Source of the DNA: Microbacterium sp. 3J1
GTDB lineage: Bacteria > Actinomycetota > Actinomycetes > Actinomycetales > Microbacteriaceae
Reading direction: 5' to 3'
Assembly (NCBI RefSeq): GCF_001049495.1
Contig: NZ_CDWI01000011.1
Span: forward strand, 186,001 to 250,000
DNA length: 64,000 nucleotides
The notes below the pieces were generated by a model. That model was not told the DNA's origin and searched no databases. It was given only the letters and a program-made list of their open reading frames with translations. Positions 1-64,000 of the stretch are shown one piece after another (the stretch's first letter is position 1; the number at the start of each line of letters is the position of its first letter). The translations under genes and the position numbers were made by a program.

Positions 1-612
1 ACCGGCTACGAGGGGCCCTTCGGCCCGGATCGGAGCGACTCCTCCGTCGAGGCCGTCGACGCCTACCTGGAGACCCTCGTGGAGCTGCACTCGCGGCTCG
101 ACTACACCGACGGCATCCGCCCCGTGCTGAGCGCCGGAGGAAGCTCGTTCCCCGACCGCGCGGCTGCCGTGCTCTCGCCCCACCGCGAGCAGAACGACGT
201 CGTGCTGCGATCGGGGGCGTTCCAGATCCACGACGACGGGTTCTACTCGCGCATGTCCCCGTTCGGCCCGCTCACCGGCACCGCACCGCTCCGCTCGGCG
301 ATGCACGCCTGGGCTCGCGTCGTCTCGCAGCCCGAAGAGGGTCTGGCGCTGCTCGACGCCGGTCGTCGGGACGTTCCCTTCGACATCGACCTGCCGGTGC
401 CGCAGTCGGTCGACGGTGCGATCACCGCGCTGAACGACCAGCATGCCTTCCTGACCCTCGCCCCCGGTGCGACGGTCGAGCCGGGCGACGTGGTGCGCCT
501 GGGGCTGTCACACCCGTGCACCGCATTCGACAAGTGGCGCGTGGTCGCGATCATCGACGACCCCGATGCGGCCGACCCGCGCGTGATCGGGGCGGTGGCG
601 ACGTGCTTCTGA
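1..612 (+). CDS. D-threonine aldolase / D-serine dehydratase-like PLP enzyme, C-terminal part
   Basis: The reading frame is open from base 1, so the 5' end lies outside the window; 203 residues remain. What is left resembles the C-terminal half of the alanine-racemase-fold D-threonine aldolase / D-serine dehydratase family. It holds a glycine-rich phosphate-binding stretch (SAGGSSF) and the C-terminal metal-site motif SHPCTAFDKW, where His and Cys hold a divalent metal in characterised members. Such enzymes cleave or deaminate D-hydroxy amino acids using PLP in the cytosol. The stop overlaps the start of the next gene by about 10 bases, so the two are probably co-translated. That places D-amino-acid breakdown next to an N-acyl-D-amino-acid deacylase. 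The exact substrate cannot be read from the sequence. Confidence 0.82.
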   Translation, partial: TGYEGPFGPDRSDSSVEAVDAYLETLVELHSRLDYTDGIRPVLSAGGSSFPDRAAAVLSPHREQNDVVLRSGAFQIHDDGFYSRMSPFGPLTGTAPLRSAMHAWARVVSQPEEGLALLDAGRRDVPFDIDLPVPQSVDGAITALNDQHAFLTLAPGATVEPGDVVRLGLSHPCTAFDKWRVVAIIDDPDAADPRVIGAVATCF

Positions 613-3600
613 GTACCGAGAAGCCGGTCAGGGTCTACCGTCGCGCGACCGTCGTCGACGGGACCGGCGCCGCCCGCTTCGTCGCCGACGTCGCCGTCGA
701 GGGTGCGCGGGTGGTGGGGGTGACCCGGGGTGCCGACGGCGTCGCGTTCGAGCTCCCCGAGGGCGCGGTCGAGATCGAGGCGTCGGGACTCGTGCTCGCA
801 CCGGGCTTCATCGACATGCACGCGCACAGCGAGCTCGCGGTTCTGCAGGGGGCCGCGCACGACGCGAAGATCCGCCAGGGTGTCACGACCGAGGTGCTCG
901 GGCAGGACGGGCTCGGGTACGCGCCCCTCGACGACGCGTCGGCAGCGGTCATCCCCGCGCAGATCGCGGGCTGGAACGGCATGCCGGTGGACGTGCCGTG
1001 GCGGACGATGGACGACCTTCTCGCCGCGATCGACGATGCGGCCGCCGCGAACGCCGCACTGCTCGTGCCGCAGGGCAACCTCCGCATGATCGTCGTGGGA
1101 CACGAGAACCGTCGCGCCACCGCCGAGGAGATCGACGCGATGTCGACGCTGCTCGGCGACGCGCTGGACGCGGGAGCCTTCGGCATGTCCAGCGGGCTCA
1201 CCTACACGCCGGGCATGTACGCCGACACGGCGGAGCTGGAGGCGCTGTGCCGGGTCGTCGCCGAGCGCGGCGGATACTGGGCGCCGCACACGCGCAGCTA
1301 CGGCGGCTCGGCCCTCGACGCGTACCGGGAGGCGCTGGACATCGGGCGCCGGACGGGGTGCCCCATCCACCTCACCCACGCGACGATGAACTTCGCGCCG
1401 AATCGCGGCCGCGCCGCCGAGCTGTTGGCGCTCGTCGACGATGCGCTCGCCGACGGCGTGGACGTGACCCTCGACACGTACCCCTATCTCCCCGGCGCGA
1501 CCACGCTCGCTGCGCTGCTGCCCAGCCGGCTCTCGGAGGGCGGGGACCTCATCGCCGCGATCGCCGCCCTGGACGCCGACGGGCGAGAAGCCGTGCGCGT
1601 CGAGCTCGAGGACATCGGGTGCGACGGATTCCACGGCGAACGCGCGGACTGGTCGGCCATCCAGATCGCGGGCACGAGGAATCCGTCTCTCGCGGCGCTC
1701 GTCGGCCGGACGGTGGCGGAGATCGCCGAGACGTCGGGGCGTCGGGCGGTCGACGTGGTGCTCGACACGATCGTCGCGGATGCCGGTGCGACCGGCATCC
1801 TCATGCACATCGGCGACGAGGACAACGTCCGGGCGATCATGCGCCACCCGCGGCACAGCGGCGGCAGCGACGGGATCCTGATCGGCGCCAGGCCGCATCC
1901 CCGAGGCCGAGGCACGTTTCCGCGGTACCTCGGGCACTACGTGCGGGAACTCGGAGTGCTGTCCCTCGAGGACGCAGTCCGGCACCTCTCGGGAACGCCC
2001 GCTGCGCGGCTGGGACTCGACCGCGGCGATGCGCCGCGGGGCGTGATCAGAGAGGGTGCTGCGGCCGATCTCGTGCTGTTCGACCCCGACACGATCGACG
2101 CCGGAGCGACCTTCGACGCGCCGCTCGAGGCTCCGCGGGGTGTGATCGAGGTGCTCGTCGGGGGAGTGCCGGTCGTGGCCGCCGGCGAGGTGACGGGTGC
2201 GACGCCCGGTCGCGCACTGCGCATGCCTCCGCCGGCTCATCGTGCGACGGTTCCCCGGGCGCACTCGCTCATCGACCCGTCTGCGCCGCCGTTCGTCTGG
2301 ACCGAGAACACACCGGTCTCCGCGCCGGCGGCGCTCGCCACGAGCGCGGCGCGCCTCGGGGCGAAGGCCTCGCGGGACGACTCGACCCCTGCGATCACCC
2401 TGCGGCTCGACGAATCGCTCGGCGCCGAGCCGTTCGCCCGCGGCCGGGTCGTCGACGAGGCCTTCCGGGTCGTCGTGTCCGCCGACGGAGTCGAGGTCTC
2501 CGGCGCCGCGCCGGCCGGCGTCTTCCGCGGCGTCACCGTGCTCCGTCAGCTCCGCGACCCGAGCGCCGAGCGGCACCGCATCCCCGCCGGAGTCTGGGAG
2601 GGGGCGCCCGCCTACGCGTGGCGGGGCGCGATGCTCGACGTCGCCCGGCACTTCCGCCCGGCCGAGGACGTACGTCGTCTCTTAGACCAGCTGGCCGACC
2701 ACCACCTCAGCGTGCTGCACCTGCACCTCACCGACGACCAGGGCTGGCGTTTCGAGGTGCCCGGGTATCCGCGGCTCACCGAGATGGGCGCGCGCCGGGA
2801 GGCCACCCAGCTCGGACACGGGCCGCTCGCCACCGTCGAACCGGGGGTGCACGAGGGGCACTACACGGATGCCGAGCTGCGCGACCTCGTCCGGTACGCG
2901 GCGGAGCGCTTCATCACGATCGTGCCGGAGGTCGAGCTCCCCGGACACGTGCAGGCGGCGCTCGCCGCCTACCCGGTTCTCGGCAACACGGATGTGGGGG
3001 AGCCTGTCACGACCCCGTGGGAGCGCTTCGGCGTGAACCCCCGAACGCTCGCTCCGACGGAGGAATCGCTCGAGTTCGGGAGGGCGGCGATCGCGGCGCT
3101 GTGCGATCTCTTCGACTCGCCGTGGATCGGGATCGGCGGCGACGAGGTCCCGGTGACCGAGTGGTCCGAGAGCCCGGCGGCGGCCGAGCGGATGCGGGAG
3201 TGGGGCGTCGAATCGCCGCACGACGTGCAGCCCTGGTTCACGGCGCAGTTCGTCGCCGCCGTGCGGGCGCACGGGCGCGTCGCTCTCGCCTGGGACGAGG
3301 TTCTCGAGGGTGACGTCCCCGAAGGGGTGAGCATCCTCGCCTGGCGCGGGCCGGTGGCCATCCGTGAGGCGCTGCGGCGCGGCATCCCCGTCGTCGCGTG
3401 TCCCGATCTCGAGGTGTACCTCGACTACCCGCAGTCCGACTCGGCGGAGGAGCCGATCCGGGTCGGGCCGCCTCTCACCATCGAGCGGGCCTACTCGCTG
3501 CGGGTCGAGGAGGGCGCGGCGGGCGGCCAGGCGAACGTGTGGACCGAGCATCTTCCCACGAGGGATCGCCTCGACTTCGCGCTCTTCCCCCGGCTCGCGG

Positions 3601-3857
3601 CGATCGCCGAGCGGCTGTGGGACGGGGGCGAGCCCGGACCGTTCGAGGACTTCGGACGGCGTCTGCCGACGCACCTCCGTCGGCTCGCGGCGTCGGGGGT
3701 GCGGTATCGTCCTCTGGACGGACCGACGCCCTCACAGCGTCGTCCGGGAGTGCCGGGAAAGCCGATGACGCGCGAGGCGCGCGAGGAGATCGTGGCGGGC
3801 CTCGTGGCCTTTCTGATCGCTCGATCGGACGCCGCCGACGAGCGGCTCGGAGAGTAA
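603..3857 (+). CDS. Fusion: N-acyl-D-amino-acid deacylase domain + GH20 beta-N-acetylhexosaminidase domain
   Basis: One uninterrupted frame of 1084 residues from a GTG start at 603, which overlaps the previous stop. Residues about 1-545 are an amidohydrolase of the D-aminoacylase type: MHAHS (H73, H75), the GVTTEV segment, a THATMNF histidine, LDTYPY and a typical C-terminal SGTPAARLGL / GAAADLVLFD end. Residues about 560-1070 are GH20: an N-terminal beta domain, then a barrel from YAWRGAMLDVARHF (671), LHLTDDQGWRF, the catalytic pair D847-E848 in IGIGGDEVP, and a late NVWTEH plus FPRLAAIAERLW. The usual His of HxGGDE is Gly here. Each half is close to full family length, so this looks like a real bifunctional protein and not debris. 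No signal peptide is visible, so it should act on imported substrates. The operon continues with a ROK regulator, sugar kinase and NagB, which suggests sequential removal of an N-acyl group and an amino sugar from one compound, for example a muropeptide or an aminoacylated glycan. That substrate is inference. Confidence 0.85.
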   Translation: MLLSTEKPVRVYRRATVVDGTGAARFVADVAVEGARVVGVTRGADGVAFELPEGAVEIEASGLVLAPGFIDMHAHSELAVLQGAAHDAKIRQGVTTEVLGQDGLGYAPLDDASAAVIPAQIAGWNGMPVDVPWRTMDDLLAAIDDAAAANAALLVPQGNLRMIVVGHENRRATAEEIDAMSTLLGDALDAGAFGMSSGLTYTPGMYADTAELEALCRVVAERGGYWAPHTRSYGGSALDAYREALDIGRRTGCPIHLTHATMNFAPNRGRAAELLALVDDALADGVDVTLDTYPYLPGATTLAALLPSRLSEGGDLIAAIAALDADGREAVRVELEDIGCDGFHGERADWSAIQIAGTRNPSLAALVGRTVAEIAETSGRRAVDVVLDTIVADAGATGILMHIGDEDNVRAIMRHPRHSGGSDGILIGARPHPRGRGTFPRYLGHYVRELGVLSLEDAVRHLSGTPAARLGLDRGDAPRGVIREGAAADLVLFDPDTIDAGATFDAPLEAPRGVIEVLVGGVPVVAAGEVTGATPGRALRMPPPAHRATVPRAHSLIDPSAPPFVWTENTPVSAPAALATSAARLGAKASRDDSTPAITLRLDESLGAEPFARGRVVDEAFRVVVSADGVEVSGAAPAGVFRGVTVLRQLRDPSAERHRIPAGVWEGAPAYAWRGAMLDVARHFRPAEDVRRLLDQLADHHLSVLHLHLTDDQGWRFEVPGYPRLTEMGARREATQLGHGPLATVEPGVHEGHYTDAELRDLVRYAAERFITIVPEVELPGHVQAALAAYPVLGNTDVGEPVTTPWERFGVNPRTLAPTEESLEFGRAAIAALCDLFDSPWIGIGGDEVPVTEWSESPAAAERMREWGVESPHDVQPWFTAQFVAAVRAHGRVALAWDEVLEGDVPEGVSILAWRGPVAIREALRRGIPVVACPDLEVYLDYPQSDSAEEPIRVGPPLTIERAYSLRVEEGAAGGQANVWTEHLPTRDRLDFALFPRLAAIAERLWDGGEPGPFEDFGRRLPTHLRRLAASGVRYRPLDGPTPSQRRPGVPGKPMTREAREEIVAGLVAFLIARSDAADERLGE

Positions 3858-3877
3858 TGTAACGTTTCGGTAACCCT

Positions 3878-3894
3878 CCCGGTACCACACCGGG
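3878..3894 (+). terminator. Possible terminator hairpin after the fusion gene
   Basis: Perfect 6-bp stem (CCCGGT and ACCGGG) with a 5-base loop, 20 bases after the stop at 3857. A T-run follows at 3909-3913. The stem is short and the T-run is 14 bases away, so termination may be partial. Confidence 0.35.
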
Positions 3895-3910
3895 CGGGGG
3901 TTGCAGAATT

Positions 3911-3935
3911 TTTGTTCGTAAGGTCTACTAACAAA
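3911..3935. promoter_or_regulatory. Probable ROK-family operator upstream of the ROK regulator gene
   Basis: Inverted repeat with 10-base arms, TTTGTTCGTA and TACTAACAAA, separated by 5 bases; nine of the ten pairs match. It ends one base before the ATG of the ROK regulator, so binding there would block translation initiation or transcription directly. NagC/XylR-type ROK repressors bind AT-rich palindromes with TTNGT-like arms. Autoregulation, and control of the kinase and nagB downstream, is the simplest reading. Confidence 0.6.
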
Positions 3936-3936
3936 C

Positions 3937-5124
3937 ATGTCCGTTTCGGGTGATCACGCTCCATCGATGGCGTCGGAGTACGCCGGGGGGAGCGCCCACG
4001 CCTTCGGCCCGGGACGCCACCTGCGCTCGCGCTCGAAGGTGCTTCCCGAGCACGCGCGCGGGCACAACCGCGCGCTCGTGCTGCAGACTCTCTACCACTC
4101 CGGGGCGATGAGCCGCGCCGACCTCTCTCGGGAGACCGGCCTCACGAGGGTCACGATCTCGGATCTCGTGGCCGAGTTCATCGCCGACGGCATCGTCATC
4201 GAGATGGGCGTCCGCGAGACGGTGGGACCGGGCAAGCCGCCGATCCTCATCGACATCGACCGCGTGGGGCACCAGATCATCGGCATCGACCTGTCGGGGC
4301 CGAGAGCCTTCGTCGGAGCGCTGCTCAGCCTCGACGGCGATGTCCTGGAGCGCCGCGAGGTGCCGCGACCCGAGACCCCCGACGGCGACGCCGCGTACGC
4401 AGCGACCCTCGAACTCGCGCGTGCGCTGGTGCAGACCGCATCGCAGCCCGTGCTCGGGGTGGGCATCGGCACACCGGGTGTCGTGCGACCCGACGGCATG
4501 GTGCTCAGCTCGCCCAACCTGGGATGGTCGGATCTGCCTCTCGAGGCCAAGCTCGGGGTCGACCTCGACCTTCCGGTGCTGGTGCGCAACGACGCGAATG
4601 CGGCGGTGCTCGCCGAGTACACCTTCGGCGACGCCAAAGCGGACTTCATGCTCATCCGGATCGGACGCGGTGTGGGTGCGGGTCTCATCACCGGCAGCCA
4701 GCCTCTCGTCGGCAGTCGCTTCGCCGCGGGCGAGATCGGCCACGTCGTGGTCGGCACCGACGGCGGACCCCGCTGCGCGTGCGGCAAGGACGGCTGCCTC
4801 GAGGCATGGCTCAGCGAGACGCGGCTGCGGCCCGCGATCGACGCGGCACCGGACGACCGCGACGACATCCTCCGCGACGCCGGTACCCGGATGGCCATCG
4901 CCATCGCTCCGATCGTGGCAGCCCTCGACCTCTCCGAAGTGGTTCTCTCGGGCCCGGCCGACCTCCTCGACGGCGTCCTGATCGACGCCGCCGTCGAGAC
5001 GCTGCACGCCCGCACACTCGAGGGGGTCTTCGAAGACGCCCTCATCCGTCGCACCCACCAGGACGACATCGTGCTGCGCGGCACCGCCGTCATGGTGCTG
5101 TCCGGCCAGCTGGGCGTCTCGTGA
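3937..5124 (+). CDS. ROK-family transcriptional regulator (NagC/XylR type)
   Basis: 395 residues. A winged helix-turn-helix lies at about 45-100 (HNRALVLQTLYHSGAMSRADLSRETGLTRVTISDLV pattern), followed by a sugar-kinase-fold ROK domain. The ROK zinc motif appears as CACGKDGC near residue 280. The ATP-binding loop characteristic of ROK kinases is degraded (GIDLSGPRAFVG in place of DxGGTK), as expected for a regulator. A palindrome abuts its start codon. The sugar kinase starts 40 bases after its stop and NagB follows, so an amino-sugar effector (GlcNAc or its 6-phosphate) is likely. The ligand is inferred from neighbours only. Confidence 0.9.
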   Translation: MSVSGDHAPSMASEYAGGSAHAFGPGRHLRSRSKVLPEHARGHNRALVLQTLYHSGAMSRADLSRETGLTRVTISDLVAEFIADGIVIEMGVRETVGPGKPPILIDIDRVGHQIIGIDLSGPRAFVGALLSLDGDVLERREVPRPETPDGDAAYAATLELARALVQTASQPVLGVGIGTPGVVRPDGMVLSSPNLGWSDLPLEAKLGVDLDLPVLVRNDANAAVLAEYTFGDAKADFMLIRIGRGVGAGLITGSQPLVGSRFAAGEIGHVVVGTDGGPRCACGKDGCLEAWLSETRLRPAIDAAPDDRDDILRDAGTRMAIAIAPIVAALDLSEVVLSGPADLLDGVLIDAAVETLHARTLEGVFEDALIRRTHQDDIVLRGTAVMVLSGQLGVS

Positions 5125-5164
5125 TCTGCGGATCAGGGAACGAGACGTGCAGGAGCACCATCCG

Positions 5165-6130
5165 ATGACGGATGCGATGACCGCCGACCTCGCCGGTCGG
5201 CCGATACGTGTGGGCCTCGACGTCGGTGGCACCAAGATCGACGCCGTCGCCGTGGACCCGTCGGGGGACATCATCGCCCGCCGACGCCGCCCGACGGGCT
5301 GGGGAGAGGACGCCGTCGTCGCGAGCATCGTCGACGTGATCACCGACCTCGCCGTCGACGGCGGTTTCGCCTCGACGGCCGTGGGAACGGTCGGTGTCGG
5401 CATCCCCGGTCTCGTCGACGCGGACACCGGACGCGTGCTGCATGCGGTCAACCTCGGGGTCGAGTCGCTCGACCTCTCGGAGCGGGCCTCTGCGATCGTC
5501 GGTGCGCCGGTCAGGGTCGAGAACGACGTCAAGGCGGCGGCACTCGGCGCCGCCGCTCTGCGCGGCATCGAGGGCTCCATGGCGTACCTCAACCTCGGCA
5601 CCGGTGTCGCCGCCGGCATCGTCGTCGACGGCGCGATCTGGCGCGGGTCGCGCGGCACCGCGGGCGAGGTCGGACATCTCTCGGTCGACCCGAACGGTCG
5701 GGTCTGCGGATGCGGACAGCGCGGCTGCATCGAGACCTTCTGCGGCGGCGGGGCGCTCGCGCGGGCCTGGGGTCGCCCCGGCGCGCTGCCCGTGCGGGAC
5801 ATCCTCGATGCCGCCGAGAGCGGCGACCCGACGGCCACGGCTCTGCGCGCAGACCTCTTCCACGGAGCCGCTGCCGCGGTGCGCGCGCTCGTGCTGTCGG
5901 CGGATGTCGAGCGCGTGATCATCGGCGGCGGCCTCACGGCGCTGGGCGACAGGCTGTTCACCGGCATCCGCGGAGCTCTGCGTACCGGAGCCGAAGCGTC
6001 ACCGTTCATGCGGTCGCTGCAGCTCGATGACAGAATCGAACTGCTTCCGGACGGATCGCCCGCCGCGGCATTCGGCGCGGCGATCGTCGGCGCAACCACC
6101 CCCTCGAAGGAGATAGTCCCCCATGGCTGA
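5165..6130 (+). CDS. ROK-family sugar kinase, probable N-acetylglucosamine kinase
   Basis: 321 residues, the usual ROK kinase length. It begins with the phosphate-binding motif VGLDVGGTKIDAVAV, has LNLGTGVAAGIV in the middle and the zinc motif CGCGQRGC near residue 180. It phosphorylates a hexose, most likely GlcNAc, at O6 using ATP in the cytosol. The ATG at 5165 is chosen over the GTG at 5147 because AGGAG sits 9 bases upstream of it. The stop overlaps the nagB start by 8 bases. Glucokinase activity cannot be excluded because ROK glucokinases and GlcNAc kinases look alike; the neighbouring nagB favours GlcNAc. Confidence 0.85.
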   Translation: MTDAMTADLAGRPIRVGLDVGGTKIDAVAVDPSGDIIARRRRPTGWGEDAVVASIVDVITDLAVDGGFASTAVGTVGVGIPGLVDADTGRVLHAVNLGVESLDLSERASAIVGAPVRVENDVKAAALGAAALRGIEGSMAYLNLGTGVAAGIVVDGAIWRGSRGTAGEVGHLSVDPNGRVCGCGQRGCIETFCGGGALARAWGRPGALPVRDILDAAESGDPTATALRADLFHGAAAAVRALVLSADVERVIIGGGLTALGDRLFTGIRGALRTGAEASPFMRSLQLDDRIELLPDGSPAAAFGAAIVGATTPSKEIVPHG

Positions 6131-6902
6131 AGTCGTGATCGTCGAGAACTCCGATGCGGCGGGCGCGCTGGTCGCCGCCGAGATCGTCGAGCTGATCGAC
6201 GGGCGCCCGGATGCGGTGCTCGGTCTGGCCACGGGGTCGACCCCGCTGCCGGTGTACCAGGCGCTGCGCGCCCGTCTCGCCGGCCGGGACGTCTCGCAGG
6301 TGCGCGGCTTCGCACTCGACGAGTACGTCGGCCTCGACCCCGCCCACCCCGAGAGCTACCGCTCCGTCATCACCCGCGAGGTCGTCGAGCCCCTCGGCCT
6401 CGACCCGCGGCGCATCCATGTGCCCAACGGAGCGCAGGAGACCATCCAGCACGCGGGTGACGACTACGAGGCGGCCATCGACGGCGCGGGCGGCGTCGAC
6501 CTGCAGATCCTCGGCATCGGCACCGACGGCCACATCGGCTTCAACGAGCCGGGTTCGTCCTTCGCCTCCCGCACGCGCGTGAAGACGCTCACCGAGCAGA
6601 CCCGTGAGGACAACGCCCGCTTCTTCGACTCCATCGACGACGTCCCGCGGCACTGCATCACGCAGGGTCTCGGCACGATCCTCCGCGCACGCCACCTCGT
6701 GCTCCTCGCCTTCGGCGAAGGCAAGGCGCAGGCCGTGGCGGATGCCGTGGAGGGCCCGCTGTCGGCGATCCTGCCCGGCTCGGCCATCCAGCTGCACCCG
6801 CATGCGACGGTCGTCGTCGACGAGGCGGCCGCGTCGCGACTGAAGCTCGCCGACTACTACCGCTACACCTACGCGAACAAGCCGGCCTGGCAGGGCATCT
6901 GA
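6123..6902 (+). CDS. nagB: Glucosamine-6-phosphate deaminase NagB
   Basis: 259 residues, standard for NagB. Diagnostic segments are LATGSTPLPVY (phosphate site), FALDEYVGL, and GIGTDGHIGFNEPGSSF, which carries the catalytic Asp and Glu/His, then RVKTLTEQTREDNARFF. It converts glucosamine 6-phosphate to fructose 6-phosphate and ammonia in the cytosol. AAGGAG lies 10 bases before the ATG, inside the kinase gene. The deacetylase NagA needed before this step is not in this operon but lies at 11719-12885. Confidence 0.97.
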   Translation: MAEVVIVENSDAAGALVAAEIVELIDGRPDAVLGLATGSTPLPVYQALRARLAGRDVSQVRGFALDEYVGLDPAHPESYRSVITREVVEPLGLDPRRIHVPNGAQETIQHAGDDYEAAIDGAGGVDLQILGIGTDGHIGFNEPGSSFASRTRVKTLTEQTREDNARFFDSIDDVPRHCITQGLGTILRARHLVLLAFGEGKAQAVADAVEGPLSAILPGSAIQLHPHATVVVDEAAASRLKLADYYRYTYANKPAWQGI

Positions 6903-6932
6903 CCCCCACTGGGGCTGTGCCCGGTCCCGACC

Positions 6933-7340
6933 TCAGCGGTCGGCGACCGGCCACGCCAGCGGCAGCAGGTGCTCGACGCTCAGAGGGGCGAGGGGGAGCG
7001 TCTCGGCATCCGCGGGCGTGATCCACCTCAGCTCGGCGAGCTCGGCCTGCACCGCGACCTCGGCGGACGCGATCGAGACGGAGAACGCCTCGGCGACGAC
7101 GCGGTGACCCGGCTCGTTCGCAGCCTCGGAGACGAATGTGCCGAGCGGTTCGAGGTCTCCCTCGTCGAGCTGCAGTCCGAGCTCCTCGTGGAGTTCGCGG
7201 ATCAGCGTCTGCGACGGGGTCTCGTCGGGCTCCGGCTTGCCCCCGGGCTGCATGAACCTCGTGGTGCCGTGCTTGCGCACCACGAGCACCCGACCTGCGT
7301 CGTCGACGATGACGGCGGCGCTGACGTGGATGTCAGGCAT
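6933..7340 (-). CDS. Nudix hydrolase
   Basis: 135 residues with a complete Nudix box, GGKPEPDETPSQTLIREL followed by HEELGL, fitting GX5EX7REUXEEXGU. Nudix enzymes hydrolyse nucleoside diphosphates linked to another group; the substrate here is unknown. Its ATG lies within the last codons of the upstream FAD oxidase gene (8-base overlap), so the two are translationally coupled. It converges with nagB across a 30-base gap. Confidence 0.9.
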   Translation of the reverse strand: MPDIHVSAAVIVDDAGRVLVVRKHGTTRFMQPGGKPEPDETPSQTLIRELHEELGLQLDEGDLEPLGTFVSEAANEPGHRVVAEAFSVSIASAEVAVQAELAELRWITPADAETLPLAPLSVEHLLPLAWPVADR

Positions 7341-8697
7341 CCGCTGCGAACACCTTGCCGGGGTTGAGGATGCCGAGGGGATCGAAGACCCGGGTGATCT
7401 GCCGCTGCAGCTCCCACTGATCGTCTCCGAGCTCGTCGGCCAGCCAGCGGCTCTTCAGGGTGCCGATGCCGTGCTCGCCGGTCAGTGTGCCGCCCAGTGC
7501 GATCGCCGCCCGGAAGAGCTCGTCGGCGGCCGCCCAGATGTGCGCGGGCGGCTCGGTGCCTTCGAAGATGAAGTTGGGGTGCAGGTTGCCGTCGCCCGCG
7601 TGAGCGACCGTCGGGATCGTCATCGCGTACGCCTGCTCGATGCGGGCGATCTCGTCGAACATCGCGGGCATCGCACTGCGCGGCACCGAGACGTCCTCGA
7701 TCAGGGTTGTACCCAGGAGCGCCATGGCAGGGTGCATGGCACGGCGGATCGCGAGCAGACGTTCGCCCTCTTCGCGATCGTGCGAGACCTGGGTGTCGCC
7801 GTGGTGCGCCGTGAGGATCGCGGCGATCGTGGTGGCCTCCGTCACGGAGCCCGGGCCGTCGGTCTGGATCGTCAGCTGCGCCGTGCCCGGCTGCGGGAGG
7901 GGCAGCTGGAGCATGGTGGCGACGGCAGCGAGGCTCGCCGCATCCATGAGCTCCATGATCGCCGGCTGCACTCCGGAGGCCGTGACGGCGGCGGATGCGG
8001 CGGCGGCGGCGCGGACGTCGGGGAAGGTCGCGGTGAGGGTGCACGTCGTACCCTCTGGGAGCCGCCGGAGCTTGAGCGTCGCACCCACCACGACGCCGAG
8101 AGTCCCCTCCGACCCGATCACCAGCGAGGTGAGGTCGAGGCCCGTCACTCCCTTCACGCTGCGGTGGCCGAGGTGGAGCAGACGTCCGTCCGCCAGCACG
8201 AGGTCGACACCCAGCACGGCGTCGCGCACCACTCCGTACTTGGCGCAGAGGAGGCCGCCGGCGCCCGTGGCGATGTTGCCGCCGACGGTCGAGATCGCAC
8301 GGCTGGCGGGGTCCGGAGCCCACCAGAGGCCGTGCTCGGCGAGCACCTCGTTGAGGTCGGCGTTGAGGATGCCCGGCTCGACGACGGCGAGCAGGTCGTC
8401 GGCTCTGATCTCGCGGATGGCGGTCATGCGTCGGGTGGACAGCACGATCTCGCCGTCGCCGCCGTTGGCTGCACCGGCAAGGCCCGTCCCGGCGCCGCGC
8501 ACGACAACGGGGGTGCGCGTCTCGGTGGCGATCCGCATCACGGTCTGCACGTGCTCGACGGTCTCGGCATGCACGACGGCCAGAGGGCGACCGGGAGCCG
8601 CGTGGCCGGACTGGTCGGCGCGCGCCTCGTCGAGCGACGCGGGATCGGTGTCGACGAGCGCACCCAGGGCGGTGATCAGCTGGTCGAGCGCGGTCAT
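7333..8697 (-). CDS. FAD-linked oxidase, glycolate oxidase GlcD / D-lactate dehydrogenase type
   Basis: 454 residues. N-terminal FAD-binding_4 (PCMH-type) domain with VVRGAGTGLAGAA and STVGGNIATGAGG, then the FAD-oxidase C domain with the metal and substrate residues in TVAHAGDGNLHPNF and the closing GEHGIGTLKSRWL. It oxidises a 2-hydroxy acid (glycolate, D-lactate or 2-hydroxyglutarate) to the 2-oxo acid. The start is the ATG at 8697, which forms an ATGA overlap with the upstream membrane-protein gene; longer frames upstream lie inside that gene. No GlcE or GlcF partner is present, so a single-subunit enzyme is likely. Confidence 0.9.
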   Translation of the reverse strand: MTALDQLITALGALVDTDPASLDEARADQSGHAAPGRPLAVVHAETVEHVQTVMRIATETRTPVVVRGAGTGLAGAANGGDGEIVLSTRRMTAIREIRADDLLAVVEPGILNADLNEVLAEHGLWWAPDPASRAISTVGGNIATGAGGLLCAKYGVVRDAVLGVDLVLADGRLLHLGHRSVKGVTGLDLTSLVIGSEGTLGVVVGATLKLRRLPEGTTCTLTATFPDVRAAAAASAAVTASGVQPAIMELMDAASLAAVATMLQLPLPQPGTAQLTIQTDGPGSVTEATTIAAILTAHHGDTQVSHDREEGERLLAIRRAMHPAMALLGTTLIEDVSVPRSAMPAMFDEIARIEQAYAMTIPTVAHAGDGNLHPNFIFEGTEPPAHIWAAADELFRAAIALGGTLTGEHGIGTLKSRWLADELGDDQWELQRQITRVFDPLGILNPGKVFAADA

Positions 8698-9065
8698 GCG
8701 ATGCGACGCCGTCCGCTCACCACGCCGGTGCCGACGGCGACCACGGCGAAGGCGATTCCGATGAACGGCTGGTCCATCAGCCACCAGGCGATCGTCACGC
8801 CGACGTAGATGAGCAGCTCGACGGCCGCACGCAGGAACGGGTGCAGGCGCAGCACGGGGCGCGGCGAGAGGAAGAGAGCCCAGATCAGGATGACGATCAC
8901 GGGTGCGCCGATGCCCAGGACGATGTTCCACGGCAGCGGCCAGGTCGCGAAGCCCCACAGCGCGAGGGTGCCGACAGCGATGACCAGGACGATCGAGCGG
9001 ACGACGTCGAGAGCGGTGAGGTTCGGGCGGTCGACGCCGGGGACAGGTGCAGGATCCGGGGACAT
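8694..9065 (-). CDS. Small integral membrane protein, YrdB / DUF2568-like
   Basis: 123 residues with four predicted hydrophobic helices at about 21-40, 46-66, 80-97 and 100-116, and a basic RRR end. Hydrophobic pattern and size match the YrdB/DUF2568 family, whose function is unknown. It heads the small operon with the FAD oxidase and Nudix genes. It may be a simple membrane anchor or scaffold; nothing catalytic is visible. Confidence 0.7.
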   Translation of the reverse strand: MSPDPAPVPGVDRPNLTALDVVRSIVLVIAVGTLALWGFATWPLPWNIVLGIGAPVIVILIWALFLSPRPVLRLHPFLRAAVELLIYVGVTIAWWLMDQPFIGIAFAVVAVGTGVVSGRRRIA

Positions 9066-9094
9066 GGATCCAGTCTATTCGCCGCTGTCGGGCC

Positions 9095-11245
9095 TCAGAG
9101 CAGGGGAGCGGAGGCGTCGACGACGGCCTCGGGCTGCTCCGTGAGAACCGGCGGTGCGGTGGGAGCGGGCACGGCCGGCGCGGGCTCTGCGACGGGTGCA
9201 GGTGCGACCGGTGCAGGTGCGACCGGTGCGGGTGCGACCGGTGCGGGTGCGACCGGTGCGGCGTCCTCGGTGGGAGCGGTCTCCTCGACGGGCGCGGGCG
9301 CCTCGCTGGCCGGGGCAGCGGGCGGGGCCGAGACCATTGCGTCGTCGGGAACCGCGTCGTCCGCCTCCGCGCCGGAGGCGGGGTCGGCGAGCAGCAGGCA
9401 CAGCAGGCTCGGATCGAAGTCGTTCAGCTGCCGGAGGGTCGTCGTCGCCGGGGCGCCGGTCTCGCCGGCTGCGACATAGAAGAACTCGACGGGAGCGTCG
9501 GCGCAGATCTGCTGCAGCGTCGGACGGAGGTCGATGAATCCGGATCCCACCGCGGGGTTCTCGTCGGACGCGGCGAGGACGGCCGTGCCGTTGCCGCCGG
9601 AGCTGCCGGCGATCGTCGAGCTCACCGTGGCGCCGGCGACGCCGGACACCGGGACGATGTAGTGAGTGGTCACGAGATCGCCGCCGATGACGATCTCGAC
9701 AGACGCAGGAGAGAACGTCGGGGCGCCCTCGGGAAGACCGGGTGTCTCGCCGCCGGGGGTTTCGCCGCCGGGGGTTTCGCCGCCGGGGGTCTCGCCGCCG
9801 GGGGTCTCGCCACCGGGCGTCTCGCCGCCGGGGGTCTCGCCGCCGGGCGTCTCGCCGCCGGGCGTCTCGCCTCCGGGGGTTTCGCCTCCGGGCGTCTCGC
9901 CGGGGTCCTCGGTGTCCGGAACCTCCGGCTCGATCGGCTGCGGCGGAGTCACCGGAGTCGCGGGAGCCGTCGGAGCGGCGGCCACGGGCGCTTCCTCGTC
10001 GGCGGGCTCGTCGACGGGCGGCGGCGCGAAGGGAGGCTCGTCCGGATCGTCCTCTCGGTCGGATTCGTCGTCCGACTGCTCGAGGAGGGTCTTCTCGTCT
10101 GCCGACATCGATGCGTCCGGGCCGACATCGGCACTGATCGAGGAGTCGCTGTCTCCGGCGCTCGGCAGCGAGGCCGCCGGGCTGCCTCCCGTGAGGCTCG
10201 GGATGATGGTCGCCGCGGCGACGACGCCGGCCACGACCAGGGCCGCTGAGCCCGCACCGACGAGTGCGCCCATGCCGCTCAGGATCCCGCCGCCCACTGC
10301 GCCGCTCGCCGCTCCACCGGTCGCGCCGACGGATGCTCCTGCTCCGGCACCGCCGGCAGCTCCCACGCCGCCGTCGCCGACCACGACCGCACCGTGCGTG
10401 ACCGCGGACGGCATGGCGGCGAGGGCGACGATCGGCGCTCCGCCACCCTGCAGTGTGGCGAGGTATCCGGCGGAGCCGCCGACACCCAGTACGAGTGGGA
10501 GCAGCACGAGCGCGAGCCTCTTCGACACGTCTTTCGCCTCGGCCGCGACGATCATGCATCGCGCGCAGTCCTCGAGGTGCAGTTCGAGTCGCCGGTGATC
10601 GCGGGTGCTGAGGTTGCCGCGCGAGTACGCCCCTAGGTGCTCGATGGTCCACTGGCAGTCGGAGCCGGGCGCTGCGCTGCGCAGGTGCGCCTGGATCCAC
10701 GCCTCGCGCAGCCCCTCCCGCGCACGGAAGGCGAGCTGCGAGACGGCTCCGGCCTTCATGCCGAGGAGGGGCGCCGTCTCCTGCGGCTTCATCTGCTCGA
10801 TCTCGGTGTACCAGAGCACCTCCTGCCAGCGGGAGGGCAGGCTGCGGAAGGCCTGAGCGGTGAGGCTGCGGTCGAGTGCCTCGTTCGCGGCCTGCTCGGT
10901 GCTGTCGGGGTCGGCGACCGTGTCGAGCTCGTCGATCGCGGATTCGCGGCGCGAGCGCCCCCACGCGGCGGCGGTGTTGCGGATGCTGGTGAAGAGGTAG
11001 GCGCGGAACGAGCCGTTGGGCCCGCCGCCCTTGATGATCGCCTGGTAGATGCGGGTATAGGACTCCTGGACCAGGTCGTCCGGATCGATCGTCGACGTGA
11101 TGGATCGCGCGACGGACATGCCCGAGGGATAGTGACGTCTCCAGAGTTCGGCGAAGGCCTCCGCGTCACCCGAGCGGGTGCGCAGGACGAGATCGGCGTC
11201 TGCGATCGAGGCTTCGTTCGATGTGCTGTCGTGGTCCACTGTCAT
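9095..11245 (-). CDS. Membrane-tethered ECF sigma factor fused to zinc anti-sigma-like segment, TM helices and repeat-rich tail
   Basis: 716 residues. Residues about 25-95 are sigma region 2 (AEAFAELWRRHYP, IDPDDLVQESYTRIYQAI), about 130-188 region 4 (AFRSLPSRWQEVLWYTEIEQ, GMKAGAVSQLAFRAREGLREAW). A zinc anti-sigma signature HxxxCxxC follows at H223, C227, C230. Hydrophobic segments lie at about 245-264 and 320-350. After these come an acidic Pro-rich stretch, eleven tandem GETPG units (about 447-501), a globular segment with paired Cys, and PVAPA repeats near the end. A normal ECF sigma is about 180 residues with a separate anti-sigma; here both roles seem to sit in one chain, with the tail outside the cell. 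Release of the sigma part presumably needs proteolysis or a conformational signal. No separate anti-sigma gene is adjacent. Confidence 0.85.
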   Translation of the reverse strand: MTVDHDSTSNEASIADADLVLRTRSGDAEAFAELWRRHYPSGMSVARSITSTIDPDDLVQESYTRIYQAIIKGGGPNGSFRAYLFTSIRNTAAAWGRSRRESAIDELDTVADPDSTEQAANEALDRSLTAQAFRSLPSRWQEVLWYTEIEQMKPQETAPLLGMKAGAVSQLAFRAREGLREAWIQAHLRSAAPGSDCQWTIEHLGAYSRGNLSTRDHRRLELHLEDCARCMIVAAEAKDVSKRLALVLLPLVLGVGGSAGYLATLQGGGAPIVALAAMPSAVTHGAVVVGDGGVGAAGGAGAGASVGATGGAASGAVGGGILSGMGALVGAGSAALVVAGVVAAATIIPSLTGGSPAASLPSAGDSDSSISADVGPDASMSADEKTLLEQSDDESDREDDPDEPPFAPPPVDEPADEEAPVAAAPTAPATPVTPPQPIEPEVPDTEDPGETPGGETPGGETPGGETPGGETPGGETPGGETPGGETPGGETPGGETPGGETPGLPEGAPTFSPASVEIVIGGDLVTTHYIVPVSGVAGATVSSTIAGSSGGNGTAVLAASDENPAVGSGFIDLRPTLQQICADAPVEFFYVAAGETGAPATTTLRQLNDFDPSLLCLLLADPASGAEADDAVPDDAMVSAPPAAPASEAPAPVEETAPTEDAAPVAPAPVAPAPVAPAPVAPAPVAEPAPAVPAPTAPPVLTEQPEAVVDASAPLL
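9185..9258. repeat. 15-bp tandem repeat encoding PVAPA units
   Basis: Four to five near-identical 15-base units (GGTGCAGGTGCGACC and single-base variants) within the 3' end of the sigma-fusion gene. In frame they encode repeated Pro-Val-Ala-Pro-Ala, as in cell-wall-spanning linkers. Confidence 0.75.
9740..9904. repeat. 15-bp tandem repeat, 11 copies, encoding GETPG units
   Basis: Eleven in-frame 15-base units (GTTTCGCCGCCGGGG and variants on the plus strand) inside the sigma-fusion gene. Copies differ at one to three third-codon positions, so the peptide repeat is preserved while the DNA drifts. Length variation by whole units would keep the frame. Confidence 0.9.
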
Positions 11246-11284
11246 CCATCTGTCGTGGAGTGCGGATGCGCCTCCACATGAAGA

Positions 11285-11314
11285 GACGCGTGAAACCGTT
11301 CTTCATCACGCGTC
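11285..11314. promoter_or_regulatory. Inverted repeat upstream of the sigma-fusion gene
   Basis: Perfect 9-base arms GACGCGTGA and TCACGCGTC with a 12-base spacer, 40-69 bases upstream of the ATG at 11245. It could be a dyad operator or a leader hairpin. No known regulator is assigned. Confidence 0.4.
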
Positions 11315-11626
11315 CCCTCCATTCTCCCTCCAATCTCCCAGCCTCGCCACCCCGATTCGAGAACGGATGAGCCGATGCGCGCGGCGAGCGAAATCGCCGA
11401 TCATCCGGGCTTTCTTCGGAAGCGGGGAAGAACGTCGAAAAAGATCTGAGAAGTCGCGTAATGAATGGCCCGCTGCGTCGTCTCATCACGTAGAGACAGC
11501 CATCGAGCTCCACCGGGGGGGCGGAGCTCAGGCGCTGGTGCGAAGGGCAATGCACCGGCATGGCGGGTCGGGCGCCTCGGGGGAGGAGTTCCCGGCCCGC
11601 CGGTTCTCGTCACGGGGGGGAACAGT

Positions 11627-11662
11627 GGAGGGGCCGTCGATCTGGGGAACGACGGCCCCTCC
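11627..11662 (-). terminator. Strong hairpin downstream of nagA
   Basis: Perfect 13-bp GC-rich stem (GGAGGGGCCGTCG and its complement) with a 10-base loop, about 57 bases after the nagA stop. There is no T-run, as is common for actinobacterial terminators. Confidence 0.6.
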
Positions 11663-11718
11663 CCTCGTATGCGGAGGGCCGGAGACCGCAGGGCTGCGCG
11701 ACGCTCAGTGCCCCGCGC

Positions 11719-12885
11719 TCAGGGGCGGTCGCCCGTCCAGACGCGCACCACGTGCAGCTGTGCATCCAGCAGCACGGCATCGCCCACGTATCCGGGTGCG
11801 AGATGACCGAGGCGCTCTGCGAGGCCGATCGCCCGAGCGGGAGTCTCGGTGAGGGCGCGGACCGTGTCCACCAGGGCGACGCCCGCAGCCACCGCCTTCC
11901 GCAGAGCGACATCCTGCGTGAGCGTCGAGCCGGCGATCGACCCGGTGTCGTCGGCGCGGGCGATCCCGTCGCGGACGGTGACGCTCACCGCGCCGAGGTC
12001 GTAGTGCCCGTCAGCGCTCCCTGCCGCGGCCATCGCGTCGGTGATCAGGGCGACCCTGCCGGGGGCCGAGTCGAACAGCAGCCGCACGACGCGCGGGTCG
12101 AGGTGCACGTCGTCGGCGATCGCCTCGAGCACCACGCGGTGGTCCGCGGCGGCGGCGAGCACGGGGCCGGGGGCGCGGTGATGGATGCCGGGCATGGCGT
12201 TGAACGCGTGGGTGAGGATCGATGCGCCGGCCTCGAATGCGGCGACCGCCATGTCCGCGTCGGCGCTGGTGTGCCCCACGGCGGCGGCAGCACCGGCCTC
12301 GACGACGAGGCGCACGGCGTCGAGCCCTCCCGGCAGCTCCGGCGCGATCGTCACCTGCCGGATGGTGCCGCGACCGGCGTCGAGCAGACGCGCGACGTCG
12401 GCCGGTGTCGGGGCGCGGAGGAGCGTCGGCTCATGCGCGCCGTGGTGCGCCGGGTCCAGGAAGGGACCCTCGAGGTGGGAGCCGAGGATGTCGGCATCCG
12501 TCTCCCTGAGGTCGGCGATCTCGGCGACCCTCCGCGCCAGGTCGTCGAGGGGCGCGGTGACGAGGGACACGACGGCCCTGGTCGTGCCGTGGTCCCGATG
12601 CAGGGCGCGGGCCGTGCGGATCGCGTCCGCACCGTCGTCGAACGAGGCGCCGGCGCCGCCGTGGCCGTGGATGTCGATGAAGCCGGGCGTGAGCACCGCA
12701 TCCGCTCCGGCCGCCTCCGCCGCGTCGACGATCTCATCCGCCTCCGCCCAGGTGCGTCCCGTTCCGCGCTCCACGACCAGGCCGTCCTCGATCCGCACCC
12801 AGGCGTCCTCGGTGACGGTGCCCTGATCGACGAGTCGGGCCGAGTGGATGACGAGCGAGCCCGTCGCTGCGGCGCCGATGCTCAT
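11719..12885 (-). CDS. nagA: N-acetylglucosamine-6-phosphate deacetylase NagA
   Basis: 388 residues, normal NagA length. Motifs in order: PGFIDIHGHGGAG (first metal/His pair), GSHLEGPFLDPAHHGAHEP with the metal-binding Glu, AVGHTSADADMA, LTHAFNAMPGIHHRAPG and LITDAMAAAGSADG with the catalytic Asp. It removes acetate from GlcNAc 6-phosphate in the cytosol and supplies NagB. The start is the ATG at 12885, which overlaps the stop of the hexosaminidase gene (ATGA), so the two are translationally coupled. The frame continues open upstream, but only inside that neighbour. Confidence 0.95.
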   Translation of the reverse strand: MSIGAAATGSLVIHSARLVDQGTVTEDAWVRIEDGLVVERGTGRTWAEADEIVDAAEAAGADAVLTPGFIDIHGHGGAGASFDDGADAIRTARALHRDHGTTRAVVSLVTAPLDDLARRVAEIADLRETDADILGSHLEGPFLDPAHHGAHEPTLLRAPTPADVARLLDAGRGTIRQVTIAPELPGGLDAVRLVVEAGAAAAVGHTSADADMAVAAFEAGASILTHAFNAMPGIHHRAPGPVLAAAADHRVVLEAIADDVHLDPRVVRLLFDSAPGRVALITDAMAAAGSADGHYDLGAVSVTVRDGIARADDTGSIAGSTLTQDVALRKAVAAGVALVDTVRALTETPARAIGLAERLGHLAPGYVGDAVLLDAQLHVVRVWTGDRP

Positions 12886-14399
12886 CGTTCGCTCCAGGGG
12901 ACGTCGTCTGCGGGGTGGAAGTCCACGCCTCCAGCCTTCCACAGCGGTGCCATGCTCCCGAGACGCTCCCGGAACGACTCCCACGTGCGCTCGGGTGCGT
13001 CACGTGACGACCAGGCGACCTCGGCCTGGGCGGCGGCCCGGGGGAAGACGAGCTGCTCCACCTCGCCGATCGTCGCCGTCGTCTCGCTCCAGAGCGGGGC
13101 TTCGACGCCGAGGATCGCCTCGTCCGGTACGTCGAGCACCTCGGTGGGCTCCCACTCGTAGGCGGAGCGCACGTCGATGATGGCCGCCCACGTGAGTCCG
13201 AGCGGGAAGTCCGGTGCGTACTTCATGTCTAGGTAGGTCTTGTCGGCCGTCGACATGATGAGGGCGCCGCCGCGCTCGACGAAGTGCGCGGCCTCGGCCG
13301 CGTGGGTGCCGTCGGGGGTCGCCTTGCCCCAGTACTGCCCGATCGTTCCCTCAGCGATATCGGCCGCGGCTCCCACCTCGTGCCAGGCCACCGGGGTCCT
13401 CCCCTCCTCGAACACGATCGCGGTCGCACGCTCAACGAAGTGGTCGAAGTCGGCCTGGGGTGTTCCGAGCGACTCGTCGCCGCCGATGTGGATGTACGGA
13501 CCGGGCGTCATCTCGACGAGCTCCCGCACGACGTCGCGCACGAAGTCGTAGGTGCGCTCGTCATGGATGCGGACGCTCGAGTGGCCCACGCCCCAGCCCA
13601 GATACGGCTCTCCGGCGACGGGGAGCTCCTGGCCGAGGCGCTTCGACTCGGAGATGAGGCCGTCGTTCATCACGGGGGCCTCGACGAGCTCCGGATAGGC
13701 GACGCCGATCGCGTGCGTGTGCCCGGGGAGATCGATCTCGGGGATGACGATCATATGCCGCGAGGCGGCGTACGCCACGATCTCGCGGTAGTCGTCCTTC
13801 GTGTAGAAGCCGCCGGGTGCCCCGCCGGCCGCGGTCGACGCCGCGAGCTCTGTCAGCTTCGGCCACGAGTCGATCTGGATGCGCCAGCCCTGATCGTCGC
13901 TGAGGTGCAGGTGCAGGTGGTTGAACTTCAGGGCGCTGATGTGATCGATGAACTTCTTGACGTCGTCGACCCCGAAGAAGTGCCGCGCGACGTCGAGCAT
14001 CACTCCCCGGCGCGCGAATCGCGGTGCGTCGAAGATCTCTGCACGGGCGACGCCCCAGCCCTCGTCGTCCTGCCGGAGCAGCTGGAGCAGTGACTGGACG
14101 CCGTAGAAGAGGCCGGCCTCATCGCCGCCCACGATCTCGGCCGTGTCGCCGATCGTGAGACGGTACCCCTCGAGCGCCGCGGCTCCGGGGTCGATGCGCA
14201 GGTGGATGTCGGCGGCGCGGTCGGCGTCCGACGGGAGAGGGAGCCGGATGCCGGTGCGCTGCGCCACGGCATCGATGAGCTGCGCGGCGGCGGCGGCATC
14301 GCCGGTGATGCGCGTGGCCTCGCCGATCGGCATCCGGCCGTCGCCGACGCTGGCGGAGAGGGGGAGGGGGACGAGGGGCATGGAATGGGGAAGGACCAT
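12882..14399 (-). CDS. GH20 beta-N-acetylhexosaminidase
   Basis: 505 residues from the ATG at 14399, with AGGGTAGG 8 bases upstream; a TTG at 14405 and an ATG at 14381 are alternatives. An N-terminal GH20b-type beta domain (about 10-125) precedes the barrel, which begins ARRGVMLDVARHFF. LHLHLSDDQGWRIQ and the intact catalytic motif HIGGDE (H304, D308, E309) are present, followed by APLWSETTA and FPRAAAQAEVAW. It releases terminal GlcNAc or GalNAc. No signal peptide is visible, so it probably acts on imported chitobiose-like or glycan fragments. Coupled to nagA. Unlike the GH20 domain at 603-3857, it keeps the conserved His. Confidence 0.93.
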   Translation of the reverse strand: MVLPHSMPLVPLPLSASVGDGRMPIGEATRITGDAAAAAQLIDAVAQRTGIRLPLPSDADRAADIHLRIDPGAAALEGYRLTIGDTAEIVGGDEAGLFYGVQSLLQLLRQDDEGWGVARAEIFDAPRFARRGVMLDVARHFFGVDDVKKFIDHISALKFNHLHLHLSDDQGWRIQIDSWPKLTELAASTAAGGAPGGFYTKDDYREIVAYAASRHMIVIPEIDLPGHTHAIGVAYPELVEAPVMNDGLISESKRLGQELPVAGEPYLGWGVGHSSVRIHDERTYDFVRDVVRELVEMTPGPYIHIGGDESLGTPQADFDHFVERATAIVFEEGRTPVAWHEVGAAADIAEGTIGQYWGKATPDGTHAAEAAHFVERGGALIMSTADKTYLDMKYAPDFPLGLTWAAIIDVRSAYEWEPTEVLDVPDEAILGVEAPLWSETTATIGEVEQLVFPRAAAQAEVAWSSRDAPERTWESFRERLGSMAPLWKAGGVDFHPADDVPWSER

Positions 14400-14447
14400 G
14401 AACAAAACCTACCCTGCGTGATCCGGAGTGCACAGGGGGAAATCGGC

Positions 14448-14453
14448 TATGCT
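14448..14453 (+). promoter_or_regulatory. Candidate -10 element for the glyA-folD transcript
   Basis: TATGCT, about 8 bases before the 5' edge of the ZTP riboswitch. A recognisable -35 was not found at 16-18 bases upstream. Confidence 0.35.
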
Positions 14454-14458
14454 CGTAA

Positions 14459-14540
14459 TCGTCGCGACTGGCGTCTGGGTGGACTACCACCGGGGAGCGA
14501 CTGACCACGGAATTCGACCGCGCGCCTGGGCCGATAGGTA
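14459..14540 (+). ncRNA. ZTP (pfl motif) riboswitch upstream of glyA-folD
   Basis: The leader carries the conserved blocks of the pfl/ZTP aptamer in the right order: CGCGACTGGCG at 14463, a GTGG...CCAC hairpin leading into CCACCGGGGAGCG at 14487-14499, and the distal CGCGCCTGGGCCG at 14520-14532 that forms the pseudoknot half. ZTP/AICAR riboswitches switch on one-carbon and purine genes when formyl-folate runs low, and glyA and folD are classic targets. About 40 bases separate it from the glyA ribosome-binding site, room for an expression platform. Recognised by eye; no covariance model was run. Confidence 0.85.
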
Positions 14541-14573
14541 CACCCTTCGAATCCGTTGTCAGAGGAGCATGTC

Positions 14574-15848
14574 ATGACCGACCGTTACTTCAACGCCCCC
14601 CTCTCCGAGGTCGATCCCGAGATCGCGCAGGTCCTGGACCGCGAGCTCCGGCGCCAGCAGACGTTCCTCGAGATGATCGCCTCCGAGAACTTCGTGCCCG
14701 TCTCCGTGCTGCAGTCGCAGGGGTCGGTGCTGACGAACAAGTACGCCGAGGGCTACCCGGGCCGCCGCTACTACGGCGGCTGCGAAGAGGTCGACGTCGC
14801 CGAGGAGCTCGCCATCCAGCGCGCCAAGGACCTGTTCGGCGCGGAGTTCGCCAACGTCCAGCCGCACTCGGGCGCATCCGCGAACGCCGCCGTCCTGCAC
14901 GCGATCGCCCGGCCCGGCGACACGCTGCTCGGCCTCGCCCTCGACCAGGGCGGGCACCTGACCCACGGCATGAAGATCAACTTCTCGGGCCGTCTCTACG
15001 ACATCGTCGCCTACGGCGTGGACCCCGAGACCTCGACGATCGACATGGACGAGGTGCGTCGCCTCGCGATCGAGCACAAGCCCAAGGTCATCATCGCCGG
15101 CTGGTCGGCCTACCCCCGCACCCTCGACTTCGCCGCCTTCCGCGCCATCGCCGACGAGGTCGGCGCGCTGCTCTGGGTCGACATGGCGCACTTCGCCGGA
15201 CTCGTCGCCGCGGGGCTGCATCCGAACCCCGTGCCGCACGCGCACGTCGTGTCGTCGACCGTGCACAAGACCATCGGCGGACCGCGCTCTGGCTTCATCC
15301 TCACGAACGACGCCGACCTCGCGAAGAAGATCAACACGGCCGTGTTCCCCGGCCAGCAGGGTGGTCCGCTCATGCACGTGATCGCCGCCAAGGCGACCGC
15401 GTTCAAGCTCGCAGGCACCCCCGAGTTCAAAGAGCGCCAGGAGCGCACGGTGCGCGGAGCGTCCATCCTCGCCGAGCGCCTCTCGCAGCAGGACGTGAAG
15501 GATGCCGGCATCGGCGTGCGCTCGGGCGGGACCGATGTGCACCTCGTGCTCGTCGACCTCCGCGACGCCGAGATCGACGGCAAGCAGGCCGAAGACCTGC
15601 TGCACGACATCCGCATCACCGTGAACCGCAACGCGGTGCCCAACGACCCGCGTCCGCCGATGGTCACCTCGGGGCTGCGCATCGGAACGCCCGCCCTCGC
15701 CACGCGCGGATTCGGCGACGCCGAGTTCACCGAGGTCGCCGACGTGATCGCCCTCGCGCTGCAGCCCGGTGCCGACGTCGAGGCGCTGCGGGCCCGCGTC
15801 GACGCGCTCGCCGCAGGCTTCCCGCTCTACCCGGACCTGCAGCAGTGA
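14574..15848 (+). CDS. glyA: Serine hydroxymethyltransferase GlyA
   Basis: 424 residues. It interconverts serine plus tetrahydrofolate with glycine plus 5,10-methylene-THF, using PLP in the cytosol. Visible signatures: [14 protein letters not shown], the [17 protein letters not shown] substrate loop, and the PLP-lysine motif [12 protein letters not shown]. The ATG at 14574 is preferred because AGAGGAG sits 6 bases upstream; an in-frame GTG at 14556 lacks one. The stop overlaps the GTG of folD. Expression is likely governed by the upstream ZTP riboswitch. Confidence 0.97.
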
Positions 15849-16723
15849 CCGCGAAGATCCTCGACGGCAAGGCAGCGTCGGCCGCGATCAAGGCAGAGCT
15901 GACCGAGCGGGTCGCCGCGCTGAAGCAGAAGGGCATCGTCCCCGGCATCGCCACCGTGCTGGTGGGCGCCGACCCGGCGTCGCAGCTCTACGTGGGCATG
16001 AAGCACCGCCAGTCCGAGGCGATCGGCATGAACTCGATCCAGCGCGAGCTGCCGGCGGACGCCACCCAGGCCGATGTCGAGGCGCTGATCGACGAGCTCA
16101 ACGCCGACGCCGACTGCCACGGCTACATCGTGCAGCTGCCTCTGCCGGCGCACATCGACACGGATGCGATCCTCGAGCGGATCGACCCCGCGAAGGATGC
16201 CGACGGGCTGCACCCGACCAACCTCGGCCGGCTCGTGCTCAACGTCAACAACCCGATCCACACCCCGCTGCCGTGCACGCCGCGCGGGGTGATCGAGCTG
16301 CTGCTGCGCAACGGCTACGACTTCGCCGGCACGCACGTGGTGGTCGTGGGGCGCGGCGTGACGATCGGCCGCTCGATCGGGCTGCTGCTGACGCGGCGCG
16401 ACCTGAATGCCACGGTCACGCTCACCCACACGGGCACGGTCGACATGCGGCGGTATCTGCGCGAGGCGGATGTGATCGTCGCCGCCGCCGGGGTGAAGCA
16501 CCTCATCCGTGCGGAGGACGTCAAGCCGGGCGCCGCCGTGCTCGACGTGGGCGTGACACGGGTGACCGACCCCGAGACCGGCAAGAACCTGGTCTTCGGC
16601 GACGTGCATCCGGACGTGTCGGAGGTCGCCGGCTGGGTGTCGCCGAACCCGGGTGGAGTCGGCCCGATGACGGTCGCACTGCTCATGACCAACGTCGTCG
16701 AGGCGGCCGAACGCCTCGTCTGA
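15845..16723 (+). CDS. folD: Bifunctional methylenetetrahydrofolate dehydrogenase / cyclohydrolase FolD
   Basis: 292 residues. It oxidises 5,10-methylene-THF to methenyl-THF with NADP and hydrolyses it to 10-formyl-THF. The catalytic Tyr/Lys segment [22 protein letters not shown], the [11 protein letters not shown] loop, [10 protein letters not shown] and [17 protein letters not shown] are all present, as is the C-terminal [11 protein letters not shown]. It starts with GTG in a GTGA overlap with glyA, so it belongs to the same riboswitch-controlled transcript. It is followed by a strong terminator. Confidence 0.96.
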
Positions 16724-16748
16724 GCATCCGCCCGCTCTCGCAGAGACG

Positions 16749-16790
16749 CAGAACGTCGCAGGGGATCGCGTGATCCCCTGCGACGTTCTG
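16749..16790. terminator. Bidirectional terminator after folD
   Basis: Perfect 19-bp stem with a GCGT tetraloop (arms 16749-16767 and 16772-16790), centred between the convergent folD and membrane-protein genes; on the plus strand a T-rich TGTGTTCCTG follows. Confidence 0.9.
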
Positions 16791-16812
16791 TGTTCCTGCT
16801 GCCTGTCGCGGG

Positions 16813-17352
16813 TCAGCCCAGCTCGTCGAGCATGCGCCGCTGCTCGGGGGTGAGGCCGTCATCGGGCTCGGAACGCGCATCCTCGCCGGCAGAGGAGGCC
16901 GGAGCGGATGAGGAGGGTGTGCGGGACACGCGCGCCTGCACGACGTCGTAGAGCTCGCCCGCCTTGGCGCGCAGCCTGTCGTCGACCTGGTCGTAGATCA
17001 TCCATCCGATCAGCAGAAGCAGGGGCGGGAGCACATAGCTCCAGAACCCGGAGGCGCGCACTCCGCTCAACCACACCACCGCGACCCAGATGAGGAGCTC
17101 GACGAGGTAGACGAGGACGTACTGCACGATCTTCTCGCCGAGCATCGTGCGATCGGCGGCCGACTTCGCGGCGGCCTTGCGGAAAGCGGCCGTGAGCGCC
17201 GGCTTCACGAAGAGGGCGGCGAGCGTGAGGATGACGGCCGCCCAGAGTGCGTCGAACCCGACGGTCACCCCGGGGGATACCGCGCCGAGCAGCAGCAGGA
17301 CCACGACGGTGAACGCGTAGAGCGCGATGAACCGGACGATTCCGTTCTTCAT
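16813..17352 (-). CDS. Integral membrane protein of unknown function
   Basis: 179 residues from the ATG at 17352 (GGAAG 10 bases upstream). Hydrophobic helices at about 7-25, 28-46, 75-93 and 99-118; the C-terminal 50 residues are hydrophilic, Ser/Ala- and acid-rich (DGLTPEQRRMLDELG). I do not recognise a characterised family. It lies 55 bases downstream of the tetR-like gene in the same direction and could be co-transcribed with it. Confidence 0.7.
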   Translation of the reverse strand: MKNGIVRFIALYAFTVVVLLLLGAVSPGVTVGFDALWAAVILTLAALFVKPALTAAFRKAAAKSAADRTMLGEKIVQYVLVYLVELLIWVAVVWLSGVRASGFWSYVLPPLLLLIGWMIYDQVDDRLRAKAGELYDVVQARVSRTPSSSAPASSAGEDARSEPDDGLTPEQRRMLDELG

Positions 17353-17407
17353 CCGTCCAGACTTCCACACTCCCGCATGCGCGGCATCTCCGTCGGCCGG
17401 ACGGCAA

Positions 17408-17968
17408 TCAGCGCGCGGGAAAGGCGCGCTCGACCGCATCGACCACCGTGTCGTAGACGGACTCCCACGGCACGAGCGGGGGAGTGACCCCGGCGAGTTC
17501 GAGACTCACGGCGCCGTGCACCTGCGCCCAGACGGTCAGAGCGGCGGCCATCACGTCGGACTCCTCGACGCGAGCGGCGAGCGACCGCACGAGCGGTGCC
17601 ATAGCCGTGCTCATGGTCGCGTCGTCGGGGCGGCAGTCCTCGGTCGCCACTCCGCCGCCGAACATGAGGCGGTAGAGTGCGGGATTCTCCATCGCCCACG
17701 TCCGGTACGCGAACCCGAGGGCGCGAAGCCCCTGCGGTTCGGCGGCGGCCTGCGCCTCACCGAAAGACGCGAACGCGTGCTCGATGACGGCCACGAGCAG
17801 CTCGGTCTTTCCTCCGAACAGTGCGTACACCGCCGACGTCGACGTGCCGGCGCTCTGCGCGATGTCACGGAGGCTGATCCGCTCGGGACCCTTGTCGTCC
17901 ACCATCTCGGCGGTCGCATCCAGCAGGCGACCGCGGAGGGCGTCGTCGTACAGAGGTGGTCTTGCCAT
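17408..17968 (-). CDS. TetR-family transcriptional regulator
   Basis: 186 residues. N-terminal helix-turn-helix at about 8-55 (RGRLLDATAEMVDDKG, SLRDIAQSAGTSTSAVYALFGGK), then an all-helical ligand domain of the TetR_C_33/WHG type (AYRTWAMENPALYRLMFGGG). It is divergent from the DUF4188 gene and a 28-base palindrome fills the 66-base gap, so it most likely represses that gene and itself. The ligand is unknown. Confidence 0.92.
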   Translation of the reverse strand: MARPPLYDDALRGRLLDATAEMVDDKGPERISLRDIAQSAGTSTSAVYALFGGKTELLVAVIEHAFASFGEAQAAAEPQGLRALGFAYRTWAMENPALYRLMFGGGVATEDCRPDDATMSTAMAPLVRSLAARVEESDVMAAALTVWAQVHGAVSLELAGVTPPLVPWESVYDTVVDAVERAFPAR

Positions 17969-17982
17969 GGGGCCGATCCTAT

Positions 17983-18010
17983 CGTAACGTTGTTCCATAA
18001 CACCGTTACG
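17983..18010. promoter_or_regulatory. Operator palindrome between tetR-type gene and DUF4188 gene
   Basis: Arms CGTAACGTTGTT and AACACCGTTACG are complementary at 11 of 12 positions with a 4-base centre. Size and symmetry fit a TetR dimer-of-dimers or extended dimer site between the two divergent starts (17968 and 18035). Confidence 0.75.
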
Positions 18011-18034
18011 CAATATCGTTCGAAGGAGTGCGGC

Positions 18035-18511
18035 ATGACTCAGCAGGTCTTCCCAGGTCGTTTCACGGCCGCGTCCGATCGCACGGACGTCACCGTGTTC
18101 CTGATCGGCATGCGTGCCAATCGCTGGTGGCAGCTGGGGAAGGTGTGGTGGACGGCCAGCAGGATGCCGCCCATGCTGATCCACCTCGGCACTCACCCGG
18201 ACGCGGGGATGCTGGGCGCGCACAGCTGGTTCGGCCGGACGACGCTGCTGCTCTCGTATTGGGAGAGTCCCGAGCACCTGCAGCGCTTCGCCGCGGATCG
18301 CGAGGCGCCGCACCTGCAGCCCTGGCGGGACTTCATGCGCACGCTGCAGGGGACCGGAAGCGTGGGCATCTGGCACGAGACGTATCAGGTGCCCGTCGCG
18401 GACCTCGAAGCGGTCTACGTCGACATGCCCGCGTTCGGGCTCGCGGCGGCGACCGCACATGTTCCGGTGGGGCCGGGCATGAAGACGGCGCGCCAGCGGA
18501 TGGGGCGCTGA
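18035..18511 (+). CDS. DUF4188 domain protein (possible small heme/monooxygenase-like enzyme)
   Basis: 158 residues. Features: TVFLIGMRANRWWQLGKVWW near the start, GMLGAHSWFGRTTLLLSYWES in the middle and GSVGIWHETYQV toward the end, which match the DUF4188 family, a dimeric alpha/beta-barrel-like fold related to Dabb and aldoxime dehydratase proteins. GAAGGAG lies 7 bases before the ATG. The divergent TetR regulator and the shared operator suggest induction by a small molecule. The reaction is unknown. Confidence 0.7.
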   Translation: MTQQVFPGRFTAASDRTDVTVFLIGMRANRWWQLGKVWWTASRMPPMLIHLGTHPDAGMLGAHSWFGRTTLLLSYWESPEHLQRFAADREAPHLQPWRDFMRTLQGTGSVGIWHETYQVPVADLEAVYVDMPAFGLAAATAHVPVGPGMKTARQRMGR

Positions 18512-18531
18512 CGCGCCGTCGTCGTGAGGGG

Positions 18532-19254
18532 TCAGCCCTGCGGGTGGAGGGTGCTCTCGATGTTCGTGATGCGGGCCTGGTCGTCGAAGCGGAAGGTCGC
18601 GGTGCCGGTCGTGTCAGAGACGGTGGCTCCGGAGAACGACTCGTCGGTCCAGTTCAGAGTCCATCCTGCGAGCCGCGCGGCATCCCACACCCCGGTGCGG
18701 GCATCCGGCAGGGCGAGTTCGGAGAGGATGCGCGGTAGTGCGATCGCCGCGGAGGCGACCGTGAGCGGGGGGATCGGAGCATCGAGCACGAACACCGCGC
18801 AGGTGCCGCCGCCGACGGGTGCGACGTAGTACGGGGAGCGTCCGGTGAGCTCGACCGCGACGCCGCCGATCGTGTGCGCCGCCGCGCTGATCCACTCGTC
18901 GTCGCCCGCGGCGTCGGCGGGGAAGGGGAGTTCAGGGTCGGTGAGTGCGGCGATGCCGTGCTCGGCGCCGAATTCGCGCAGGGGAGAGGCCACGCCGGCC
19001 GCATCGCCCTGAGGGTGCGCCCAGGCCCACAGCAGCGAGCGCGGCCCCGGCGCGATCGTCGCGATGAGGTGCGCGCGGGCGACGAGCTGGCGGGTGGCGT
19101 CGGCGTTCGACGTGAAGGTGATGGTGCCCGCCGTCATGTCGGCATCCCAGCGATTGTCGCCGAGAGTCTCGAGGGCCGACGCGAGTGCGTCCTGACGGAG
19201 CGCGGTGAACAGTGCGGCACGGTCGGCGAGGGGCTGGAGCGCGGCGAAGGTCAT
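18532..19254 (-). CDS. Conserved hypothetical protein, DUF6882-like
   Basis: 240 residues from the ATG at 19254. No signal peptide or membrane segment. Conserved-looking features are GPRSLLWAWAHPQGD, the helical FPADAAGDDEWISAAAH region and GWTLNWTDESFSG near the end, a pattern seen in the DUF6882 group. Function unknown. It is followed at 18511 by the convergent DUF4188 gene; the hpa operon ends 53 bases upstream, so it could be read through from there, but no functional link is evident. Confidence 0.6.
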   Translation of the reverse strand: MTFAALQPLADRAALFTALRQDALASALETLGDNRWDADMTAGTITFTSNADATRQLVARAHLIATIAPGPRSLLWAWAHPQGDAAGVASPLREFGAEHGIAALTDPELPFPADAAGDDEWISAAAHTIGGVAVELTGRSPYYVAPVGGGTCAVFVLDAPIPPLTVASAAIALPRILSELALPDARTGVWDAARLAGWTLNWTDESFSGATVSDTTGTATFRFDDQARITNIESTLHPQG

Positions 19255-19307
19255 GCCGACAGTCTGGCCCCGGTTGCTATGAATCCGCCAACCCGGCAGC
19301 GGAGACG

Positions 19308-20111
19308 TCAGTAGCTGGAACGGGCCGCGCCGTCGGATGCCGGGATGAATCGAGCGGCGAGCGCCTCGGAAGCCCGAGCCAGCAGCGCCACGTCGGCTCC
19401 GACGGCGACGAAGTCCGCGCCGGCAGCGATGTAGGCGTCCGCAGCGGACGGGTCGAAGGCGTTCACTCCGACCGACGTGCCGGCGGCCTTCACCGCGGTG
19501 AAGACCTGCTCGACGGCGGCGACGACATCGGGGTGCGTCTGCTGGCCGAGGTGGCCCATCGACGCCGAGAGGTCCGAGGGACCGACGAAGACCGCATCCA
19601 CCCCGTCGACCGCCGCGATATCGGCCGCAGCCCGGACGCCGGCCGCAGTCTCGATCTGGACAGTCAGCGACGTGTGGCGCGACGAGTCGCGCAGGTAGTC
19701 GTCGACGCGGTTCCATCGCGCGCTGCGCGCGAGTGCGCTGCCGACTCCGCGGACTCCCTCGGGCGGATAGCGGGTCGCGGCGACGGCAGACCGTGCTTCG
19801 TCGGCCGACGACACCATCGGCACGATGATGTTCTGCGCACCGAGGTCGAGCACCTGCTTGATCGCGACGGCGTCGTTGGACGGCACCCGCACGACGGGGG
19901 TGATCGGGTACGCGGCGACGACCTGCAGCTGCAGCAGCGTGGACTCGAGGGTGTTCGCCGAGTGCTCCATGTCGATGAGCAGCCAATCGAGGCCGGATCC
20001 GGCGGCGACCTCGGTGACGAGCGCGCTCCCGGAGCAGGCCCACATCCCGATGAGTGGTCGGCTGGCTCCGGCGAGATGCTCGCGGAAGGAAGGACTCAGA
20101 TGAAGCGGCAT
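19308..20111 (-). CDS. hpaI: 4-hydroxy-2-oxoheptane-1,7-dioate aldolase HpaI
   Basis: 267 residues, the usual length of HpcH/HpaI class II aldolases. It splits 4-hydroxy-2-oxoheptanedioate into pyruvate and succinate semialdehyde, the last step of the homoprotocatechuate meta pathway. Visible: GMWACSGSALVTEVAAGSGLDWLLIDMEHS with the metal Glu nearby, VRVPSNDAVAIKQVLDLGAQNIIVPMV, QIETAAGV and DAVFVGPSDLSASMG. The ATG at 20111 lies 16 bases inside the upstream hpaH gene. Last gene of the operon. Confidence 0.93.
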   Translation of the reverse strand: MPLHLSPSFREHLAGASRPLIGMWACSGSALVTEVAAGSGLDWLLIDMEHSANTLESTLLQLQVVAAYPITPVVRVPSNDAVAIKQVLDLGAQNIIVPMVSSADEARSAVAATRYPPEGVRGVGSALARSARWNRVDDYLRDSSRHTSLTVQIETAAGVRAAADIAAVDGVDAVFVGPSDLSASMGHLGQQTHPDVVAAVEQVFTAVKAAGTSVGVNAFDPSAADAYIAAGADFVAVGADVALLARASEALAARFIPASDGAARSSY

Positions 20112-20881
20112 TCGATCGTTCCCATCGGTCCGTAGTCGCACAGCACCTCGTCGCCGCGCGACACCCACATCGGGCGCGTGAACGATCCTGCCAGGATGAT
20201 CTCCCCGGCCTCCAGACGCGCGCCGTGCTGGTGGAACTTGTTCGCGAGCCACGCGACCCCGGTAGCGGGGTGGCCGAGGACGCCGGCGGCGACGCCCGTC
20301 TCCTCGATCTCGCCGTTCTTCGAGAGCACCCCCGGCACCCAGCGGAGGTCGATCTCATCGGGGCGCTTGCGCACCGTGCCCAGCACCATCGCGCCGTAGG
20401 CGGCGTTGTCGCTGATCGTGTCGACGATCGTCCGGCCCTCGAGCTCGATGTGGGAGTTGAGCACCTCGAGGGCCGGCACCGCATAGTCGATCGCCGCGAG
20501 CGCGTCGTCGAGCGTGCAGTCCGGACCCTCGAGCGGATGCTTGAGCACGAACGCCAGCTCGACCTCGATGCGCACGTTCGAGAAGTGGTCGACCGGGATC
20601 TCCGCGCCCGACGGGTGGACCGTGTCGTCGAACATCACGCCGTAATCCGGCTCGGTGATGCCCGTGGCCTGCTGCATCGCCTTGGAGGTCAGCCCGATCT
20701 TGCGACCGACCAGCGTGCGGCCGGCAGCGATCTGCGAGTCGCGCCACACTCCCTGGATCGCGTACGAGTCCTCCACCGTGGCCTCGGGGTACCTCGCCGT
20801 GATGCGCGGGATCACCCCGTGGCTCCGGTCGGCCTCGGCCAGTTCGGCAGCGATCTGCGTGACGGTGTCCGCTGACAGCAT
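20096..20881 (-). CDS. hpaH: 2-oxo-hept-3-ene-1,7-dioate hydratase HpaH
   Basis: 261 residues of the MhpD/HpaH hydratase-decarboxylase fold. GRKIGLTSKAMQQATGI, YGVMFDDTVHPSGAEIPV, VEVELAFVLKHPLEG-like metal Glu pair (RIEVELAFVLK) and ALEVLNSHIE are typical. It adds water to 2-oxo-hept-3-ene-1,7-dioate before the aldolase step. Position between hpaD and hpaI supports this over the meta-pathway homologues that act on monoacids. Confidence 0.92.
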   Translation of the reverse strand: MLSADTVTQIAAELAEADRSHGVIPRITARYPEATVEDSYAIQGVWRDSQIAAGRTLVGRKIGLTSKAMQQATGITEPDYGVMFDDTVHPSGAEIPVDHFSNVRIEVELAFVLKHPLEGPDCTLDDALAAIDYAVPALEVLNSHIELEGRTIVDTISDNAAYGAMVLGTVRKRPDEIDLRWVPGVLSKNGEIEETGVAAGVLGHPATGVAWLANKFHQHGARLEAGEIILAGSFTRPMWVSRGDEVLCDYGPMGTIECRFI

Positions 20882-20907
20882 CCGTCTCTCCTCCGTGTTC
20901 GGAACGA

Positions 20908-22071
20908 TTACAGCTGGTGGCCGAGCTTGTACTCGCCCTGCTTGTACTCGGGCATGTCCCGGTCGTCGTCCTGGCGCGTGTACGAGAAGCCGTCGGCGCC
21001 GATCGTGACGGCCATCTCGGAGCTGTCGGTGCGCGCGACGACGGGCTGGGGGGCGCCGTCGAGGTCGAGCACGAGCGAGGCCTCGGTGTACCAGGACGGC
21101 ACGACCGGGTTGCCCCACCAGTCGCGGCGCTGGTTGTCGTGGACGTCCCACGTGATCACGGGGTTGTCGGGGTCACCGGTGTAGTAGTCCTGCGTGTACA
21201 CCTCGACGCGGTGGCCGTCGGGGTCGCGGAGGTACAGGTAGAACGCGTTCGAGACGCCGTGGCGACCGGGTCCGCGCTCGATCGCGTCGGAGCGGCGGAG
21301 CGCGCCGAGCTTGTCGCAGATCGCGAGGATGTTGTGCTTCTCGTGGGTAGCGAAGCACACGTGGTGCATGCGCGGACCGTCGCCGCCGGTCATCGCCGTG
21401 TCGTGCACGGTGGGCTTGCGGCGCATCCACGCGGCGTAGACGGTGCCCTCGTCGTCCTGGATGTCCTCGGTGACCCGGAACCCGAGGTCCTGCATGAACT
21501 TCACGGCACGGGGCACGTCGGGGGTGACCTGGTTGAAGTGGTCGAGCCGTACGAGCTCACCGGGGATGTGCAGGTCGTAGCGCCACGACATCCGCTCGAC
21601 GTGGTCGGACTGGTGGAAGAACTCGACGGGGAACCCGAGCGGGTCGACCACGCGCACCGAGTCGCCGACGCCCTTCACGAAGCCGTCGGGGTTGCGGCGG
21701 ACGTCGCAGCCGAGCTCGGTGTAGAACTCGACGGCGCGATCCAGGTCCTCCGCCGAACGCACCCGGTACGAGAACGCGGCCACCGCGGCGATCGGGCCCT
21801 TGCGCAGCACGAGGTTGTGGTGGATGAACTCCTCCGTCGAGCGGAGGTAGATCGCCTCGTCGTCCTCCTCGGTCACGTACAGGCCGAGGACGTCGACGTA
21901 GAACACCCGGGAGGCCGCGAGGTCGGTGACGACCAGCTCCATGTAGGCGCAACGCAGCACGTCCGGCGGAGTGCTCTCGGGCGTCGCGATCGGGTTGTCG
22001 GTCTGGATGGGAGCCTCCTGGCTCACGTAGTAGCCCGAGGAGGTCAGCGTCATCTCTTGGCGGTTCGTCAT
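20908..22071 (-). CDS. hpaD: 3,4-dihydroxyphenylacetate (homoprotocatechuate) 2,3-dioxygenase HpaD
   Basis: 387 residues, type I extradiol dioxygenase with two VOC modules. Metal ligands are visible in RLDHFNQV (His), MHHVCF (His) and GHRVEVYTQDYYTG (Glu). The C-terminal YTQDYYTGDPDNPVITWDVHDNQRRDWWG lid segment is characteristic of the actinobacterial homoprotocatechuate enzymes such as Brevibacterium HPCD. It opens the ring to 5-carboxymethyl-2-hydroxymuconate semialdehyde, the HpaE substrate. Start at ATG 22071, 25 bases after the hpaE stop. Confidence 0.95.
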   Translation of the reverse strand: MTNRQEMTLTSSGYYVSQEAPIQTDNPIATPESTPPDVLRCAYMELVVTDLAASRVFYVDVLGLYVTEEDDEAIYLRSTEEFIHHNLVLRKGPIAAVAAFSYRVRSAEDLDRAVEFYTELGCDVRRNPDGFVKGVGDSVRVVDPLGFPVEFFHQSDHVERMSWRYDLHIPGELVRLDHFNQVTPDVPRAVKFMQDLGFRVTEDIQDDEGTVYAAWMRRKPTVHDTAMTGGDGPRMHHVCFATHEKHNILAICDKLGALRRSDAIERGPGRHGVSNAFYLYLRDPDGHRVEVYTQDYYTGDPDNPVITWDVHDNQRRDWWGNPVVPSWYTEASLVLDLDGAPQPVVARTDSSEMAVTIGADGFSYTRQDDDRDMPEYKQGEYKLGHQL

Positions 22072-22096
22072 GTCAGCGTCCTTGCTCGCGAAGTGG

Positions 22097-23635
22097 TCAG
22101 CGGGGGTCCGGGTCGTCGAGATCGGTGGGCTCGTGCGGATCCTGCTTGCCGAAGGTGGGGTTGTGTGCACCGCCGAGCGTGATGTGCACGCTCTGCTGGT
22201 CGGTGTAGAAGTCGATCGAGCGGTAGCCGCCCTCGTGGCCGAGGCCCGAGGCCTTCACGCCGCCGAACGGGGTGCGGAGGTCGCGCACGTTGTTGCTGTT
22301 CAGCCACACCATGCCTGCTTCGACCGACTGCGCGAAGTTGTGGGCGCGCGTCAGATCGTTCGTCCAGATGTAGGCGGCGAGGCCGTACTTCGTGTTGTTG
22401 GCGAGCGCGAGCGCCTCCTCGTCGGAGTCGAACGGGGTGATCGCGACGACCGGCCCGAAGATCTCCTCCTGGAAGATGCGCGCATCGGGGGAGACGTCGG
22501 CGAAGACCGTCGGCGCGACGAAGTTGCCCTCGTCGAATCCCTCGGGGCGTCCGCCGCCGGCGACGAGGCGGCCCTCGGTCTTGCCGATCTCGACGTAGCT
22601 CATCACCTTGTCGTAGTGCTCGGGGTGCACGAGAGCTCCCACCTCGGTCGCCGGGTCGTGGGGGTAGCCCACCGTGACCCGCTTGGCCTGCGCCGCGTAG
22701 CGTTCGACGAACTCGTCGTAGATCGACCGCTCGACGATGATGCGCGAGCCGGCGGTGCAGCGCTCGCCGTTGAGGGAGAAGACACCGAAGATCGTGGCGT
22801 CGACGGCGGCCTCGAGGTCGGCATCGGCGAAGACGACGGCCGGGGACTTTCCGCCGAGCTCCATCGACAGACCCTTGAGGAACGGGGCGGCGTTGCCGAA
22901 GATGATCTGCCCGGTGCGGCTCTCGCCGGTGAACGAGATGAGCGGGACGTCGGGGTGCTTGACCAGGGCGTCGCCGGCGTCTTCACCGAGACCGTTGACG
23001 AGGTTGAAGACGCCCTTCGGGAGTCCGGCCTCCTCGAAGATGCCCGCCCACAGCGATGCGGAGAGCGGCGTGAACTCGGCCGGCTTCAGCACGACGGTGT
23101 TGCCTGTCGCCAGCGCGGGCCCGAGCTTCCACGACTCGAGCATGAACGGCGTGTTCCACGGCGTGATGAGACCCGCGACGCCGATCGGCTTGCGGTTGAC
23201 GTAGTTCATCTGCTTGCCCGGCACCTTGAAGGCGTCATCGGACTGCGCGACGATCAGGTCGGCGAAGAAGCGGAAGTTCTCTGCGGCACGACGCGCCTGA
23301 CCGAGCGCCTGCGTGATGGGGAGGCCGGAGTCGTAGGACTCGAGCTCGGCGAGGCGCGCGTCACGGGACTCGACGATGTCGGCGATCTTGTGCAGCACGC
23401 GCGAGCGCTCACGAGGGAGCATCCGGGGCCAGGGCCCCTCGTCGAACGCGCGCTTCGCGGCGGCGACGGCGAGCTCGATGTCGGCCTTCTTGCCTGCGGC
23501 TGCGGTCGTGTAGGTCTGGTTCGTCACCGGATCAAGGACGTCGAAGGTGTCGCCGTCGGTCGAGTCGACGAAGGCGCCGTCGATGTAGTGCCGGATGTGA
23601 TCGGGCAGGTCTGCGGGAATGCGGGAATCGGTCAT
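22097..23635 (-). CDS. hpaE: 5-carboxymethyl-2-hydroxymuconate semialdehyde dehydrogenase HpaE
   Basis: 512 residues, aldehyde dehydrogenase superfamily. LITPWNTPFMLESWKLGPAL, the catalytic Glu in MELGGKSP and catalytic Cys in GERCTAGSR are intact. It oxidises the ring-cleavage semialdehyde with NAD. It overlaps the gntR stop by ATGA, so it is translated after the regulator. Neighbours on both sides are the preceding and following pathway steps, which supports the specific assignment within a broad family. Confidence 0.93.
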   Translation of the reverse strand: MTDSRIPADLPDHIRHYIDGAFVDSTDGDTFDVLDPVTNQTYTTAAAGKKADIELAVAAAKRAFDEGPWPRMLPRERSRVLHKIADIVESRDARLAELESYDSGLPITQALGQARRAAENFRFFADLIVAQSDDAFKVPGKQMNYVNRKPIGVAGLITPWNTPFMLESWKLGPALATGNTVVLKPAEFTPLSASLWAGIFEEAGLPKGVFNLVNGLGEDAGDALVKHPDVPLISFTGESRTGQIIFGNAAPFLKGLSMELGGKSPAVVFADADLEAAVDATIFGVFSLNGERCTAGSRIIVERSIYDEFVERYAAQAKRVTVGYPHDPATEVGALVHPEHYDKVMSYVEIGKTEGRLVAGGGRPEGFDEGNFVAPTVFADVSPDARIFQEEIFGPVVAITPFDSDEEALALANNTKYGLAAYIWTNDLTRAHNFAQSVEAGMVWLNSNNVRDLRTPFGGVKASGLGHEGGYRSIDFYTDQQSVHITLGGAHNPTFGKQDPHEPTDLDDPDPR

Positions 23636-24318
23636 GACGCGTCTCCTGAATCGTGGTGAGAACGGGCGTGAAGGGCATCGAGGAACGCGTCCCTCGTGCG
23701 CCAACGGTGGTTTCGGGCGGCGAGCTCGATCTCGAGGGGATCCGCATCCGCTCTGATCAGCTCGAGGATCTGGGTGTGCTCCTCGACGGAGTGCTGGGCA
23801 CGGCCGGGGACATACGCGAACGTCGAGTCGCGGATGCCGGAGAGCCGCGCCCACCCGCGGTGCACGAGGTCGAGCAGGTGCGGGTTGGGGCACGGCTCGA
23901 AGAGCAGCGAGTGGAACTGGCGGTTGAGCTCGGTGAAGGCATGGGCGTCGAGGTGCCCGAGCATCTGCGTCATCCGCTCGTTGACCTCCTCGGCAGCGTC
24001 CAGCGTCGCGGCGTTTAGCAGCGGAGCAGACAGTGCCGTCGCCGCGCCTTCGACCAGCCCGAGCGTCTGCATCGTGTGGGCGTACTCGCTCTCGTCGACG
24101 AGGGTGACGCGGGCGCCGACGTTGCGTTCGAACGTCACGAGCCCCTCGGCCTCCAGGCGACGGATCGCCTCGCGCACCGGGACGACGCTCATGCCGAGCT
24201 CGTCGGCGATCGACCCGAGCACGAGCCGGTACCCGGGGCCGAACGCATGCCCCGAGATCCGGGAGCGGATCCAGGCGTACGCCTGCTCCGACTTGCTGGC
24301 ACTCGAGACGGTGCTCAT
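23632..24318 (-). CDS. GntR-family (FadR/FCD type) transcriptional regulator of the hpa operon
   Basis: 228 residues. Winged HTH at about 8-75 (GSIADELGMSVVPVREAIRRLEAEGLV) and an FCD ligand domain with the metal-binding pattern HAFTELNRQFHSLLF, the HRG helix and AARNHRWRTRDAFL. It lies inside the operon, overlapping both hpaG (upstream) and hpaE (downstream) by 4 bases. It probably senses a pathway acid and acts on the 25836-25996 divergent control region. Confidence 0.92.
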   Translation of the reverse strand: MSTVSSASKSEQAYAWIRSRISGHAFGPGYRLVLGSIADELGMSVVPVREAIRRLEAEGLVTFERNVGARVTLVDESEYAHTMQTLGLVEGAATALSAPLLNAATLDAAEEVNERMTQMLGHLDAHAFTELNRQFHSLLFEPCPNPHLLDLVHRGWARLSGIRDSTFAYVPGRAQHSVEEHTQILELIRADADPLEIELAARNHRWRTRDAFLDALHARSHHDSGDAS

Positions 24319-25835
24319 CGCTCGTCCTCGTCCCCGTTCTCGGGCGCGGGTGCGGAGGCGCGTGCGGATGCCGGCGCGGCCGCGGTGGCGGCCTCGTACT
24401 TCGCCCGCCAGTCGGCGTTGAGGGGGAACAGCCCGTCGACCGGGTGCCCGGCGGCGACCTGCTCGGCGATCCAGGCGTCCTCGATCTCCTGGGCCAGGGC
24501 GGCGTCCACCACCTCGTCGACGAGCGAGGGCGGGATGACGATGACGCCGTCTCCGTCGCCCACGATGATGTCGCCGGGCTGCACGGTCGCGCCGCCGCAG
24601 GAGATGGTCACGTCGACATCCCAGGGGACGTGCCTGCGACCGAGGACCGACGGGTGCGCGCCCTGCGAGAACACGGGCAGCCCGATCTCGGCGACAGCGT
24701 CGAAGTCGCGCACACCGCCGTCGGTGACGACTCCGGCCGCCCCTCGGGCACGGGCGCGGAGCGCGAGGATGTCGCCGAGAGTGCCGGTCGTCGCGTCGCC
24801 GCGGGCCTCGATCACGATGACCTCGCCCTCGTCGACGGCGTCGAACGCGCGCTTCTGGGCGTTGTAGCCGCCGCCGTGCGACGCGAAGAGGTCTTCGCGG
24901 AAGGGGACGAATCGCAGGGTCTTCGCCGTGCCGACGATCTTGGATCCGGCGATGTTCGCCGCGACGCCGTCGACGAAGCACGAGTGGTGCCCCCGCTTGC
25001 GCAGCTGCGCCGACAGGCCTGCGGTCGGCGCCTCGAGCAGCTTGGCGCGGAGTTCGGGGGAGAGCCGCGCACCGGGCTGCTCTTCGGACGGGAGGCCCGC
25101 CGCGTCGCGGGAGCCCCATGCCTCGGTGCGCTGCAGGTCGTCGACGGCGGGGAGCGAGCCGAGGTCGCCGTCGAAGGGGACCTCGCCCTGCGTGACGGTG
25201 GTGACGAGTCGGCCCGAGGAGGGGGAGTCATCGGCGTCCGGAGCATCGACCTCGACCTCGACGACGTCGCCAGGGACGACGACGGACGAGCCGGCGGGTG
25301 TGCCGGTGAGGATCACGTCGCCGGTCTCGAGGGTGAAGTGCTGCGACAGGTCGGCGACGAGCTGCGCGAGCGGGAAGATGAGACCGGCCGTGGTGTCGTC
25401 CTGACGGAGTTCGCCGTTGACCCAGGCGCGCACGCGCAGCGCTGCGGGATCGACCGAGCGGGCGTCGATGAGCTCGGGGCCGAGCGGGGTGTAGCCGTCG
25501 CCGCCCTTGGAGCGGACGTTCGACCCCTTGTCGTTCGCCCGCAGATCGTAGAGGCCGAGATCGTTGGAGGCCGTGACCGCGGCGACGTGCTCCCAGGCGT
25601 CTTCGAGCGAGACGCGACGCGCGGGGGTGCCGATCACGAGAGCGATCTCGCCCTCGAAGGCGAGGAGCTCCGTGCCGGCCGGGCGCTCGACGGTGCCGCC
25701 GGAGACTCCGATGGAGCTCGCGGGCTTGAAGAAGTACGAGGGTGCAGCCGGGCGGCGACCTCGCTGGTCGGCACGAGAGGCATAGCTCAGGTGGATCGCG
25801 ATGATCTTGCCGGGGCGGGTGATGGATGCCGTCAC
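24315..25835 (-). CDS. hpaG: Fusion: HpaG-type FAH isomerase/decarboxylase + RraA-like domain
   Basis: 506 residues. Residues about 1-225 are a fumarylacetoacetase-fold (HpaG) domain: SYFFKPASSIG, EGEIALVIG with metal Glu residues, NDLGLYDLRANDKGSNVRSKGGDGYTPLGP, VILTGTPAG. Residues about 260-470 are RraA-like (class II HMG/CHA aldolase fold): HHSCFVDGVAANI, ATTGTLGDILALRARARGA, VTDGGVRD. The first domain should decarboxylate and/or isomerise 5-oxopent-3-ene-1,2,5-tricarboxylate; the second could supply a related decarboxylase or aldolase function. The GTG at 25835 is chosen because GAGGAGG lies 7 bases upstream. First gene of the operon. Confidence 0.88.
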   Translation of the reverse strand: MTASITRPGKIIAIHLSYASRADQRGRRPAAPSYFFKPASSIGVSGGTVERPAGTELLAFEGEIALVIGTPARRVSLEDAWEHVAAVTASNDLGLYDLRANDKGSNVRSKGGDGYTPLGPELIDARSVDPAALRVRAWVNGELRQDDTTAGLIFPLAQLVADLSQHFTLETGDVILTGTPAGSSVVVPGDVVEVEVDAPDADDSPSSGRLVTTVTQGEVPFDGDLGSLPAVDDLQRTEAWGSRDAAGLPSEEQPGARLSPELRAKLLEAPTAGLSAQLRKRGHHSCFVDGVAANIAGSKIVGTAKTLRFVPFREDLFASHGGGYNAQKRAFDAVDEGEVIVIEARGDATTGTLGDILALRARARGAAGVVTDGGVRDFDAVAEIGLPVFSQGAHPSVLGRRHVPWDVDVTISCGGATVQPGDIIVGDGDGVIVIPPSLVDEVVDAALAQEIEDAWIAEQVAAGHPVDGLFPLNADWRAKYEAATAAAPASARASAPAPENGDEDER

Positions 25836-25996
25836 GGGGCGCCTCCTCGCGCTGTCGCCGGCGCCGGAGCGCTGGATCCGACGCCTTGTGCGTCGTATCC
25901 GAAATCATATATCATCGTGTCACCCCTCGGCAAGCAACTCGATCACCTCGTAACGCGAGCCGTGACAATGCGGTCACAATCAAAGGAGACACCCCC
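25836..25996. promoter_or_regulatory. Divergent control region of the hpa operon and its transporter
   Basis: 161 bases between divergent starts. Its only A/T-rich island, at 25901-25918, contains two ATCAT units two bases apart (ATCAT-AT-ATCAT), which could be a -10 element for either direction or a GntR half-site pair. A TTGCTT lies 17 bases from TGATAT on the minus strand. Plausible site for the operon's GntR protein; no perfect palindrome. Confidence 0.4.
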
Positions 25997-27376
25997 ATGA
26001 GCGGGCAGTCACAAGCTGGGTTCACGCCCACCGGAACCATCGCGACAGCGGCCGACCGGCGCCGCGTCGTCTTCGCCACCGTCGTCGGCACCACCGTCGA
26101 GTGGTACGACTTCTTCATCTACGCCACGGCCGTCGGCCTCGTCTTCGGTCAGCTGTTCTTCGAGCCTCTGGGAGCCAACAGCGCACTCATCGCGTTCGCG
26201 ACCGTGGGCGTGAGCTTCCTCTTCCGGCCGCTCGGAGCGTTCCTGGCCGGACACTACGGCGACAAGCTCGGACGCAAGACCGTGCTCATGTGGACGCTGA
26301 TCCTCATGGGCGCCGCCACGGCGCTCATCGGCATCCTTCCGACGTACGAGGCGATCGGCATCGCCGCGCCCGTGCTCCTCGTGCTCCTGCGCATCATCCA
26401 GGGCATCTCCGCCGGCGGCGAGTGGGGCGGAGCGGTGCTGATGGCCGTCGAGCACGCGCCGCGCAAGAAGCGTGGCATCTTCGGCGCCTCGCCGCAGATC
26501 GGCGTTCCGCTCGGACTGCTGCTGGCCTCGGGCGTCATGGCGCTCATGACGGCGATCGCCCCCGGCGACCAGTTCCTCGAGTGGGGCTGGCGCATCCCGT
26601 TCCTGCTCAGCGTCGTGCTGATCCTCGTCGGCTACTACGTGCGCCGCCGGGTCGAGGAGAGCCCTGTCTTCACCGAGCTCGCCGAGCGCAAGGAGAAGGC
26701 GAAGATGCCGATCGTGCAGCTCTTCCGCAAGCACCTGCTGCTCGTGATCATCGCGGCGTTCGTGTTCGCCGGCAACAACGCCGTCGGCTACATGACCACC
26801 GGCGGTTACATCCAGGGCTACGCCACCAACCCCGAGGGGCCGATCGGCCTCGAGCGCGGTCCGGTGCTGTGGGCTGTGGCCGGCTCCGCAGTGACCTGGC
26901 TGCTCACGACCCTGCTCGCCGGCTGGATCTCCGACCGGATCGGCCGCCGCACGACGTACCTCATCGGCTGGGTGATGCAGCTCGTCGGCGTCTTCACGCT
27001 GTTCCCCCTGGTCAACACGGGCGAGATCGGCCTGCTCTTCGCAGGACTCGCGATCCTCACCATCGGCCTCGGCTTCACCTACGGCCCCCAGGCCGCGCTC
27101 TACACGGAGCTCTTCCCCGCGAGCATCCGCTTCTCCGGCGTCTCGATCTCGTACGCGATCGGTGCGATCGCGGGCGGCGCGTTCGCGCCCACCATCGCCA
27201 CGGCCATCGTGCAGGCCACGGGGTCGACCCAGGCGGTCACGTGGTACCTCGCAGGCATGACGGTGCTCGGATTCATCGCGACGCTGCTGCTGCGCGATCG
27301 CTCCGGCATCCCGCTGGGCCCGGATCACGAGGACGAGCAGTCCGTGAGCCCGATCTACGGATTCGCCAAGGCCTGA
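25997..27376 (+). CDS. MFS transporter, metabolite:H+ symporter (MHS/ProP-ShiA) family
   Basis: 459 residues with about 12 membrane helices. VVGTTVEWYDFFIYATAVGL at the start and FRPLGAFLAGHYGDKLGRKTVL between TM2 and TM3 are MHS hallmarks, and GWISDRIGRR repeats the loop in the second half. AAAGGAG lies 9 bases before the ATG. Divergent from the hpa operon, so the cargo is probably a hydroxyphenylacetate or related aromatic acid taken up with protons. Substrate is inferred from location. Confidence 0.9.
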   Translation: MSGQSQAGFTPTGTIATAADRRRVVFATVVGTTVEWYDFFIYATAVGLVFGQLFFEPLGANSALIAFATVGVSFLFRPLGAFLAGHYGDKLGRKTVLMWTLILMGAATALIGILPTYEAIGIAAPVLLVLLRIIQGISAGGEWGGAVLMAVEHAPRKKRGIFGASPQIGVPLGLLLASGVMALMTAIAPGDQFLEWGWRIPFLLSVVLILVGYYVRRRVEESPVFTELAERKEKAKMPIVQLFRKHLLLVIIAAFVFAGNNAVGYMTTGGYIQGYATNPEGPIGLERGPVLWAVAGSAVTWLLTTLLAGWISDRIGRRTTYLIGWVMQLVGVFTLFPLVNTGEIGLLFAGLAILTIGLGFTYGPQAALYTELFPASIRFSGVSISYAIGAIAGGAFAPTIATAIVQATGSTQAVTWYLAGMTVLGFIATLLLRDRSGIPLGPDHEDEQSVSPIYGFAKA

Positions 27377-27390
27377 CCCGGACGTCGCCG

Positions 27391-27454
27391 CGCTCCCGCC
27401 GCATCCTCCTCTCCCCGCTTCTTGCGACCGGCGGGGCAGGGTGCGGCGGGAGCG
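27391..27454 (+). terminator. Long-loop hairpin after the transporter gene
   Basis: Perfect 13-bp stem (27391-27403 with 27442-27454) enclosing 38 bases, 14 bases after the stop. TTCG follows; no T-run. Confidence 0.5.
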
Positions 27455-27540
27455 TTCGTGTGTGCTCGTGTGTGCTCGTGTGTGCTCGTGTGTGTGCTCG
27501 TGCCTGCGGGTGTGAGTGCGAGTGTGTGCTCGTGTGTGCC
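27453..27540. repeat. TG-rich short tandem repeat (TGTGTGCTCG units)
   Basis: Three consecutive 10-base units TGTGTGCTCG, then degenerate copies with 2-base slips, ending at another TGTGTGCTCG. Lies between the convergent transporter and IclR genes. It is non-coding and strongly alternating purine-pyrimidine. Confidence 0.8.
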
Positions 27541-27578
27541 GGCGTCGCCGGTGGAGACGAGGTCTGGCGCGCGGAGGG

Positions 27579-28277
27579 TCAGCCCTCGAGTGCGGAGCGG
27601 ATGACGGCCGCCGACTCCCGCAGCCGGCGGGCGATCGTCGCATCGTCGAGGTCGGTCGCCACATGCACGACGGCGATCGCGGCGGGGCGGTGTCCGCGCA
27701 GGGCGAGCGGCACCGCGATCGAACGCACGGTGGGGATCACCTCGTCGTGGCTGGTCGTGAAGCCCTGCTCCCGTGCCGCACCGACCTCGCTGCGGAGGGA
27801 TGCCGGCCCGCCCTCGGGCCACTCCGCGGGCGAGAGCTGGGTGAGGATCGCCTTGCCGGGGGCGCCGACCGTCACGGGATGACGGGCTCCGGGGCGCTGG
27901 GCGACGCTCGCGATCGCGTGGCGCGGCTCGACGCTCGCCAGGGTGATGCAGTCGTCGCCGTCGAGCACCGCGAGGAAGCATGTCATGCCGAGCTCGTTCG
28001 CGATCGCGGTCAGCTCGGGGAGGGCCTCGGCCTGAAGGTCGTGGGCCACGCCCGCCGCCAGCGCCGCCATGCGCGGCCCCAGCGTGACCGCGCCCGCGGC
28101 GTCGCGGCCGACGAGCCGGTGGTCTTCCAGGGTGCGCAGCAGTCGATATGCGATCGAACGGTGGACGTCCAGTCGGCCGGCGATCTCGTCGATCGTCAGC
28201 GCTCCGCGAGCGTCCGCGAGCACCTCGAGGATGCGGATGCCGCGGCTCAGCGTCTGAGAGGCGGGTGCGTGCGGCAT
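27579..28277 (-). CDS. IclR-family transcriptional regulator
   Basis: 232 residues. HTH at about 15-60 (LTIDEIAGRLDVHRSIAYRLLRTLEDHRLV), then the IclR effector domain (NELGMTCFLAVLDGDDCITLASVEP, GAPGKAILTQL, AAREQGFTTSHDEV). The ATG at 28277 is preferred because GGGAG lies 7 bases upstream; an ATG at 28295 is in frame but lacks one. It is divergent from the aromatic hydroxylase gene across a region with two identical operators, so it should control that gene and its own expression in response to the aromatic acid. Confidence 0.93.
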   Translation of the reverse strand: MPHAPASQTLSRGIRILEVLADARGALTIDEIAGRLDVHRSIAYRLLRTLEDHRLVGRDAAGAVTLGPRMAALAAGVAHDLQAEALPELTAIANELGMTCFLAVLDGDDCITLASVEPRHAIASVAQRPGARHPVTVGAPGKAILTQLSPAEWPEGGPASLRSEVGAAREQGFTTSHDEVIPTVRSIAVPLALRGHRPAAIAVVHVATDLDDATIARRLRESAAVIRSALEG

Positions 28278-28318
28278 GTGGGTGCTCCCTTGCATCCGGC
28301 GGGGGTGCTGTCTAAGCT

Positions 28319-28357
28319 GTGTTCATTAGTAGAACACTGTGTTCGAATATAGAACAC
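28319..28357. promoter_or_regulatory. Two tandem IclR operators
   Basis: Two perfect inverted repeats with identical arms GTGTTC and GAACAC and 7-base spacers (28319-28337 and 28339-28357), centres 20 bases apart, so two helical turns. A further GTTC half-site follows at 28362. They lie 42 bases upstream of the IclR gene start and 52 bases upstream of the hydroxylase ATG. Confidence 0.85.
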
Positions 28358-28409
28358 GCGATGTTCGCTCCGCAACCCCGACAGCGATGTCCGGAAGGAA
28401 TCGACGACG

Positions 28410-30275
28410 ATGCAGTTCCACCACCACGGCTATGTCTCGGGTGACCCGAGGGTCCTTCCGGCCCAGGTCGCCGAGCGAAGCGCCGATCTTCCCGACGAGA
28501 TCGACGTCCTCATCGTCGGCTCGGGACCGGCGGGCATGCTGCTCGCGGCGCAGATGTCGCAGTACCCCGGGGTGACGACCCGGATCATCGAGAAGCGCGA
28601 GGGTCGCCTCGTGCTCGGTCAGGCCGACGGCATCCAGCCCCGCAGTGTCGAGACGTTCCAGGCGTTCGGGTTCGCGGAGCGCATCGTCGCCGAGGCGTAC
28701 AACATCGGCTGGATGAACTTCTGGGGCCCGAACCCGGAGAACCCCGGTGAGATCGTGCGCACGTCGCGCACCGCCGACTACGCCTATGACATCTGCGAGT
28801 TCCCGCACCTCATCGTCAACCAGGCCCGGGTGCTCGACTACTTCGCCGAGGCCGCAGCCCATGGTCCCGCCCGGATCGCCCCCGACTACGGCGTGGAGTT
28901 CGTCGGTCTGACCGTGCACGACGAGGGGGAGTTCCCCGTCGAGGTGAGCGTGCGCCACGTCGCCGGGGAGCGCGCGGGCGAAGAGCGCACCCTGCGGGCG
29001 AAGTACGTCGTCGGCTGCGACGGGGCGCGCAGCGGCGTGCGCCAGGCGATCGGCCGCACCCACGTCGGCGCCAGCGCCGCGCACGCCTGGGGCGTCATGG
29101 ACGTTCTCGTGAACACCGACTTCCCCGACTGGCGCACCAAATGCGCGATCAACTCGGAGGCAGGGAACATCCTGCACATCCCGCGCGAGGGCGGGTACCT
29201 CAGCCGCATGTACATCGACCTCGGCGAGGTCGCGGCGGACGACGACCACGCCGTGCGGCGCACGCCGATCGAGGAGATCATCCGCAAGGCGAACGCGATC
29301 CTCAGCCCGTACACCCTCGACGTGAAGGAGGTGGCCTGGCACAGCGTCTACGAGGTCGGCCACCGGGTCACCGACGGCTTCGACGATGTCATCGACGGAT
29401 CGGGGCGCACGCCCCACGTGTTCCTCACGGGCGACGCGTGCCATACGCACAGCGCCAAGGCCGGGCAGGGCATGAACGTCTCGATGCAGGACGGGTTCAA
29501 CCTGGGGTGGAAGCTCGGCTCGGTGCTGACCGGTCGGGCGCCCGAGGCGCTGCTCGCCACCTACGGCGCCGAGCGGCGGCCGGTCGCGCAGCAGCTGATC
29601 GACTTCGATCGCGAGTGGTCGTCGCTCATGGCGCGCAAACCTTCGGAGATCACGGATCCGAACGACCTCGCCACCTACTACCTCGCCACCGCCGAGTTCC
29701 CCTCCGGGTTCATGACGCAGTACACGTCGTCGATGATCACCGGGACGGACGCGCATCAGGCCCTCGCTGCGGGATACCCCCTCGGCAAGCGGTTCAAGTC
29801 GGCCGAGGTCGTGCGGGTGGGAGACGGCAACGCGATCCACCTGGGTCACCACGCCAAGGCTGACGGGCGTTGGCGCGTGTACGCCTTCGGAGACAGGGAC
29901 GGTTCGGCACTCGAGGCCTGGGCGGATCGTGCGGCGCCGCTGTTCGCGCGCTTCACCCCGGCGGATGCCGATGCGGACGCGGTCTTCGACGTGAAGGCGA
30001 TCTACCAGCAGCCGTACGAGGAGGTGGAGGTCACGTCGACCCCGGCGCTCTTCCAGCCGAAGACCGGCCCGCTCGGGCTGACCGACTGGGAGAAGGTCTA
30101 CGCCGCCGGTCCGTCGAAGTGGACGACCACCGACATCTTCGAGGCGAGGGAGCTGTCGCGGGACGGCGTCGTCGTGGTGGTCCGTCCCGACCAGTACGTC
30201 GCGGCGATCCTTCCGCTCGACGGCGTCGAGGAGTTGGCCGCATTCTTCGACGGGGCGCTGCTGCCGGCATCCTGA
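28410..30275 (+). CDS. FAD-dependent aromatic hydroxylase, probable 3-hydroxybenzoate 4-monooxygenase
   Basis: 621 residues, the length of the MobA / phenol 2-monooxygenase group. FAD motif GSGPAGMLLAAQM near residue 37, the DG motif KYVVGCDGARSGVRQ, the second FAD motif FLTGDACHTHSAKAGQGMNVSMQDGFNLGWKL, and a C-terminal thioredoxin-like domain (about 440-620). Members hydroxylate a phenol with NAD(P)H and O2. 3-Hydroxybenzoate to protocatechuate is the best match by overall length and the YEVGHRVTDGFDDV region, but another 3-hydroxyphenyl acid is possible. Controlled by the divergent IclR gene. Confidence 0.82.
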   Translation: MQFHHHGYVSGDPRVLPAQVAERSADLPDEIDVLIVGSGPAGMLLAAQMSQYPGVTTRIIEKREGRLVLGQADGIQPRSVETFQAFGFAERIVAEAYNIGWMNFWGPNPENPGEIVRTSRTADYAYDICEFPHLIVNQARVLDYFAEAAAHGPARIAPDYGVEFVGLTVHDEGEFPVEVSVRHVAGERAGEERTLRAKYVVGCDGARSGVRQAIGRTHVGASAAHAWGVMDVLVNTDFPDWRTKCAINSEAGNILHIPREGGYLSRMYIDLGEVAADDDHAVRRTPIEEIIRKANAILSPYTLDVKEVAWHSVYEVGHRVTDGFDDVIDGSGRTPHVFLTGDACHTHSAKAGQGMNVSMQDGFNLGWKLGSVLTGRAPEALLATYGAERRPVAQQLIDFDREWSSLMARKPSEITDPNDLATYYLATAEFPSGFMTQYTSSMITGTDAHQALAAGYPLGKRFKSAEVVRVGDGNAIHLGHHAKADGRWRVYAFGDRDGSALEAWADRAAPLFARFTPADADADAVFDVKAIYQQPYEEVEVTSTPALFQPKTGPLGLTDWEKVYAAGPSKWTTTDIFEARELSRDGVVVVVRPDQYVAAILPLDGVEELAAFFDGALLPAS

Positions 30276-30936
30276 GCGCTTCGCCGGGGTGCGGGTGTGT
30301 GGCGTCGCGTGCGCGCGCTCGCTCTCCTCGCGCCCCTCGCGCCGGCTCGCGCCGCCTCGCGCCGCGTCGGGCGGAGTTCTCCCTGCGGGGCGGATGAGTG
30401 GGCGGGATTCCTCCGCCCGTGGCGGAGTTCTCCTCCCCACGTGTAGGGGTCGGCCTTCGGGTCGCGGTCACGACGCGTAGGGCGGAGTTCTCCTCCTGGC
30501 GCGTAGGGGCTGCCCTCGAGTCGAGGCCGCGACGCGTAGGGCGGAAGGGGGTCCTCGGGGCGAGATCACGACGCCTCGGGCGGAGTTCTCCCTGTGGGGC
30601 GGACGAATGGGCAGGATTCCTCCGCCCGTGACGGAGTTCTCCTCGCCCCGCGGAGGCGGCGATCTTCGGGGCGAGGCCACCACGCGTCGGGCGGAGTTCT
30701 CCCTATGGGGCGGACGACTGGGCAGGATTCCTGCGCCCGCGACGGAGTTCTCCTCCCGACGCGTAGGGGCGGGGAACGCGGGAACGCGGAGACGCGGAGG
30801 GGGCGCGGGACGCGGGGGACGCGGAAGTGGCGCGGAAGTGGTGATGGCGGGGCGGCGGATGCTCTGGTGCGATGTCCGTGGCCCCGCGTAGCTTGAGACC
30901 CGGACGGGCGCCGACGCCCGCCGAGAGGAGAGCGTG
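30276..30936. other. Long intergenic region without a supported gene
   Basis: 661 bases between the hydroxylase and the VOC gene. Frames here are short, Arg-rich and shifted by the repeats, so I see no gene. Most of it is the repeat array at 30366-30756; the remainder (30757-30900) is a G-rich stretch with further GGACGCGG-like short repeats. Confidence 0.6.
30366..30756. repeat. Intergenic repeat array built on GGAGTTCTCC cores
   Basis: The 10-base core GGAGTTCTCC occurs seven times, at 30373, 30424, 30484, 30582, 30633, 30693 and 30744. Three pairs are 51 bases apart and share flanking sequence (CTCCCT, GGGGCGGA, GGATTCCT, CGCCCG). First-core starts are spaced 111, 98 and 111 bases, so this is four units, the second having lost its second half. 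Each unit can pair CTCCGCC with GGCGGAG. No spacer-repeat regularity as in CRISPR. Confidence 0.85.
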
Positions 30937-31317
30937 ATGGATTGGAAGATCGAGTTGATCTTCGTCCCGGTCTCGGATGTCGACCGGTCGAAGGCGTTCT
31001 ACGAGAAGATCGGCTTCAACGCCGACCATGACCAGGTGCCATACGAGGGCCTGCGCTTCGTGCAGATGACTCCGCCGGGGTCGGCTTGCTCGATCGCCTT
31101 CGGCTCGGGGCTCGGCGAAGGGCTCGAGCCCGGGCAGCAGAACACGATCCAGGTGGTCGTTCCGGATGCCGATGAGGCGCTCGCACATCTGCGAGGCCTC
31201 GACGTCGAGGCGCAGGGCGTCGACGAACAGGCGTGGGGCCGGTTCGTGACGTTCGACGATCCGGACGGCAACACGTGGACGCTGCAGGAGCTGCCCGACT
31301 ACAGCGCGCAGAGCTGA
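30937..31317 (+). CDS. VOC-superfamily (glyoxalase/bleomycin-resistance fold) protein
   Basis: 126 residues, one VOC module pair (WKIELIFVPVSDVDRSKAFYEKIGF and TIQVVVPDADEALAHLRGL, ending FDDPDGNTWTLQELP). The Glu near the end is a likely metal ligand. AGAGGAG lies 6 bases before the ATG at 30937; a GTG directly before it is less likely. The substrate is unknown; no neighbours share an obvious pathway. Confidence 0.88.
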   Translation: MDWKIELIFVPVSDVDRSKAFYEKIGFNADHDQVPYEGLRFVQMTPPGSACSIAFGSGLGEGLEPGQQNTIQVVVPDADEALAHLRGLDVEAQGVDEQAWGRFVTFDDPDGNTWTLQELPDYSAQS

Positions 31318-31320
31318 GCG

Positions 31321-31363
31321 GAGCGCTGAGGTCGGCACGAAGCGGGCGCCGACCTCAGCGCTC
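31321..31363. terminator. Bidirectional terminator between VOC and phzF-like genes
   Basis: Perfect 16-bp stem (31321-31336 with 31348-31363) and an 11-base loop, 3 bases after the VOC stop. Confidence 0.85.
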
Positions 31364-31409
31364 GATCTCCAAGCTCAGCGGATGCGATTGCGGATGTGGT
31401 CGCGGTGGG

Positions 31410-32261
31410 TCACCGGAGGCGGGTGGCGCCGCCCGAGACCTCGACGCCACCGCTCGGCGGGATCGTCACGGTGATGAGGCTCGGGCGACGCACGTGCGCG
31501 CCCTGGTGGATGCGGATCGTCGACTCCCCATGTCCCAGGTCTCGTAGGTAGGCGCCTGTCGACGCGGCGGCCGAGCCGGTGGCCGGGTCCTCCGTGATGC
31601 GGCCTACGGGGAAGAGGTTGCGCGCATCGAAGTCCGTCGCGCTCGCCGCATGGAGCACCGTGACAGTGCCGAGCCAGTCCTGCTCACGCATGAGAGCAGC
31701 GACCTCGACCGGGGAGAACCGGAACTGATCGAACAGCTCGCGATCAGCGATCACGATCACGGGATGCCAGTTGCCGGCGAAGGCCTCGCGCGGAGGGAAG
31801 CTCGCATCGAGGTCGGAGCGTGTGACACCGAGAAGCGCGAGCAGACGATCGAGCACCGCAGGGTCGAGTTCCCGCACCTGAGGCTCCACGCTCGTGAACG
31901 ACACCGTCACGGCGCCGTCCTCGACCCGCGACCGCAGGCTCACGGGGCCCGCGTTCGTGTCGAACACGACATCCCCCGCACCGTCGCGTTCGGCGAGGGC
32001 CACGGCGGTGGCGACCGTCGCATGCCCGCAGAACGGCACCTCCGCCACCGGCGACCAGTAGCGCGCGCGGTAGCGGGTCACGTTCTCGGCATCCGTACGA
32101 CTGACGAGGAACGCGGTCTCCGAGAAACCGACGTCCCGTGCGATGCGCTGCATGTCGGCATCCGTCAGCTCGCTCGCGTCGAGCACGACGCCCGCAGGAT
32201 TGCCGCCCTCGGGCGTCGCGGCGAACGCGCTGAACCGGAGCACATCGACATCATCTGACAT
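31410..32261 (-). CDS. PhzF-family isomerase-like protein
   Basis: 283 residues. The family signature GGNPAGVVLD, the catalytic Glu in GFSETAFLV, the WSPVAEVPFCGHATVATAVAL block and EDPATGSAAASTGAYL are all present, so the active site appears intact. PhzF relatives isomerise small metabolites by proton shuttling between the two halves of a diaminopimelate-epimerase fold; most, like this one, have no known substrate. No phenazine genes are nearby. Confidence 0.9.
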   Translation of the reverse strand: MSDDVDVLRFSAFAATPEGGNPAGVVLDASELTDADMQRIARDVGFSETAFLVSRTDAENVTRYRARYWSPVAEVPFCGHATVATAVALAERDGAGDVVFDTNAGPVSLRSRVEDGAVTVSFTSVEPQVRELDPAVLDRLLALLGVTRSDLDASFPPREAFAGNWHPVIVIADRELFDQFRFSPVEVAALMREQDWLGTVTVLHAASATDFDARNLFPVGRITEDPATGSAAASTGAYLRDLGHGESTIRIHQGAHVRRPSLITVTIPPSGGVEVSGGATRLR

Positions 32262-32287
32262 GTCGACGAGCCTATCGATCGCTCGGA

Positions 32288-34150
32288 TCACGAGTTCACG
32301 CGGATGATCTCCTGCTGGTACGGCGCGATCACATCACCAGAGATCCGGAGGTCGAGCAGCAGGAATCGCCGCGATGCGGCATCCTCCTCGGCCCACGTGC
32401 GCAGCCGGTCGAGATCGGCCAGCGTCCGCACCGCCACCCCTTCGGCGCCGACGGCGGCGCCGAAGGCCGCGAAGTCCACCTCGGGGATGCGCATCGGGCC
32501 CTCCGCGAGTCCCTTCAGGCCGTAGAGGTTGACCTCCGCGCCGTACGCCGCGTCGTTCCAGATCACCGCGATTCCCCGGCCCTGAGCCGCGCGGACCGCA
32601 GATTCGAGGTCGGCGATCGCCATGAGACCGCCGCCGTCTCCCGAGGTGAGGACGACCGTCGACTCGCGACGGGCGAGAGCAGCTCCGACGACGCTCGGCC
32701 AGCCCTGTCCGATGGACTGGAACGCGGTGCCGACCATCATCATGCGGTTGGGCGCCTCGACCGGCCAGTACATGTTCGCCCAGCCGATGAAGTGGCCGCC
32801 ATCCGAGACGACGACCCGGTCGCTCGGCAGGAGTTCGGCGATGCGGCGTGCGGCGGACCGCGGGTCGAGGCGGCCGTCCGGGGCCAGCTCGTCGCCGGCG
32901 TCATAGGTGCGAGCGGCGGCGACGTCCACCGTCTCGCGCCACGGGCGGACGCTTTCCTCCGGCACGACAGCGGATGCCGCGCGCGACACGCCGGAGGCAT
33001 CGGCGTCGTCGTCGGCGTGTCCGGCGTCGGCTCCGAAGCTGTGCCCCTGGGAGAGGGAAGGGGAAGGGGAGGGTGAGACGGAGGGGGAAGGGGAAGGGGA
33101 AGGGGAAGGGGAAGAGGAAGGGGAAGGGGAAGGGGAAGGGGAGGGCGAAGGGGACGGGGACGGGGAAGCCAGGGCGTCGATGCGCTCGACGAGAGCCTCT
33201 GCCGCGACGCGAGCATCGGCCCGGACGAAGCCGCCGACGTGCGGATGGGTCGCCGCCGGTGCGATGTCGACCTGGAAAACCCGGGTGCCGGGGGCGAACA
33301 GCTCGCCGAAGCGCATCGTGAACTGGTTGAGGGACGCGCCGAACACGACGGCGACGTCGGCGGTGCGCACGAGTTCCATGGCTCCGTCGGCGCCGAACCC
33401 TCCGGTCACGCCGAGGTCGTACTCCGTCGCGGGGAAGACGCCGCGGCCGAGGGCCGATGAGGCGGTGAGCGCACCCGTGCGGGCGGCGAGCTCTCCGAGG
33501 GCGGGCCCGGCGCCTGCGAGCCACGCACCCCGGCCGGCCAGGAGGAAGGGACGCGATGCCGAGCGGAGTGCGGCGGCGATCTCGTCGAGCATCCCGTCCG
33601 CGAACTCGCCGCGGGGGGTGAGCGGAGCAGGGAGGCGCGGCGCGGGAGCCTCGGGCACGGGGCCGGCCTCGAGCGACGCGACGTCGTAGGGGATCGCCAG
33701 CACGACCGGCACGCGGTACGTGAGGGCGTGTTCGATCGCGATGACGGTGGTCGCCGCGGCATCCGCTCGGCCGACGGTATAGGTGCGGGCTCCGACAGCG
33801 GAGGCGAGCGCGATCTGGTCGACGTCCCACGGACGCGGGCCCGACGTCGGCTCGTCGCCGACCACCAGGACGAGGGGCACATGAGCCTGCACCGCCTCGG
33901 CGAGGGCGGTGAGGGTGTTGGTGAATCCCGCGCCGTACGTCGAGGTGCCGGCGGCGATACGACCGGAGGCGCGGAAGTGCGCGTCCGCCGCGACGACCGC
34001 GCCCTGCTCATGACGCACCGCGGTGAAGACGGCATCGGTCTGCGTCTCGAGCGCATCGAGGAAGTAGGCGTTTCCGTTGCCCATGACGCCGAAGACGGCG
34101 TCGATGTGCTGGGCGAGAGTGAGTGCGACGTGCGCGGAGACGGTGGGCAT
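32288..34150 (-). CDS. Thiamine-diphosphate enzyme (acetolactate-synthase fold) with a Ser-Pro repeat insert
   Basis: 620 residues. N-terminal Pyr domain (FGVMGNGNAYF, catalytic Glu in AVRHEQGAVVAADAHFRASG), central domain (FLLAGRGAWLAGAG, FGASLNQFTMRFGELF), and C-terminal PP domain with the ThDP motif SGDGGGLMAIADLESA ... IWNDAAYG. Between the central and PP domains, residues about 326-370 are almost pure Ser-Pro, encoded by a GGGGAA hexamer repeat on the opposite strand. Family members decarboxylate 2-oxo acids. The reaction here is unknown. The insert falls in the flexible linker where it need not destroy activity. Confidence 0.85.
   Translation of the reverse strand: MPTVSAHVALTLAQHIDAVFGVMGNGNAYFLDALETQTDAVFTAVRHEQGAVVAADAHFRASGRIAAGTSTYGAGFTNTLTALAEAVQAHVPLVLVVGDEPTSGPRPWDVDQIALASAVGARTYTVGRADAAATTVIAIEHALTYRVPVVLAIPYDVASLEAGPVPEAPAPRLPAPLTPRGEFADGMLDEIAAALRSASRPFLLAGRGAWLAGAGPALGELAARTGALTASSALGRGVFPATEYDLGVTGGFGADGAMELVRTADVAVVFGASLNQFTMRFGELFAPGTRVFQVDIAPAATHPHVGGFVRADARVAAEALVERIDALASPSPSPSPSPSPSPSPSSSPSPSPSPSPSVSPSPSPSLSQGHSFGADAGHADDDADASGVSRAASAVVPEESVRPWRETVDVAAARTYDAGDELAPDGRLDPRSAARRIAELLPSDRVVVSDGGHFIGWANMYWPVEAPNRMMMVGTAFQSIGQGWPSVVGAALARRESTVVLTSGDGGGLMAIADLESAVRAAQGRGIAVIWNDAAYGAEVNLYGLKGLAEGPMRIPEVDFAAFGAAVGAEGVAVRTLADLDRLRTWAEEDAASRRFLLLDLRISGDVIAPYQQEIIRVNS
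33052..33172. repeat. GGGGAA hexanucleotide repeat inside the ThDP enzyme gene
   Basis: About 20 purine-rich hexamers (GGGGAA with GAGGAA, GGGGAC and GAGGGC variants) on the plus strand, read as Ser-Pro dipeptides on the minus strand. Unit length 6 keeps frame under slippage. G-runs of four every six bases could form quadruplex or triplex DNA. Confidence 0.9.
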
Positions 34151-34226
34151 GCGAGAGCCTTTCGAGACAGGGACGGAGATCGAGTGCGTTTCCGTATGTG
34201 TCTCGCCCGCGACGTCGCGGAGCTTC

Positions 34227-34264
34227 GTGCTTCTTTTTCAAGCACCGGCATCTCAGAATGCCGG
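34227..34264. promoter_or_regulatory. Two adjacent hairpins in the divergent region
   Basis: Stem GTGCTT/AAGCAC with a C-T5-C loop (34227-34245) directly abuts stem CCGGCAT/ATGCCGG with a 6-base loop (34245-34264). They lie between the ThDP enzyme start (34150) and the PRTase start (34323). They could be overlapping operators or leader hairpins. Confidence 0.35.
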
Positions 34265-34322
34265 ACGGGTCGATTCTAGACCCGGCGCCGTGCAGGCGCG
34301 GGCCGTGCGGGAGAATGGCACG

Positions 34323-34832
34323 ATGACGGATGCTTCGACCGAGCGCGAGACGCTCACCTGGGACGGCTTCGGATCGGCGACGAGGGATCTCGCGCGCCGC
34401 ATCCTCGACAGCGGCTTCGAGCCCGAGGTCGTGGTGGCCATCGCTCGCGGCGGGCTGCTGCCGGCCGGCGCGATCGCCTACGGTCTCGGCGCGAAGAACT
34501 GCGGCGCGATCAACGTCGAGTTCTACACGGGGATCGGCACCGTGCTGGACGCCCCCGAGATCCTCCCGCCCGAACTCGACATGGCCTATCTCGACGGTCG
34601 CCGCGTGCTGCTCGTCGACGACGTCGCGGACTCCGGGCGCACCCTCGCCCTCGCCGTGCAGCTGCTGACCGACAAGGGCGCGGAGGTGCGGTCGGTGACG
34701 ATCTACACCAAGCCGTCGACGATGATCCAGCCCGACTACGCCTGGAAGGACACCGACCTGTGGATCGACTTCCCGTGGTCGTTCCAGGGCACGGTGCGCG
34801 AAGAGGACCTCGGTCTCGCACCGACCGCGTGA
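34323..34832 (+). CDS. Phosphoribosyltransferase family protein
   Basis: 169 residues. Type I PRTase fold: VVAIARGGLLPAGAIAYGL for the pyrophosphate loop and the PRPP loop VLLVDDVADSGRTLA, complete with the DD...SGRT pattern. The hood region and length resemble xanthine/hypoxanthine-guanine PRTases, so purine-base salvage is plausible. The alternative is a regulatory PRTase. It converges with the DNA ligase across 9 bases. Confidence 0.85.
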   Translation: MTDASTERETLTWDGFGSATRDLARRILDSGFEPEVVVAIARGGLLPAGAIAYGLGAKNCGAINVEFYTGIGTVLDAPEILPPELDMAYLDGRRVLLVDDVADSGRTLALAVQLLTDKGAEVRSVTIYTKPSTMIQPDYAWKDTDLWIDFPWSFQGTVREEDLGLAPTA

Positions 34833-34841
34833 CAGCTGCGG

Positions 34842-36365
34842 TCAGCCGCGCAGCAGTGTGCGGAGCGTCTGGATGGTGTCGGCCTCGGCGACGGTCTTGT
34901 CGGGTCGATACGCCTTGACCCGCGCGAAGCGCAAGGCGATGCCGCCGGGGTAGCGCGGGGAGCGCTGCACCCCGTCGATCGCGATCTCCACGACGAACGC
35001 CGGACGCAGGAACACCGTGGATGCCGTGCGCCTCTCCTCGTGCTCGGGGAACGACGTCGTCTGCCAGCGCAGCAGCTCGTCGGTGAGGCCCTTGAAGGTC
35101 TTGCCGACCATCACGAGTCCCCCCGGCTCGCCGAACTCCCCGTCGGGATCGAGCGCGCCGAGATGCAGATTCGACAGCCACTCGCGCCGTCGGCCCGACC
35201 CCCACTCCGCGGCGAGCACGACGAGGTCGTAGGTCAGCACGGGCTTGACCTTCACCCAGGACTTGCCCCGTCGTCCGGCGGTGTAGCTCGACTCGATGCC
35301 CTTCACCAGCACGCCCTCGTGCCCGGCGGCCAGTGCGTCCCGCGACAGCTGCTCGGCCGCGTCGGGGTCGGCCGTGACGATGCCGGGCATGCGCCAATCG
35401 CCGACGACCCGTTCGAGCTCGGCGAGGCGTGCCGCGAGCGGTTCGTCGAGGAGGTCGCGGCCGTCGACGTGCAGGATGTCGAAGAACCAGGGTCGGAGAG
35501 CGAGGTCGCGCGAGGCATCGGCGCCGAAGCGCGACATCGTCTCCTGGAACGGCCGGGGACCGCCGTCTTCGTCCAACGAGAGCGTCTCGCCATCGAGGAT
35601 CAGGTCGTCCGCGGGGAGCCGGCGCACGATGTCGACGATCTCGGGGACCCGATGCGTGATGTCGGCGAGACTGCGGGTGTACACGCTCACCTCGTCGCCG
35701 CGGCGATGCACCTGGATGCGCGCGCCGTCGAGCTTGTACTCGACGGACGCGGCGCCCGTGATCTCCAGCGCTGCGGTAGGAGTAGCGGCGGTCGACGCGA
35801 GCATCGGCAGCACCGGTCGACCGACGACGAGCCCGACGGCCTCGAGGTCGTCGGGCGAGCCGGTGAGGGCGAGGATCGCCGTCTCACCGAGATCGCCGGA
35901 CAGCATGGCGGCGCGACGGACGAGCACGACCGGCCGATCGGCGGCCCGGGCGATCGCGTCGATCAGCACGCCGGCGAGTGCTCCGGTGCGGAGCTCGCCC
36001 AGCATCGCCCGCGAGAGGAAGTCCCACTCCGCGGCTGTGGCCTGAGCGGCGAGGCCCGACAGGATCGTGGTGCGGCGCCCCGCTGACCCGGATCCGGCGG
36101 ATGCCGTGAGCGCATCGAACGCGGCATCGACGTCGGTCAGCGTCACGGTGGGTTCTGCCGCGTGCTGCACGTCGAGCGCCGCGATGCCGCGCCAGCCGAC
36201 GCCGAGCCGCCCCTGCCGAGGAGCGGCGAGCAGGAGTCCGACGAGCGTAGGGATCTCCTCGCGGTCCGCGCGTGCGAGCAGCCGCGCGAGAGCGTCGATC
36301 TTGGCGAGGCGCGAACCGGTCGACGCGACCTCCTCGGCCGTGGCGACGACATCAGCGATCTTCAT
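34842..36365 (-). CDS. ATP-dependent DNA ligase, LigB type
   Basis: 507 residues, the same size as mycobacterial LigB. The N-terminal DNA-binding domain (1-195) precedes the nucleotidyltransferase domain with active-site lysine motif EYKLDGAR, DGETLSLDEDG, FFDILHVDGRDLLD, EGVLVKGIES and KSWVKVKP, then an OB domain. It seals nicks using ATP through a lysyl-AMP intermediate. Actinobacteria carry it as an accessory ligase beside NAD-dependent LigA. Start at ATG 36365. Confidence 0.95.
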   Translation of the reverse strand: MKIADVVATAEEVASTGSRLAKIDALARLLARADREEIPTLVGLLLAAPRQGRLGVGWRGIAALDVQHAAEPTVTLTDVDAAFDALTASAGSGSAGRRTTILSGLAAQATAAEWDFLSRAMLGELRTGALAGVLIDAIARAADRPVVLVRRAAMLSGDLGETAILALTGSPDDLEAVGLVVGRPVLPMLASTAATPTAALEITGAASVEYKLDGARIQVHRRGDEVSVYTRSLADITHRVPEIVDIVRRLPADDLILDGETLSLDEDGGPRPFQETMSRFGADASRDLALRPWFFDILHVDGRDLLDEPLAARLAELERVVGDWRMPGIVTADPDAAEQLSRDALAAGHEGVLVKGIESSYTAGRRGKSWVKVKPVLTYDLVVLAAEWGSGRRREWLSNLHLGALDPDGEFGEPGGLVMVGKTFKGLTDELLRWQTTSFPEHEERRTASTVFLRPAFVVEIAIDGVQRSPRYPGGIALRFARVKAYRPDKTVAEADTIQTLRTLLRG

Positions 36366-36420
36366 CGGGGCAGTCTCGCACCGGCATCCGACATCGGGCG
36401 ATGCCCTTGCGGTCCCTGTT

Positions 36421-36525
36421 CGCGCGGCACTATGCGAGCATCGCGGGCGCGTCACCGCGCGGCACTATGCGAGCATCGCGGGCGCGTCACCGCGCGGCAC
36501 TATGCGAGCATCGCGGGCGCGTCAC
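36421..36525. repeat. 35-bp tandem repeat, three perfect copies
   Basis: Copies start at 36421, 36456 and 36491, with the unit beginning CGCGCGGCACTATGCGAG and ending CGTCAC. The third copy contains the stop codon of the enoyl-CoA hydratase gene (36522-36524), and the other two lie between it and the ligase start. Identical copies suggest recent duplication of the 3' end of the hydratase gene. Confidence 0.95.
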
Positions 36526-37292
36526 CGTCCACGGAACTCGGGTCTGCGCTTCTGCTGGAACGCGGCGAAGCCCTCACGGTAGTCGTCGGTGCTCGACAGG
36601 GCCGCCTGTGCGGCGTTCTCCATCCCGATGGAGTCCCAGAGTCCGAGCCGCTCGTCGCGGATCCGGGCGACCAGCTGCTTGCTCGCGAGGAACGCCGCGG
36701 TGGCGCCGTGGGCGGCGGCCGCCGCCGCATCCGTCGTCGCGCTGATCACCTCGTCGTCGGGGAGGACACGGGAGAAGAGCCCCGCCGACACGGCCTCCGT
36801 TCCGCTCATCAGACGCCCTGTGTAGATGAGATCGAGAGTGCGGTGGGCGCCGAGGCGCTCGACGAAGAGCGCGTGCCCGCCGGAGTCCAGTGCGGCGCCC
36901 AGCGCGGCGAACGGAGAGCCGATCTTCGCCGACTCGGCGACGTAGACGACATCCGTCGCGATGAGCAGCCCGAGACCGACGCCCAGGCAGGCGCCGTGGG
37001 CGACTGCGAAGGTCGGGGCCGGGAAGCGCGACATCCGCTGCAGCAGCGGAGTCACGAGCTCGCCGAGATAGCCGATCACGTCGTCGGCTCGGGGGTCGAC
37101 CGCCGAGATGTCGCGCCCGGCGCAGAACGCGCGCCCCTCACCGCGGAGCACGAGCGCGCGCACCCCGGCCGCCTCGGCCTCGCGATACGCCTCGCCGAGG
37201 TCGCTCACGGCCCGCTCGTCGAGTGCGTTCAGCTTCGACGGTGCGTTCAGGACGACGGTGGCGACGTCGTCGTCGATGACGAGATCGATCAT
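36522..37292 (-). CDS. Enoyl-CoA hydratase/isomerase family protein, PaaG-like
   Basis: 256 residues, crotonase fold: oxyanion-hole segments CAGRDISAVD and AHGACLGVGLGLLIATDVV. The first hydratase Glu position is Gly, while the second falls in ALDSGGHALF, an Asp-containing pattern similar to PaaG (1,2-epoxyphenylacetyl-CoA isomerase, LIPDxGGTW). It follows paaE by 10 bases on the same strand, so it may make the oxepin-CoA needed in phenylacetate degradation. AGGAG lies 7 bases before the ATG. Its stop sits inside a 35-bp repeat. Confidence 0.75.
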   Translation of the reverse strand: MIDLVIDDDVATVVLNAPSKLNALDERAVSDLGEAYREAEAAGVRALVLRGEGRAFCAGRDISAVDPRADDVIGYLGELVTPLLQRMSRFPAPTFAVAHGACLGVGLGLLIATDVVYVAESAKIGSPFAALGAALDSGGHALFVERLGAHRTLDLIYTGRLMSGTEAVSAGLFSRVLPDDEVISATTDAAAAAAHGATAAFLASKQLVARIRDERLGLWDSIGMENAAQAALSSTDDYREGFAAFQQKRRPEFRGR

Positions 37293-37302
37293 GGGGTGCT
37301 CC

Positions 37303-38481
37303 TCAGACGTCGTAGTCGACGACGATCCGGTCGCTCGTCGCATGGGATTGGCAGGTGAGCACGTAGCCCCGTTCGAGCTCGTCGGGTTCGAGCGCGTAGT
37401 TCTCGCTCATCGTCACGCTGCCTTCGATCACTCGGGCCCGACACGTGCCGCACACGCCTCCCGCACACGCGAACGGGGCGTCGGGCCGCACGCGCAGCGC
37501 GGCGTTCAGCACGGATTCGTGGGCGTCGACCGGGCTCTCGACGGTCGACGACACGCCGTCGAGAGTCACCTCGATCCGAGTCGTGCGCTGGCCGGCGCGC
37601 ACCTCGACCTGACGCCCCTCGCGCCTCGGCTCGTCGCCGGTGGTGAAGAGCTCGAACCGGATGCGCTCTCGCGGCACTCCGACGTCGGCGAGCACCTCGC
37701 GGCACAGTTCGACGAGAGAGAGGGGACCGCACAGGAACCATTCGTCGACGCCGGCAGGGTCGATGAGCATCCCCAGGATCGTGCGCAGCTTCTCCTCGTC
37801 GATGCGCCCCGAGAGCACCGGTGCCGTGCGCTGCTCGCGCGAGAGCACGTGGTGCAGCGTCAGCCGCGCCGGATGGCGGTCCTTCAGGTCGGCGAGGTCC
37901 TCGAGGAACATCACGTCGAGCGTCGAGCGGTTCGTGTACAGGAGGGTGAAGCGGGCGGACTCGGAACGCGTCAGCACGGTGTGCGCGAGAGCCATGAGCG
38001 GGGTGATGCCCGAGCCCGCGGCGATGCCGACGACATGGCGGCCGTCGAGGTCGTCGAGCCCCGAGGTGAAGGTGCCCTGCGGGCTCATCACGTCGATCTC
38101 GAACCCTGGGTGCAGCCCCGTCTGCGCCCAGGTGGAGAACAGTCCGCCCTCGTCGCGTTTCACCGCGACGCTGAGGCGGGTGGGGATGCCGGCGGCGATC
38201 TGCTCTGCGGAGCGGTGCTCGGGAGTCCGGCACAGCGAGTAGGACCGGCGCACCTCCACGCCGTCGAGCGTCGTCCGCAGCGCCACGTACTGTCCCGGCA
38301 GATGGTCGTAGTCGTCGGCGAGCGGGGCGGGCACGGTGAAGGTCACCTCGACGGAGTCGTCGGTCAGGGGACGCACCTCTTCGACGGTCAGGGTGTGGAA
38401 GCGCGCCCGCTTTCTCGTCGCCGGAGGGGCGGGGCGCGGAGCGGTCGCCGGTGCGGCGCCGGGGGGAGTGAACAGCGACAT
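37303..38481 (-). CDS. paaE: Phenylacetyl-CoA epoxidase reductase subunit PaaE
   Basis: 392 residues. FAD-binding ferredoxin reductase domain (LPGQYVALRT, RSYSLCRTP), NAD domain (VVGIAAGSGITPLMALAHT, WFLCGPLSLVELC) and a C-terminal plant-type 2Fe-2S ferredoxin with CAGGVCGTCRARV and a later Cys in LTCQSH. It passes electrons from NAD(P)H to the PaaABC oxygenase. The first 28 residues are a Pro/Ala-rich tail. The ATG at 38481 overlaps the paaD stop by one base. Confidence 0.95.
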   Translation of the reverse strand: MSLFTPPGAAPATAPRPAPPATRKRARFHTLTVEEVRPLTDDSVEVTFTVPAPLADDYDHLPGQYVALRTTLDGVEVRRSYSLCRTPEHRSAEQIAAGIPTRLSVAVKRDEGGLFSTWAQTGLHPGFEIDVMSPQGTFTSGLDDLDGRHVVGIAAGSGITPLMALAHTVLTRSESARFTLLYTNRSTLDVMFLEDLADLKDRHPARLTLHHVLSREQRTAPVLSGRIDEEKLRTILGMLIDPAGVDEWFLCGPLSLVELCREVLADVGVPRERIRFELFTTGDEPRREGRQVEVRAGQRTTRIEVTLDGVSSTVESPVDAHESVLNAALRVRPDAPFACAGGVCGTCRARVIEGSVTMSENYALEPDELERGYVLTCQSHATSDRIVVDYDV

Positions 38482-38990
38482 CAGTGCACCTTGAAGTGGT
38501 CGAAGGGCTCGAGGCAGGCGCGGCACTCGTACAGCGCCTTGCACGAGGTCGAGCCGAAGTGCGAGACCTCTCTGGTGTCGACCGAGCCGCACCGAGGGCA
38601 GCGGACACTGAGGGCGATGCGGATCGGGCTCCGCGTCGACCCGCGGCTCCCCGAGGCCGAGCGGCCGGTGGGCGGGGCGATGCCGTAGGCGGCGAGCTTC
38701 TGCCTGCCGGCATCCGACATCCAGTCCGTCGTCCACGCGGGGGACAGCACCGTCCGCACCTCGACGAGCGGGAACCCGGCGGCGGTGAGGGCGAGGATGA
38801 TGTCGTCGCGGATCGTGTCCATGGCGGGGCATCCGCTGTAGGTGGGGGTGATGTGTACCCGGACGACGTCGCCGTCGACCTCCACGCCGCGCAGGACTCC
38901 GAGATCCGCGATGGTGAGGACGGGGACCTCCGGGTCGGGGACGGCCGCGGCGATCCGCCAGGCGTCCGCCCGCAGGGCCCCGGTCACCAC
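38481..38990 (-). CDS. paaD: Phenylacetyl-CoA epoxidase assembly/maturation subunit PaaD
   Basis: 169 residues. N-terminal DUF59/MIP18 domain (DPEVPVLTIADLGVLRGVEV, TPTYSGCPAMDTIRDDI) and a C-terminal zinc-finger-like segment with two CxxC pairs (CPRCGS, CRAC), as in PaaD. It is required for active epoxidase, probably in iron-sulfur or diiron maturation. Starts are GTG at 38990 or 38987; the latter makes a GTGA overlap with paaC. It includes a Ser/Arg-rich linker at about 110-122. Confidence 0.93.
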   Translation of the reverse strand: MVTGALRADAWRIAAAVPDPEVPVLTIADLGVLRGVEVDGDVVRVHITPTYSGCPAMDTIRDDIILALTAAGFPLVEVRTVLSPAWTTDWMSDAGRQKLAAYGIAPPTGRSASGSRGSTRSPIRIALSVRCPRCGSVDTREVSHFGSTSCKALYECRACLEPFDHFKVH

Positions 38991-39826
38991 GTCGCTCCCG
39001 GATGCCGTCGCGCCAGCACCTGCATCTCGGCGAGCAGATGACCCAGGGGAGTCGCGTGCGCTCCCCGCCTGCCGCCGGCGGACGATGCGGTGACCGCGGG
39101 AACGGTCAGCTGCGCCTCGGCGAAGACGGCGTCGACGACGGCGTCGAAGCCGAGGCGCAGGCTCGACGGCCGTGCCGCCGCCTCGCCGAGGCGATCGATC
39201 AGCGCCTCGTCGCGGAACAGCTCGTCGACGTAGGGCCAGACGTCGGCCAGGGCGCGGATGATCCTGCGTCGCGACTCATCCGTGCCGCCCGCGAGCCGCA
39301 GCACCCACTGGACGGCGTGATCGCGGTGGTAGTCGACCTCCTTCGCCGACTTCTCGGCGATCGCGGAGAGCGTTCGGTCGGTGCTGTCGCGCAGGCTCCC
39401 GTAGAGCTCGACCATGTAGGTCGACACGACGAACTGACGGGCGATCGTCTGCGCGAAGTCGCCATTGGGCTGCTCGACGATCCAGGAGCTGCGGAACGCC
39501 GGCTCGTCTCGGAAGTAGGCGAGGTCGTCCTCGGAACGACCGTCGTGCGAACCGGCGTAGTGGAGGAACGAGCGCGCGTGGCCGAGCAGGTCGAGGGCGA
39601 TGTTGGCCAGCGCGACATCCTCTTCGAGCTCGGGCGCGCGCGATATCCATGCACCGAGCTGCTGGGAGAGGATCAGTGCGTCGTCACCCAGCCAGAGTGC
39701 GTACTCGGCGACATCGGCGGATGCTGCGGTGGATCCTGCGCCGACGAGTTCGTCGCTCAGACGGAGCTGGTCGACCGAGACGTCCCCGTGCGCATCGGCG
39801 GGCGCCTCCGCGTGTCCGGGGGTCAC
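38984..39826 (-). CDS. paaC: Phenylacetyl-CoA epoxidase structural subunit PaaC
   Basis: 280 residues, ferritin-like helical fold with VAEYALWLGDDALILSQQLGAWISRAPELEEDVALANIALDLLGHAR and KEVDYHRDH. PaaC pairs with PaaA and is structurally related but non-catalytic. GTG start at 39826 overlaps the paaB stop (GTGA). The N-terminal 30 residues are an unusual acidic/His-containing extension. Confidence 0.94.
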   Translation of the reverse strand: MTPGHAEAPADAHGDVSVDQLRLSDELVGAGSTAASADVAEYALWLGDDALILSQQLGAWISRAPELEEDVALANIALDLLGHARSFLHYAGSHDGRSEDDLAYFRDEPAFRSSWIVEQPNGDFAQTIARQFVVSTYMVELYGSLRDSTDRTLSAIAEKSAKEVDYHRDHAVQWVLRLAGGTDESRRRIIRALADVWPYVDELFRDEALIDRLGEAAARPSSLRLGFDAVVDAVFAEAQLTVPAVTASSAGGRRGAHATPLGHLLAEMQVLARRHPGATW

Positions 39827-40128
39827 AGGTGCGGCACCCCCTCGGACGCCGTGTAGTACACCGCGTGCCGATAGTTCTTGCCCGCGGCGCTCTCGAAGTA
39901 GGCGCCCTTGGCGTCGGGGTCGCTGGTCGTGATCGAGTCCGCGGGCACCGCCCAGATCGACACGCCCTCGCCACGCCGCGTGTAGAGGTCACGGGCATTG
40001 CGGATCGCCATCTCGGCGTCCGGTGCGTGCAGCGAGCCGACGTGCACGTGGCTGAGTCCGCGGTTCGCGCGCACGAAGACCTCCCAGAGCGGCCAGGGCT
40101 CCCGTTCGTCGGCGCCCGGGGTGGCCAT
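39823..40128 (-). CDS. paaB: Phenylacetyl-CoA epoxidase subunit PaaB
   Basis: 101 residues, the normal size. WPLWEVFVRANRGLSHVHVGSLHAPDAEMAIRNARDLYTRR is the family signature (written in shorter pieces: WEVFVRANRGLSHVHVGSL, then DAEMAIRNARDLYTRR). PaaB is a small bridging subunit of the epoxidase. The ATG overlaps the paaA stop by one base, so stoichiometric coupled translation is expected. Confidence 0.95.
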   Translation of the reverse strand: MATPGADEREPWPLWEVFVRANRGLSHVHVGSLHAPDAEMAIRNARDLYTRRGEGVSIWAVPADSITTSDPDAKGAYFESAAGKNYRHAVYYTASEGVPHL

Positions 40129-41108
40129 CACGCCACGGCCTTCGTCTTCAGTGCCTGCTTGCGGGCGTACTCGGCTGCCGCCTCGCGCACCCACGCGCCC
40201 TCCTCGTGCGCGGTGCGGCGGCGCTCGAGCCGTTCGGCGTTGCACGGTCCGTTGCCGCGCAGAACCTCGAAGAACTCGTCCCAGTCGATCTCGCCGATCT
40301 CGTACCGTCCGGTCTGCTCGTCGAGGCGCAGATCGGGGTCGGGGAGGGTGATGCCCAGGATCTCCGCCTGCGGCACGAGCATCCCCACGAAGCGCTGGCG
40401 CAGCTCGTCGTTCGAGAAGCGCTTGATCTTCCATCTCATCGACTGTGCGGAGTTGGGGGACTGGTCGTCGGGCGGTCCGAACATCGCGAGGCTCGGCCAG
40501 TACCAGCGATTCACGGCGTCCTGCGCCATCCGTCGCTGCTCGTCCGTACCCTGCATCAGAGCGAGCAGGATCTCGAAACCCTGGCGCTGGTGGAACGACT
40601 CCTCCTTGCAGACGCGCACCATGGCGCGGCCGTAGGGGCCGTAGGACGCTCGGCACAGCGGCACCTGGTTGCAGATCGCGGCGCCGTCGACCAGCCATCC
40701 GATCGCGCCCATGTCCGCCCAGGTCGGCGTCGGGTAGTTGAAGATCGACGAGTACTTCGCCCTGCCGCTGATGAGCTGATCGGTCATCTCATCGCGGGTG
40801 ATGCCCAGGGTCTGCGCGGCGGAGTAGAGATAGAGCCCATGGCCCGCCTCGTCCTGCACCTTCGCCATGAGGATGGCCTTGCGCTTGAGGCTCGGCGCGC
40901 GGGTGATCCAGTTGCCTTCGGGCTGCATGCCGATGATCTCGGAGTGCGCGTGCTGCGAGATCTGCCGGATCAGCGTCTTGCGGTAGGCGTCCGGCATCCA
41001 GTCACGGGGCTCGATGCGCTGCTCGTTCGCGACGAGCTCGTCGAACAGCCGCTCCTCGTCGGAGAGCTCTTCGTCGACGATCGAGAGGTCTGCGGGGCTG
41101 GTCATCAT
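40128..41108 (-). CDS. paaA: Phenylacetyl-CoA 1,2-epoxidase catalytic subunit PaaA
   Basis: 326 residues. Diiron carboxylate ferritin-like protein: the metal-binding EXXH patterns appear in [13 protein letters not shown] and [16 protein letters not shown], with [14 protein letters not shown] and [18 protein letters not shown]. It epoxidises the aromatic ring of phenylacetyl-CoA with O2. Two adjacent ATGs (41108, 41105) follow GGAGG by 5 and 8 bases; either may be used. A probable operator lies 27 bases upstream. First gene of paaABCDE. Confidence 0.97.
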
Positions 41109-41134
41109 CGACTCCTCCGTGTCCGGTCCTTTTT

Positions 41135-41150
41135 TTACTGACCGTTCGTT
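41135..41150. promoter_or_regulatory. Probable PaaR-type operator upstream of paaA
   Basis: TTACTGACCGTTCGTT matches the site upstream of the thiolase gene (48813-48828, minus strand) at 14 of 16 positions. It is preceded by a run of seven T. Shared by the two paa clusters, so it is the likely target of the TetR protein at 48886-49497. Confidence 0.65.
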
Positions 41151-41194
41151 AGGTAATTCTGACATGGAGGTCGACGGCACGCAAGAAGCCCCGC

Positions 41195-41614
41195 TCAGCG
41201 AGAGCGGGAGACGAGATCGAGCAGCGCGCGGCCGTAGGCCTCGGCGGGATCCGGATGCTCGAACCTCAGCGTCTCGCCCGCGATCTCGACCTCGACGACG
41301 AAGGCGTCGGCGAGGCGGGTGAGCGAGCGGAACGTGCCACGGAGCAGGTCCCGCAGCTGATCCTCCTGGGGGAGCCAGACGGCGTCGGCGAGCGTGACGG
41401 CGTCGAGCGCCCATTCGGTCGTGCCGTTGAACGCGAGATCGGTGCCGCTCGGTGTCTGACGCGCCTCGATCGTCATCTCGCTGACCGTGAAGACGTCGGC
41501 CTCCGCCTCGAGCTCGACGTCGCCGGGGAGGTCGAGCTGGAAGCGGTCTCCCTCCGCCGGGTGCCAGATGAGACCCGCGTCGCGCAGGGATACGGCCAGT
41601 TCACGCGTGATCAT
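41195..41614 (-). CDS. Conserved hypothetical protein
   Basis: 139 residues from the ATG at 41614, acidic, no signal peptide or membrane helix. Distinct features: [49 protein letters not shown] do not recognise a characterised family, though the pattern looks conserved in related actinobacteria. It lies between paaA and the helicase, on the minus strand, divergent from the helicase by 95 bases. Confidence 0.6.
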
Positions 41615-41709
41615 CTCTCCACGCTAGACGACGTGCGCGGGGTCATGGCGAGGTGCAGGCTGTGGATGGATGCAGCCTGGGTGTCGGCGGCCTCGGGCAG
41701 AGTGGAGAC

Positions 41710-43839
41710 ATGACTTCCACGACACCCGCCGACACTCGCACCGCAGCCCTCGCCGCGCTGCGCGAACTCGTCGGTCGGCCCGACGCCGACTTCCATGACG
41801 GCCAGTTCGAGGCGATCGAGGCGCTGGTGGGCGGGCGGCGACGGGCGCTCGTCGTTCAGCGCACGGGGTGGGGAAAGTCGGCGGTGTACTTCGTCGCGAC
41901 GTCGCTGCTGCGTGCGCAGGGTGCCGGACCGACGGTGCTCGTGTCGCCGCTGCTCGCCCTCATGCGCGATCAGATCGCGGCGGCCGAGCGTGCAGGGGTA
42001 CGGGCGGTCGCGATCAACTCGACGAACGCGCACGAGTGGGCGGAGGTGCTCGCGCAGCTCGACCGTGACGAGGTCGACGTGCTCCTGGTCTCTCCCGAAC
42101 GTCTGAACAATCCCGCCTTTCGTGAGCAGCAGCTGCCCACCCTCGTACGGCGGATCGGCATGCTCGTCGTCGATGAGGCGCATTGCATCAGCGACTGGGG
42201 GCACGACTTCCGCCCCGACTATCGACGGCTGCGCGACCTCATCGAGCAGATGCCGGCCGAGGTGCCGGTGCTCGCGACCACGGCGACGGCGAACAGCAGG
42301 GTCGTCGCCGATGTCGCCGAGCAGCTCGGGGCCGGCAGCGCGCCCTCTCCGTCGGGCGAGGCGGGCGACGGCGTCCTCACGATCCGGGGACCGCTCGCGC
42401 GCACCTCTCTGCGGCTCGGCGTGCTGCGACTGCGCGATTCGGCGAGCCGTCTGGCCTGGCTGCTCAGCCACATCGACGACCTTCCCGGCTCGGGCATCAT
42501 CTACACGCTCACGGTCGCGGCGGCGGTCGACACCGCGCGACTGCTGCGGGAGCACGGCCACGAGGTGCGTGCGTACACCGGTCAGACCGACACCGACGAG
42601 CGCACGGAATCCGAGGGGATGCTGAAGCGCAACGAGGTCAAGGCGCTCGTCGCCACCAGCGCGCTCGGCATGGGCTTCGACAAGCCCGATCTCGGCTTCG
42701 TCCTGCACCTCGGAGCGCCGTCGTCGCCGGTGGCCTACTACCAGCAGGTGGGGCGTGCGGGCCGCGCGAGCGAGAGCGCCGATGTGCTGCTGCTGCCCGG
42801 CGTCGAGGACCGCGACATCTGGCACTACTTCGCGACGGCGTCGATGCCCGACCGGGAGCGCGCCGAGCGCGTCATCGCGGCGCTGGGCGATCAGCCGATC
42901 TCGACGCCCGCTCTCGAGGCGATGGTCGACATCCGTCGCACACCGCTCGAGCTGCTTCTCAAGGTGCTCGACGTCGACGGCGCGGTGCGTCGGGTGCAGG
43001 GCGGGTGGGTCGCGACGGGTGCCCCGTGGACCTACGACGCCGAGCGGTACGAGCGCATCGCCGCCGAACGCCGCGCCGAGCAGCAGCACATGCTCGACTA
43101 CGAGCAGACGGACGGGTGCCGGATGGAGTTCCTGCAGCGGTCGCTCGACGACGACACGGCCGCGCCGTGCGGCCGGTGCGACAACTGCGCGGGCGTCTGG
43201 TTCCCGAAGGAGATCGGCGAATCGGCGACGACGCAGGCCGCCGCCTCCCTCGATCGCGTGGGAGTGCCGATCGAGCCCCGACGCGCCTGGCCGACCGGCG
43301 CCGACCGACTCGACATCCCCGTGAAGGGACGCATCGCCGCAGGCGAGCAGGCGGGGGAGGGACGCGCGTTGGCCCGTCTCACCGATCTCGGGTGGGGAGG
43401 GACGTTGCGGGAACTCTTCGCCGCAGGGGCACCGGATGCTCCGGCATCTCCGCAGGTGCTCGCCGCGTGCGTGCGCGTGCTCGCCGACTGGGGGTGGTCC
43501 GATCGGCCGGTCGCGGTGGTCGGCATGCCCTCGCGGTCGAGGCCGCTCCTCGTCGACTCGCTGGCCAGAGGACTGGCCGAGATCGGACGGCTGCCCTATC
43601 TGGGTGCGCTCGAGCCGCTGAACGGCGGACCCACGGGACAGCCCGGCGGCAACAGCGTCTTCCGGCTCGCCGGACTCTGGGAGAGGTTCAGCGCAGAGGG
43701 TCTCGAGGTGCCGGAGGGTCCGGTGCTGCTCGTCGACGACCTGGCCGACAGCCGCTGGACGCTGACGGTCGCGGCGCGCACCCTGCGGCAGGCGGGGGCC
43801 ACGGACGTGCTTCCCTTCGTCCTCGCGCTTCGCGGCTGA
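41710..43839 (+). CDS. RecQ-family DNA helicase with C-terminal phosphoribosyltransferase-like domain
   Basis: 709 residues from the ATG at 41710 (GTGGAG upstream). Residues about 20-370 are a superfamily 2 helicase: Walker A-like QRTGWGKS, DEAH box VVDEAHCISDWGHDFRPDYRRL, TTATAN, YTGQ, TSALGMGFDKPD and QQVGRAGRA. RecQ zinc-binding cysteines follow (DGCRMEF ... PCGRCDNC, about 475-497). The last 200 residues end in a PRTase core with VLLVDDLADSRWTL at D676-D677, where Arg replaces the usual Gly of the PRPP loop. It unwinds DNA in repair or recombination. The appended domain may bind nucleotides or act as a sensor. It splits the two paa clusters. Confidence 0.9.
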   Translation: MTSTTPADTRTAALAALRELVGRPDADFHDGQFEAIEALVGGRRRALVVQRTGWGKSAVYFVATSLLRAQGAGPTVLVSPLLALMRDQIAAAERAGVRAVAINSTNAHEWAEVLAQLDRDEVDVLLVSPERLNNPAFREQQLPTLVRRIGMLVVDEAHCISDWGHDFRPDYRRLRDLIEQMPAEVPVLATTATANSRVVADVAEQLGAGSAPSPSGEAGDGVLTIRGPLARTSLRLGVLRLRDSASRLAWLLSHIDDLPGSGIIYTLTVAAAVDTARLLREHGHEVRAYTGQTDTDERTESEGMLKRNEVKALVATSALGMGFDKPDLGFVLHLGAPSSPVAYYQQVGRAGRASESADVLLLPGVEDRDIWHYFATASMPDRERAERVIAALGDQPISTPALEAMVDIRRTPLELLLKVLDVDGAVRRVQGGWVATGAPWTYDAERYERIAAERRAEQQHMLDYEQTDGCRMEFLQRSLDDDTAAPCGRCDNCAGVWFPKEIGESATTQAAASLDRVGVPIEPRRAWPTGADRLDIPVKGRIAAGEQAGEGRALARLTDLGWGGTLRELFAAGAPDAPASPQVLAACVRVLADWGWSDRPVAVVGMPSRSRPLLVDSLARGLAEIGRLPYLGALEPLNGGPTGQPGGNSVFRLAGLWERFSAEGLEVPEGPVLLVDDLADSRWTLTVAARTLRQAGATDVLPFVLALRG

Positions 43840-43873
43840 GAGAGACGCTCAGGCGGCGCAGCACCAGTCTCTC
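43840..43873 (+). terminator. Possible hairpin after the helicase gene
   Basis: 7-bp arms GAGAGAC (43840-43846) and GTCTCTC (43867-43873) with a 20-base loop, directly after the stop and followed by TTCG. Weak. Confidence 0.3.
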
Positions 43874-43919
43874 TTCGCCGATCGAAGATTCGCGACAGTC
43901 GGTGCTCAGGGGGAGGCCC

Positions 43920-46001
43920 TCACGCCGGTACGGTCTCCGGCGCAGGCTCCTTGCTCACCAGGGTGAGCACGTCGTAGGTAGCGACGATCTCGTCGACCTG
44001 GTTGCGGATCACCGCATCCCACCGGACCTCGCCGTACTCGTCCGTCTCTCGCGGCGTGATCTGCTTGGCGGTGAGCTCGACCCGGATGGTGTCCCCCGGC
44101 GACACCGGCGTGAGGAAGCGCAGGTTCTCCAGGCCGTAGTTCGCGAGAACGGGACCCGGCTCGGGGTCGACGAACAGCCCGGCCGCCCACGACACCAGCA
44201 GGTACCCGTGCGCCACCCGGCCGGGGAAGAACGGGTTCGCCGCCGCCGCAGTCTCGTCCATATGGGCGTAGAACGTGTCGCCGGTGAACTGCGCGAAGGT
44301 CTCGATGTCCTCGAGCGTGACCTCGCGCGAGGCCGAGGCGATCTGATCGCCGATGCGGAGCTCCGCGAGCGACTTCCGGAACGGATGCCGACCGCCGCTG
44401 CGCGCTGCGGCACCCGCATGCCACACGCCGGTCAGCGCCGTCAGCATCTCGGGCGAACCCTGAATAGCCGTGCGCTGCATGTGATGGAGCACGGCACGGA
44501 TGCCGCCGAGCTCCTCTCCGCCGCCGGCGCGGCCGGGTCCGCCGTGCACGAGGTTGGGCAGGGGCGATCCGTGACCGGTCGACGATCGTGCGTCGTCCCG
44601 ATCGAGCAGCAGCATGCGCCCGTTGAACGGCGCGATGCGCGTCGCCAGCTCCACGGCCTGCACGGGGTCGTGCGTCGCGATGCTCGTGACGAGAGTGCCG
44701 CCCCCTCGCACCACCAGGGCCGCGGCGTCCGCGGTGGTGTCGTAGGTGAGCAGCGTGGACACGGGCCCGAACGCCTCGACGGTGTGCGCGGCATCGGCCT
44801 GAGCGTCATCGAAGCGCAGCAGCAGCGGCGCCACGAAGGCGCCGTCCGGCGAGAGGCCGGTGCTCCCGTCGGCGCGGCGCACCTCCGGAGCATCCGTCGA
44901 TCCGATGACGATCCTGCCTCCCGCCTCCTGCAGCCGCTGCACCTGCCGCAGCACCTCATCGCGTTGCGAGGTCGATGCGAGAGGCCCCATGGTGACCCCG
45001 TCGGCACGCGGATCCCCGAGCACGGTCTTCGCGTCGAGGCGTGCCCTGACGGCCGAGACCACCGCGTCCGCCGAGACCGCGGGCACGATCGCCCGACGGA
45101 TGGCCGTGCATTTCTGACCCGCCTTCGACGTCATCTCCGCGACGAGCTGGCGGACGTAGGCATCGAACTCGGGCGTTCCCTCGACGGCGTCGGTGCCGAG
45201 CACGGAGGCGTTGATGGAGTCGGTCTCGGTGGTGAATCGCACGCCGCCGGTCTGAACGGCGGGGTGCGCCTTGAGGCTCTCAGCCGTCGATGCGCTTCCG
45301 GTGAAGGCGACGAGGTCACCGAGGCGGAGGTGCGCGAAGAGATCGGGCACGCTTCCGCTGACGAGCTGCAGCGACCCCTCGGGCAGCAGGTCGGACTCGA
45401 CGAGGATGCGCACCATCGCCTCCGTGACGAAGCCCGTGGGCGTCGCCGGCTTGACGAGGGTCGGCATGCCCGCGAGGAACGCGGGTGCGAACTTCTCCAG
45501 CGCGCCCCACACGGGGAAGTTGAAGGCGTTGATCTGCACCGCGATGCCCGGCAGGGTCGTGTACACGTGGCGGCCGAGGAACGACCCGTCCTTCGACAGG
45601 GGCTCGACGGGGCCGTCGACGTGTACGCGACTGTTCGGAAGCTCGCGCCGCCCCTTGCCGGAGTAGGAGAACAGCACGCCGATGCCACCGTCGATGTCGA
45701 CCCAGGAATCGCTCGTCGTCGCGCCCGTCCGCGAGGACTCGGCATACAGCTCGTGTTTACGGGCGGTGAGGGCGAGAGCGAACTGCTTGAGCAGCACCGC
45801 CCGCTGATGGAAGGTGAGCGCGCCGAGGCTTCGCTGCCCGACGCGGCGCCCGTACTCGAGCGCGCCGGCGAGGTCGAGGCCGTCGGTCGAGACCAGGGTG
45901 ACGACCTCGCCTGTCGACGCGTCGCGCACCTCGGTGGCTCCGGACGGCGTCGACGGCGTCCACCACTCGCCCTGGACGTGACTCGGCAGGCAGTCGGTCA
46001 T
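43920..46001 (-). CDS. paaZ: Bifunctional oxepin-CoA hydrolase / 3-oxo-5,6-dehydrosuberyl-CoA semialdehyde dehydrogenase PaaZ
   Basis: 693 residues, like E. coli PaaZ. Residues 1-520 are the aldehyde dehydrogenase with catalytic Cys in AGQKCTAIRRAIV and Glu in RFTTETDSINASV. Residues about 540-690 are a MaoC-type hydratase with the Asp/His pair in FTGDTFYAHMDETAA and GRVAHGYLLVS. It opens the oxepin ring and oxidises the resulting aldehyde. The ATG at 46001 overlaps the upstream dehydrogenase stop (ATGA); an ATG at 46016 in frame has a better-spaced AAGGG. Last gene of the second paa cluster. Confidence 0.95.
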   Translation of the reverse strand: MTDCLPSHVQGEWWTPSTPSGATEVRDASTGEVVTLVSTDGLDLAGALEYGRRVGQRSLGALTFHQRAVLLKQFALALTARKHELYAESSRTGATTSDSWVDIDGGIGVLFSYSGKGRRELPNSRVHVDGPVEPLSKDGSFLGRHVYTTLPGIAVQINAFNFPVWGALEKFAPAFLAGMPTLVKPATPTGFVTEAMVRILVESDLLPEGSLQLVSGSVPDLFAHLRLGDLVAFTGSASTAESLKAHPAVQTGGVRFTTETDSINASVLGTDAVEGTPEFDAYVRQLVAEMTSKAGQKCTAIRRAIVPAVSADAVVSAVRARLDAKTVLGDPRADGVTMGPLASTSQRDEVLRQVQRLQEAGGRIVIGSTDAPEVRRADGSTGLSPDGAFVAPLLLRFDDAQADAAHTVEAFGPVSTLLTYDTTADAAALVVRGGGTLVTSIATHDPVQAVELATRIAPFNGRMLLLDRDDARSSTGHGSPLPNLVHGGPGRAGGGEELGGIRAVLHHMQRTAIQGSPEMLTALTGVWHAGAAARSGGRHPFRKSLAELRIGDQIASASREVTLEDIETFAQFTGDTFYAHMDETAAAANPFFPGRVAHGYLLVSWAAGLFVDPEPGPVLANYGLENLRFLTPVSPGDTIRVELTAKQITPRETDEYGEVRWDAVIRNQVDEIVATYDVLTLVSKEPAPETVPA

Positions 46002-46864
46002 CTCTCCTCGTTCCATGCGTAGAACCCTTCGCCGCTCTTGCGGCCCAGCTTTCCGTCGGCGACCAGGCGCCGCAGCAGATCGGGCGGACGGAAGCGCTCG
46101 CCGAGCGCGCGCTCCAGCTCCTCGGCGATGCCGAGCCGGACGTCGAGGCCCACCACGTCGGTCGTGCGCAGCGGTCCGATCGGATGCCGGTACCCGAGGG
46201 TCATGGCGGCGTCGATGTCGGATGCCGATGCGACGCCTTCCTCGAGCATGCGGATCGCCTCCAGCCCGAGCAGCACCCCGAGTCGTGACGACGCGAAGCC
46301 GGGGGAGTCGCGCACCACGACGGGCGTCTTGGCGAGGGCCTGCACCCACTCGCGTGCGCTGTCGACGGTCTCGGTCGAGGTGACGGCACCGCGCACGATC
46401 TCGACGAGCGCCGACGCGGGCACGGGGTTGAAGAAGTGCAGCCCGAGGAATCGCTCAGGGCGTCGACGACCCGCAGCGAGGTCGTCGATCGAGATCGATG
46501 ACGTGTTGCTCGCCAGCACGGCGCCCGCGGGCATCGCCGCCTCCGCGTGGGAGAGCGCCTCCTCTTTGAGGGCACGATCTTCTGGAACGGCCTCGATCAC
46601 GAGGTCGGCGTCGCCGAAGGCCGCGCTGTCGGTGCCGGTCGTGAGCCGGGCGCCGACCTCGACCTCATCCACCGTCGGGTCACGCTCGACCGATCGACGG
46701 ATGCCGTCGAGAACGCGGTCTCGTGCGGCATCCGCGCTCGCCGGATCGCGTTCGACGACGGTGACGAGACAGCCCGCCCGCAGGAAGGCGTGGGCGATCC
46801 CGGCCCCCATGCGGCCGCCGCCGAGCACGCCGACCGAGCGGGGCGGGATCGGTGCCGTGCTCAT
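45998..46864 (-). CDS. paaH: 3-hydroxyacyl-CoA dehydrogenase (PaaH type)
   Basis: 288 residues. Rossmann start VGVLGGGRMGAGIAHAFLRAG, ASNTSSISIDDLAA, the catalytic His in GLHFFNPVPASALVEIVRG, and the C-terminal 3HCDH domain SRLGVLLGLEAIRMLEEGVA ... GRKSGEGFYAW. It oxidises 3-hydroxyadipyl-CoA in the lower phenylacetate pathway. Start ATG 46864 overlaps the hydratase stop (ATGA). Confidence 0.92.
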   Translation of the reverse strand: MSTAPIPPRSVGVLGGGRMGAGIAHAFLRAGCLVTVVERDPASADAARDRVLDGIRRSVERDPTVDEVEVGARLTTGTDSAAFGDADLVIEAVPEDRALKEEALSHAEAAMPAGAVLASNTSSISIDDLAAGRRRPERFLGLHFFNPVPASALVEIVRGAVTSTETVDSAREWVQALAKTPVVVRDSPGFASSRLGVLLGLEAIRMLEEGVASASDIDAAMTLGYRHPIGPLRTTDVVGLDVRLGIAEELERALGERFRPPDLLRRLVADGKLGRKSGEGFYAWNEER

Positions 46865-47589
46865 CGTCGCTTCTCCAGGAAGGCGGTCATGCGCCGGTGC
46901 TTCTCGGGTGAGTCGAAGAGCTCGGCCTGCAGCTCGAGCTCGATCTCCGGGTGCCGTGCGCTCGGCGCGCGCAGCGCGCTCTTGGTGTGCCGAGTCGCGA
47001 GGGCGTCGTTCGCCGCGATGCGGTCCGCGATCGCGTGCGCCGCGGGGAGCAGCTCGTCTGCCGGGTGCAGGGACGACACGAGGCCCCAGCGCAGTGCCTC
47101 CTCGGCGTGCAGTGCGCGTCCGGTGAGAAGGAGCTCGCTCGCTCTGGCGTCGCCGACGATCTCGGGGAGGCGCCACGTCGCGCCCGCCGCCGCGATGATC
47201 CCGAGGCCGGGCTCGGGATTGCCGATGCGCAGCGACGGCGTGCCGATGCGGATGTCGGCGGCATATGCGAGTTCGGCTCCTCCGCCGAGTGCGTACCCGT
47301 CGATGGCCGCGATCACCGGCATCGGCAGGTCGTGGATGCGGATGAATGCCCTCGTGTTGATACCGCGACGGGCGTCGGCGGACGTGCGGTCCCGGAGCTG
47401 GCCGATGTCGGCTCCCGCCGCGAAGACGCCGTTCGAGCCGGTGAGGATCAGCGTGCGCGGAGCGGTCTCGAGCAGAGCGCACAGGTCGTGCAGGGCGGCG
47501 ATGGTCTCGTGATCGATCGCGTTCCGCTTCTCCGGACGGTCCAGCGTCGCGACGACGCGATCGTCCTGCTCCTCGACGTGCAGGCTCAT
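46861..47589 (-). CDS. paaF: Enoyl-CoA hydratase (PaaF type)
   Basis: 242 residues, crotonase fold with both catalytic glutamates: GGGAELAYAADIRI and GNPEPGLGIIAAAGATWRL. This contrasts with the PaaG-like gene at 36522 that lacks the first. It hydrates 2,3-dehydroadipyl-CoA. It overlaps the thiolase stop by 4 bases and the dehydrogenase start by 4, so all four genes of this cluster are coupled. Confidence 0.92.
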   Translation of the reverse strand: MSLHVEEQDDRVVATLDRPEKRNAIDHETIAALHDLCALLETAPRTLILTGSNGVFAAGADIGQLRDRTSADARRGINTRAFIRIHDLPMPVIAAIDGYALGGGAELAYAADIRIGTPSLRIGNPEPGLGIIAAAGATWRLPEIVGDARASELLLTGRALHAEEALRWGLVSSLHPADELLPAAHAIADRIAANDALATRHTKSALRAPSARHPEIELELQAELFDSPEKHRRMTAFLEKRR

Positions 47590-48773
47590 GCGATGCGCTC
47601 CACGATCATCGCGGTGCCCTGGCCGACGCCCACGCACATCGTGGCGAGTCCGTAGCGGGCGTGCTCGCGCTCGAGGCGGCCGAGGAGCGTCACGATCAGG
47701 CGAGACCCGCTGGACCCCAGAGGGTGCCCGAGGGCGATCGCGCCGCCGTCGGCGTTGACGATGGCCGGGTCGAGACCGAGGCGACGGATGCAGGCGAGCG
47801 ATTGCGTCGCGAAGGCCTCGTTCAGCTCCACCGCGCCGAGGTCGTCGATCCGCAGACCGGCCTTCGCCAGCGCCTTCTCCGTGGCGGGGACCGGCCCCAG
47901 ACCCATGATCTCGGGAGCGAGGGCAACGGTCGCCGACGCCACGATGCGCGCTCGGGGGCGCAGTCCGTGGCGGGCGACGGACTCGGCGCTCGCGACGACG
48001 ATCGCAGACGCGCCGTCGTTCAGCGAGCTGGAGTTGCCGGCGGTGACGACGCGTCCGCCCGCGACGACGGGACGCAGAGCCGCGAGGGCCTCGATGGTGG
48101 TGTCTCGCCGGGGCCCCTCGTCGACGTCGATCCGACCCCCGCTCGTCTCGACGCCCACGATCTCGGGCCCGAAGCGCCCGGCGTCGATGGCGGCGACGGC
48201 CCGGCGGTGACTCGCCAGGGCGAAGGCGTCGGCATCCTGCCGGCTGATCCCGTCGAGCTGCGCGACCTCCTCCGCGGTCTCGGGCATCGAGAAGGTGGCC
48301 TTGGCGCGGGCGGCCAGCCGCGGGTTCGTGAAGCGCCAGCCGATCGAGGTGTCGAAGGCGGTGCCCGGCCCGGCCCAGGCCCGCTCCGGCTTCGCCTGCA
48401 CCCAGGGTGCCCGGGTCATGGACTCGACCCCTCCGGCGACGAGGAGATCCGCATCGCCCGCCCGCACGGCGCTCGCGGCGGTCGCGATCGCCGACATCCC
48501 GGACGCGCAGAGGCGGTTCACCGTCACCCCGGGGATCGTGTCCGGCAGGCCCGCGAGCAGCACCGCCATGCGGGCGACGTTGCGGTTGTCCTCCCCGGCC
48601 TGATTCGCGGCGCCGAGGATGACCTCGTCGATCGCCTGCGGCGGGACGCCCGCTCTGCGGACCGTCTCGCCCACGACGAGGGCGGCCAGATCGTCGGGGC
48701 GAACGGATGCCAGCGCACCCCGGTGGCGGCCCACGGGGGTGCGGACGCCGTCGACGAGATAGGCCTCGGACAT
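47586..48773 (-). CDS. paaJ: 3-oxoadipyl-CoA thiolase (PaaJ type)
   Basis: 395 residues. Nucleophile Cys in VNRLCASGMSAIATA, NEAFATQSLA His region, GGAIALGHPLGSSGSR and the final Cys in ATMCVGVGQG. It cleaves 3-oxoadipyl-CoA to succinyl-CoA and acetyl-CoA. The ATG at 48773 is preferred over 48779 because GAGAGG then has proper spacing. It starts the second paa cluster, 40 bases from the operator at 48813. Confidence 0.93.
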   Translation of the reverse strand: MSEAYLVDGVRTPVGRHRGALASVRPDDLAALVVGETVRRAGVPPQAIDEVILGAANQAGEDNRNVARMAVLLAGLPDTIPGVTVNRLCASGMSAIATAASAVRAGDADLLVAGGVESMTRAPWVQAKPERAWAGPGTAFDTSIGWRFTNPRLAARAKATFSMPETAEEVAQLDGISRQDADAFALASHRRAVAAIDAGRFGPEIVGVETSGGRIDVDEGPRRDTTIEALAALRPVVAGGRVVTAGNSSSLNDGASAIVVASAESVARHGLRPRARIVASATVALAPEIMGLGPVPATEKALAKAGLRIDDLGAVELNEAFATQSLACIRRLGLDPAIVNADGGAIALGHPLGSSGSRLIVTLLGRLEREHARYGLATMCVGVGQGTAMIVERIA

Positions 48774-48812
48774 CGTCATCCTCTCGAACGCCCACGCTGG
48801 CGGCAATTGCAG

Positions 48813-48828
48813 ACCGATCGGTCAGTAA
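48813..48828. promoter_or_regulatory. Probable PaaR-type operator between thiolase and tetR genes
   Basis: ACCGATCGGTCAGTAA on the plus strand contains most of the perfect 12-base palindrome GACCGATCGGTC (48812-48823). Its reverse complement matches the paaA operator at 14 of 16 positions. It lies between two divergent starts (48773 and 48886). Confidence 0.75.
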
Positions 48829-48885
48829 TACGATCTCAGATCGTCCTGCGAATGGCAACAGGCCGCGGATGCCAGACTGAGCCCT

Positions 48886-49497
48886 ATGGCGCACACCGGT
48901 TCCGAGGCGTCGGCCCCCAAGCGCGGCCGGCCGGGATACGACCGTGCGCAGGTGCTCGCGATCGCCGTGAAGGTGTTCAACGAGCAGGGATACGACGCGA
49001 CCAGCGTGGCCGACCTCAGCGCGACGTTGGGACTCACCAAGTCGGCGCTCTACCACCACTTCGAATCGAAGTCTGCGATCCTCGAACTCGCGCTGGGTGA
49101 CGCGCTCGACGCCCTCGAGGCCGTGGTGGACGAGGCGTCGGCCCGGCATCCGCTCGCCTCCGATCGCCTCCGGGCGATCATCCGCGGCGCCGTGCGCGTG
49201 CTCACCGCCAAGCTGCCGTCGGTGACGCTGCTGCTGCGGGTCCGGGGGAACGGTCCGGTCGAGACGGCCGCGCTCGTGCGGCGTCGGGCGTTCGACCAGC
49301 GGGTCACGGCCATCGTGGCGGAGGCGCAGAGCGAGGGCCTCATCCGGGACGACGTCGACGCGGCGGTGGCCACCAGGCTGATCTTCGGCATGATCAACTC
49401 CGTGGTCGAGTGGTACCGCCCTGGCGGTCCGGTCGACCCCGAGGAGCTCGCCGAGGACATCCTCCGGGTGAGCCTCGACGGGCTGCAGTCCCGCTGA
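48886..49497 (+). CDS. paaR: TetR-family regulator, probable PaaR
   Basis: 203 residues. HTH at about 20-65 (DRAQVLAIAVKVFNEQGYDATSV, LSATLGLTKSALYHHFESK). The C-terminal domain resembles the TetR_C_17/KstR2-like acyl-CoA sensors. It is divergent from the thiolase gene with a palindromic site between, and the same site precedes paaA. So it most likely represses both paa clusters and responds to phenylacetyl-CoA, as described for PaaR in other bacteria. Ligand inferred. Confidence 0.85.
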   Translation: MAHTGSEASAPKRGRPGYDRAQVLAIAVKVFNEQGYDATSVADLSATLGLTKSALYHHFESKSAILELALGDALDALEAVVDEASARHPLASDRLRAIIRGAVRVLTAKLPSVTLLLRVRGNGPVETAALVRRRAFDQRVTAIVAEAQSEGLIRDDVDAAVATRLIFGMINSVVEWYRPGGPVDPEELAEDILRVSLDGLQSR

Positions 49498-49520
49498 GGG
49501 GAGCGAGCAGCGCTGACCGG

Positions 49521-50288
49521 TCAGTCGTCGGCGGGAGCGACCCGGGGTGGCCAGGACCGGGCGCCCAGCTCCCGCGAGATGTTGCGGGCGGTCTCGCGCA
49601 AGGCATTGAGCACCGCGTCGGGAGCCGGCGCCTGCGAGGTCGGCATCACCACGGCGACCGCGGCGACGATGTCGTCCGAGGCGTCGGAGACGGGGGCGGC
49701 GACGGATGATTCGCCGAGCACGGCCTCGTCGGTCTCCGACGCGCTGCCGCGTTCGGCGATCGCCGGCAGCTCCAGCGTCAGACGGGCGACGTCCGTGATC
49801 GTGTCGCCGGTGAGACTGCGCAGCGGCCTCTCGAACACGGATCTCTGGAAGCCGAGGTCGTGCGCGAGCAGCACCTTGCCCATCGCAGACGCGTGGGCGG
49901 GGATCGCCACACCCGTCTCGAGCATCTGCTGACTGTCGTCCGGCCGCAGGTCGTGGTGGATCACGAGCACCTCGTGGAAGTGAGGTGCCCCCAGGCGCAC
50001 CGCGAGGTTGGTACGGCGCGCGAGCTCCTGCGTCCAGCGCATCGCCCTCGCCCGCACATCGAGGGTGTCGAGGTAGACGTTGCTCAGTCGCAGCAGGGTC
50101 GGCCCGAGCATGTAGCGCTGCCCCCCGCGTTCCTTCGCCACGAGTCCGTGCTCCCGCAGCGACTTCACGATCCCGTGCACGGTCGACGGCGGGAGGTCCA
50201 GGGCGAGGGCGAGGTCCGTGATGCCGAGGTGCCGGGCGCCCTGCAGGAGCTCGAGCACCTTGGCCGCCCGATCGATGGCCTGGATCAC
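49521..50288 (-). CDS. IclR-family regulator of the dihydroxyacetone kinase operon
   Basis: 255 residues. HTH near 20-60 (LGITDLALALDLPPSTVHGIVKSLREHGLV), effector domain with LARRTNLAVRLGAPHFHEVLVIHHDLRP and PAHASAMGKVLLAHD, similar to glycerol-operon IclR regulators (GylR). GTG start at 50288 with GGAGGA upstream. Divergent from dhaK, with an inverted repeat over the dhaK promoter. Likely effector is a glycerol or dihydroxyacetone derivative. Confidence 0.88.
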   Translation of the reverse strand: MIQAIDRAAKVLELLQGARHLGITDLALALDLPPSTVHGIVKSLREHGLVAKERGGQRYMLGPTLLRLSNVYLDTLDVRARAMRWTQELARRTNLAVRLGAPHFHEVLVIHHDLRPDDSQQMLETGVAIPAHASAMGKVLLAHDLGFQRSVFERPLRSLTGDTITDVARLTLELPAIAERGSASETDEAVLGESSVAAPVSDASDDIVAAVAVVMPTSQAPAPDAVLNALRETARNISRELGARSWPPRVAPADD

Positions 50289-50347
50289 AGGGCTTCCTCC
50301 GTCTTCTCGTCATCGAGTCGTGTCGAGGACCCGCTGTCGGCGAGGTC

Positions 50348-50376
50348 TTGACAACGCCAGTGGCCCCGAGCATATT
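50348..50376 (+). promoter_or_regulatory. Probable dhaKLM promoter
   Basis: Consensus -35 TTGACA (50348-50353), a 17-base spacer and CATATT (50371-50376), which matches the -10 consensus at 4 of 6 positions. About 70 bases upstream of the dhaK ATG. Confidence 0.6.
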
Positions 50377-50392
50377 CGACATTGACGAATAT
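50372..50392. promoter_or_regulatory. Inverted-repeat operator over the dhaK promoter
   Basis: Perfect arms ATATTCG and CGAATAT with a 7-base spacer, overlapping the -10 element and probable start point. The 7-7-7 layout resembles the 6-7-6 IclR operators at 28319-28357, supporting control by the divergent IclR gene. Confidence 0.7.
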
Positions 50393-50445
50393 CTTTCGTA
50401 TTTCCGCGAAGGATCGCCGCCGCAGAGATCAAGGGAGATCGCACG

Positions 50446-51437
<992 letters not shown>

Positions 51438-51438
<1 letters not shown>

Positions 51439-52082
51439 TGGCGGCGGTCGACACGGCGGTGCTCGCCGACTGGATCAGCCGCTTCCGCGACGCGGTGACC
51501 GAGAAGCGCGAGTGGCTCACCGAGCTGGACTCGGCGATCGGCGATGCCGACCACGGTGCCAACATGGCACGGGGTATGGATGCGGTCATGGCGAAACTCG
51601 AAGCCGGTGCACCCGCGACCGCAGATGAGCTGCTGAAGACGGTCGGCATGACGCTCGTGAGCTCCGTCGGCGGTGCGAGCGGTCCGCTGTACGGCACGCT
51701 CTTCCTGCGCATGGGCATGACCGCCGGTGCTGTCACGGAGCTCGATCCCGCGCAGCTCGGAGCCGCACTGCGGGCGGGTCTCGACGGCATCGTCGCGCGG
51801 GGCAAGGCCGAAGCGGGCGACAAGACGATGTTCGACGCCATGGCGCCCGCGGTGGATGCCTTCGATGCCAGCATCGCCGAGGGCGCGGACCTCGCCGTTG
51901 CGACGGCCGAGGCGGCGCGAGCGGGCGAGGAAGGACGCGATGGGACCGAGCCGCTCGTGGCGCGCAAGGGCCGCGCGAGCTACCTCGGCGAACGCAGCGC
52001 CGGCCACCTCGATCCGGGTGCCGCGTCGACCGCACTGCTGTTCGACGCGCTCGCCGCTGCGGTGGCGGACCGGACCCGATGA
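51438..52082 (+). CDS. dhaL: Dihydroxyacetone kinase ADP-binding subunit DhaL
   Basis: 214 residues. The Mg-binding Asp cluster SAIGDADHGANM is intact, then SSVGGASGPLYGTLFLRMG and DKTMFDAMAPAVDA. DhaL keeps ADP as a cofactor, which DhaM re-phosphorylates. ATG 51438 is chosen for its overlap with the dhaK stop. It overlaps dhaM by 4 bases. Confidence 0.96.
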
Positions 52083-54583
52083 TCGGCATCGTCGCCGTCT
52101 CCCACAGCGCTCGGCTCGGGGAGGCGGCACTCGAGCTCGCCCAGCAGATGGTGCGCGAGGGCGGCGCTCCGGTGCGGGTCGCGGCCGGTGCGGGCACGGA
52201 TGCCGACGGCACCCCGATCCTCGGCACCGACGCGGTGGCGGTCGCTGCCGCCATCGACGAGCTCGCGACGGACTGCGAGGGTGTCCTCGTGCTCATGGAC
52301 CTCGGATCCGCGGTGCTGAGCGCCGAACTGGCCCTGGAGCTGCGGGCGAGCGACGCACCCGTGCGGCTCGCGCCGGCGCCCTTCGTGGAGGGGCTGCTCG
52401 CAGCGGTCGTGTCCGCGGCGGCCGGCGGGGATCTCGACGACGTCGCCCGGGAGGCCACGGCGGCGCTCGATGCGAAGTCGGGTCAGCTCGGCGACGCGGT
52501 CGGCGAGGCTGCTGCCCCCACGGACGCGCACCTTTCCGAGAGGGCGGACGAGGTCGTGCACGTGGTCGCGGTGCGGAACCCGCTCGGCATCCACGCACGG
52601 CCGGCCGCTCTCATCGCCGAGGCGTCCGTCGGAGCAGAGGTGCGGCTCCGACGCCTGCCGGACGGGCCGGATGCCTCGGCGGCGAGCCTGTCCCGGCTGC
52701 TGGCCCTCGGTGCGCGGCAGGGCGACGAGATCGAGCTGTCGGCGGGCGGGGAGGATGCCGAGGGCGTCGTCGAGCGTCTCGTCGCGCTGTTCCACGACGG
52801 GTTCGGGGAGGGGACGACGACTGTCCGTCCCACGGCCGATGCTGCGGAGAGCTCGACGAGCGAGACGACAGAGGCCGGTGTGCGCGTGTCATCCGGCACA
52901 GTGTCCTCCGGCAGCGTGTCCTCTGGCACGGTGTCATCTGGCGCGGTGCTGCGCGGAAGGGGCGTGAGCGGGGGCACAGTCGTGGCGCCGGCGGTGATCC
53001 TCGCGGCGGGTCTCGGTGAGCCCGATCGAGGCGTCGTCGTCGCTCCCGCGGACCGCGAGGCGGAGGTGGCGGTGCTCGAACGGGCATCCGCAGCCGTGGC
53101 CGATCAGCTGCGCGCGCGCAGCGCGACGGCGACCGGCGCAGCCCGCGCGATCCTCGACGCCTCGCAGATGCTCGCAGCAGATCCCGAGCTCCTCGCCGAC
53201 GCGTCGGCAGCGGTGCGCGCCGAGGGGTGCACCGCCGCACGCGCCGTCTGGGAGTCGGCCGCCACCCACGAGAAGGCGCTGAGGGTCCTCGGGGGCCGGA
53301 TGGCCGAGCGTGCCGCCGACATCCGCGACGTGCGCGATCGGCTGGTCGCCGAGATCCTCGGGGTGGACCTGCCCGGCGTCCCGGAGCGCGATGAGCCCTT
53401 CGTGCTCGTCGCGACCGACCTCGCGCCGGCCGACACGGCCGCGCTCGGCAGCGGCAACTGCGTCGCGCTGGTGACGGAGCAGGGCGGGCCCACCTCGCAC
53501 ACCGCGATCATCGCCCGGTCGCTCGGCATCCCCGCCGTGGTCGGCGTGCGGGGCGCCACGGGGATCGAACCCGGCGCGGCAGTGCTCGTCGACGGGGATC
53601 GCGGCACGGTCGAGATCGACCCGGACGACACACGGGTCCAGACGGCGCGGACGGCGTCGGTCGTCGTTCCCTTCGACGGATCGGGAGTGCTCGCCGACGG
53701 TCGCCGCATCCCCCTGCTCGCCAACGTCGGGGGAGCGGCGGACGCGGCCACCGCGGCAGCATCCGGAGCCGAGGGCATCGGCCTCTTCCGCACCGAGTTC
53801 TGCTTCCTCGACCGCACCGATGCGCCGTCGATCGAGGAGCAGGTGGAGGCGTATCGCGGGGTCTTCGCCGCGTTCCCCGGCCGAAAGGTCGTCGTCCGCA
53901 CCCTGGATGCCGGCAGCGACAAGCCGCTGCCCTTCGCGAACGTGGATGCCGAGGAGAACCCCGCCCTGGGAGTCCGCGGGCTGCGGATCGCACGCCGGGC
54001 CCCCGCGCTGCTCGACGACCAGTTGCGGGCTCTGGCGCTCGCGGCGGACGCCGAGTCCGCTCTCGTCGAGGTGATGGCCCCGATGGTGGCGACGGTAGAG
54101 GAGGCACGGTACTTCGCGGCTCGCGCCCGTGCCGCCGGGTGGGAGCGGGTGGGTGTCATGATCGAGACGCCGTCGGCTGCGATGCTCGCATCGGAGGTGC
54201 TCGAGGGCGTCGAATTCATCAGCCTCGGCACCAACGACCTCGCGCAGTACACGCTGGCCGCCGATCGGCTGCTGGGCGAGCTCGGCGACCTCAACGATCC
54301 GTGGCAGCCCGCGGTGCTGCGCCTTATCGGCGTCGCGGGAGCGGCGGGGCGCAGGTGGGATCTGCCGGTCGGCGTGTGCGGCGAGGCCGGGGCCGACCCG
54401 ACGCTGGCCGCGGTTCTCGTGGGCCTCGGAGCGACCTCGCTCTCCATGGCGCCCGCTGCTCTCGGGCGGGTCGCCGCCGCGCTCCGGGATGTCACGGACG
54501 CGCAGTGCCGAGCCGCAGCGGATGCCGTCCTCACGGCGGCCACGGCCGACGACGCGCGCGCAGCGGCGGCCGAGGCGCTCTAG
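52079..54583 (+). CDS. dhaM: Dihydroxyacetone kinase phosphotransfer subunit DhaM fused to HPr and full enzyme I
   Basis: 834 residues. Residues 1-135 are the EIIA-Dha domain (active His H9 in VSHSARLGE); 158-245 HPr (NPLGIHARPA, H172); 250-290 a Ser/Gly/Val repeat linker; 290-834 enzyme I with phospho-His H474 in GGPTSHTAIIARS, and the complete PEP-binding barrel (GLFRTEFCFLDR, MIETPSAAML, SLGTNDLAQYTLAADR, VGVCGEAGADP). E. coli DhaM has a truncated enzyme I; this one seems able to take phosphate from PEP itself and pass it through HPr and EIIA to DhaL-ADP. The DhaK-DhaL-DhaM set therefore forms a self-contained PEP-dependent kinase. Confidence 0.94.
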   Translation: MIGIVAVSHSARLGEAALELAQQMVREGGAPVRVAAGAGTDADGTPILGTDAVAVAAAIDELATDCEGVLVLMDLGSAVLSAELALELRASDAPVRLAPAPFVEGLLAAVVSAAAGGDLDDVAREATAALDAKSGQLGDAVGEAAAPTDAHLSERADEVVHVVAVRNPLGIHARPAALIAEASVGAEVRLRRLPDGPDASAASLSRLLALGARQGDEIELSAGGEDAEGVVERLVALFHDGFGEGTTTVRPTADAAESSTSETTEAGVRVSSGTVSSGSVSSGTVSSGAVLRGRGVSGGTVVAPAVILAAGLGEPDRGVVVAPADREAEVAVLERASAAVADQLRARSATATGAARAILDASQMLAADPELLADASAAVRAEGCTAARAVWESAATHEKALRVLGGRMAERAADIRDVRDRLVAEILGVDLPGVPERDEPFVLVATDLAPADTAALGSGNCVALVTEQGGPTSHTAIIARSLGIPAVVGVRGATGIEPGAAVLVDGDRGTVEIDPDDTRVQTARTASVVVPFDGSGVLADGRRIPLLANVGGAADAATAAASGAEGIGLFRTEFCFLDRTDAPSIEEQVEAYRGVFAAFPGRKVVVRTLDAGSDKPLPFANVDAEENPALGVRGLRIARRAPALLDDQLRALALAADAESALVEVMAPMVATVEEARYFAARARAAGWERVGVMIETPSAAMLASEVLEGVEFISLGTNDLAQYTLAADRLLGELGDLNDPWQPAVLRLIGVAGAAGRRWDLPVGVCGEAGADPTLAAVLVGLGATSLSMAPAALGRVAAALRDVTDAQCRAAADAVLTAATADDARAAAAEAL

Positions 54584-54638
54584 GCTCCTGACCAGGGGCA
54601 TCTCTCGTCGCGGTGCCATGCACAGCCGGAGGTTCACC

Positions 54639-55928
54639 ATGCGTATCGTCACCACCGCTCGGATGCGGGTCGCCCTCGGCGGCGTCGCCCTCGGGGCGCT
54701 CGTCGCGCTGACCGCCTGCGTGCCGTTCCCGGAGGTCGCTCCGAGCGCGTCGCCGACGCTCGAGCCATCGTCTTCGCCCGAGCCGTACGCCGGACCGGTC
54801 GTGTTCGTCGGCGACGAGCTCGAGCACCTCCTGCTCACACCGGATGAGATCGTCGGAATCGTCCCCGAGGCCACCGAGGTCGGCGAGGTGTCTCCGGTGC
54901 TCGAGCAGATCTCGGACGGCGGAGGACTGCCCGCCGACCCCGCGATCTGCGACGCGCTCTACGCCGAGCAATCCCTCGGCGCGGTCGGGGCGCGAACCGT
55001 CGAGTGGCAGGTGCCCACCGATCCGGACTACGGGTTCGGACGCCTGCTCGTGCTGCAGTTCGCCGACGAGGCGCATGCAGGGGCCCGCATGGACCAGCTC
55101 GCGCGGGCCGCCGCGGACTGCGCGGACTTCACCAAGGAGGCGCCCGCGTCCTTCGATGCGGTGATCCCCGAGGACGTCGACGGCGTCCGCGCCGTGGCGG
55201 GCACTCTCATCGACGCCGGAGGAGAGTACGACTGGCGGGCTTTCCAGGCGTTCGCCTCCACGGGCAACGTGATCGTGCAGCTCTGGCAGCCGTTCACGGG
55301 CGATCGGACCTTCGACGCCGAGGCCGCCGCCCTTCTCCTGCAGACGCGTACTGCCGAAGCGCGGGACACGCTGATCGACGAGCTCACCGAGAATCCGCCG
55401 GTCGCAGAGGAGGATCCTTCCGGAGATCCCGGTGACGTCTGGAACGAGTGGCAGATCGGCGTCGGCGGGGTCGGACCACTGCGACTCGGCGATGAGGTGG
55501 ATGCCGCGGTGGCCGCGGCCGAGGGCGCGCAGGTCGTGGAGCCGGAGTACGACGGAGGGCCGTACACGCTCGTCGCCGCGGAGGGCTCGGGGTCGATCCT
55601 CGTGCAGCCGGTGGAGGGCGGGACGGCCGTGTCGTCGATCACCGTCGGGAATGCACGCAGCCTCGACGAGACGGCTCAGGACGGCGCCGTGCTTCCCGAA
55701 CGCGCAGGCATCCGGGTGGGTGCCCCGATCTCGGAGGCGATCGCCGCCTACCCCGGAGGGACGATCGTCGACGTCTCCTCCTCGAGTGACGACTTCTATG
55801 CGGTGACGACGCGCGACGGGCAGGTGTTCCGCTTCCAGGCGGATCGGGACGTCCTCGAAGACGGCGCGACGATCGTCGGCATCACTGTCGAGGACGCGAC
55901 TGCGGTCAAGCCCGCCGTCTTCGGGTGA
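54639..55928 (+). CDS. Predicted lipoprotein of unknown function
   Basis: 429 residues from the ATG at 54639 (GGAGG 7 bases upstream). A basic N-terminus and hydrophobic stretch lead to the lipobox LTAC at about residue 26-29, followed by a Pro/Ser linker. The mature part has two regions: about 55-250 (ICDALYAEQ, FADEAHAGARMDQLARAAADC) resembles sensor-like periplasmic domains, and 265-425 (IGVGGVGPLRLGDEVDAAVAAA, RAGIRVGAPISEAIAAYPGG) shows repeated threshold-type elements. Function unknown; exported and membrane-anchored. Confidence 0.78.
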   Translation: MRIVTTARMRVALGGVALGALVALTACVPFPEVAPSASPTLEPSSSPEPYAGPVVFVGDELEHLLLTPDEIVGIVPEATEVGEVSPVLEQISDGGGLPADPAICDALYAEQSLGAVGARTVEWQVPTDPDYGFGRLLVLQFADEAHAGARMDQLARAAADCADFTKEAPASFDAVIPEDVDGVRAVAGTLIDAGGEYDWRAFQAFASTGNVIVQLWQPFTGDRTFDAEAAALLLQTRTAEARDTLIDELTENPPVAEEDPSGDPGDVWNEWQIGVGGVGPLRLGDEVDAAVAAAEGAQVVEPEYDGGPYTLVAAEGSGSILVQPVEGGTAVSSITVGNARSLDETAQDGAVLPERAGIRVGAPISEAIAAYPGGTIVDVSSSSDDFYAVTTRDGQVFRFQADRDVLEDGATIVGITVEDATAVKPAVFG

Positions 55929-55933
55929 GACGC

Positions 55934-55973
55934 GGAGGGTCGCCGGCGGACGCCGTAGGCCCTCAGACCCTCC
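55934..55973. terminator. Terminator-like hairpin between lipoprotein and bkd E2 genes
   Basis: 8-bp arms GGAGGGTC and GACCCTCC with a 24-base loop that contains its own GC pairs. Convergent genes; the right arm overlaps the E2 stop codon. Confidence 0.45.
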
Positions 55974-57339
55974 CGAACGCGCGAAGCGGATGCTCGATCA
56001 GATCCACCACTCGTCGCAGGAAGCGCGCGGCGTACCCGCCGTCGCACACCCGGTGATCGAACACCAGCGACAGCTGCAAGATGCGCCGGGCCACGATCTG
56101 CCCGTCGACCACCCAGGGCCGCTCGAGGATGCGGCCGATCCCGAGGATCGCGACGTCGGGGTGGTTGATGATCGCCGCAGACCCGTCGACGCCCAGGGAG
56201 CCGTAGTTGTTCAGGGTGAACGTCGACCCGCGCAGGCGCTCCGGGGGGAGTCCGCCGGCACGGGCATCCGTCGCGAGCTCGCGGAGCGCGCTGTCGAGCT
56301 GCTCGACAGTGAGGACATGGGCGCGCGGGATGACGGGCACCAGGAGACCGCGGTCGGTGTCGGCGGCCACACCGAGGTTCACGCCGTCGAACGAGATCAG
56401 CTCGGAGGCGTCGTCGCTCAGGCGTGATGCCAGCACCGGATGCTCCTCGAGGGCGATCAGGACGAAGCGGGCGAGCAGAGCGGTGATCGACGGCGCCGCC
56501 CCTCCGTCGGGGGCCATCTGCGCGCGCAGCGTCCAGAGCTCGGTGGCGTCGACGTCGACCCACACCGTGGCCTCGGGGATCTCGGAGCGGCTGCGCGTCA
56601 GCGTCGCGCCGACGGCCTTCCGCAGCGGAGAGAGACGCTCGCGCCGGACCACGGGGAGACCCTCGACATCTGCATCGGTGGTCTCTCGATGATGCGCAGC
56701 GGCTCCCGCCACCGCGCTGTCCACGGCGGCCGCGAGGACGTCGGCCCGGGTGACCGCGCCGTCATGCCCGGTGGGCGTGATCGCGTGCACGTCGAGCCCG
56801 AGGTCGCGGGCGAGCCGGCGGACGAGAGGAGATCGTACGGCGACGGGGCGCCGCGTGTCGGCATCCGCTGTGGCGGGGGTGTCGTCGATGGTCCGTGCCG
56901 CCGGAGCAGCCGGAGCCGCCGGAGCCGCCAGAGCCGGAGCCGCCGGACCGGTCACGGGCCGTCGGCGCCGACCGGAACCGGTGCGTTCGGTGGTGCCGTA
57001 GCCGATGAGGACGTTGCCGGACCCCGCGCGCTCCTCTTCGCGGTACGCCTCGTGGGCGGCCGCCGAGGCGGTGGGCTCGGCGGTCGTCGCCCGGTCGCTC
57101 ACCTCCAGCACCGGGGCGCCCACGTCGATGCTGTCTCCAGGCCGGCCGTGCAGCGCGGTGACGACGCCCGCGAAGGGCGACGGGAGCTCGACGACGCTCT
57201 TGGCGGTCTCCACCTCGGCGATCGCCTGGTCCGTGGCGATCGTGTCGCCGACGGCGACGAGCCACTGCACGAGACCCGCCTCGGTCAGCCCCTCGCCGAG
57301 GTCGGGCAAGCGGAACGTGCGGGCGGTGCGCGACGTCAC
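55963..57339 (-). CDS. Branched-chain 2-oxoacid dehydrogenase E2 (dihydrolipoyl acyltransferase)
   Basis: 458 residues. Lipoyl domain 1-85 with the modified Lys in VETAKSVVELPSP, an Ala/Pro linker, peripheral-subunit-binding domain at about 170-205 (RSPLVRRLARDLGLDVHAI), and catalytic domain with FDHRVCDGGYA near the end. It transfers the acyl group from E1 to CoA. GTG start at 57339 overlaps the E1-beta stop (GTGA). E3 is not in this operon and is presumably shared. Confidence 0.93.
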   Translation of the reverse strand: MTSRTARTFRLPDLGEGLTEAGLVQWLVAVGDTIATDQAIAEVETAKSVVELPSPFAGVVTALHGRPGDSIDVGAPVLEVSDRATTAEPTASAAAHEAYREEERAGSGNVLIGYGTTERTGSGRRRRPVTGPAAPALAAPAAPAAPAARTIDDTPATADADTRRPVAVRSPLVRRLARDLGLDVHAITPTGHDGAVTRADVLAAAVDSAVAGAAAHHRETTDADVEGLPVVRRERLSPLRKAVGATLTRSRSEIPEATVWVDVDATELWTLRAQMAPDGGAAPSITALLARFVLIALEEHPVLASRLSDDASELISFDGVNLGVAADTDRGLLVPVIPRAHVLTVEQLDSALRELATDARAGGLPPERLRGSTFTLNNYGSLGVDGSAAIINHPDVAILGIGRILERPWVVDGQIVARRILQLSLVFDHRVCDGGYAARFLRRVVDLIEHPLRAFGRV

Positions 57340-58364
57340 GACTCATCCTCCCAGTGCAGCGAGTCGATCGCATCGAGCACGCGATCGACATCGGGCAGAT
57401 ACCAGTGCTCGAGCTTCGGAGGAGCGAACGGGGTGTCGAAGCCGGTGACCCGCCGCACCGGCGCCTCGAGGTACTCGAAGCAGCGCTCGAACACGCGGGC
57501 CTGGATCTCGGAGGCCACGCTGGAGTAGCCCGGCGCCTCGGCGATCACGACGGCACGACCCGTCGCGCGCACGGCGGCGGTCACGGTCGCGTCGTCGAAC
57601 GGCGACAGCGAGCGGATGTCGATGACCTGCACGCTGCGTCCCTCGGCGGATGCGACCTCCGCCGCCTCCAGTGCGAGCGGGACGGATGCCGCGTACGCGA
57701 GGAGCGTGACGTCGGTGCCCTCCCTGGCGACGCGCGCCGTGCCGATCTCCGCGACGATCGAGGTGTCGACCTCGCCCTTGGTCCAGTAGAGCTTCTTGGG
57801 TTCGAGGAAGATCACGGGGTCGGGAGAGGCGATCGCCGCCCGCAGCATCGAGTAGGCGTCCTGCGGTGTCGACGGGCTGATGACGGTGAGTCCCGGCGTG
57901 TGCGCGTAGTACGCCTCCGAGGAGTCGCAGTGATGCTCGACGCCGCCGATGCCGCCACCGAACGGGATGCGGATCACGAGCGGCATCCGCACGACTCCGC
58001 GAGTCCGGTTGCCCATCTTCGCGACGTGGCTGACGATCTGCTCGAACGCCGGCAGCGCGAACGCGTCGAACTGCAGCTCGACCACAGGGCGCATGCCGTT
58101 CATGGCCATGCCGACGGCCGTGCCGACGATGCCGGATTCTGCCAGAGGAGTGTCGAAGCAGCGATCCTCGCCGAACCGGGCGGTGAGGCCGTCGGTGATC
58201 CGGAAGACCCCGCCGAGCGCTCCCACGTCCTCCCCGAACACCACGACCGCCGTGTCGGCCTCGATCGCGTCGGCGAGGGCGAGGTTCAGGGCGGCGGCCA
58301 TGCTGAGGGTCGCGACGGGCGCCACCTCTCCCGCGACGCGGATGTCGTCGTGCGCGATCGTCAT
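57336..58364 (-). CDS. Branched-chain 2-oxoacid dehydrogenase E1 beta subunit
   Basis: 342 residues. MAAALNLALADAIEADTAVVVFGEDVG, FDTPLAESGIVGTAVGMAMNG, the segment GGGIGGVEHHCDSSEAYY and IFLEPKKLYW are typical of BkdA2/E1-beta. Together with the alpha subunit it decarboxylates the keto acids of Val, Leu and Ile. It overlaps the neighbouring genes by 4 bases on each side. Confidence 0.94.
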   Translation of the reverse strand: MTIAHDDIRVAGEVAPVATLSMAAALNLALADAIEADTAVVVFGEDVGALGGVFRITDGLTARFGEDRCFDTPLAESGIVGTAVGMAMNGMRPVVELQFDAFALPAFEQIVSHVAKMGNRTRGVVRMPLVIRIPFGGGIGGVEHHCDSSEAYYAHTPGLTVISPSTPQDAYSMLRAAIASPDPVIFLEPKKLYWTKGEVDTSIVAEIGTARVAREGTDVTLLAYAASVPLALEAAEVASAEGRSVQVIDIRSLSPFDDATVTAAVRATGRAVVIAEAPGYSSVASEIQARVFERCFEYLEAPVRRVTGFDTPFAPPKLEHWYLPDVDRVLDAIDSLHWEDES

Positions 58365-59482
58365 CGTGAACCTCCGTGGATCTGCTGCTGGGCCGGGTCC
58401 TCCGTACGGGTCCGGTCGATCTCTCCCCGCAGCAGCCGCCACTGCTCGTCGAGCTGCGGCGAGCGGGTCGCGGTGACGAATCGGAACAGGTCCTCGGGGT
58501 CGACCTCGGCGTCGACGGCGAGCGCCTCCCGCATCGCGGAGGCGATCTCCTCCGCGCCCGCCGCGAACTCCTCCTCGCGCGCGTCGGTCAACGCCCCGGT
58601 CGCCGTCAGATGCGTGCGAAGCCGGGCGAGCGGGTCGCGGGCGGCCCACTCCTCGACCTCCGACCGCTCGCGGTACCGGGTGTCGTCGTCGGCGTTCGTG
58701 TGGGCCTGCATCCGATACGTGTGCGCCTCGATCAGGCTCGGGCCGCCTCCCGATCGGGCGAGGGCGACGGCCTCACCCAGCACGGCGAGGACCGCGGCCA
58801 CGTCGTTGCCGTCGACGCGTCGGCCCGGCATCCCGTAGCCGATCGCCTTGTGCGCGAGAGACGGCGCTGCGGTCTGGCGGCTGAGGGGGACGGAGATCGC
58901 GAACCCGTTGTTCTGCACGAAGAACACGACGGGCACGCGGAAGACCGCGGCGAAGTTCAGCGCCTCGTGGAAGTCGCCCTCACTGGTGGCGCCGTCGCCG
59001 CACAGCGCCATGACGACGGTGTCCTCGCCGCGCTGCTTCGCGGCATACGCGAAGCCGACCGCGTGCAGCAGCTGGGTCGCGAGCGGCGTGGCCTGCGGAG
59101 CGACGCGGTGCCTGCGCACGTCGTACCCCGAGTGCCAGCCGCCCTGGAGCAGCACCATCGCCTCCGCCGGCGCCACGCCGCGGGCGATCACGGCCACGGA
59201 GTCCCGGTAGGTGGGGAAGAGCCAGTCATCGGGGGAGAGCGCGAGCGCGGCCCCGATCTGGCAGGCCTCCTGACCATGCGAGGACGGGTAGACGGCGAGT
59301 CTGCCCTGCCGCACGAGGGCGCTCGCCTGGTCGTTGATGCGCCGCGCGTCGACGAGGCCGCGGTAGGCCGCCAGCAGTGCCTCTACGCTCGGCAGCGCAT
59401 ACTGCTCGTCCTCGACGACCGTGCCGTGCGCATCGATGAGCTGGGTCACCGTGCTCCGGGGGAGCATGTCCTCGTGCTGCAT
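58361..59482 (-). CDS. Branched-chain 2-oxoacid dehydrogenase E1 alpha subunit
   Basis: 373 residues from the ATG at 59482 (GAGGAGG 8 bases upstream). ThDP motif CGDGATSEGDFHEALN ... VQNNGFAISVP is intact, with RQGRLAVYPSSHGQEACQIG and WLFPTYRD at the active site. First gene of the bkd operon; it is divergent from an Lrp-type regulator, as in known bkd loci. Confidence 0.94.
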   Translation of the reverse strand: MQHEDMLPRSTVTQLIDAHGTVVEDEQYALPSVEALLAAYRGLVDARRINDQASALVRQGRLAVYPSSHGQEACQIGAALALSPDDWLFPTYRDSVAVIARGVAPAEAMVLLQGGWHSGYDVRRHRVAPQATPLATQLLHAVGFAYAAKQRGEDTVVMALCGDGATSEGDFHEALNFAAVFRVPVVFFVQNNGFAISVPLSRQTAAPSLAHKAIGYGMPGRRVDGNDVAAVLAVLGEAVALARSGGGPSLIEAHTYRMQAHTNADDDTRYRERSEVEEWAARDPLARLRTHLTATGALTDAREEEFAAGAEEIASAMREALAVDAEVDPEDLFRFVTATRSPQLDEQWRLLRGEIDRTRTEDPAQQQIHGGSR

Positions 59483-59634
59483 CCGTCCGCCCTCCTCGCC
59501 GAACCTGATGTGCCCCAGCATGTGCCCGTGGCGGCAGGCGTCCAAGGAACTGCGAGAAAACATGGACGAATGCGAGGAAGTTGTGGAAAAACAGAACGAA
59601 CTGTCAGAATTCCCTCACCGGACGAAGGAGTCCC
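59483..59634. promoter_or_regulatory. Divergent bkd / lrp control region
   Basis: 152 bases, noticeably richer in A and T (59541-59612) than the surroundings. It contains ACAG-N6-CTGT at 59591-59604 as the best short dyad. Lrp-type regulators favour such A/T-rich, loosely symmetric sites. No confident -35/-10 pair. Confidence 0.4.
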
Positions 59635-60072
59635 ATGATCACGCTGGATGAGGTCGACCGAGCGGTCCTCGACGAGCTGCGGCGCGATGCGCGCGCCTCG
59701 ATGACGGCGATCGCCGAGGCGGTGCACATCTCGCGGGCCGGAGCCCATGCCCGCATCAGGCGGCTGACGGATGCCGGGGTGATCACCGGGTACACGGTGC
59801 GCACCGACCCCGTGCTGCTCGGACATCACGCGAGCGCGTACGTGACCCTCGCGATCGAGCAGGCGACCTGGCAGGAGGTGTCCGCACGGCTGCGGATGAT
59901 CCCCGAGATCGAGCACATGGCGCTCGTCGGCGGCGACTTCGACGTGATCCTGCTCGTGCGGGCGAGTGATGCGCGCGATCTGCGGCGGATCGTGCTGGAG
60001 GACATCCAGGCGATCCCGTCGATCCGGTCGACGCGCACGACCCTGATCTTCGAGGACTCCACCCTCGTCTGA
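59635..60072 (+). CDS. Lrp/AsnC-family regulator (BkdR type)
   Basis: 145 residues. Winged HTH 1-60 (LDEVDRAVLDELRRDARASM, IAEAVHISRAGAHARIRRL) and a RAM ligand domain (ALVGGDFDVILLVRASDARDL). GAAGGAG precedes the ATG. Divergent from the bkd operon, hence a probable branched-chain amino-acid-responsive activator or repressor of it. Confidence 0.92.
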   Translation: MITLDEVDRAVLDELRRDARASMTAIAEAVHISRAGAHARIRRLTDAGVITGYTVRTDPVLLGHHASAYVTLAIEQATWQEVSARLRMIPEIEHMALVGGDFDVILLVRASDARDLRRIVLEDIQAIPSIRSTRTTLIFEDSTLV

Positions 60073-60207
60073 CGTGGGCCCCGCGCGCATCCCTTCGCAC
60101 TCGGACATCTGCGGCGCACTCCTCGACAAGTGCACGTCGGGACGGCATCCGACAATGAGACGAGCGGCCGTCGCTCGGCCAGTGCCACCGCTCGAAGGAG
60201 AGTCCCG

Positions 60208-61650
60208 ATGTCCGAATCCGCATCCGCAGCCGCTGCGCTGCTCGACCGCATCCAGGCGCCGGAGGGCGCGGGACGGGACATCCCCGACGCCGCCACCCGC
60301 GACGTGATCGGACGAGCGCCCGTGCACTCCGTCGCCGACCTCGACGACGCGATCGCGCGCGCGAAGGCCGCTCAGCCCGGCTGGGAGGCCCTCGGCCATG
60401 ACGCGCGCAGTGAGCTGCTTCTCGCGGCAGCCGACGCCATCGACGCCAACGCCGAGGCGCTCGCCCACGTGCTCTCCCGCGAACAGGGTAAGCCGCTGAA
60501 CGGCCCGAACGCCCGGTTCGAGCTCGGTGCCTGCTCCGCCTGGCTGCGCACGAACGCGACGATCCCGCTCGAGCCGCAGGTGCTCGTCGACGATGAGAAC
60601 CTGCACGCGGAGCTCGTCTACAAGGCCGCGGGTGTGGTCGGGGCGATCGGGCCCTGGAACTGGCCGCTCATGATCACGATCTGGCAGATCGGACCGTCGC
60701 TCCGCATGGGCAACACGGTGGTCGCCAAGCCCAGCGAGTACACCCCCCTCAGCGTGCTGGCGATGCTCGCGGTGATGAACGAGGTGCTGCCCGCGGACGT
60801 CCTCATCGGGGTGTCCGGCGATCGCGAGGTGGGCTCGCGGCTGTCGTCGCATCCGGACGTCGACAAGATCATGTTCACGGGATCGACCGCGACGGGCCGT
60901 CGCATCATCGAGAGCTCGGCCGGCAACCTCGCGCGCCTCACGCTCGAGCTCGGCGGCAACGACGCCGGCATCGTCCTCCCCGGCACCGACGTGGCGTCCG
61001 TCGCGCAGGATCTCTTCTGGGGTGCGTTCATCAACACAGGCCAGACCTGCGCCGCGATGAAGCGCCTGTACGTGCACGATTCGGTCTACGACGAGGTCGT
61101 GGACGCTCTGGCCGAGATCGCGGCGTCCGTGCCGATCGGCAACGGCCTCGACGAGCAGAACGTGCTCGGGCCGCTGCAGAACCGGGCGCAGTTCGACATC
61201 GTGTCCCGGCTCGTCGAGGAGGCGCGGTCGCGTGGCGCTCGGGTGGTGACCGGTGGGGAGGCTGCCCCCGAACTCGGCGAGCTCTTCTACCGGCCGACGA
61301 TCATCGCCGACATCGACAACGACGCGGCACTCGTGCAGGAGGAGCAGTTCGGTCCTGCCCTGCCCGTGATCCGCTACAGCGACGTCGACGAGGCGTTCGC
61401 CCTCGCGAACTCCGTCGACGTGGGGCTCGGCGCCTCGGTGTGGTCGAGCGACCCCGACGAGGCCCGCGAGGCAGCGACGCGCATGGAATCCGGCACGGTC
61501 TGGATCAACTCGCACGGGGGGCTCCACCCGATGGTGCCCTTCGGCGGGGTCAAGAGCTCGGGCTACGGGCTGGAGTTCGGCGTCGAGGGGCTCAAGTCCG
61601 TCGCCGTGACGCAGGTCGTGTCGGGTCCGGGACGGAAGGCGCAGGCGTGA
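60208..61650 (+). CDS. NAD(P)-dependent aldehyde dehydrogenase
   Basis: 480 residues. GAIGPWNWPLMITIWQIGP, KPSEYTPLS, FTGSTATGRRI, catalytic Glu in LELGGNDAGI and Cys in NTGQTCAAMKRL are present. GAAGGAG lies 9 bases before the ATG. It overlaps the GMC oxidoreductase start (GTGA), so the two likely oxidise an alcohol to an acid in sequence. Closest in style to betaine/aminobutyraldehyde-type dehydrogenases; substrate unknown. Confidence 0.92.
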   Translation: MSESASAAAALLDRIQAPEGAGRDIPDAATRDVIGRAPVHSVADLDDAIARAKAAQPGWEALGHDARSELLLAAADAIDANAEALAHVLSREQGKPLNGPNARFELGACSAWLRTNATIPLEPQVLVDDENLHAELVYKAAGVVGAIGPWNWPLMITIWQIGPSLRMGNTVVAKPSEYTPLSVLAMLAVMNEVLPADVLIGVSGDREVGSRLSSHPDVDKIMFTGSTATGRRIIESSAGNLARLTLELGGNDAGIVLPGTDVASVAQDLFWGAFINTGQTCAAMKRLYVHDSVYDEVVDALAEIAASVPIGNGLDEQNVLGPLQNRAQFDIVSRLVEEARSRGARVVTGGEAAPELGELFYRPTIIADIDNDAALVQEEQFGPALPVIRYSDVDEAFALANSVDVGLGASVWSSDPDEAREAATRMESGTVWINSHGGLHPMVPFGGVKSSGYGLEFGVEGLKSVAVTQVVSGPGRKAQA

Positions 61651-63101
61651 GGTCGGCGATCGTCGTCGGCGCAGGCACCTCGGGCGCGATCGTCGCGCGA
61701 CGGCTGACGGATGCGGGCGTCGACGTGACGCTCGTGGAGGCCGGCGGGTACGACTCGAACCCGGCGATCCACGACCCGTCGCGCGCGGGGGAGCTCTGGC
61801 ACTCTGCAGACGACTGGGACTACTTCACCGTGCCGCAGGAGCACGCGTCGGGTCGTCGCCTCCACCTGCCCCGCGGCAAGGTCACCGGGGGGTCGCACGC
61901 GCTCAACGCGATGATCTGGGTGCGCGGCGCGGGGTCGGACTACGACGAGTGGGAGCGCGCCGGTGCGACGGGGTGGGGATGGGATGCCGTCGAGCCGGTG
62001 TTCGACGCGATCGAGCACGATCTGCTCTGGGTCACGGCCGACTACGCACTGTCGCCGATCCAGGCGTCGATCATCGACGCGGCGGTCGAGGAGGGGCTGA
62101 CCCACAACCCGAACTACAACGGCGGCACGCTCGACGGGGTGTCGCAGCAGCAGGTCACGATCCGCGACGGACGACGAGTGAACACCTGGATGACGTACGC
62201 GCAGCCGGTCGCCGAGCAGCTCACCGTCGTGACCGGGCGCGAGGTGCATTCCGTCATCGTCGAGGACGGTCGCGCGCGCGGCATCCGCCTGTCGGACGGG
62301 GAGGAGCTGTTCGCCGACGAGGTCGTCCTCTCGGCCGGCGCGATCGGGTCGCCGATCATCCTCCTGCGATCGGGGATCGGTCCGGCCGAGGAGCTCGACG
62401 CGCTCGGGATCCCCGTCGTGCTCGACTCTCCGCAGGTCGGCAAGAACCTGCACGACCACCTGCTGTCGCCCGTCATCTTCACCACCGAGCGGCCTGTCGG
62501 TCCGCCGCAGCCCGGCGTCTCGGTGACGCAGACGCACCTGTTCTGGCGCAGCCGCGACGGTCTCGCGCAGCCCGACACCCAGCCCATCCACTTCTCCGTG
62601 CCGATGTGGGGCGAACTCGAACCGCGGGGCGATGACGGCTTCACCCTGATGGCCGGACTCGTCACCCCGTACAGCCGCGGGTCTCTGACGCTCTCGGGCC
62701 CCGAGGTCTCGGATCTGCCGCTCATCGATCTCGCGGCTCTGGCGGACGAACGCGACGTCGCGGCGCTCGCAGCCTCGGTGCGCCAGTGCCGTCGGATCGG
62801 CGCCCGGCCCGCGCTCGCCGAGGAATGGGGCGCGGTCGAGGTGTACCCGGGCCCCGACGTGCCCGACGCCGAGGTCAAGGAGTGGGTGCGCCGTACCGCC
62901 ATCACCTACCACCACCAGGTCGGCACCTGCCGGATGGGGTCGGATGCCGAGGCGGTGGTGGATCCGACGCTGCGCGTGCGCGGCCTCGAGGGACTCAGCG
63001 TGATCGACGCCTCGGTCATCCCGACCGTGCCCACCGGCAACACGAACGCCCCGGCGGCGATGATCGGCGAGCGCGGAGCGCGGTTCCTGCTCGCCCGCTG
63101 A
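61647..63101 (+). CDS. GMC-family FAD oxidoreductase (choline dehydrogenase-like)
   Basis: 484 residues from the GTG at 61647, which overlaps the preceding stop. FAD motif IVVGAGTSGAIVARRL at the N-terminus, GKVTGGSHALNAMIWVRG, the SAGAIGSPIILLRSGIGP signature and a C-terminal catalytic HHQVGTCRMG with NTNAPAAMIGERG. It oxidises an alcohol and passes the aldehyde to the coupled dehydrogenase. Choline is one candidate; no choline transporter is adjacent. Confidence 0.92.
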   Translation: MRSAIVVGAGTSGAIVARRLTDAGVDVTLVEAGGYDSNPAIHDPSRAGELWHSADDWDYFTVPQEHASGRRLHLPRGKVTGGSHALNAMIWVRGAGSDYDEWERAGATGWGWDAVEPVFDAIEHDLLWVTADYALSPIQASIIDAAVEEGLTHNPNYNGGTLDGVSQQQVTIRDGRRVNTWMTYAQPVAEQLTVVTGREVHSVIVEDGRARGIRLSDGEELFADEVVLSAGAIGSPIILLRSGIGPAEELDALGIPVVLDSPQVGKNLHDHLLSPVIFTTERPVGPPQPGVSVTQTHLFWRSRDGLAQPDTQPIHFSVPMWGELEPRGDDGFTLMAGLVTPYSRGSLTLSGPEVSDLPLIDLAALADERDVAALAASVRQCRRIGARPALAEEWGAVEVYPGPDVPDAEVKEWVRRTAITYHHQVGTCRMGSDAEAVVDPTLRVRGLEGLSVIDASVIPTVPTGNTNAPAAMIGERGARFLLAR

Positions 63102-63127
63102 CGGCATCCGCCCCGGTCGCGGCCGGT

Positions 63128-63217
63128 GCCGTCGGCGCGGGGTCGAATCAGCATCCCGCCGTCGGTGCGGGGTCGAATCAGCATCCCGCCGTCGGTGCGG
63201 GGTCGAAACTGCATCCG
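63128..63217. repeat. 30-bp tandem repeat, three copies
   Basis: Units start at 63128, 63158 and 63188, each with GCCGTCGG and GCGGGGTCGAA. The first two differ by one base; the third diverges at its end. Directly after the GMC gene stop. Confidence 0.93.
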
Positions 63218-63249
63218 AACCGCCGACTTGCGGTGCTTTTTCGACCCCG
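63200..63249. terminator. Terminator-like structure after the GMC gene
   Basis: Arms GGGGTCGAAA (63200-63209) and TTTCGACCCC (63240-63249) pair over 10 bases, enclosing a second small hairpin CCGC-N6-GCGG and a T5 run. The left arm belongs to the last copy of the 30-bp repeat. Confidence 0.5.
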
Positions 63250-63379
63250 CACGCGGGACGGCAGGGGGTCAGCCCGCCCCGTGGAGTGAGCGGATGGTCG
63301 AGCACCGGCGGTTGATGGGGCAGAGGTCCTATCTCGCTGGCCGGTCCTTGCGCTATGCGCGGCGGGCGCCGTACCGGGA

Positions 63380-64000
63380 TCAGCGGACGCTGCCCGAGCC
63401 CGCGGTGTGGACCTCGCGGCCGGCGAACCAGGTCGACAGGACGACGGTGCCCACGATGTCGTCCGGCGGGCCCGCGATCGCGTCGCGCGCGAGCACGACG
63501 AAGTCGGCCGACTTGCCCACCGCGATCGACCCGGTCTCCTGGCCCAGCCCCATCGCGGTCGCGGCGTTGATCGTGAAGACCTCGAGGGCCTCCTCCGGGG
63601 TGATCGCCTGCTCCGCCCAGAGGACCCCGGGCGCGCGGCGGAGGGGATCGGCGCGCGTCACGAGTCCTTGGAGTCCCTCCAGGGTGTTCGGAGATTCGCT
63701 GACGGGCCAGTCGGAGCCGCCGGCGACGAGCGCCCCGGCGTCGAGCAGCGCACGGTTGGGCTGCGAGTGCTCGGCCCGGTCGCCGAGGACCTCGGCGAGT
63801 GCCTGCGGGATGACTCCGGGGAACCAGATGAAGGGCGAGATGTCGGCCGACACGTCGAGAGCACGCAGCCGAGGGATGTCGGACCCGGCGAGGAACTGAC
63901 CGTGCGCGATCTGGATCGGCGTGGTGAACCCCTCCGTCCGGATGCGTTCCGCGACGTCCAGCACGAGACGGGCCGAGCCGTCACCCGTGCAGTGCACCTT
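63380..64000 (-). CDS. Amidohydrolase (YtcJ-like, metal-dependent), C-terminal part
   Basis: 206 residues remain; the 5' end is beyond the window (frame open to base 64000). VHCTGDGSARLVLDVAE with the metal-site His, IQIAHGQFL, GGSDWPVSESPNTLEGLQGLVTR with the catalytic Asp, and the C-terminal GSIAVGKSADFVVLARD are typical of amidohydrolase family 3. The substrate cannot be predicted. About 280 bases of non-coding DNA with repeats separate its end from the GMC gene. Confidence 0.85.
   Translation of the reverse strand, partial: KVHCTGDGSARLVLDVAERIRTEGFTTPIQIAHGQFLAGSDIPRLRALDVSADISPFIWFPGVIPQALAEVLGDRAEHSQPNRALLDAGALVAGGSDWPVSESPNTLEGLQGLVTRADPLRRAPGVLWAEQAITPEEALEVFTINAATAMGLGQETGSIAVGKSADFVVLARDAIAGPPDDIVGTVVLSTWFAGREVHTAGSGSVR

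Follow-up and report, generated by a model that had tools for sequence, protein, structure and literature searches.

In Microbacterium sp. 3J1 an N-acyl deacylase and a β-N-acetylhexosaminidase of family GH20 are read from one frame, which raises the question of whether the two are really one protein and, if so, what compound it would process. The gene lies in a stretch of 64,000 nucleotides (hereafter the window), the relevant features of which are listed in Table 1. The initial annotation had described both parts as full-size and had placed them between a PLP-enzyme gene and genes for a ROK regulator, a ROK kinase and NagB; the neighbours were confirmed, and the two full-size parts were borne out by the evidence given below.

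Table 1. Features in and around the operon of the fused gene (positions are those of the window)
Feature	Position	Strand	Remarks
OngC-like PLP enzyme, 3' part	1..612	+	405 aa, D-ser_dehydrat PF14031
Fused gene, OngB-like N-acyl deacetylase + GH20 β-N-acetylhexosaminidase	603..3857	+	1084 aa, GTG start
Deacetylase half of fused gene	603..2231	+	Residues 1-543, Asp-type metal site
GH20 half of fused gene	2232..3854	+	Residues 544-1084, catalytic pair D847-E848
ROK-family regulator	3937..5124	+	ROK domain; N-terminal MarR_2 match weak, below cut-off
ROK-family sugar kinase, probable GlcNAc kinase	5147..6130	+	
nagB, glucosamine-6-phosphate deaminase	6123..6902	+	Above TIGR00502 cut-off
nagA, GlcNAc-6-phosphate deacetylase	11719..12984	-	Above NCBIfam TIGR00221 cut-off
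Second GH20, unfused, adjoins nagA	12882..14405	-	

Translation of the window gave a frame free of stops. Pfam matches were obtained to Amidohydro_3 (residues 57-525, 4.5e-28), GH20b (residues 550-663) and the GH20 catalytic domain (PF00728, residues 671-1007, 3.2e-86). The protein was modelled with AlphaFold2 (mean pLDDT 84.3), and in a fold search the fold of residues 2-543 of the model matched those of D-aminoacylases and of PpOngB (Z about 42 over some 470 aligned residues) and residues 544-1047 matched GH20 enzymes (Z up to 50.8); on these matches both domains are whole. The deacylase fold runs straight into the GH20 fold and a linker is absent. Both active-site motifs were present in a single open frame in each of the 40 fused records that were inspected (36 separate places; ten named genomes may recur among the others), and therefore an assembly artefact or frameshift was ruled out and the fusion is confirmed as real. 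The GH20 catalytic D-E pair was found in 34 of 34 fused records. The closest solved GH20 enzyme to this half by sequence is Arthrobacter 3rcn.

The upstream PLP gene has its start 605 bases ahead of the window, at position 185395 of contig C11, and shares its last 10 bases with the fused gene. Beyond the edge of the window lies a RidA gene oriented divergently to it; a promoter and terminator scan of the RidA-ongC interval found nothing. The operon is without nagA, as had been claimed, yet a nagA lies 4.8 kb beyond the genes of the operon and is likely to supply the missing step of the GlcNAc branch. The genome also encodes a KDG-kinase-like PfkB and two KDPG/KHG aldolases, one of them above the eda cut-off.

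PMC9537276 describes the ong pathway for the catabolism of N-acetyl-D-glucosaminic acid (GlcNAc1A), comprising OngA (a GH20 enzyme), OngB (a D-aminoacylase-like deacetylase), OngC, OngD (a RidA protein), KdgK and, in some genera, KdgA, and gives as its hosts Gammaproteobacteria and a single betaproteobacterium. Across 70 unfused loci of actinobacteria, the partners of the deacylase family were an OngC-like enzyme (68), RidA (68), a KDG-kinase-like PfkB (59), a KDPG aldolase (40), a GntP permease (43) and IclR (43), the last two as counted with a crude gene caller. The OngC-like gene, RidA and PfkB were all near the deacetylase in 47 of the 56 loci of at least 16 kb, so that the linkage of deacetylase, OngC, RidA and KDG kinase known from the ong pathway is present in unfused loci. 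A GH20 gene was found in the fetched stretch of only eight of the 70, from about three lineages; in the window the OngA-type GH20 linkage is given by the fusion itself. Hosts of the cluster include Streptomyces, Kribbella, Nocardia, Rhodococcus and Arthrobacter; of the two Pseudonocardiaceae loci examined, both hold a lactonase and one a sugar ABC transporter and a GH20. The relatives kept were the best 80 of 519, so the family is not taken to be confined to one phylum. Within Microbacterium, four PfkB proteins of relatives with an unfused deacetylase scored best against KDG/KDGal kinase models (three about 160 bits, one about 100; cut-offs 400-440), all KDG-kinase scores, including that in the window's genome, being below cut-off. 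By its gene content, the cluster conserved in actinobacteria outside Microbacterium has the look of a full GlcNAc1A pathway.

The deacetylase half was compared with PpOngB (PDB 9kb1/9kb3; PMC12017989), an OngB-type GlcNAc1A deacetylase of the kind put forward as a new CE family (PMC12017989); 475 of the 478 residues of 9kb3 were aligned with residues 2-543 of the model (Z 42.2, rmsd 2.5). The reference residues were the subtype V metal site Cys97/His222/His252 together with His68/His70, Asp368, Tyr194, Tyr285 and Arg379, and the substrate residues Lys254 (carboxylate), Glu226 (C4-OH) and Ser292 (PMC12017989). With roles transferred from PpOngB, the metal site of the fused protein would consist of H73, H75, D102, H229 and H259, with D423 as the catalytic residue and Y201, Y293 and R434 as further counterparts. 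The HxH pair, the two metal histidines, the catalytic Asp, both tyrosines and the arginine are thus all present, and D423, H73, H75, Y201, Y293 and R434 are kept in 95 of 95 relatives. A subtype V site was not found: both histidines are retained, but Cys97 is replaced by Asp102 in the window and in all 95 relatives. The substrate residues, mapped through the A. faecalis and B. bronchiseptica enzymes in HMMER alignments, are not kept either (Lys254 to Thr261, Glu226 to Tyr233, Ser292 to Thr300). Because the residues that define OngB differ (Cys to Asp, Lys254 to Thr, Glu226 to Tyr), the deacetylase half, judged on its residues, is not OngB proper.

Nor does it have the Cys ligand and carboxylate Lys of a D-aminoacylase (a subtype V amidohydrolase), since the metal Cys is Asp102 and the carboxylate Lys, common to OngB and D-aminoacylases (PMC12017989), is Thr261. 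The D-aminoacylase of A. faecalis (1m7j) and the N-acyl-D-Glu deacylase of B. bronchiseptica (3gip) resemble it in fold (Z about 42), HxH pair, His/His and Asp, and differ at these two positions and in the context of KDG/KDPG enzymes. The fold search was dropped as a means of separating OngB from D-aminoacylase, as the Z values tie (41.6-42.2 for all). The residue at PpOngB Gln298 was also dropped as a specificity marker; the loop is aligned with little certainty, and relatives differ in the residue that the window has there.

The explanation that we favour, and consider reasonably probable by analogy, is that the protein works in the cytoplasm as an OngB-OngA-like fusion, cleaving GlcNAc-GlcNAc1A and deacetylating GlcNAc1A; the ong-like reading rests on the actinobacterial loci, which hold the same gene set as the proven pathway (PMC9537276). 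C1-oxidised chitobiose (GlcNAc-β-1,4-GlcNAc1A) would enter the cell, where the GH20 half would take off the non-reducing GlcNAc and the amidohydrolase half the acetyl group of the freed GlcNAc1A. The OngC-like enzyme, aided by the OngD-like RidA, would convert D-glucosaminate to 2-keto-3-deoxygluconate and ammonia, and the acid branch would end with the PfkB KDG kinase and a KDPG aldolase encoded elsewhere in the genome. The ROK kinase, NagA and NagB would process the released GlcNAc. The substrates, the order of the reactions, the location in the cell and any gain from the joining are what we infer. OngA, compared by its description in PMC9537276 and not by sequence, likewise belongs to GH20 and shares its pathway with a deacetylase and an OngC-like enzyme, but is predicted there to be periplasmic with a signal peptide; none was seen at the N-terminus of the fused protein when the translation was read by eye. 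HJ5Nag, also a GH20 enzyme from Microbacterium, differs in being, according to PMC5387316, a separate 55.9 kDa protein with a predicted signal peptide and without a deacetylase.

No AA10 LPMO (PF03067) was found in the window's genome. Such a gene is present in just five of 149 Microbacterium genomes, four of which carry the fusion locus, whole or as a remnant, so most carriers of the locus are without one. In the family outside Microbacterium, the ten LPMO carriers and the 25 genomes in which the deacetylase was matched did not overlap (two candidates scored per genome, the counts depending on E cut-offs). Co-occurrence with LPMO genes was set aside as proof of the substrate, since it was weak in the genus, with kinship left uncorrected, and was not seen elsewhere in the family. 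An ABC importer is present in the operon of one genome (G061); its binding protein was rejected as a common importer, as it does not track the fusion in counts that depend on E cut-offs.

The rarity of LPMO genes in the host group suits an alternative in which the amidohydrolase half acts on another N-acylated amino-sugar acid (GalNAc1A, ManNAc1A, a differently acylated glucosaminate or an intact disaccharide acid), the pathway resembling ong with a different natural substrate. The pocket differs from that of PpOngB and is nevertheless near-invariant (D102, Y233 and T300 in 95 of 95 loci, T261 in 90), and a dehydratase-like PLP enzyme, PfkB, aldolase and GntP would suit any 2-amino-2-deoxy-hexonate. 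In nature, however, C1-oxidised chitin is the evident origin of such an acid (PMC12017989), and the attached GH20 and the nagB and ROK genes indicate GlcNAc at the opposite end; we regard this alternative as unlikely.

Slightly more doubtful is an N-acyl-D-amino-acid deacylase and hexosaminidase acting on muropeptides or other glycosylated D-amino-acid compounds, with the PLP enzyme acting on D-Ser or D-Thr. The fold is equally near D-aminoacylases, the residue at position 292 is Thr as in those enzymes, and the P. prydzensis OngC also deaminates D-Ser and D-Thr (PMC9537276). Against this, the carboxylate Lys common to OngB and D-aminoacylases is missing, and the partners that recur, namely a PfkB resembling KDG kinases, a KDPG aldolase and a GntP permease, are consistent with a sugar acid. 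The muropeptide named as an example in the initial annotation was dropped on account of these partners. The general logic of that annotation, a compound that combines a β-linked amino sugar with an N-acylated D-amino acid, with the latter passed to the PLP enzyme and the sugar to the kinase and NagB, is supported because GlcNAc-GlcNAc1A is such a compound, GlcNAc1A being chemically an N-acetyl-D-amino acid.

Among the 149 Microbacterium genomes the fusion is whole in 34 and the locus or a remnant is present in 40 (these counts and those of OngC neighbours depend on E cut-offs). The 19 fused sequences analysed form one clade with a support of 100, which is best explained by a single origin of the fusion within Microbacterium, the deacetylase having previously been encoded by a gene of its own. 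Four members of the genus have a separate deacylase gene, probably the older state, and another (G115) has a stop at residue 548 with no GH20 behind it. Separate halves and a stop at residues 540-560 had been named beforehand as signs against the fusion; both thus occur in relatives, and the fusion in the window stands.

An OngC-like gene is adjacent in 28 of the 34 intact fusions. Five of the other six have a relative elsewhere, three of these beside a PfkB. In four genomes the deacetylase half has decayed and the GH20 D-E pair is intact; all four are without a local OngC, three also without a local RidA, and they keep an OngC relative elsewhere. The link to a local OngC is therefore not absolute. 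At ten named fused loci, nine have the OngC-like gene and ten RidA; PfkB, aldolase and GntP were found in the fetched stretch of none. A Cys-type paralogue (G109, one locus only) has none of the OngC-like, RidA, PfkB, aldolase or GntP partners in 18 kb. Second Asp-type clusters in Microbacterium, 35-38% identical, also adjoin OngC-like genes.

The joining itself may be neutral, neighbouring genes having fused without gain from a shared polypeptide, which would be compatible with the activities proposed above. Separate GH20 genes near an unfused deacetylase in some relatives would make a chance join easy. The persistence of the whole fusion in the 34 genomes, and the fact that its halves correspond to consecutive enzymes (OngA and OngB) of one documented pathway (PMC9537276), make neutrality rather improbable. 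Replacement of NagA by the amidohydrolase half, acting on GlcNAc or GlcNAc-6-P, was suggested by the operon without nagA and with nagB and a ROK kinase downstream, but is very improbable given the nagA in the window, the little or no activity of characterised OngB on either compound (PMC9537276), and the many loci with OngC, PfkB and aldolase in which the same search found no nagB.

The Microbacterium protein probably cleaves an oxidised chitin disaccharide into its two sugars and deacetylates the oxidised one, and the OngB-OngA-like fusion would combine in one chain the opening steps of a nutritional pathway known until now chiefly from marine bacteria. Oxidised chitin ends arise wherever chitin-active LPMOs act. 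We give about even chances to the wider proposal that Actinomycetota have their own complete GlcNAc1A pathway built on an Asp/His/His deacetylase family, and that Microbacterium joined this enzyme to a GH20, giving a single protein for the cleavage of chitobionic acid and the deacetylation that follows, possibly passing the acid from site to site, with the disaccharide coming from the LPMOs of other organisms. The fusion offers a ready test of whether joining both steps matters. The Asp that is conserved at the position of the metal Cys would represent a different metal site among such deacetylases, and the cluster of deacetylase, PLP dehydratase, RidA and KDG kinase, often with a KDPG aldolase and a gluconate-type permease, would place a GlcNAc1A pathway in common soil actinobacteria.

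The claim of the initial annotation that a deacylase and a GH20 domain share a single frame was confirmed: the frame is open and encodes 1084 residues, with Amidohydro_3 at residues 57–525, the GH20 N-terminal domain at 550–663 and the GH20 catalytic domain at 671–1007 (Pfam). The fused protein was modelled with AlphaFold2 using a 26-sequence alignment (mean pLDDT 84.3, pTM 0.76). Structure alignment of model residues 2–543 with the deacetylase PpOngB (9kb3) gave a Z score of 42.2 and an r.m.s.d. of 2.5 over 475 residues at 33% identity, and D-aminoacylases fitted equally well; residues 544–1047 aligned with the GH20 enzyme 7cbo with a Z score of 50.8 and an r.m.s.d. of 2.5 over 487 residues. 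The deacetylase fold abuts the GH20 fold and the two are therefore joined directly, at about residue 543/544, without a linker. Two further GH20 matches were found in the window's genome, both away from the fusion, one on contig C9 and one unfused inside the window.

Features in and adjoining the window
Feature	Position in window	Strand	Remarks
PLP-enzyme gene	ends at 612, starts 605 bases before window		405 aa, D-ser_dehydrat domain
RidA-family gene			divergent from PLP-enzyme gene, 25 bases apart
Fused deacetylase–GH20 gene	603–3857	+	
ROK regulator, then ROK kinase, then nagB			downstream of fused gene
FAD-linked oxidase	7333–8958	-	FAD_binding_4 and FAD-oxidase_C; convergent to nagB
Sigma-70/zf-HC2 frame	9095–11245	-	
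15-base tandem repeat, 11 copies	9738–9902		in Pro/Gly/Thr repeat region of preceding frame
nagA and second GH20	11719–14405		opposite strand to fused gene

Matches of the deacylase half to PDB entries under the name PpOngB led to the ong pathway. As described in its report, OngA (GH20) splits GlcNAc-GlcNAc1A (C1-oxidised chitobiose), OngB deacetylates GlcNAc1A (N-acetyl-D-glucosaminic acid) and OngC, a PLP enzyme of fold type III with D-serine deaminases and D-threonine aldolases as distant relatives, makes 2-keto-3-deoxygluconate (KDG); the RidA protein OngD and KdgK also belong to the pathway, KdgA is added in some genera, and the complete set is assigned there by its authors to Gammaproteobacteria and one betaproteobacterium (PMC9537276). 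No actinobacterial GlcNAc1A pathway and no such fusion were found in the literature searched, most subscription papers lying outside the search.

Residues of the window protein were mapped onto PpOngB through HMMER alignments, with the pocket residues taken from the structure paper (PMC12017989). His68/His70, the metal ligands His222 and His252, Tyr194, Tyr285, the catalytic Asp368 and Arg379 of PpOngB are kept, whereas Asp102 replaces the metal ligand Cys97, Tyr233 replaces Glu226, Thr261 replaces Lys254 and Thr300 replaces Ser292. Asp102, Tyr233 and Thr300 are present in all 95 relatives compared (loci L104–L198) and Thr261 in 90 of them. At position 102, 16 more distant paralogues from the genus carry Asp (14), Cys (one) or Thr (one); the Cys-type paralogue (G109, one locus) had no pathway genes within 18 kb. 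The deacetylase half differs from OngB in the defining Cys/His/His metal site, and given these residue differences the family is placed beside OngB and the D-aminoacylases and is not filed as OngB. This half may nevertheless work as OngB does. Other Microbacterium genomes hold a second Asp-type deacetylase cluster (L072–L077 and L085, 35–38% identity); an OngC-like gene accompanies every one of these loci, and RidA or PfkB some of them.

The OngC-like PLP-enzyme gene and the fused gene overlap by 10 bases. The best solved relative of the PLP enzyme is the D-serine deaminase 3gwq (4.6e-51), and a Ser-His-Pro-Cys motif near its C-terminus, the residues of which we take to be the zinc ligands of D-serine dehydratases, aligns with the motif of 3gwq and not with the D-threonine aldolase 4v15. 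Elsewhere in the genome, a KDG-kinase-like PfkB (L204, contig C11, 20000–32000) has an RpiR/MurR-type regulator in its vicinity, together with a carbohydrate ABC transporter that is a candidate importer of the sugar acid, and two KDPG/KHG aldolases are encoded. An 11-locus cluster behind fused loci resembles the FAD-linked oxidase of the window, judged by the first residues, and behind the unfused deacetylase cluster at L163 stands a gene that shares both domains of this oxidase. In the window, the frame at 9095–11245 combines sigma-70 regions 2 and 4, the latter scoring just under the cut-off, with an anti-sigma-like zinc finger (zf-HC2), a stretch that looks hydrophobic by eye and an extended region of Pro/Gly/Thr repeats.

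An intact fusion was found in 34 of 149 Microbacterium genomes: 33 as single matches, including G023, which extends only to residue 1003, and G099 as two matches forming one open frame once re-aligned. One TAG was counted in the G114 match; on re-alignment no stop was found between residues 9 and 1069. All 40 fused records examined (36 distinct places) have both active-site motifs and one open frame; the G066 locus is split by contig ends. An artefact as the origin of the fusion is ruled out by the one-frame fusions in other genomes of the genus. An OngC-like gene adjoins 28 of the 34; among the other six, five have a relative elsewhere (47–51% identity), three of these beside PfkB, and none was found at the cut-off in G108, a 79%-complete genome.

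Separate genes, or a stop at the join, had been named in the initial annotation as signs against the fusion. Both occur in the genus alongside the intact window-type fusions. The deacetylase is a separate gene in four members (54–61% identity), adjoining an OngC-like gene in three and with a separate GH20 nearby in two, and in G115 (L038, near 8321–8402) a stop at residue 548 falls at the domain border; the deacetylase residues are kept and no GH20 was found behind the stop. Four genomes (G128, G071, G076 and G132; L030–L033) keep the GH20 D–E pair and have a deacetylase half that has lost catalytic residues or long parts of its sequence. At these loci the OngC-like gene is absent in all four and RidA in three, and each of the genomes has a relative of OngC at another place. 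A tree of 117 deacetylase sequences, built with a quick method and rooted at the midpoint, puts the 19 fused sequences in one clade (support 100), surrounded by unfused sequences that come mostly from Microbacteriaceae; some branches outside the fused clade are long. Outside the genus, the deacetylase was matched in 25 genomes when the family was sampled (398 genomes) and in 13 when the rest of the phylum was sampled (396 genomes), counts that depend on the cut-offs used with two candidates scored per genome; no match there covered both halves.

GTDB genomes were scanned with the deacylase alignment and the best 80 of 519 relatives, all titled as actinobacterial, were used. Ten of these 80 are fused (nine carry the name Microbacterium, one no more than Microbacteriaceae), with an OngC-like gene at nine, RidA at all ten, and PfkB, aldolase and GntP at none within the fetched stretch. 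The 70 unfused loci carry OngC-like (68), RidA (68), PfkB (59) and KDPG aldolase (40) genes, together with a GntP permease (43) and an IclR regulator (43), the last two counted via a crude gene caller with one member of each cluster named by Pfam. RidA, IclR and PfkB commonly lie in this order on one strand, divergent from OngC, OngB, aldolase and GntP. GH20 occurs in the fetched stretch at eight of the 70: L178, L192, L196, L198 (Amycolatopsis), L150, L158 (Arthrobacter), L129 and L133. At L196 a lactonase, a sugar-binding protein, a permease and GH20 come after the deacetylase cluster, and a lactonase is also present at a Saccharopolyspora locus. Four PfkB proteins encoded by unfused relatives in the genus had their top scores with KDG/KDGal kinase models, about 160 bits for three and about 100 for the fourth, against cut-offs of 400–440. 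By gene content, the unfused actinobacterial cluster corresponds to the ong set plus a permease of the gluconate type, which suits an aldonic acid.

A search of the window's genome for AA10 LPMOs found none. Such an LPMO occurs in five of the 149 genus genomes, of which G066, G076, G083 and G114 have a fusion locus or remnant and G109 has neither, and in 12 of the 398 family-sample genomes; the ten carriers outside the genus include none of the 25 in which the deacetylase was matched. Acids produced by other organisms would have to sustain the host.

A cytoplasmic route from GlcNAc-GlcNAc1A is most likely. The disaccharide would be taken into the cell, the GH20 half would release GlcNAc and the amidohydrolase half would deacetylate GlcNAc1A; the OngC-like enzyme would then make KDG, with a kinase and aldolase completing this branch, and the freed GlcNAc would pass to the ROK kinase, NagA and NagB. 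The fusion loci of G061 and G039, the two that branch deeply, have a gene for a sugar-binding protein between the ROK regulator and ROK kinase, with permeases alongside in G061. The fused version may serve the disaccharide and the unfused version the free acid, in which case the absence of GntP would be tied to the presence of GH20.
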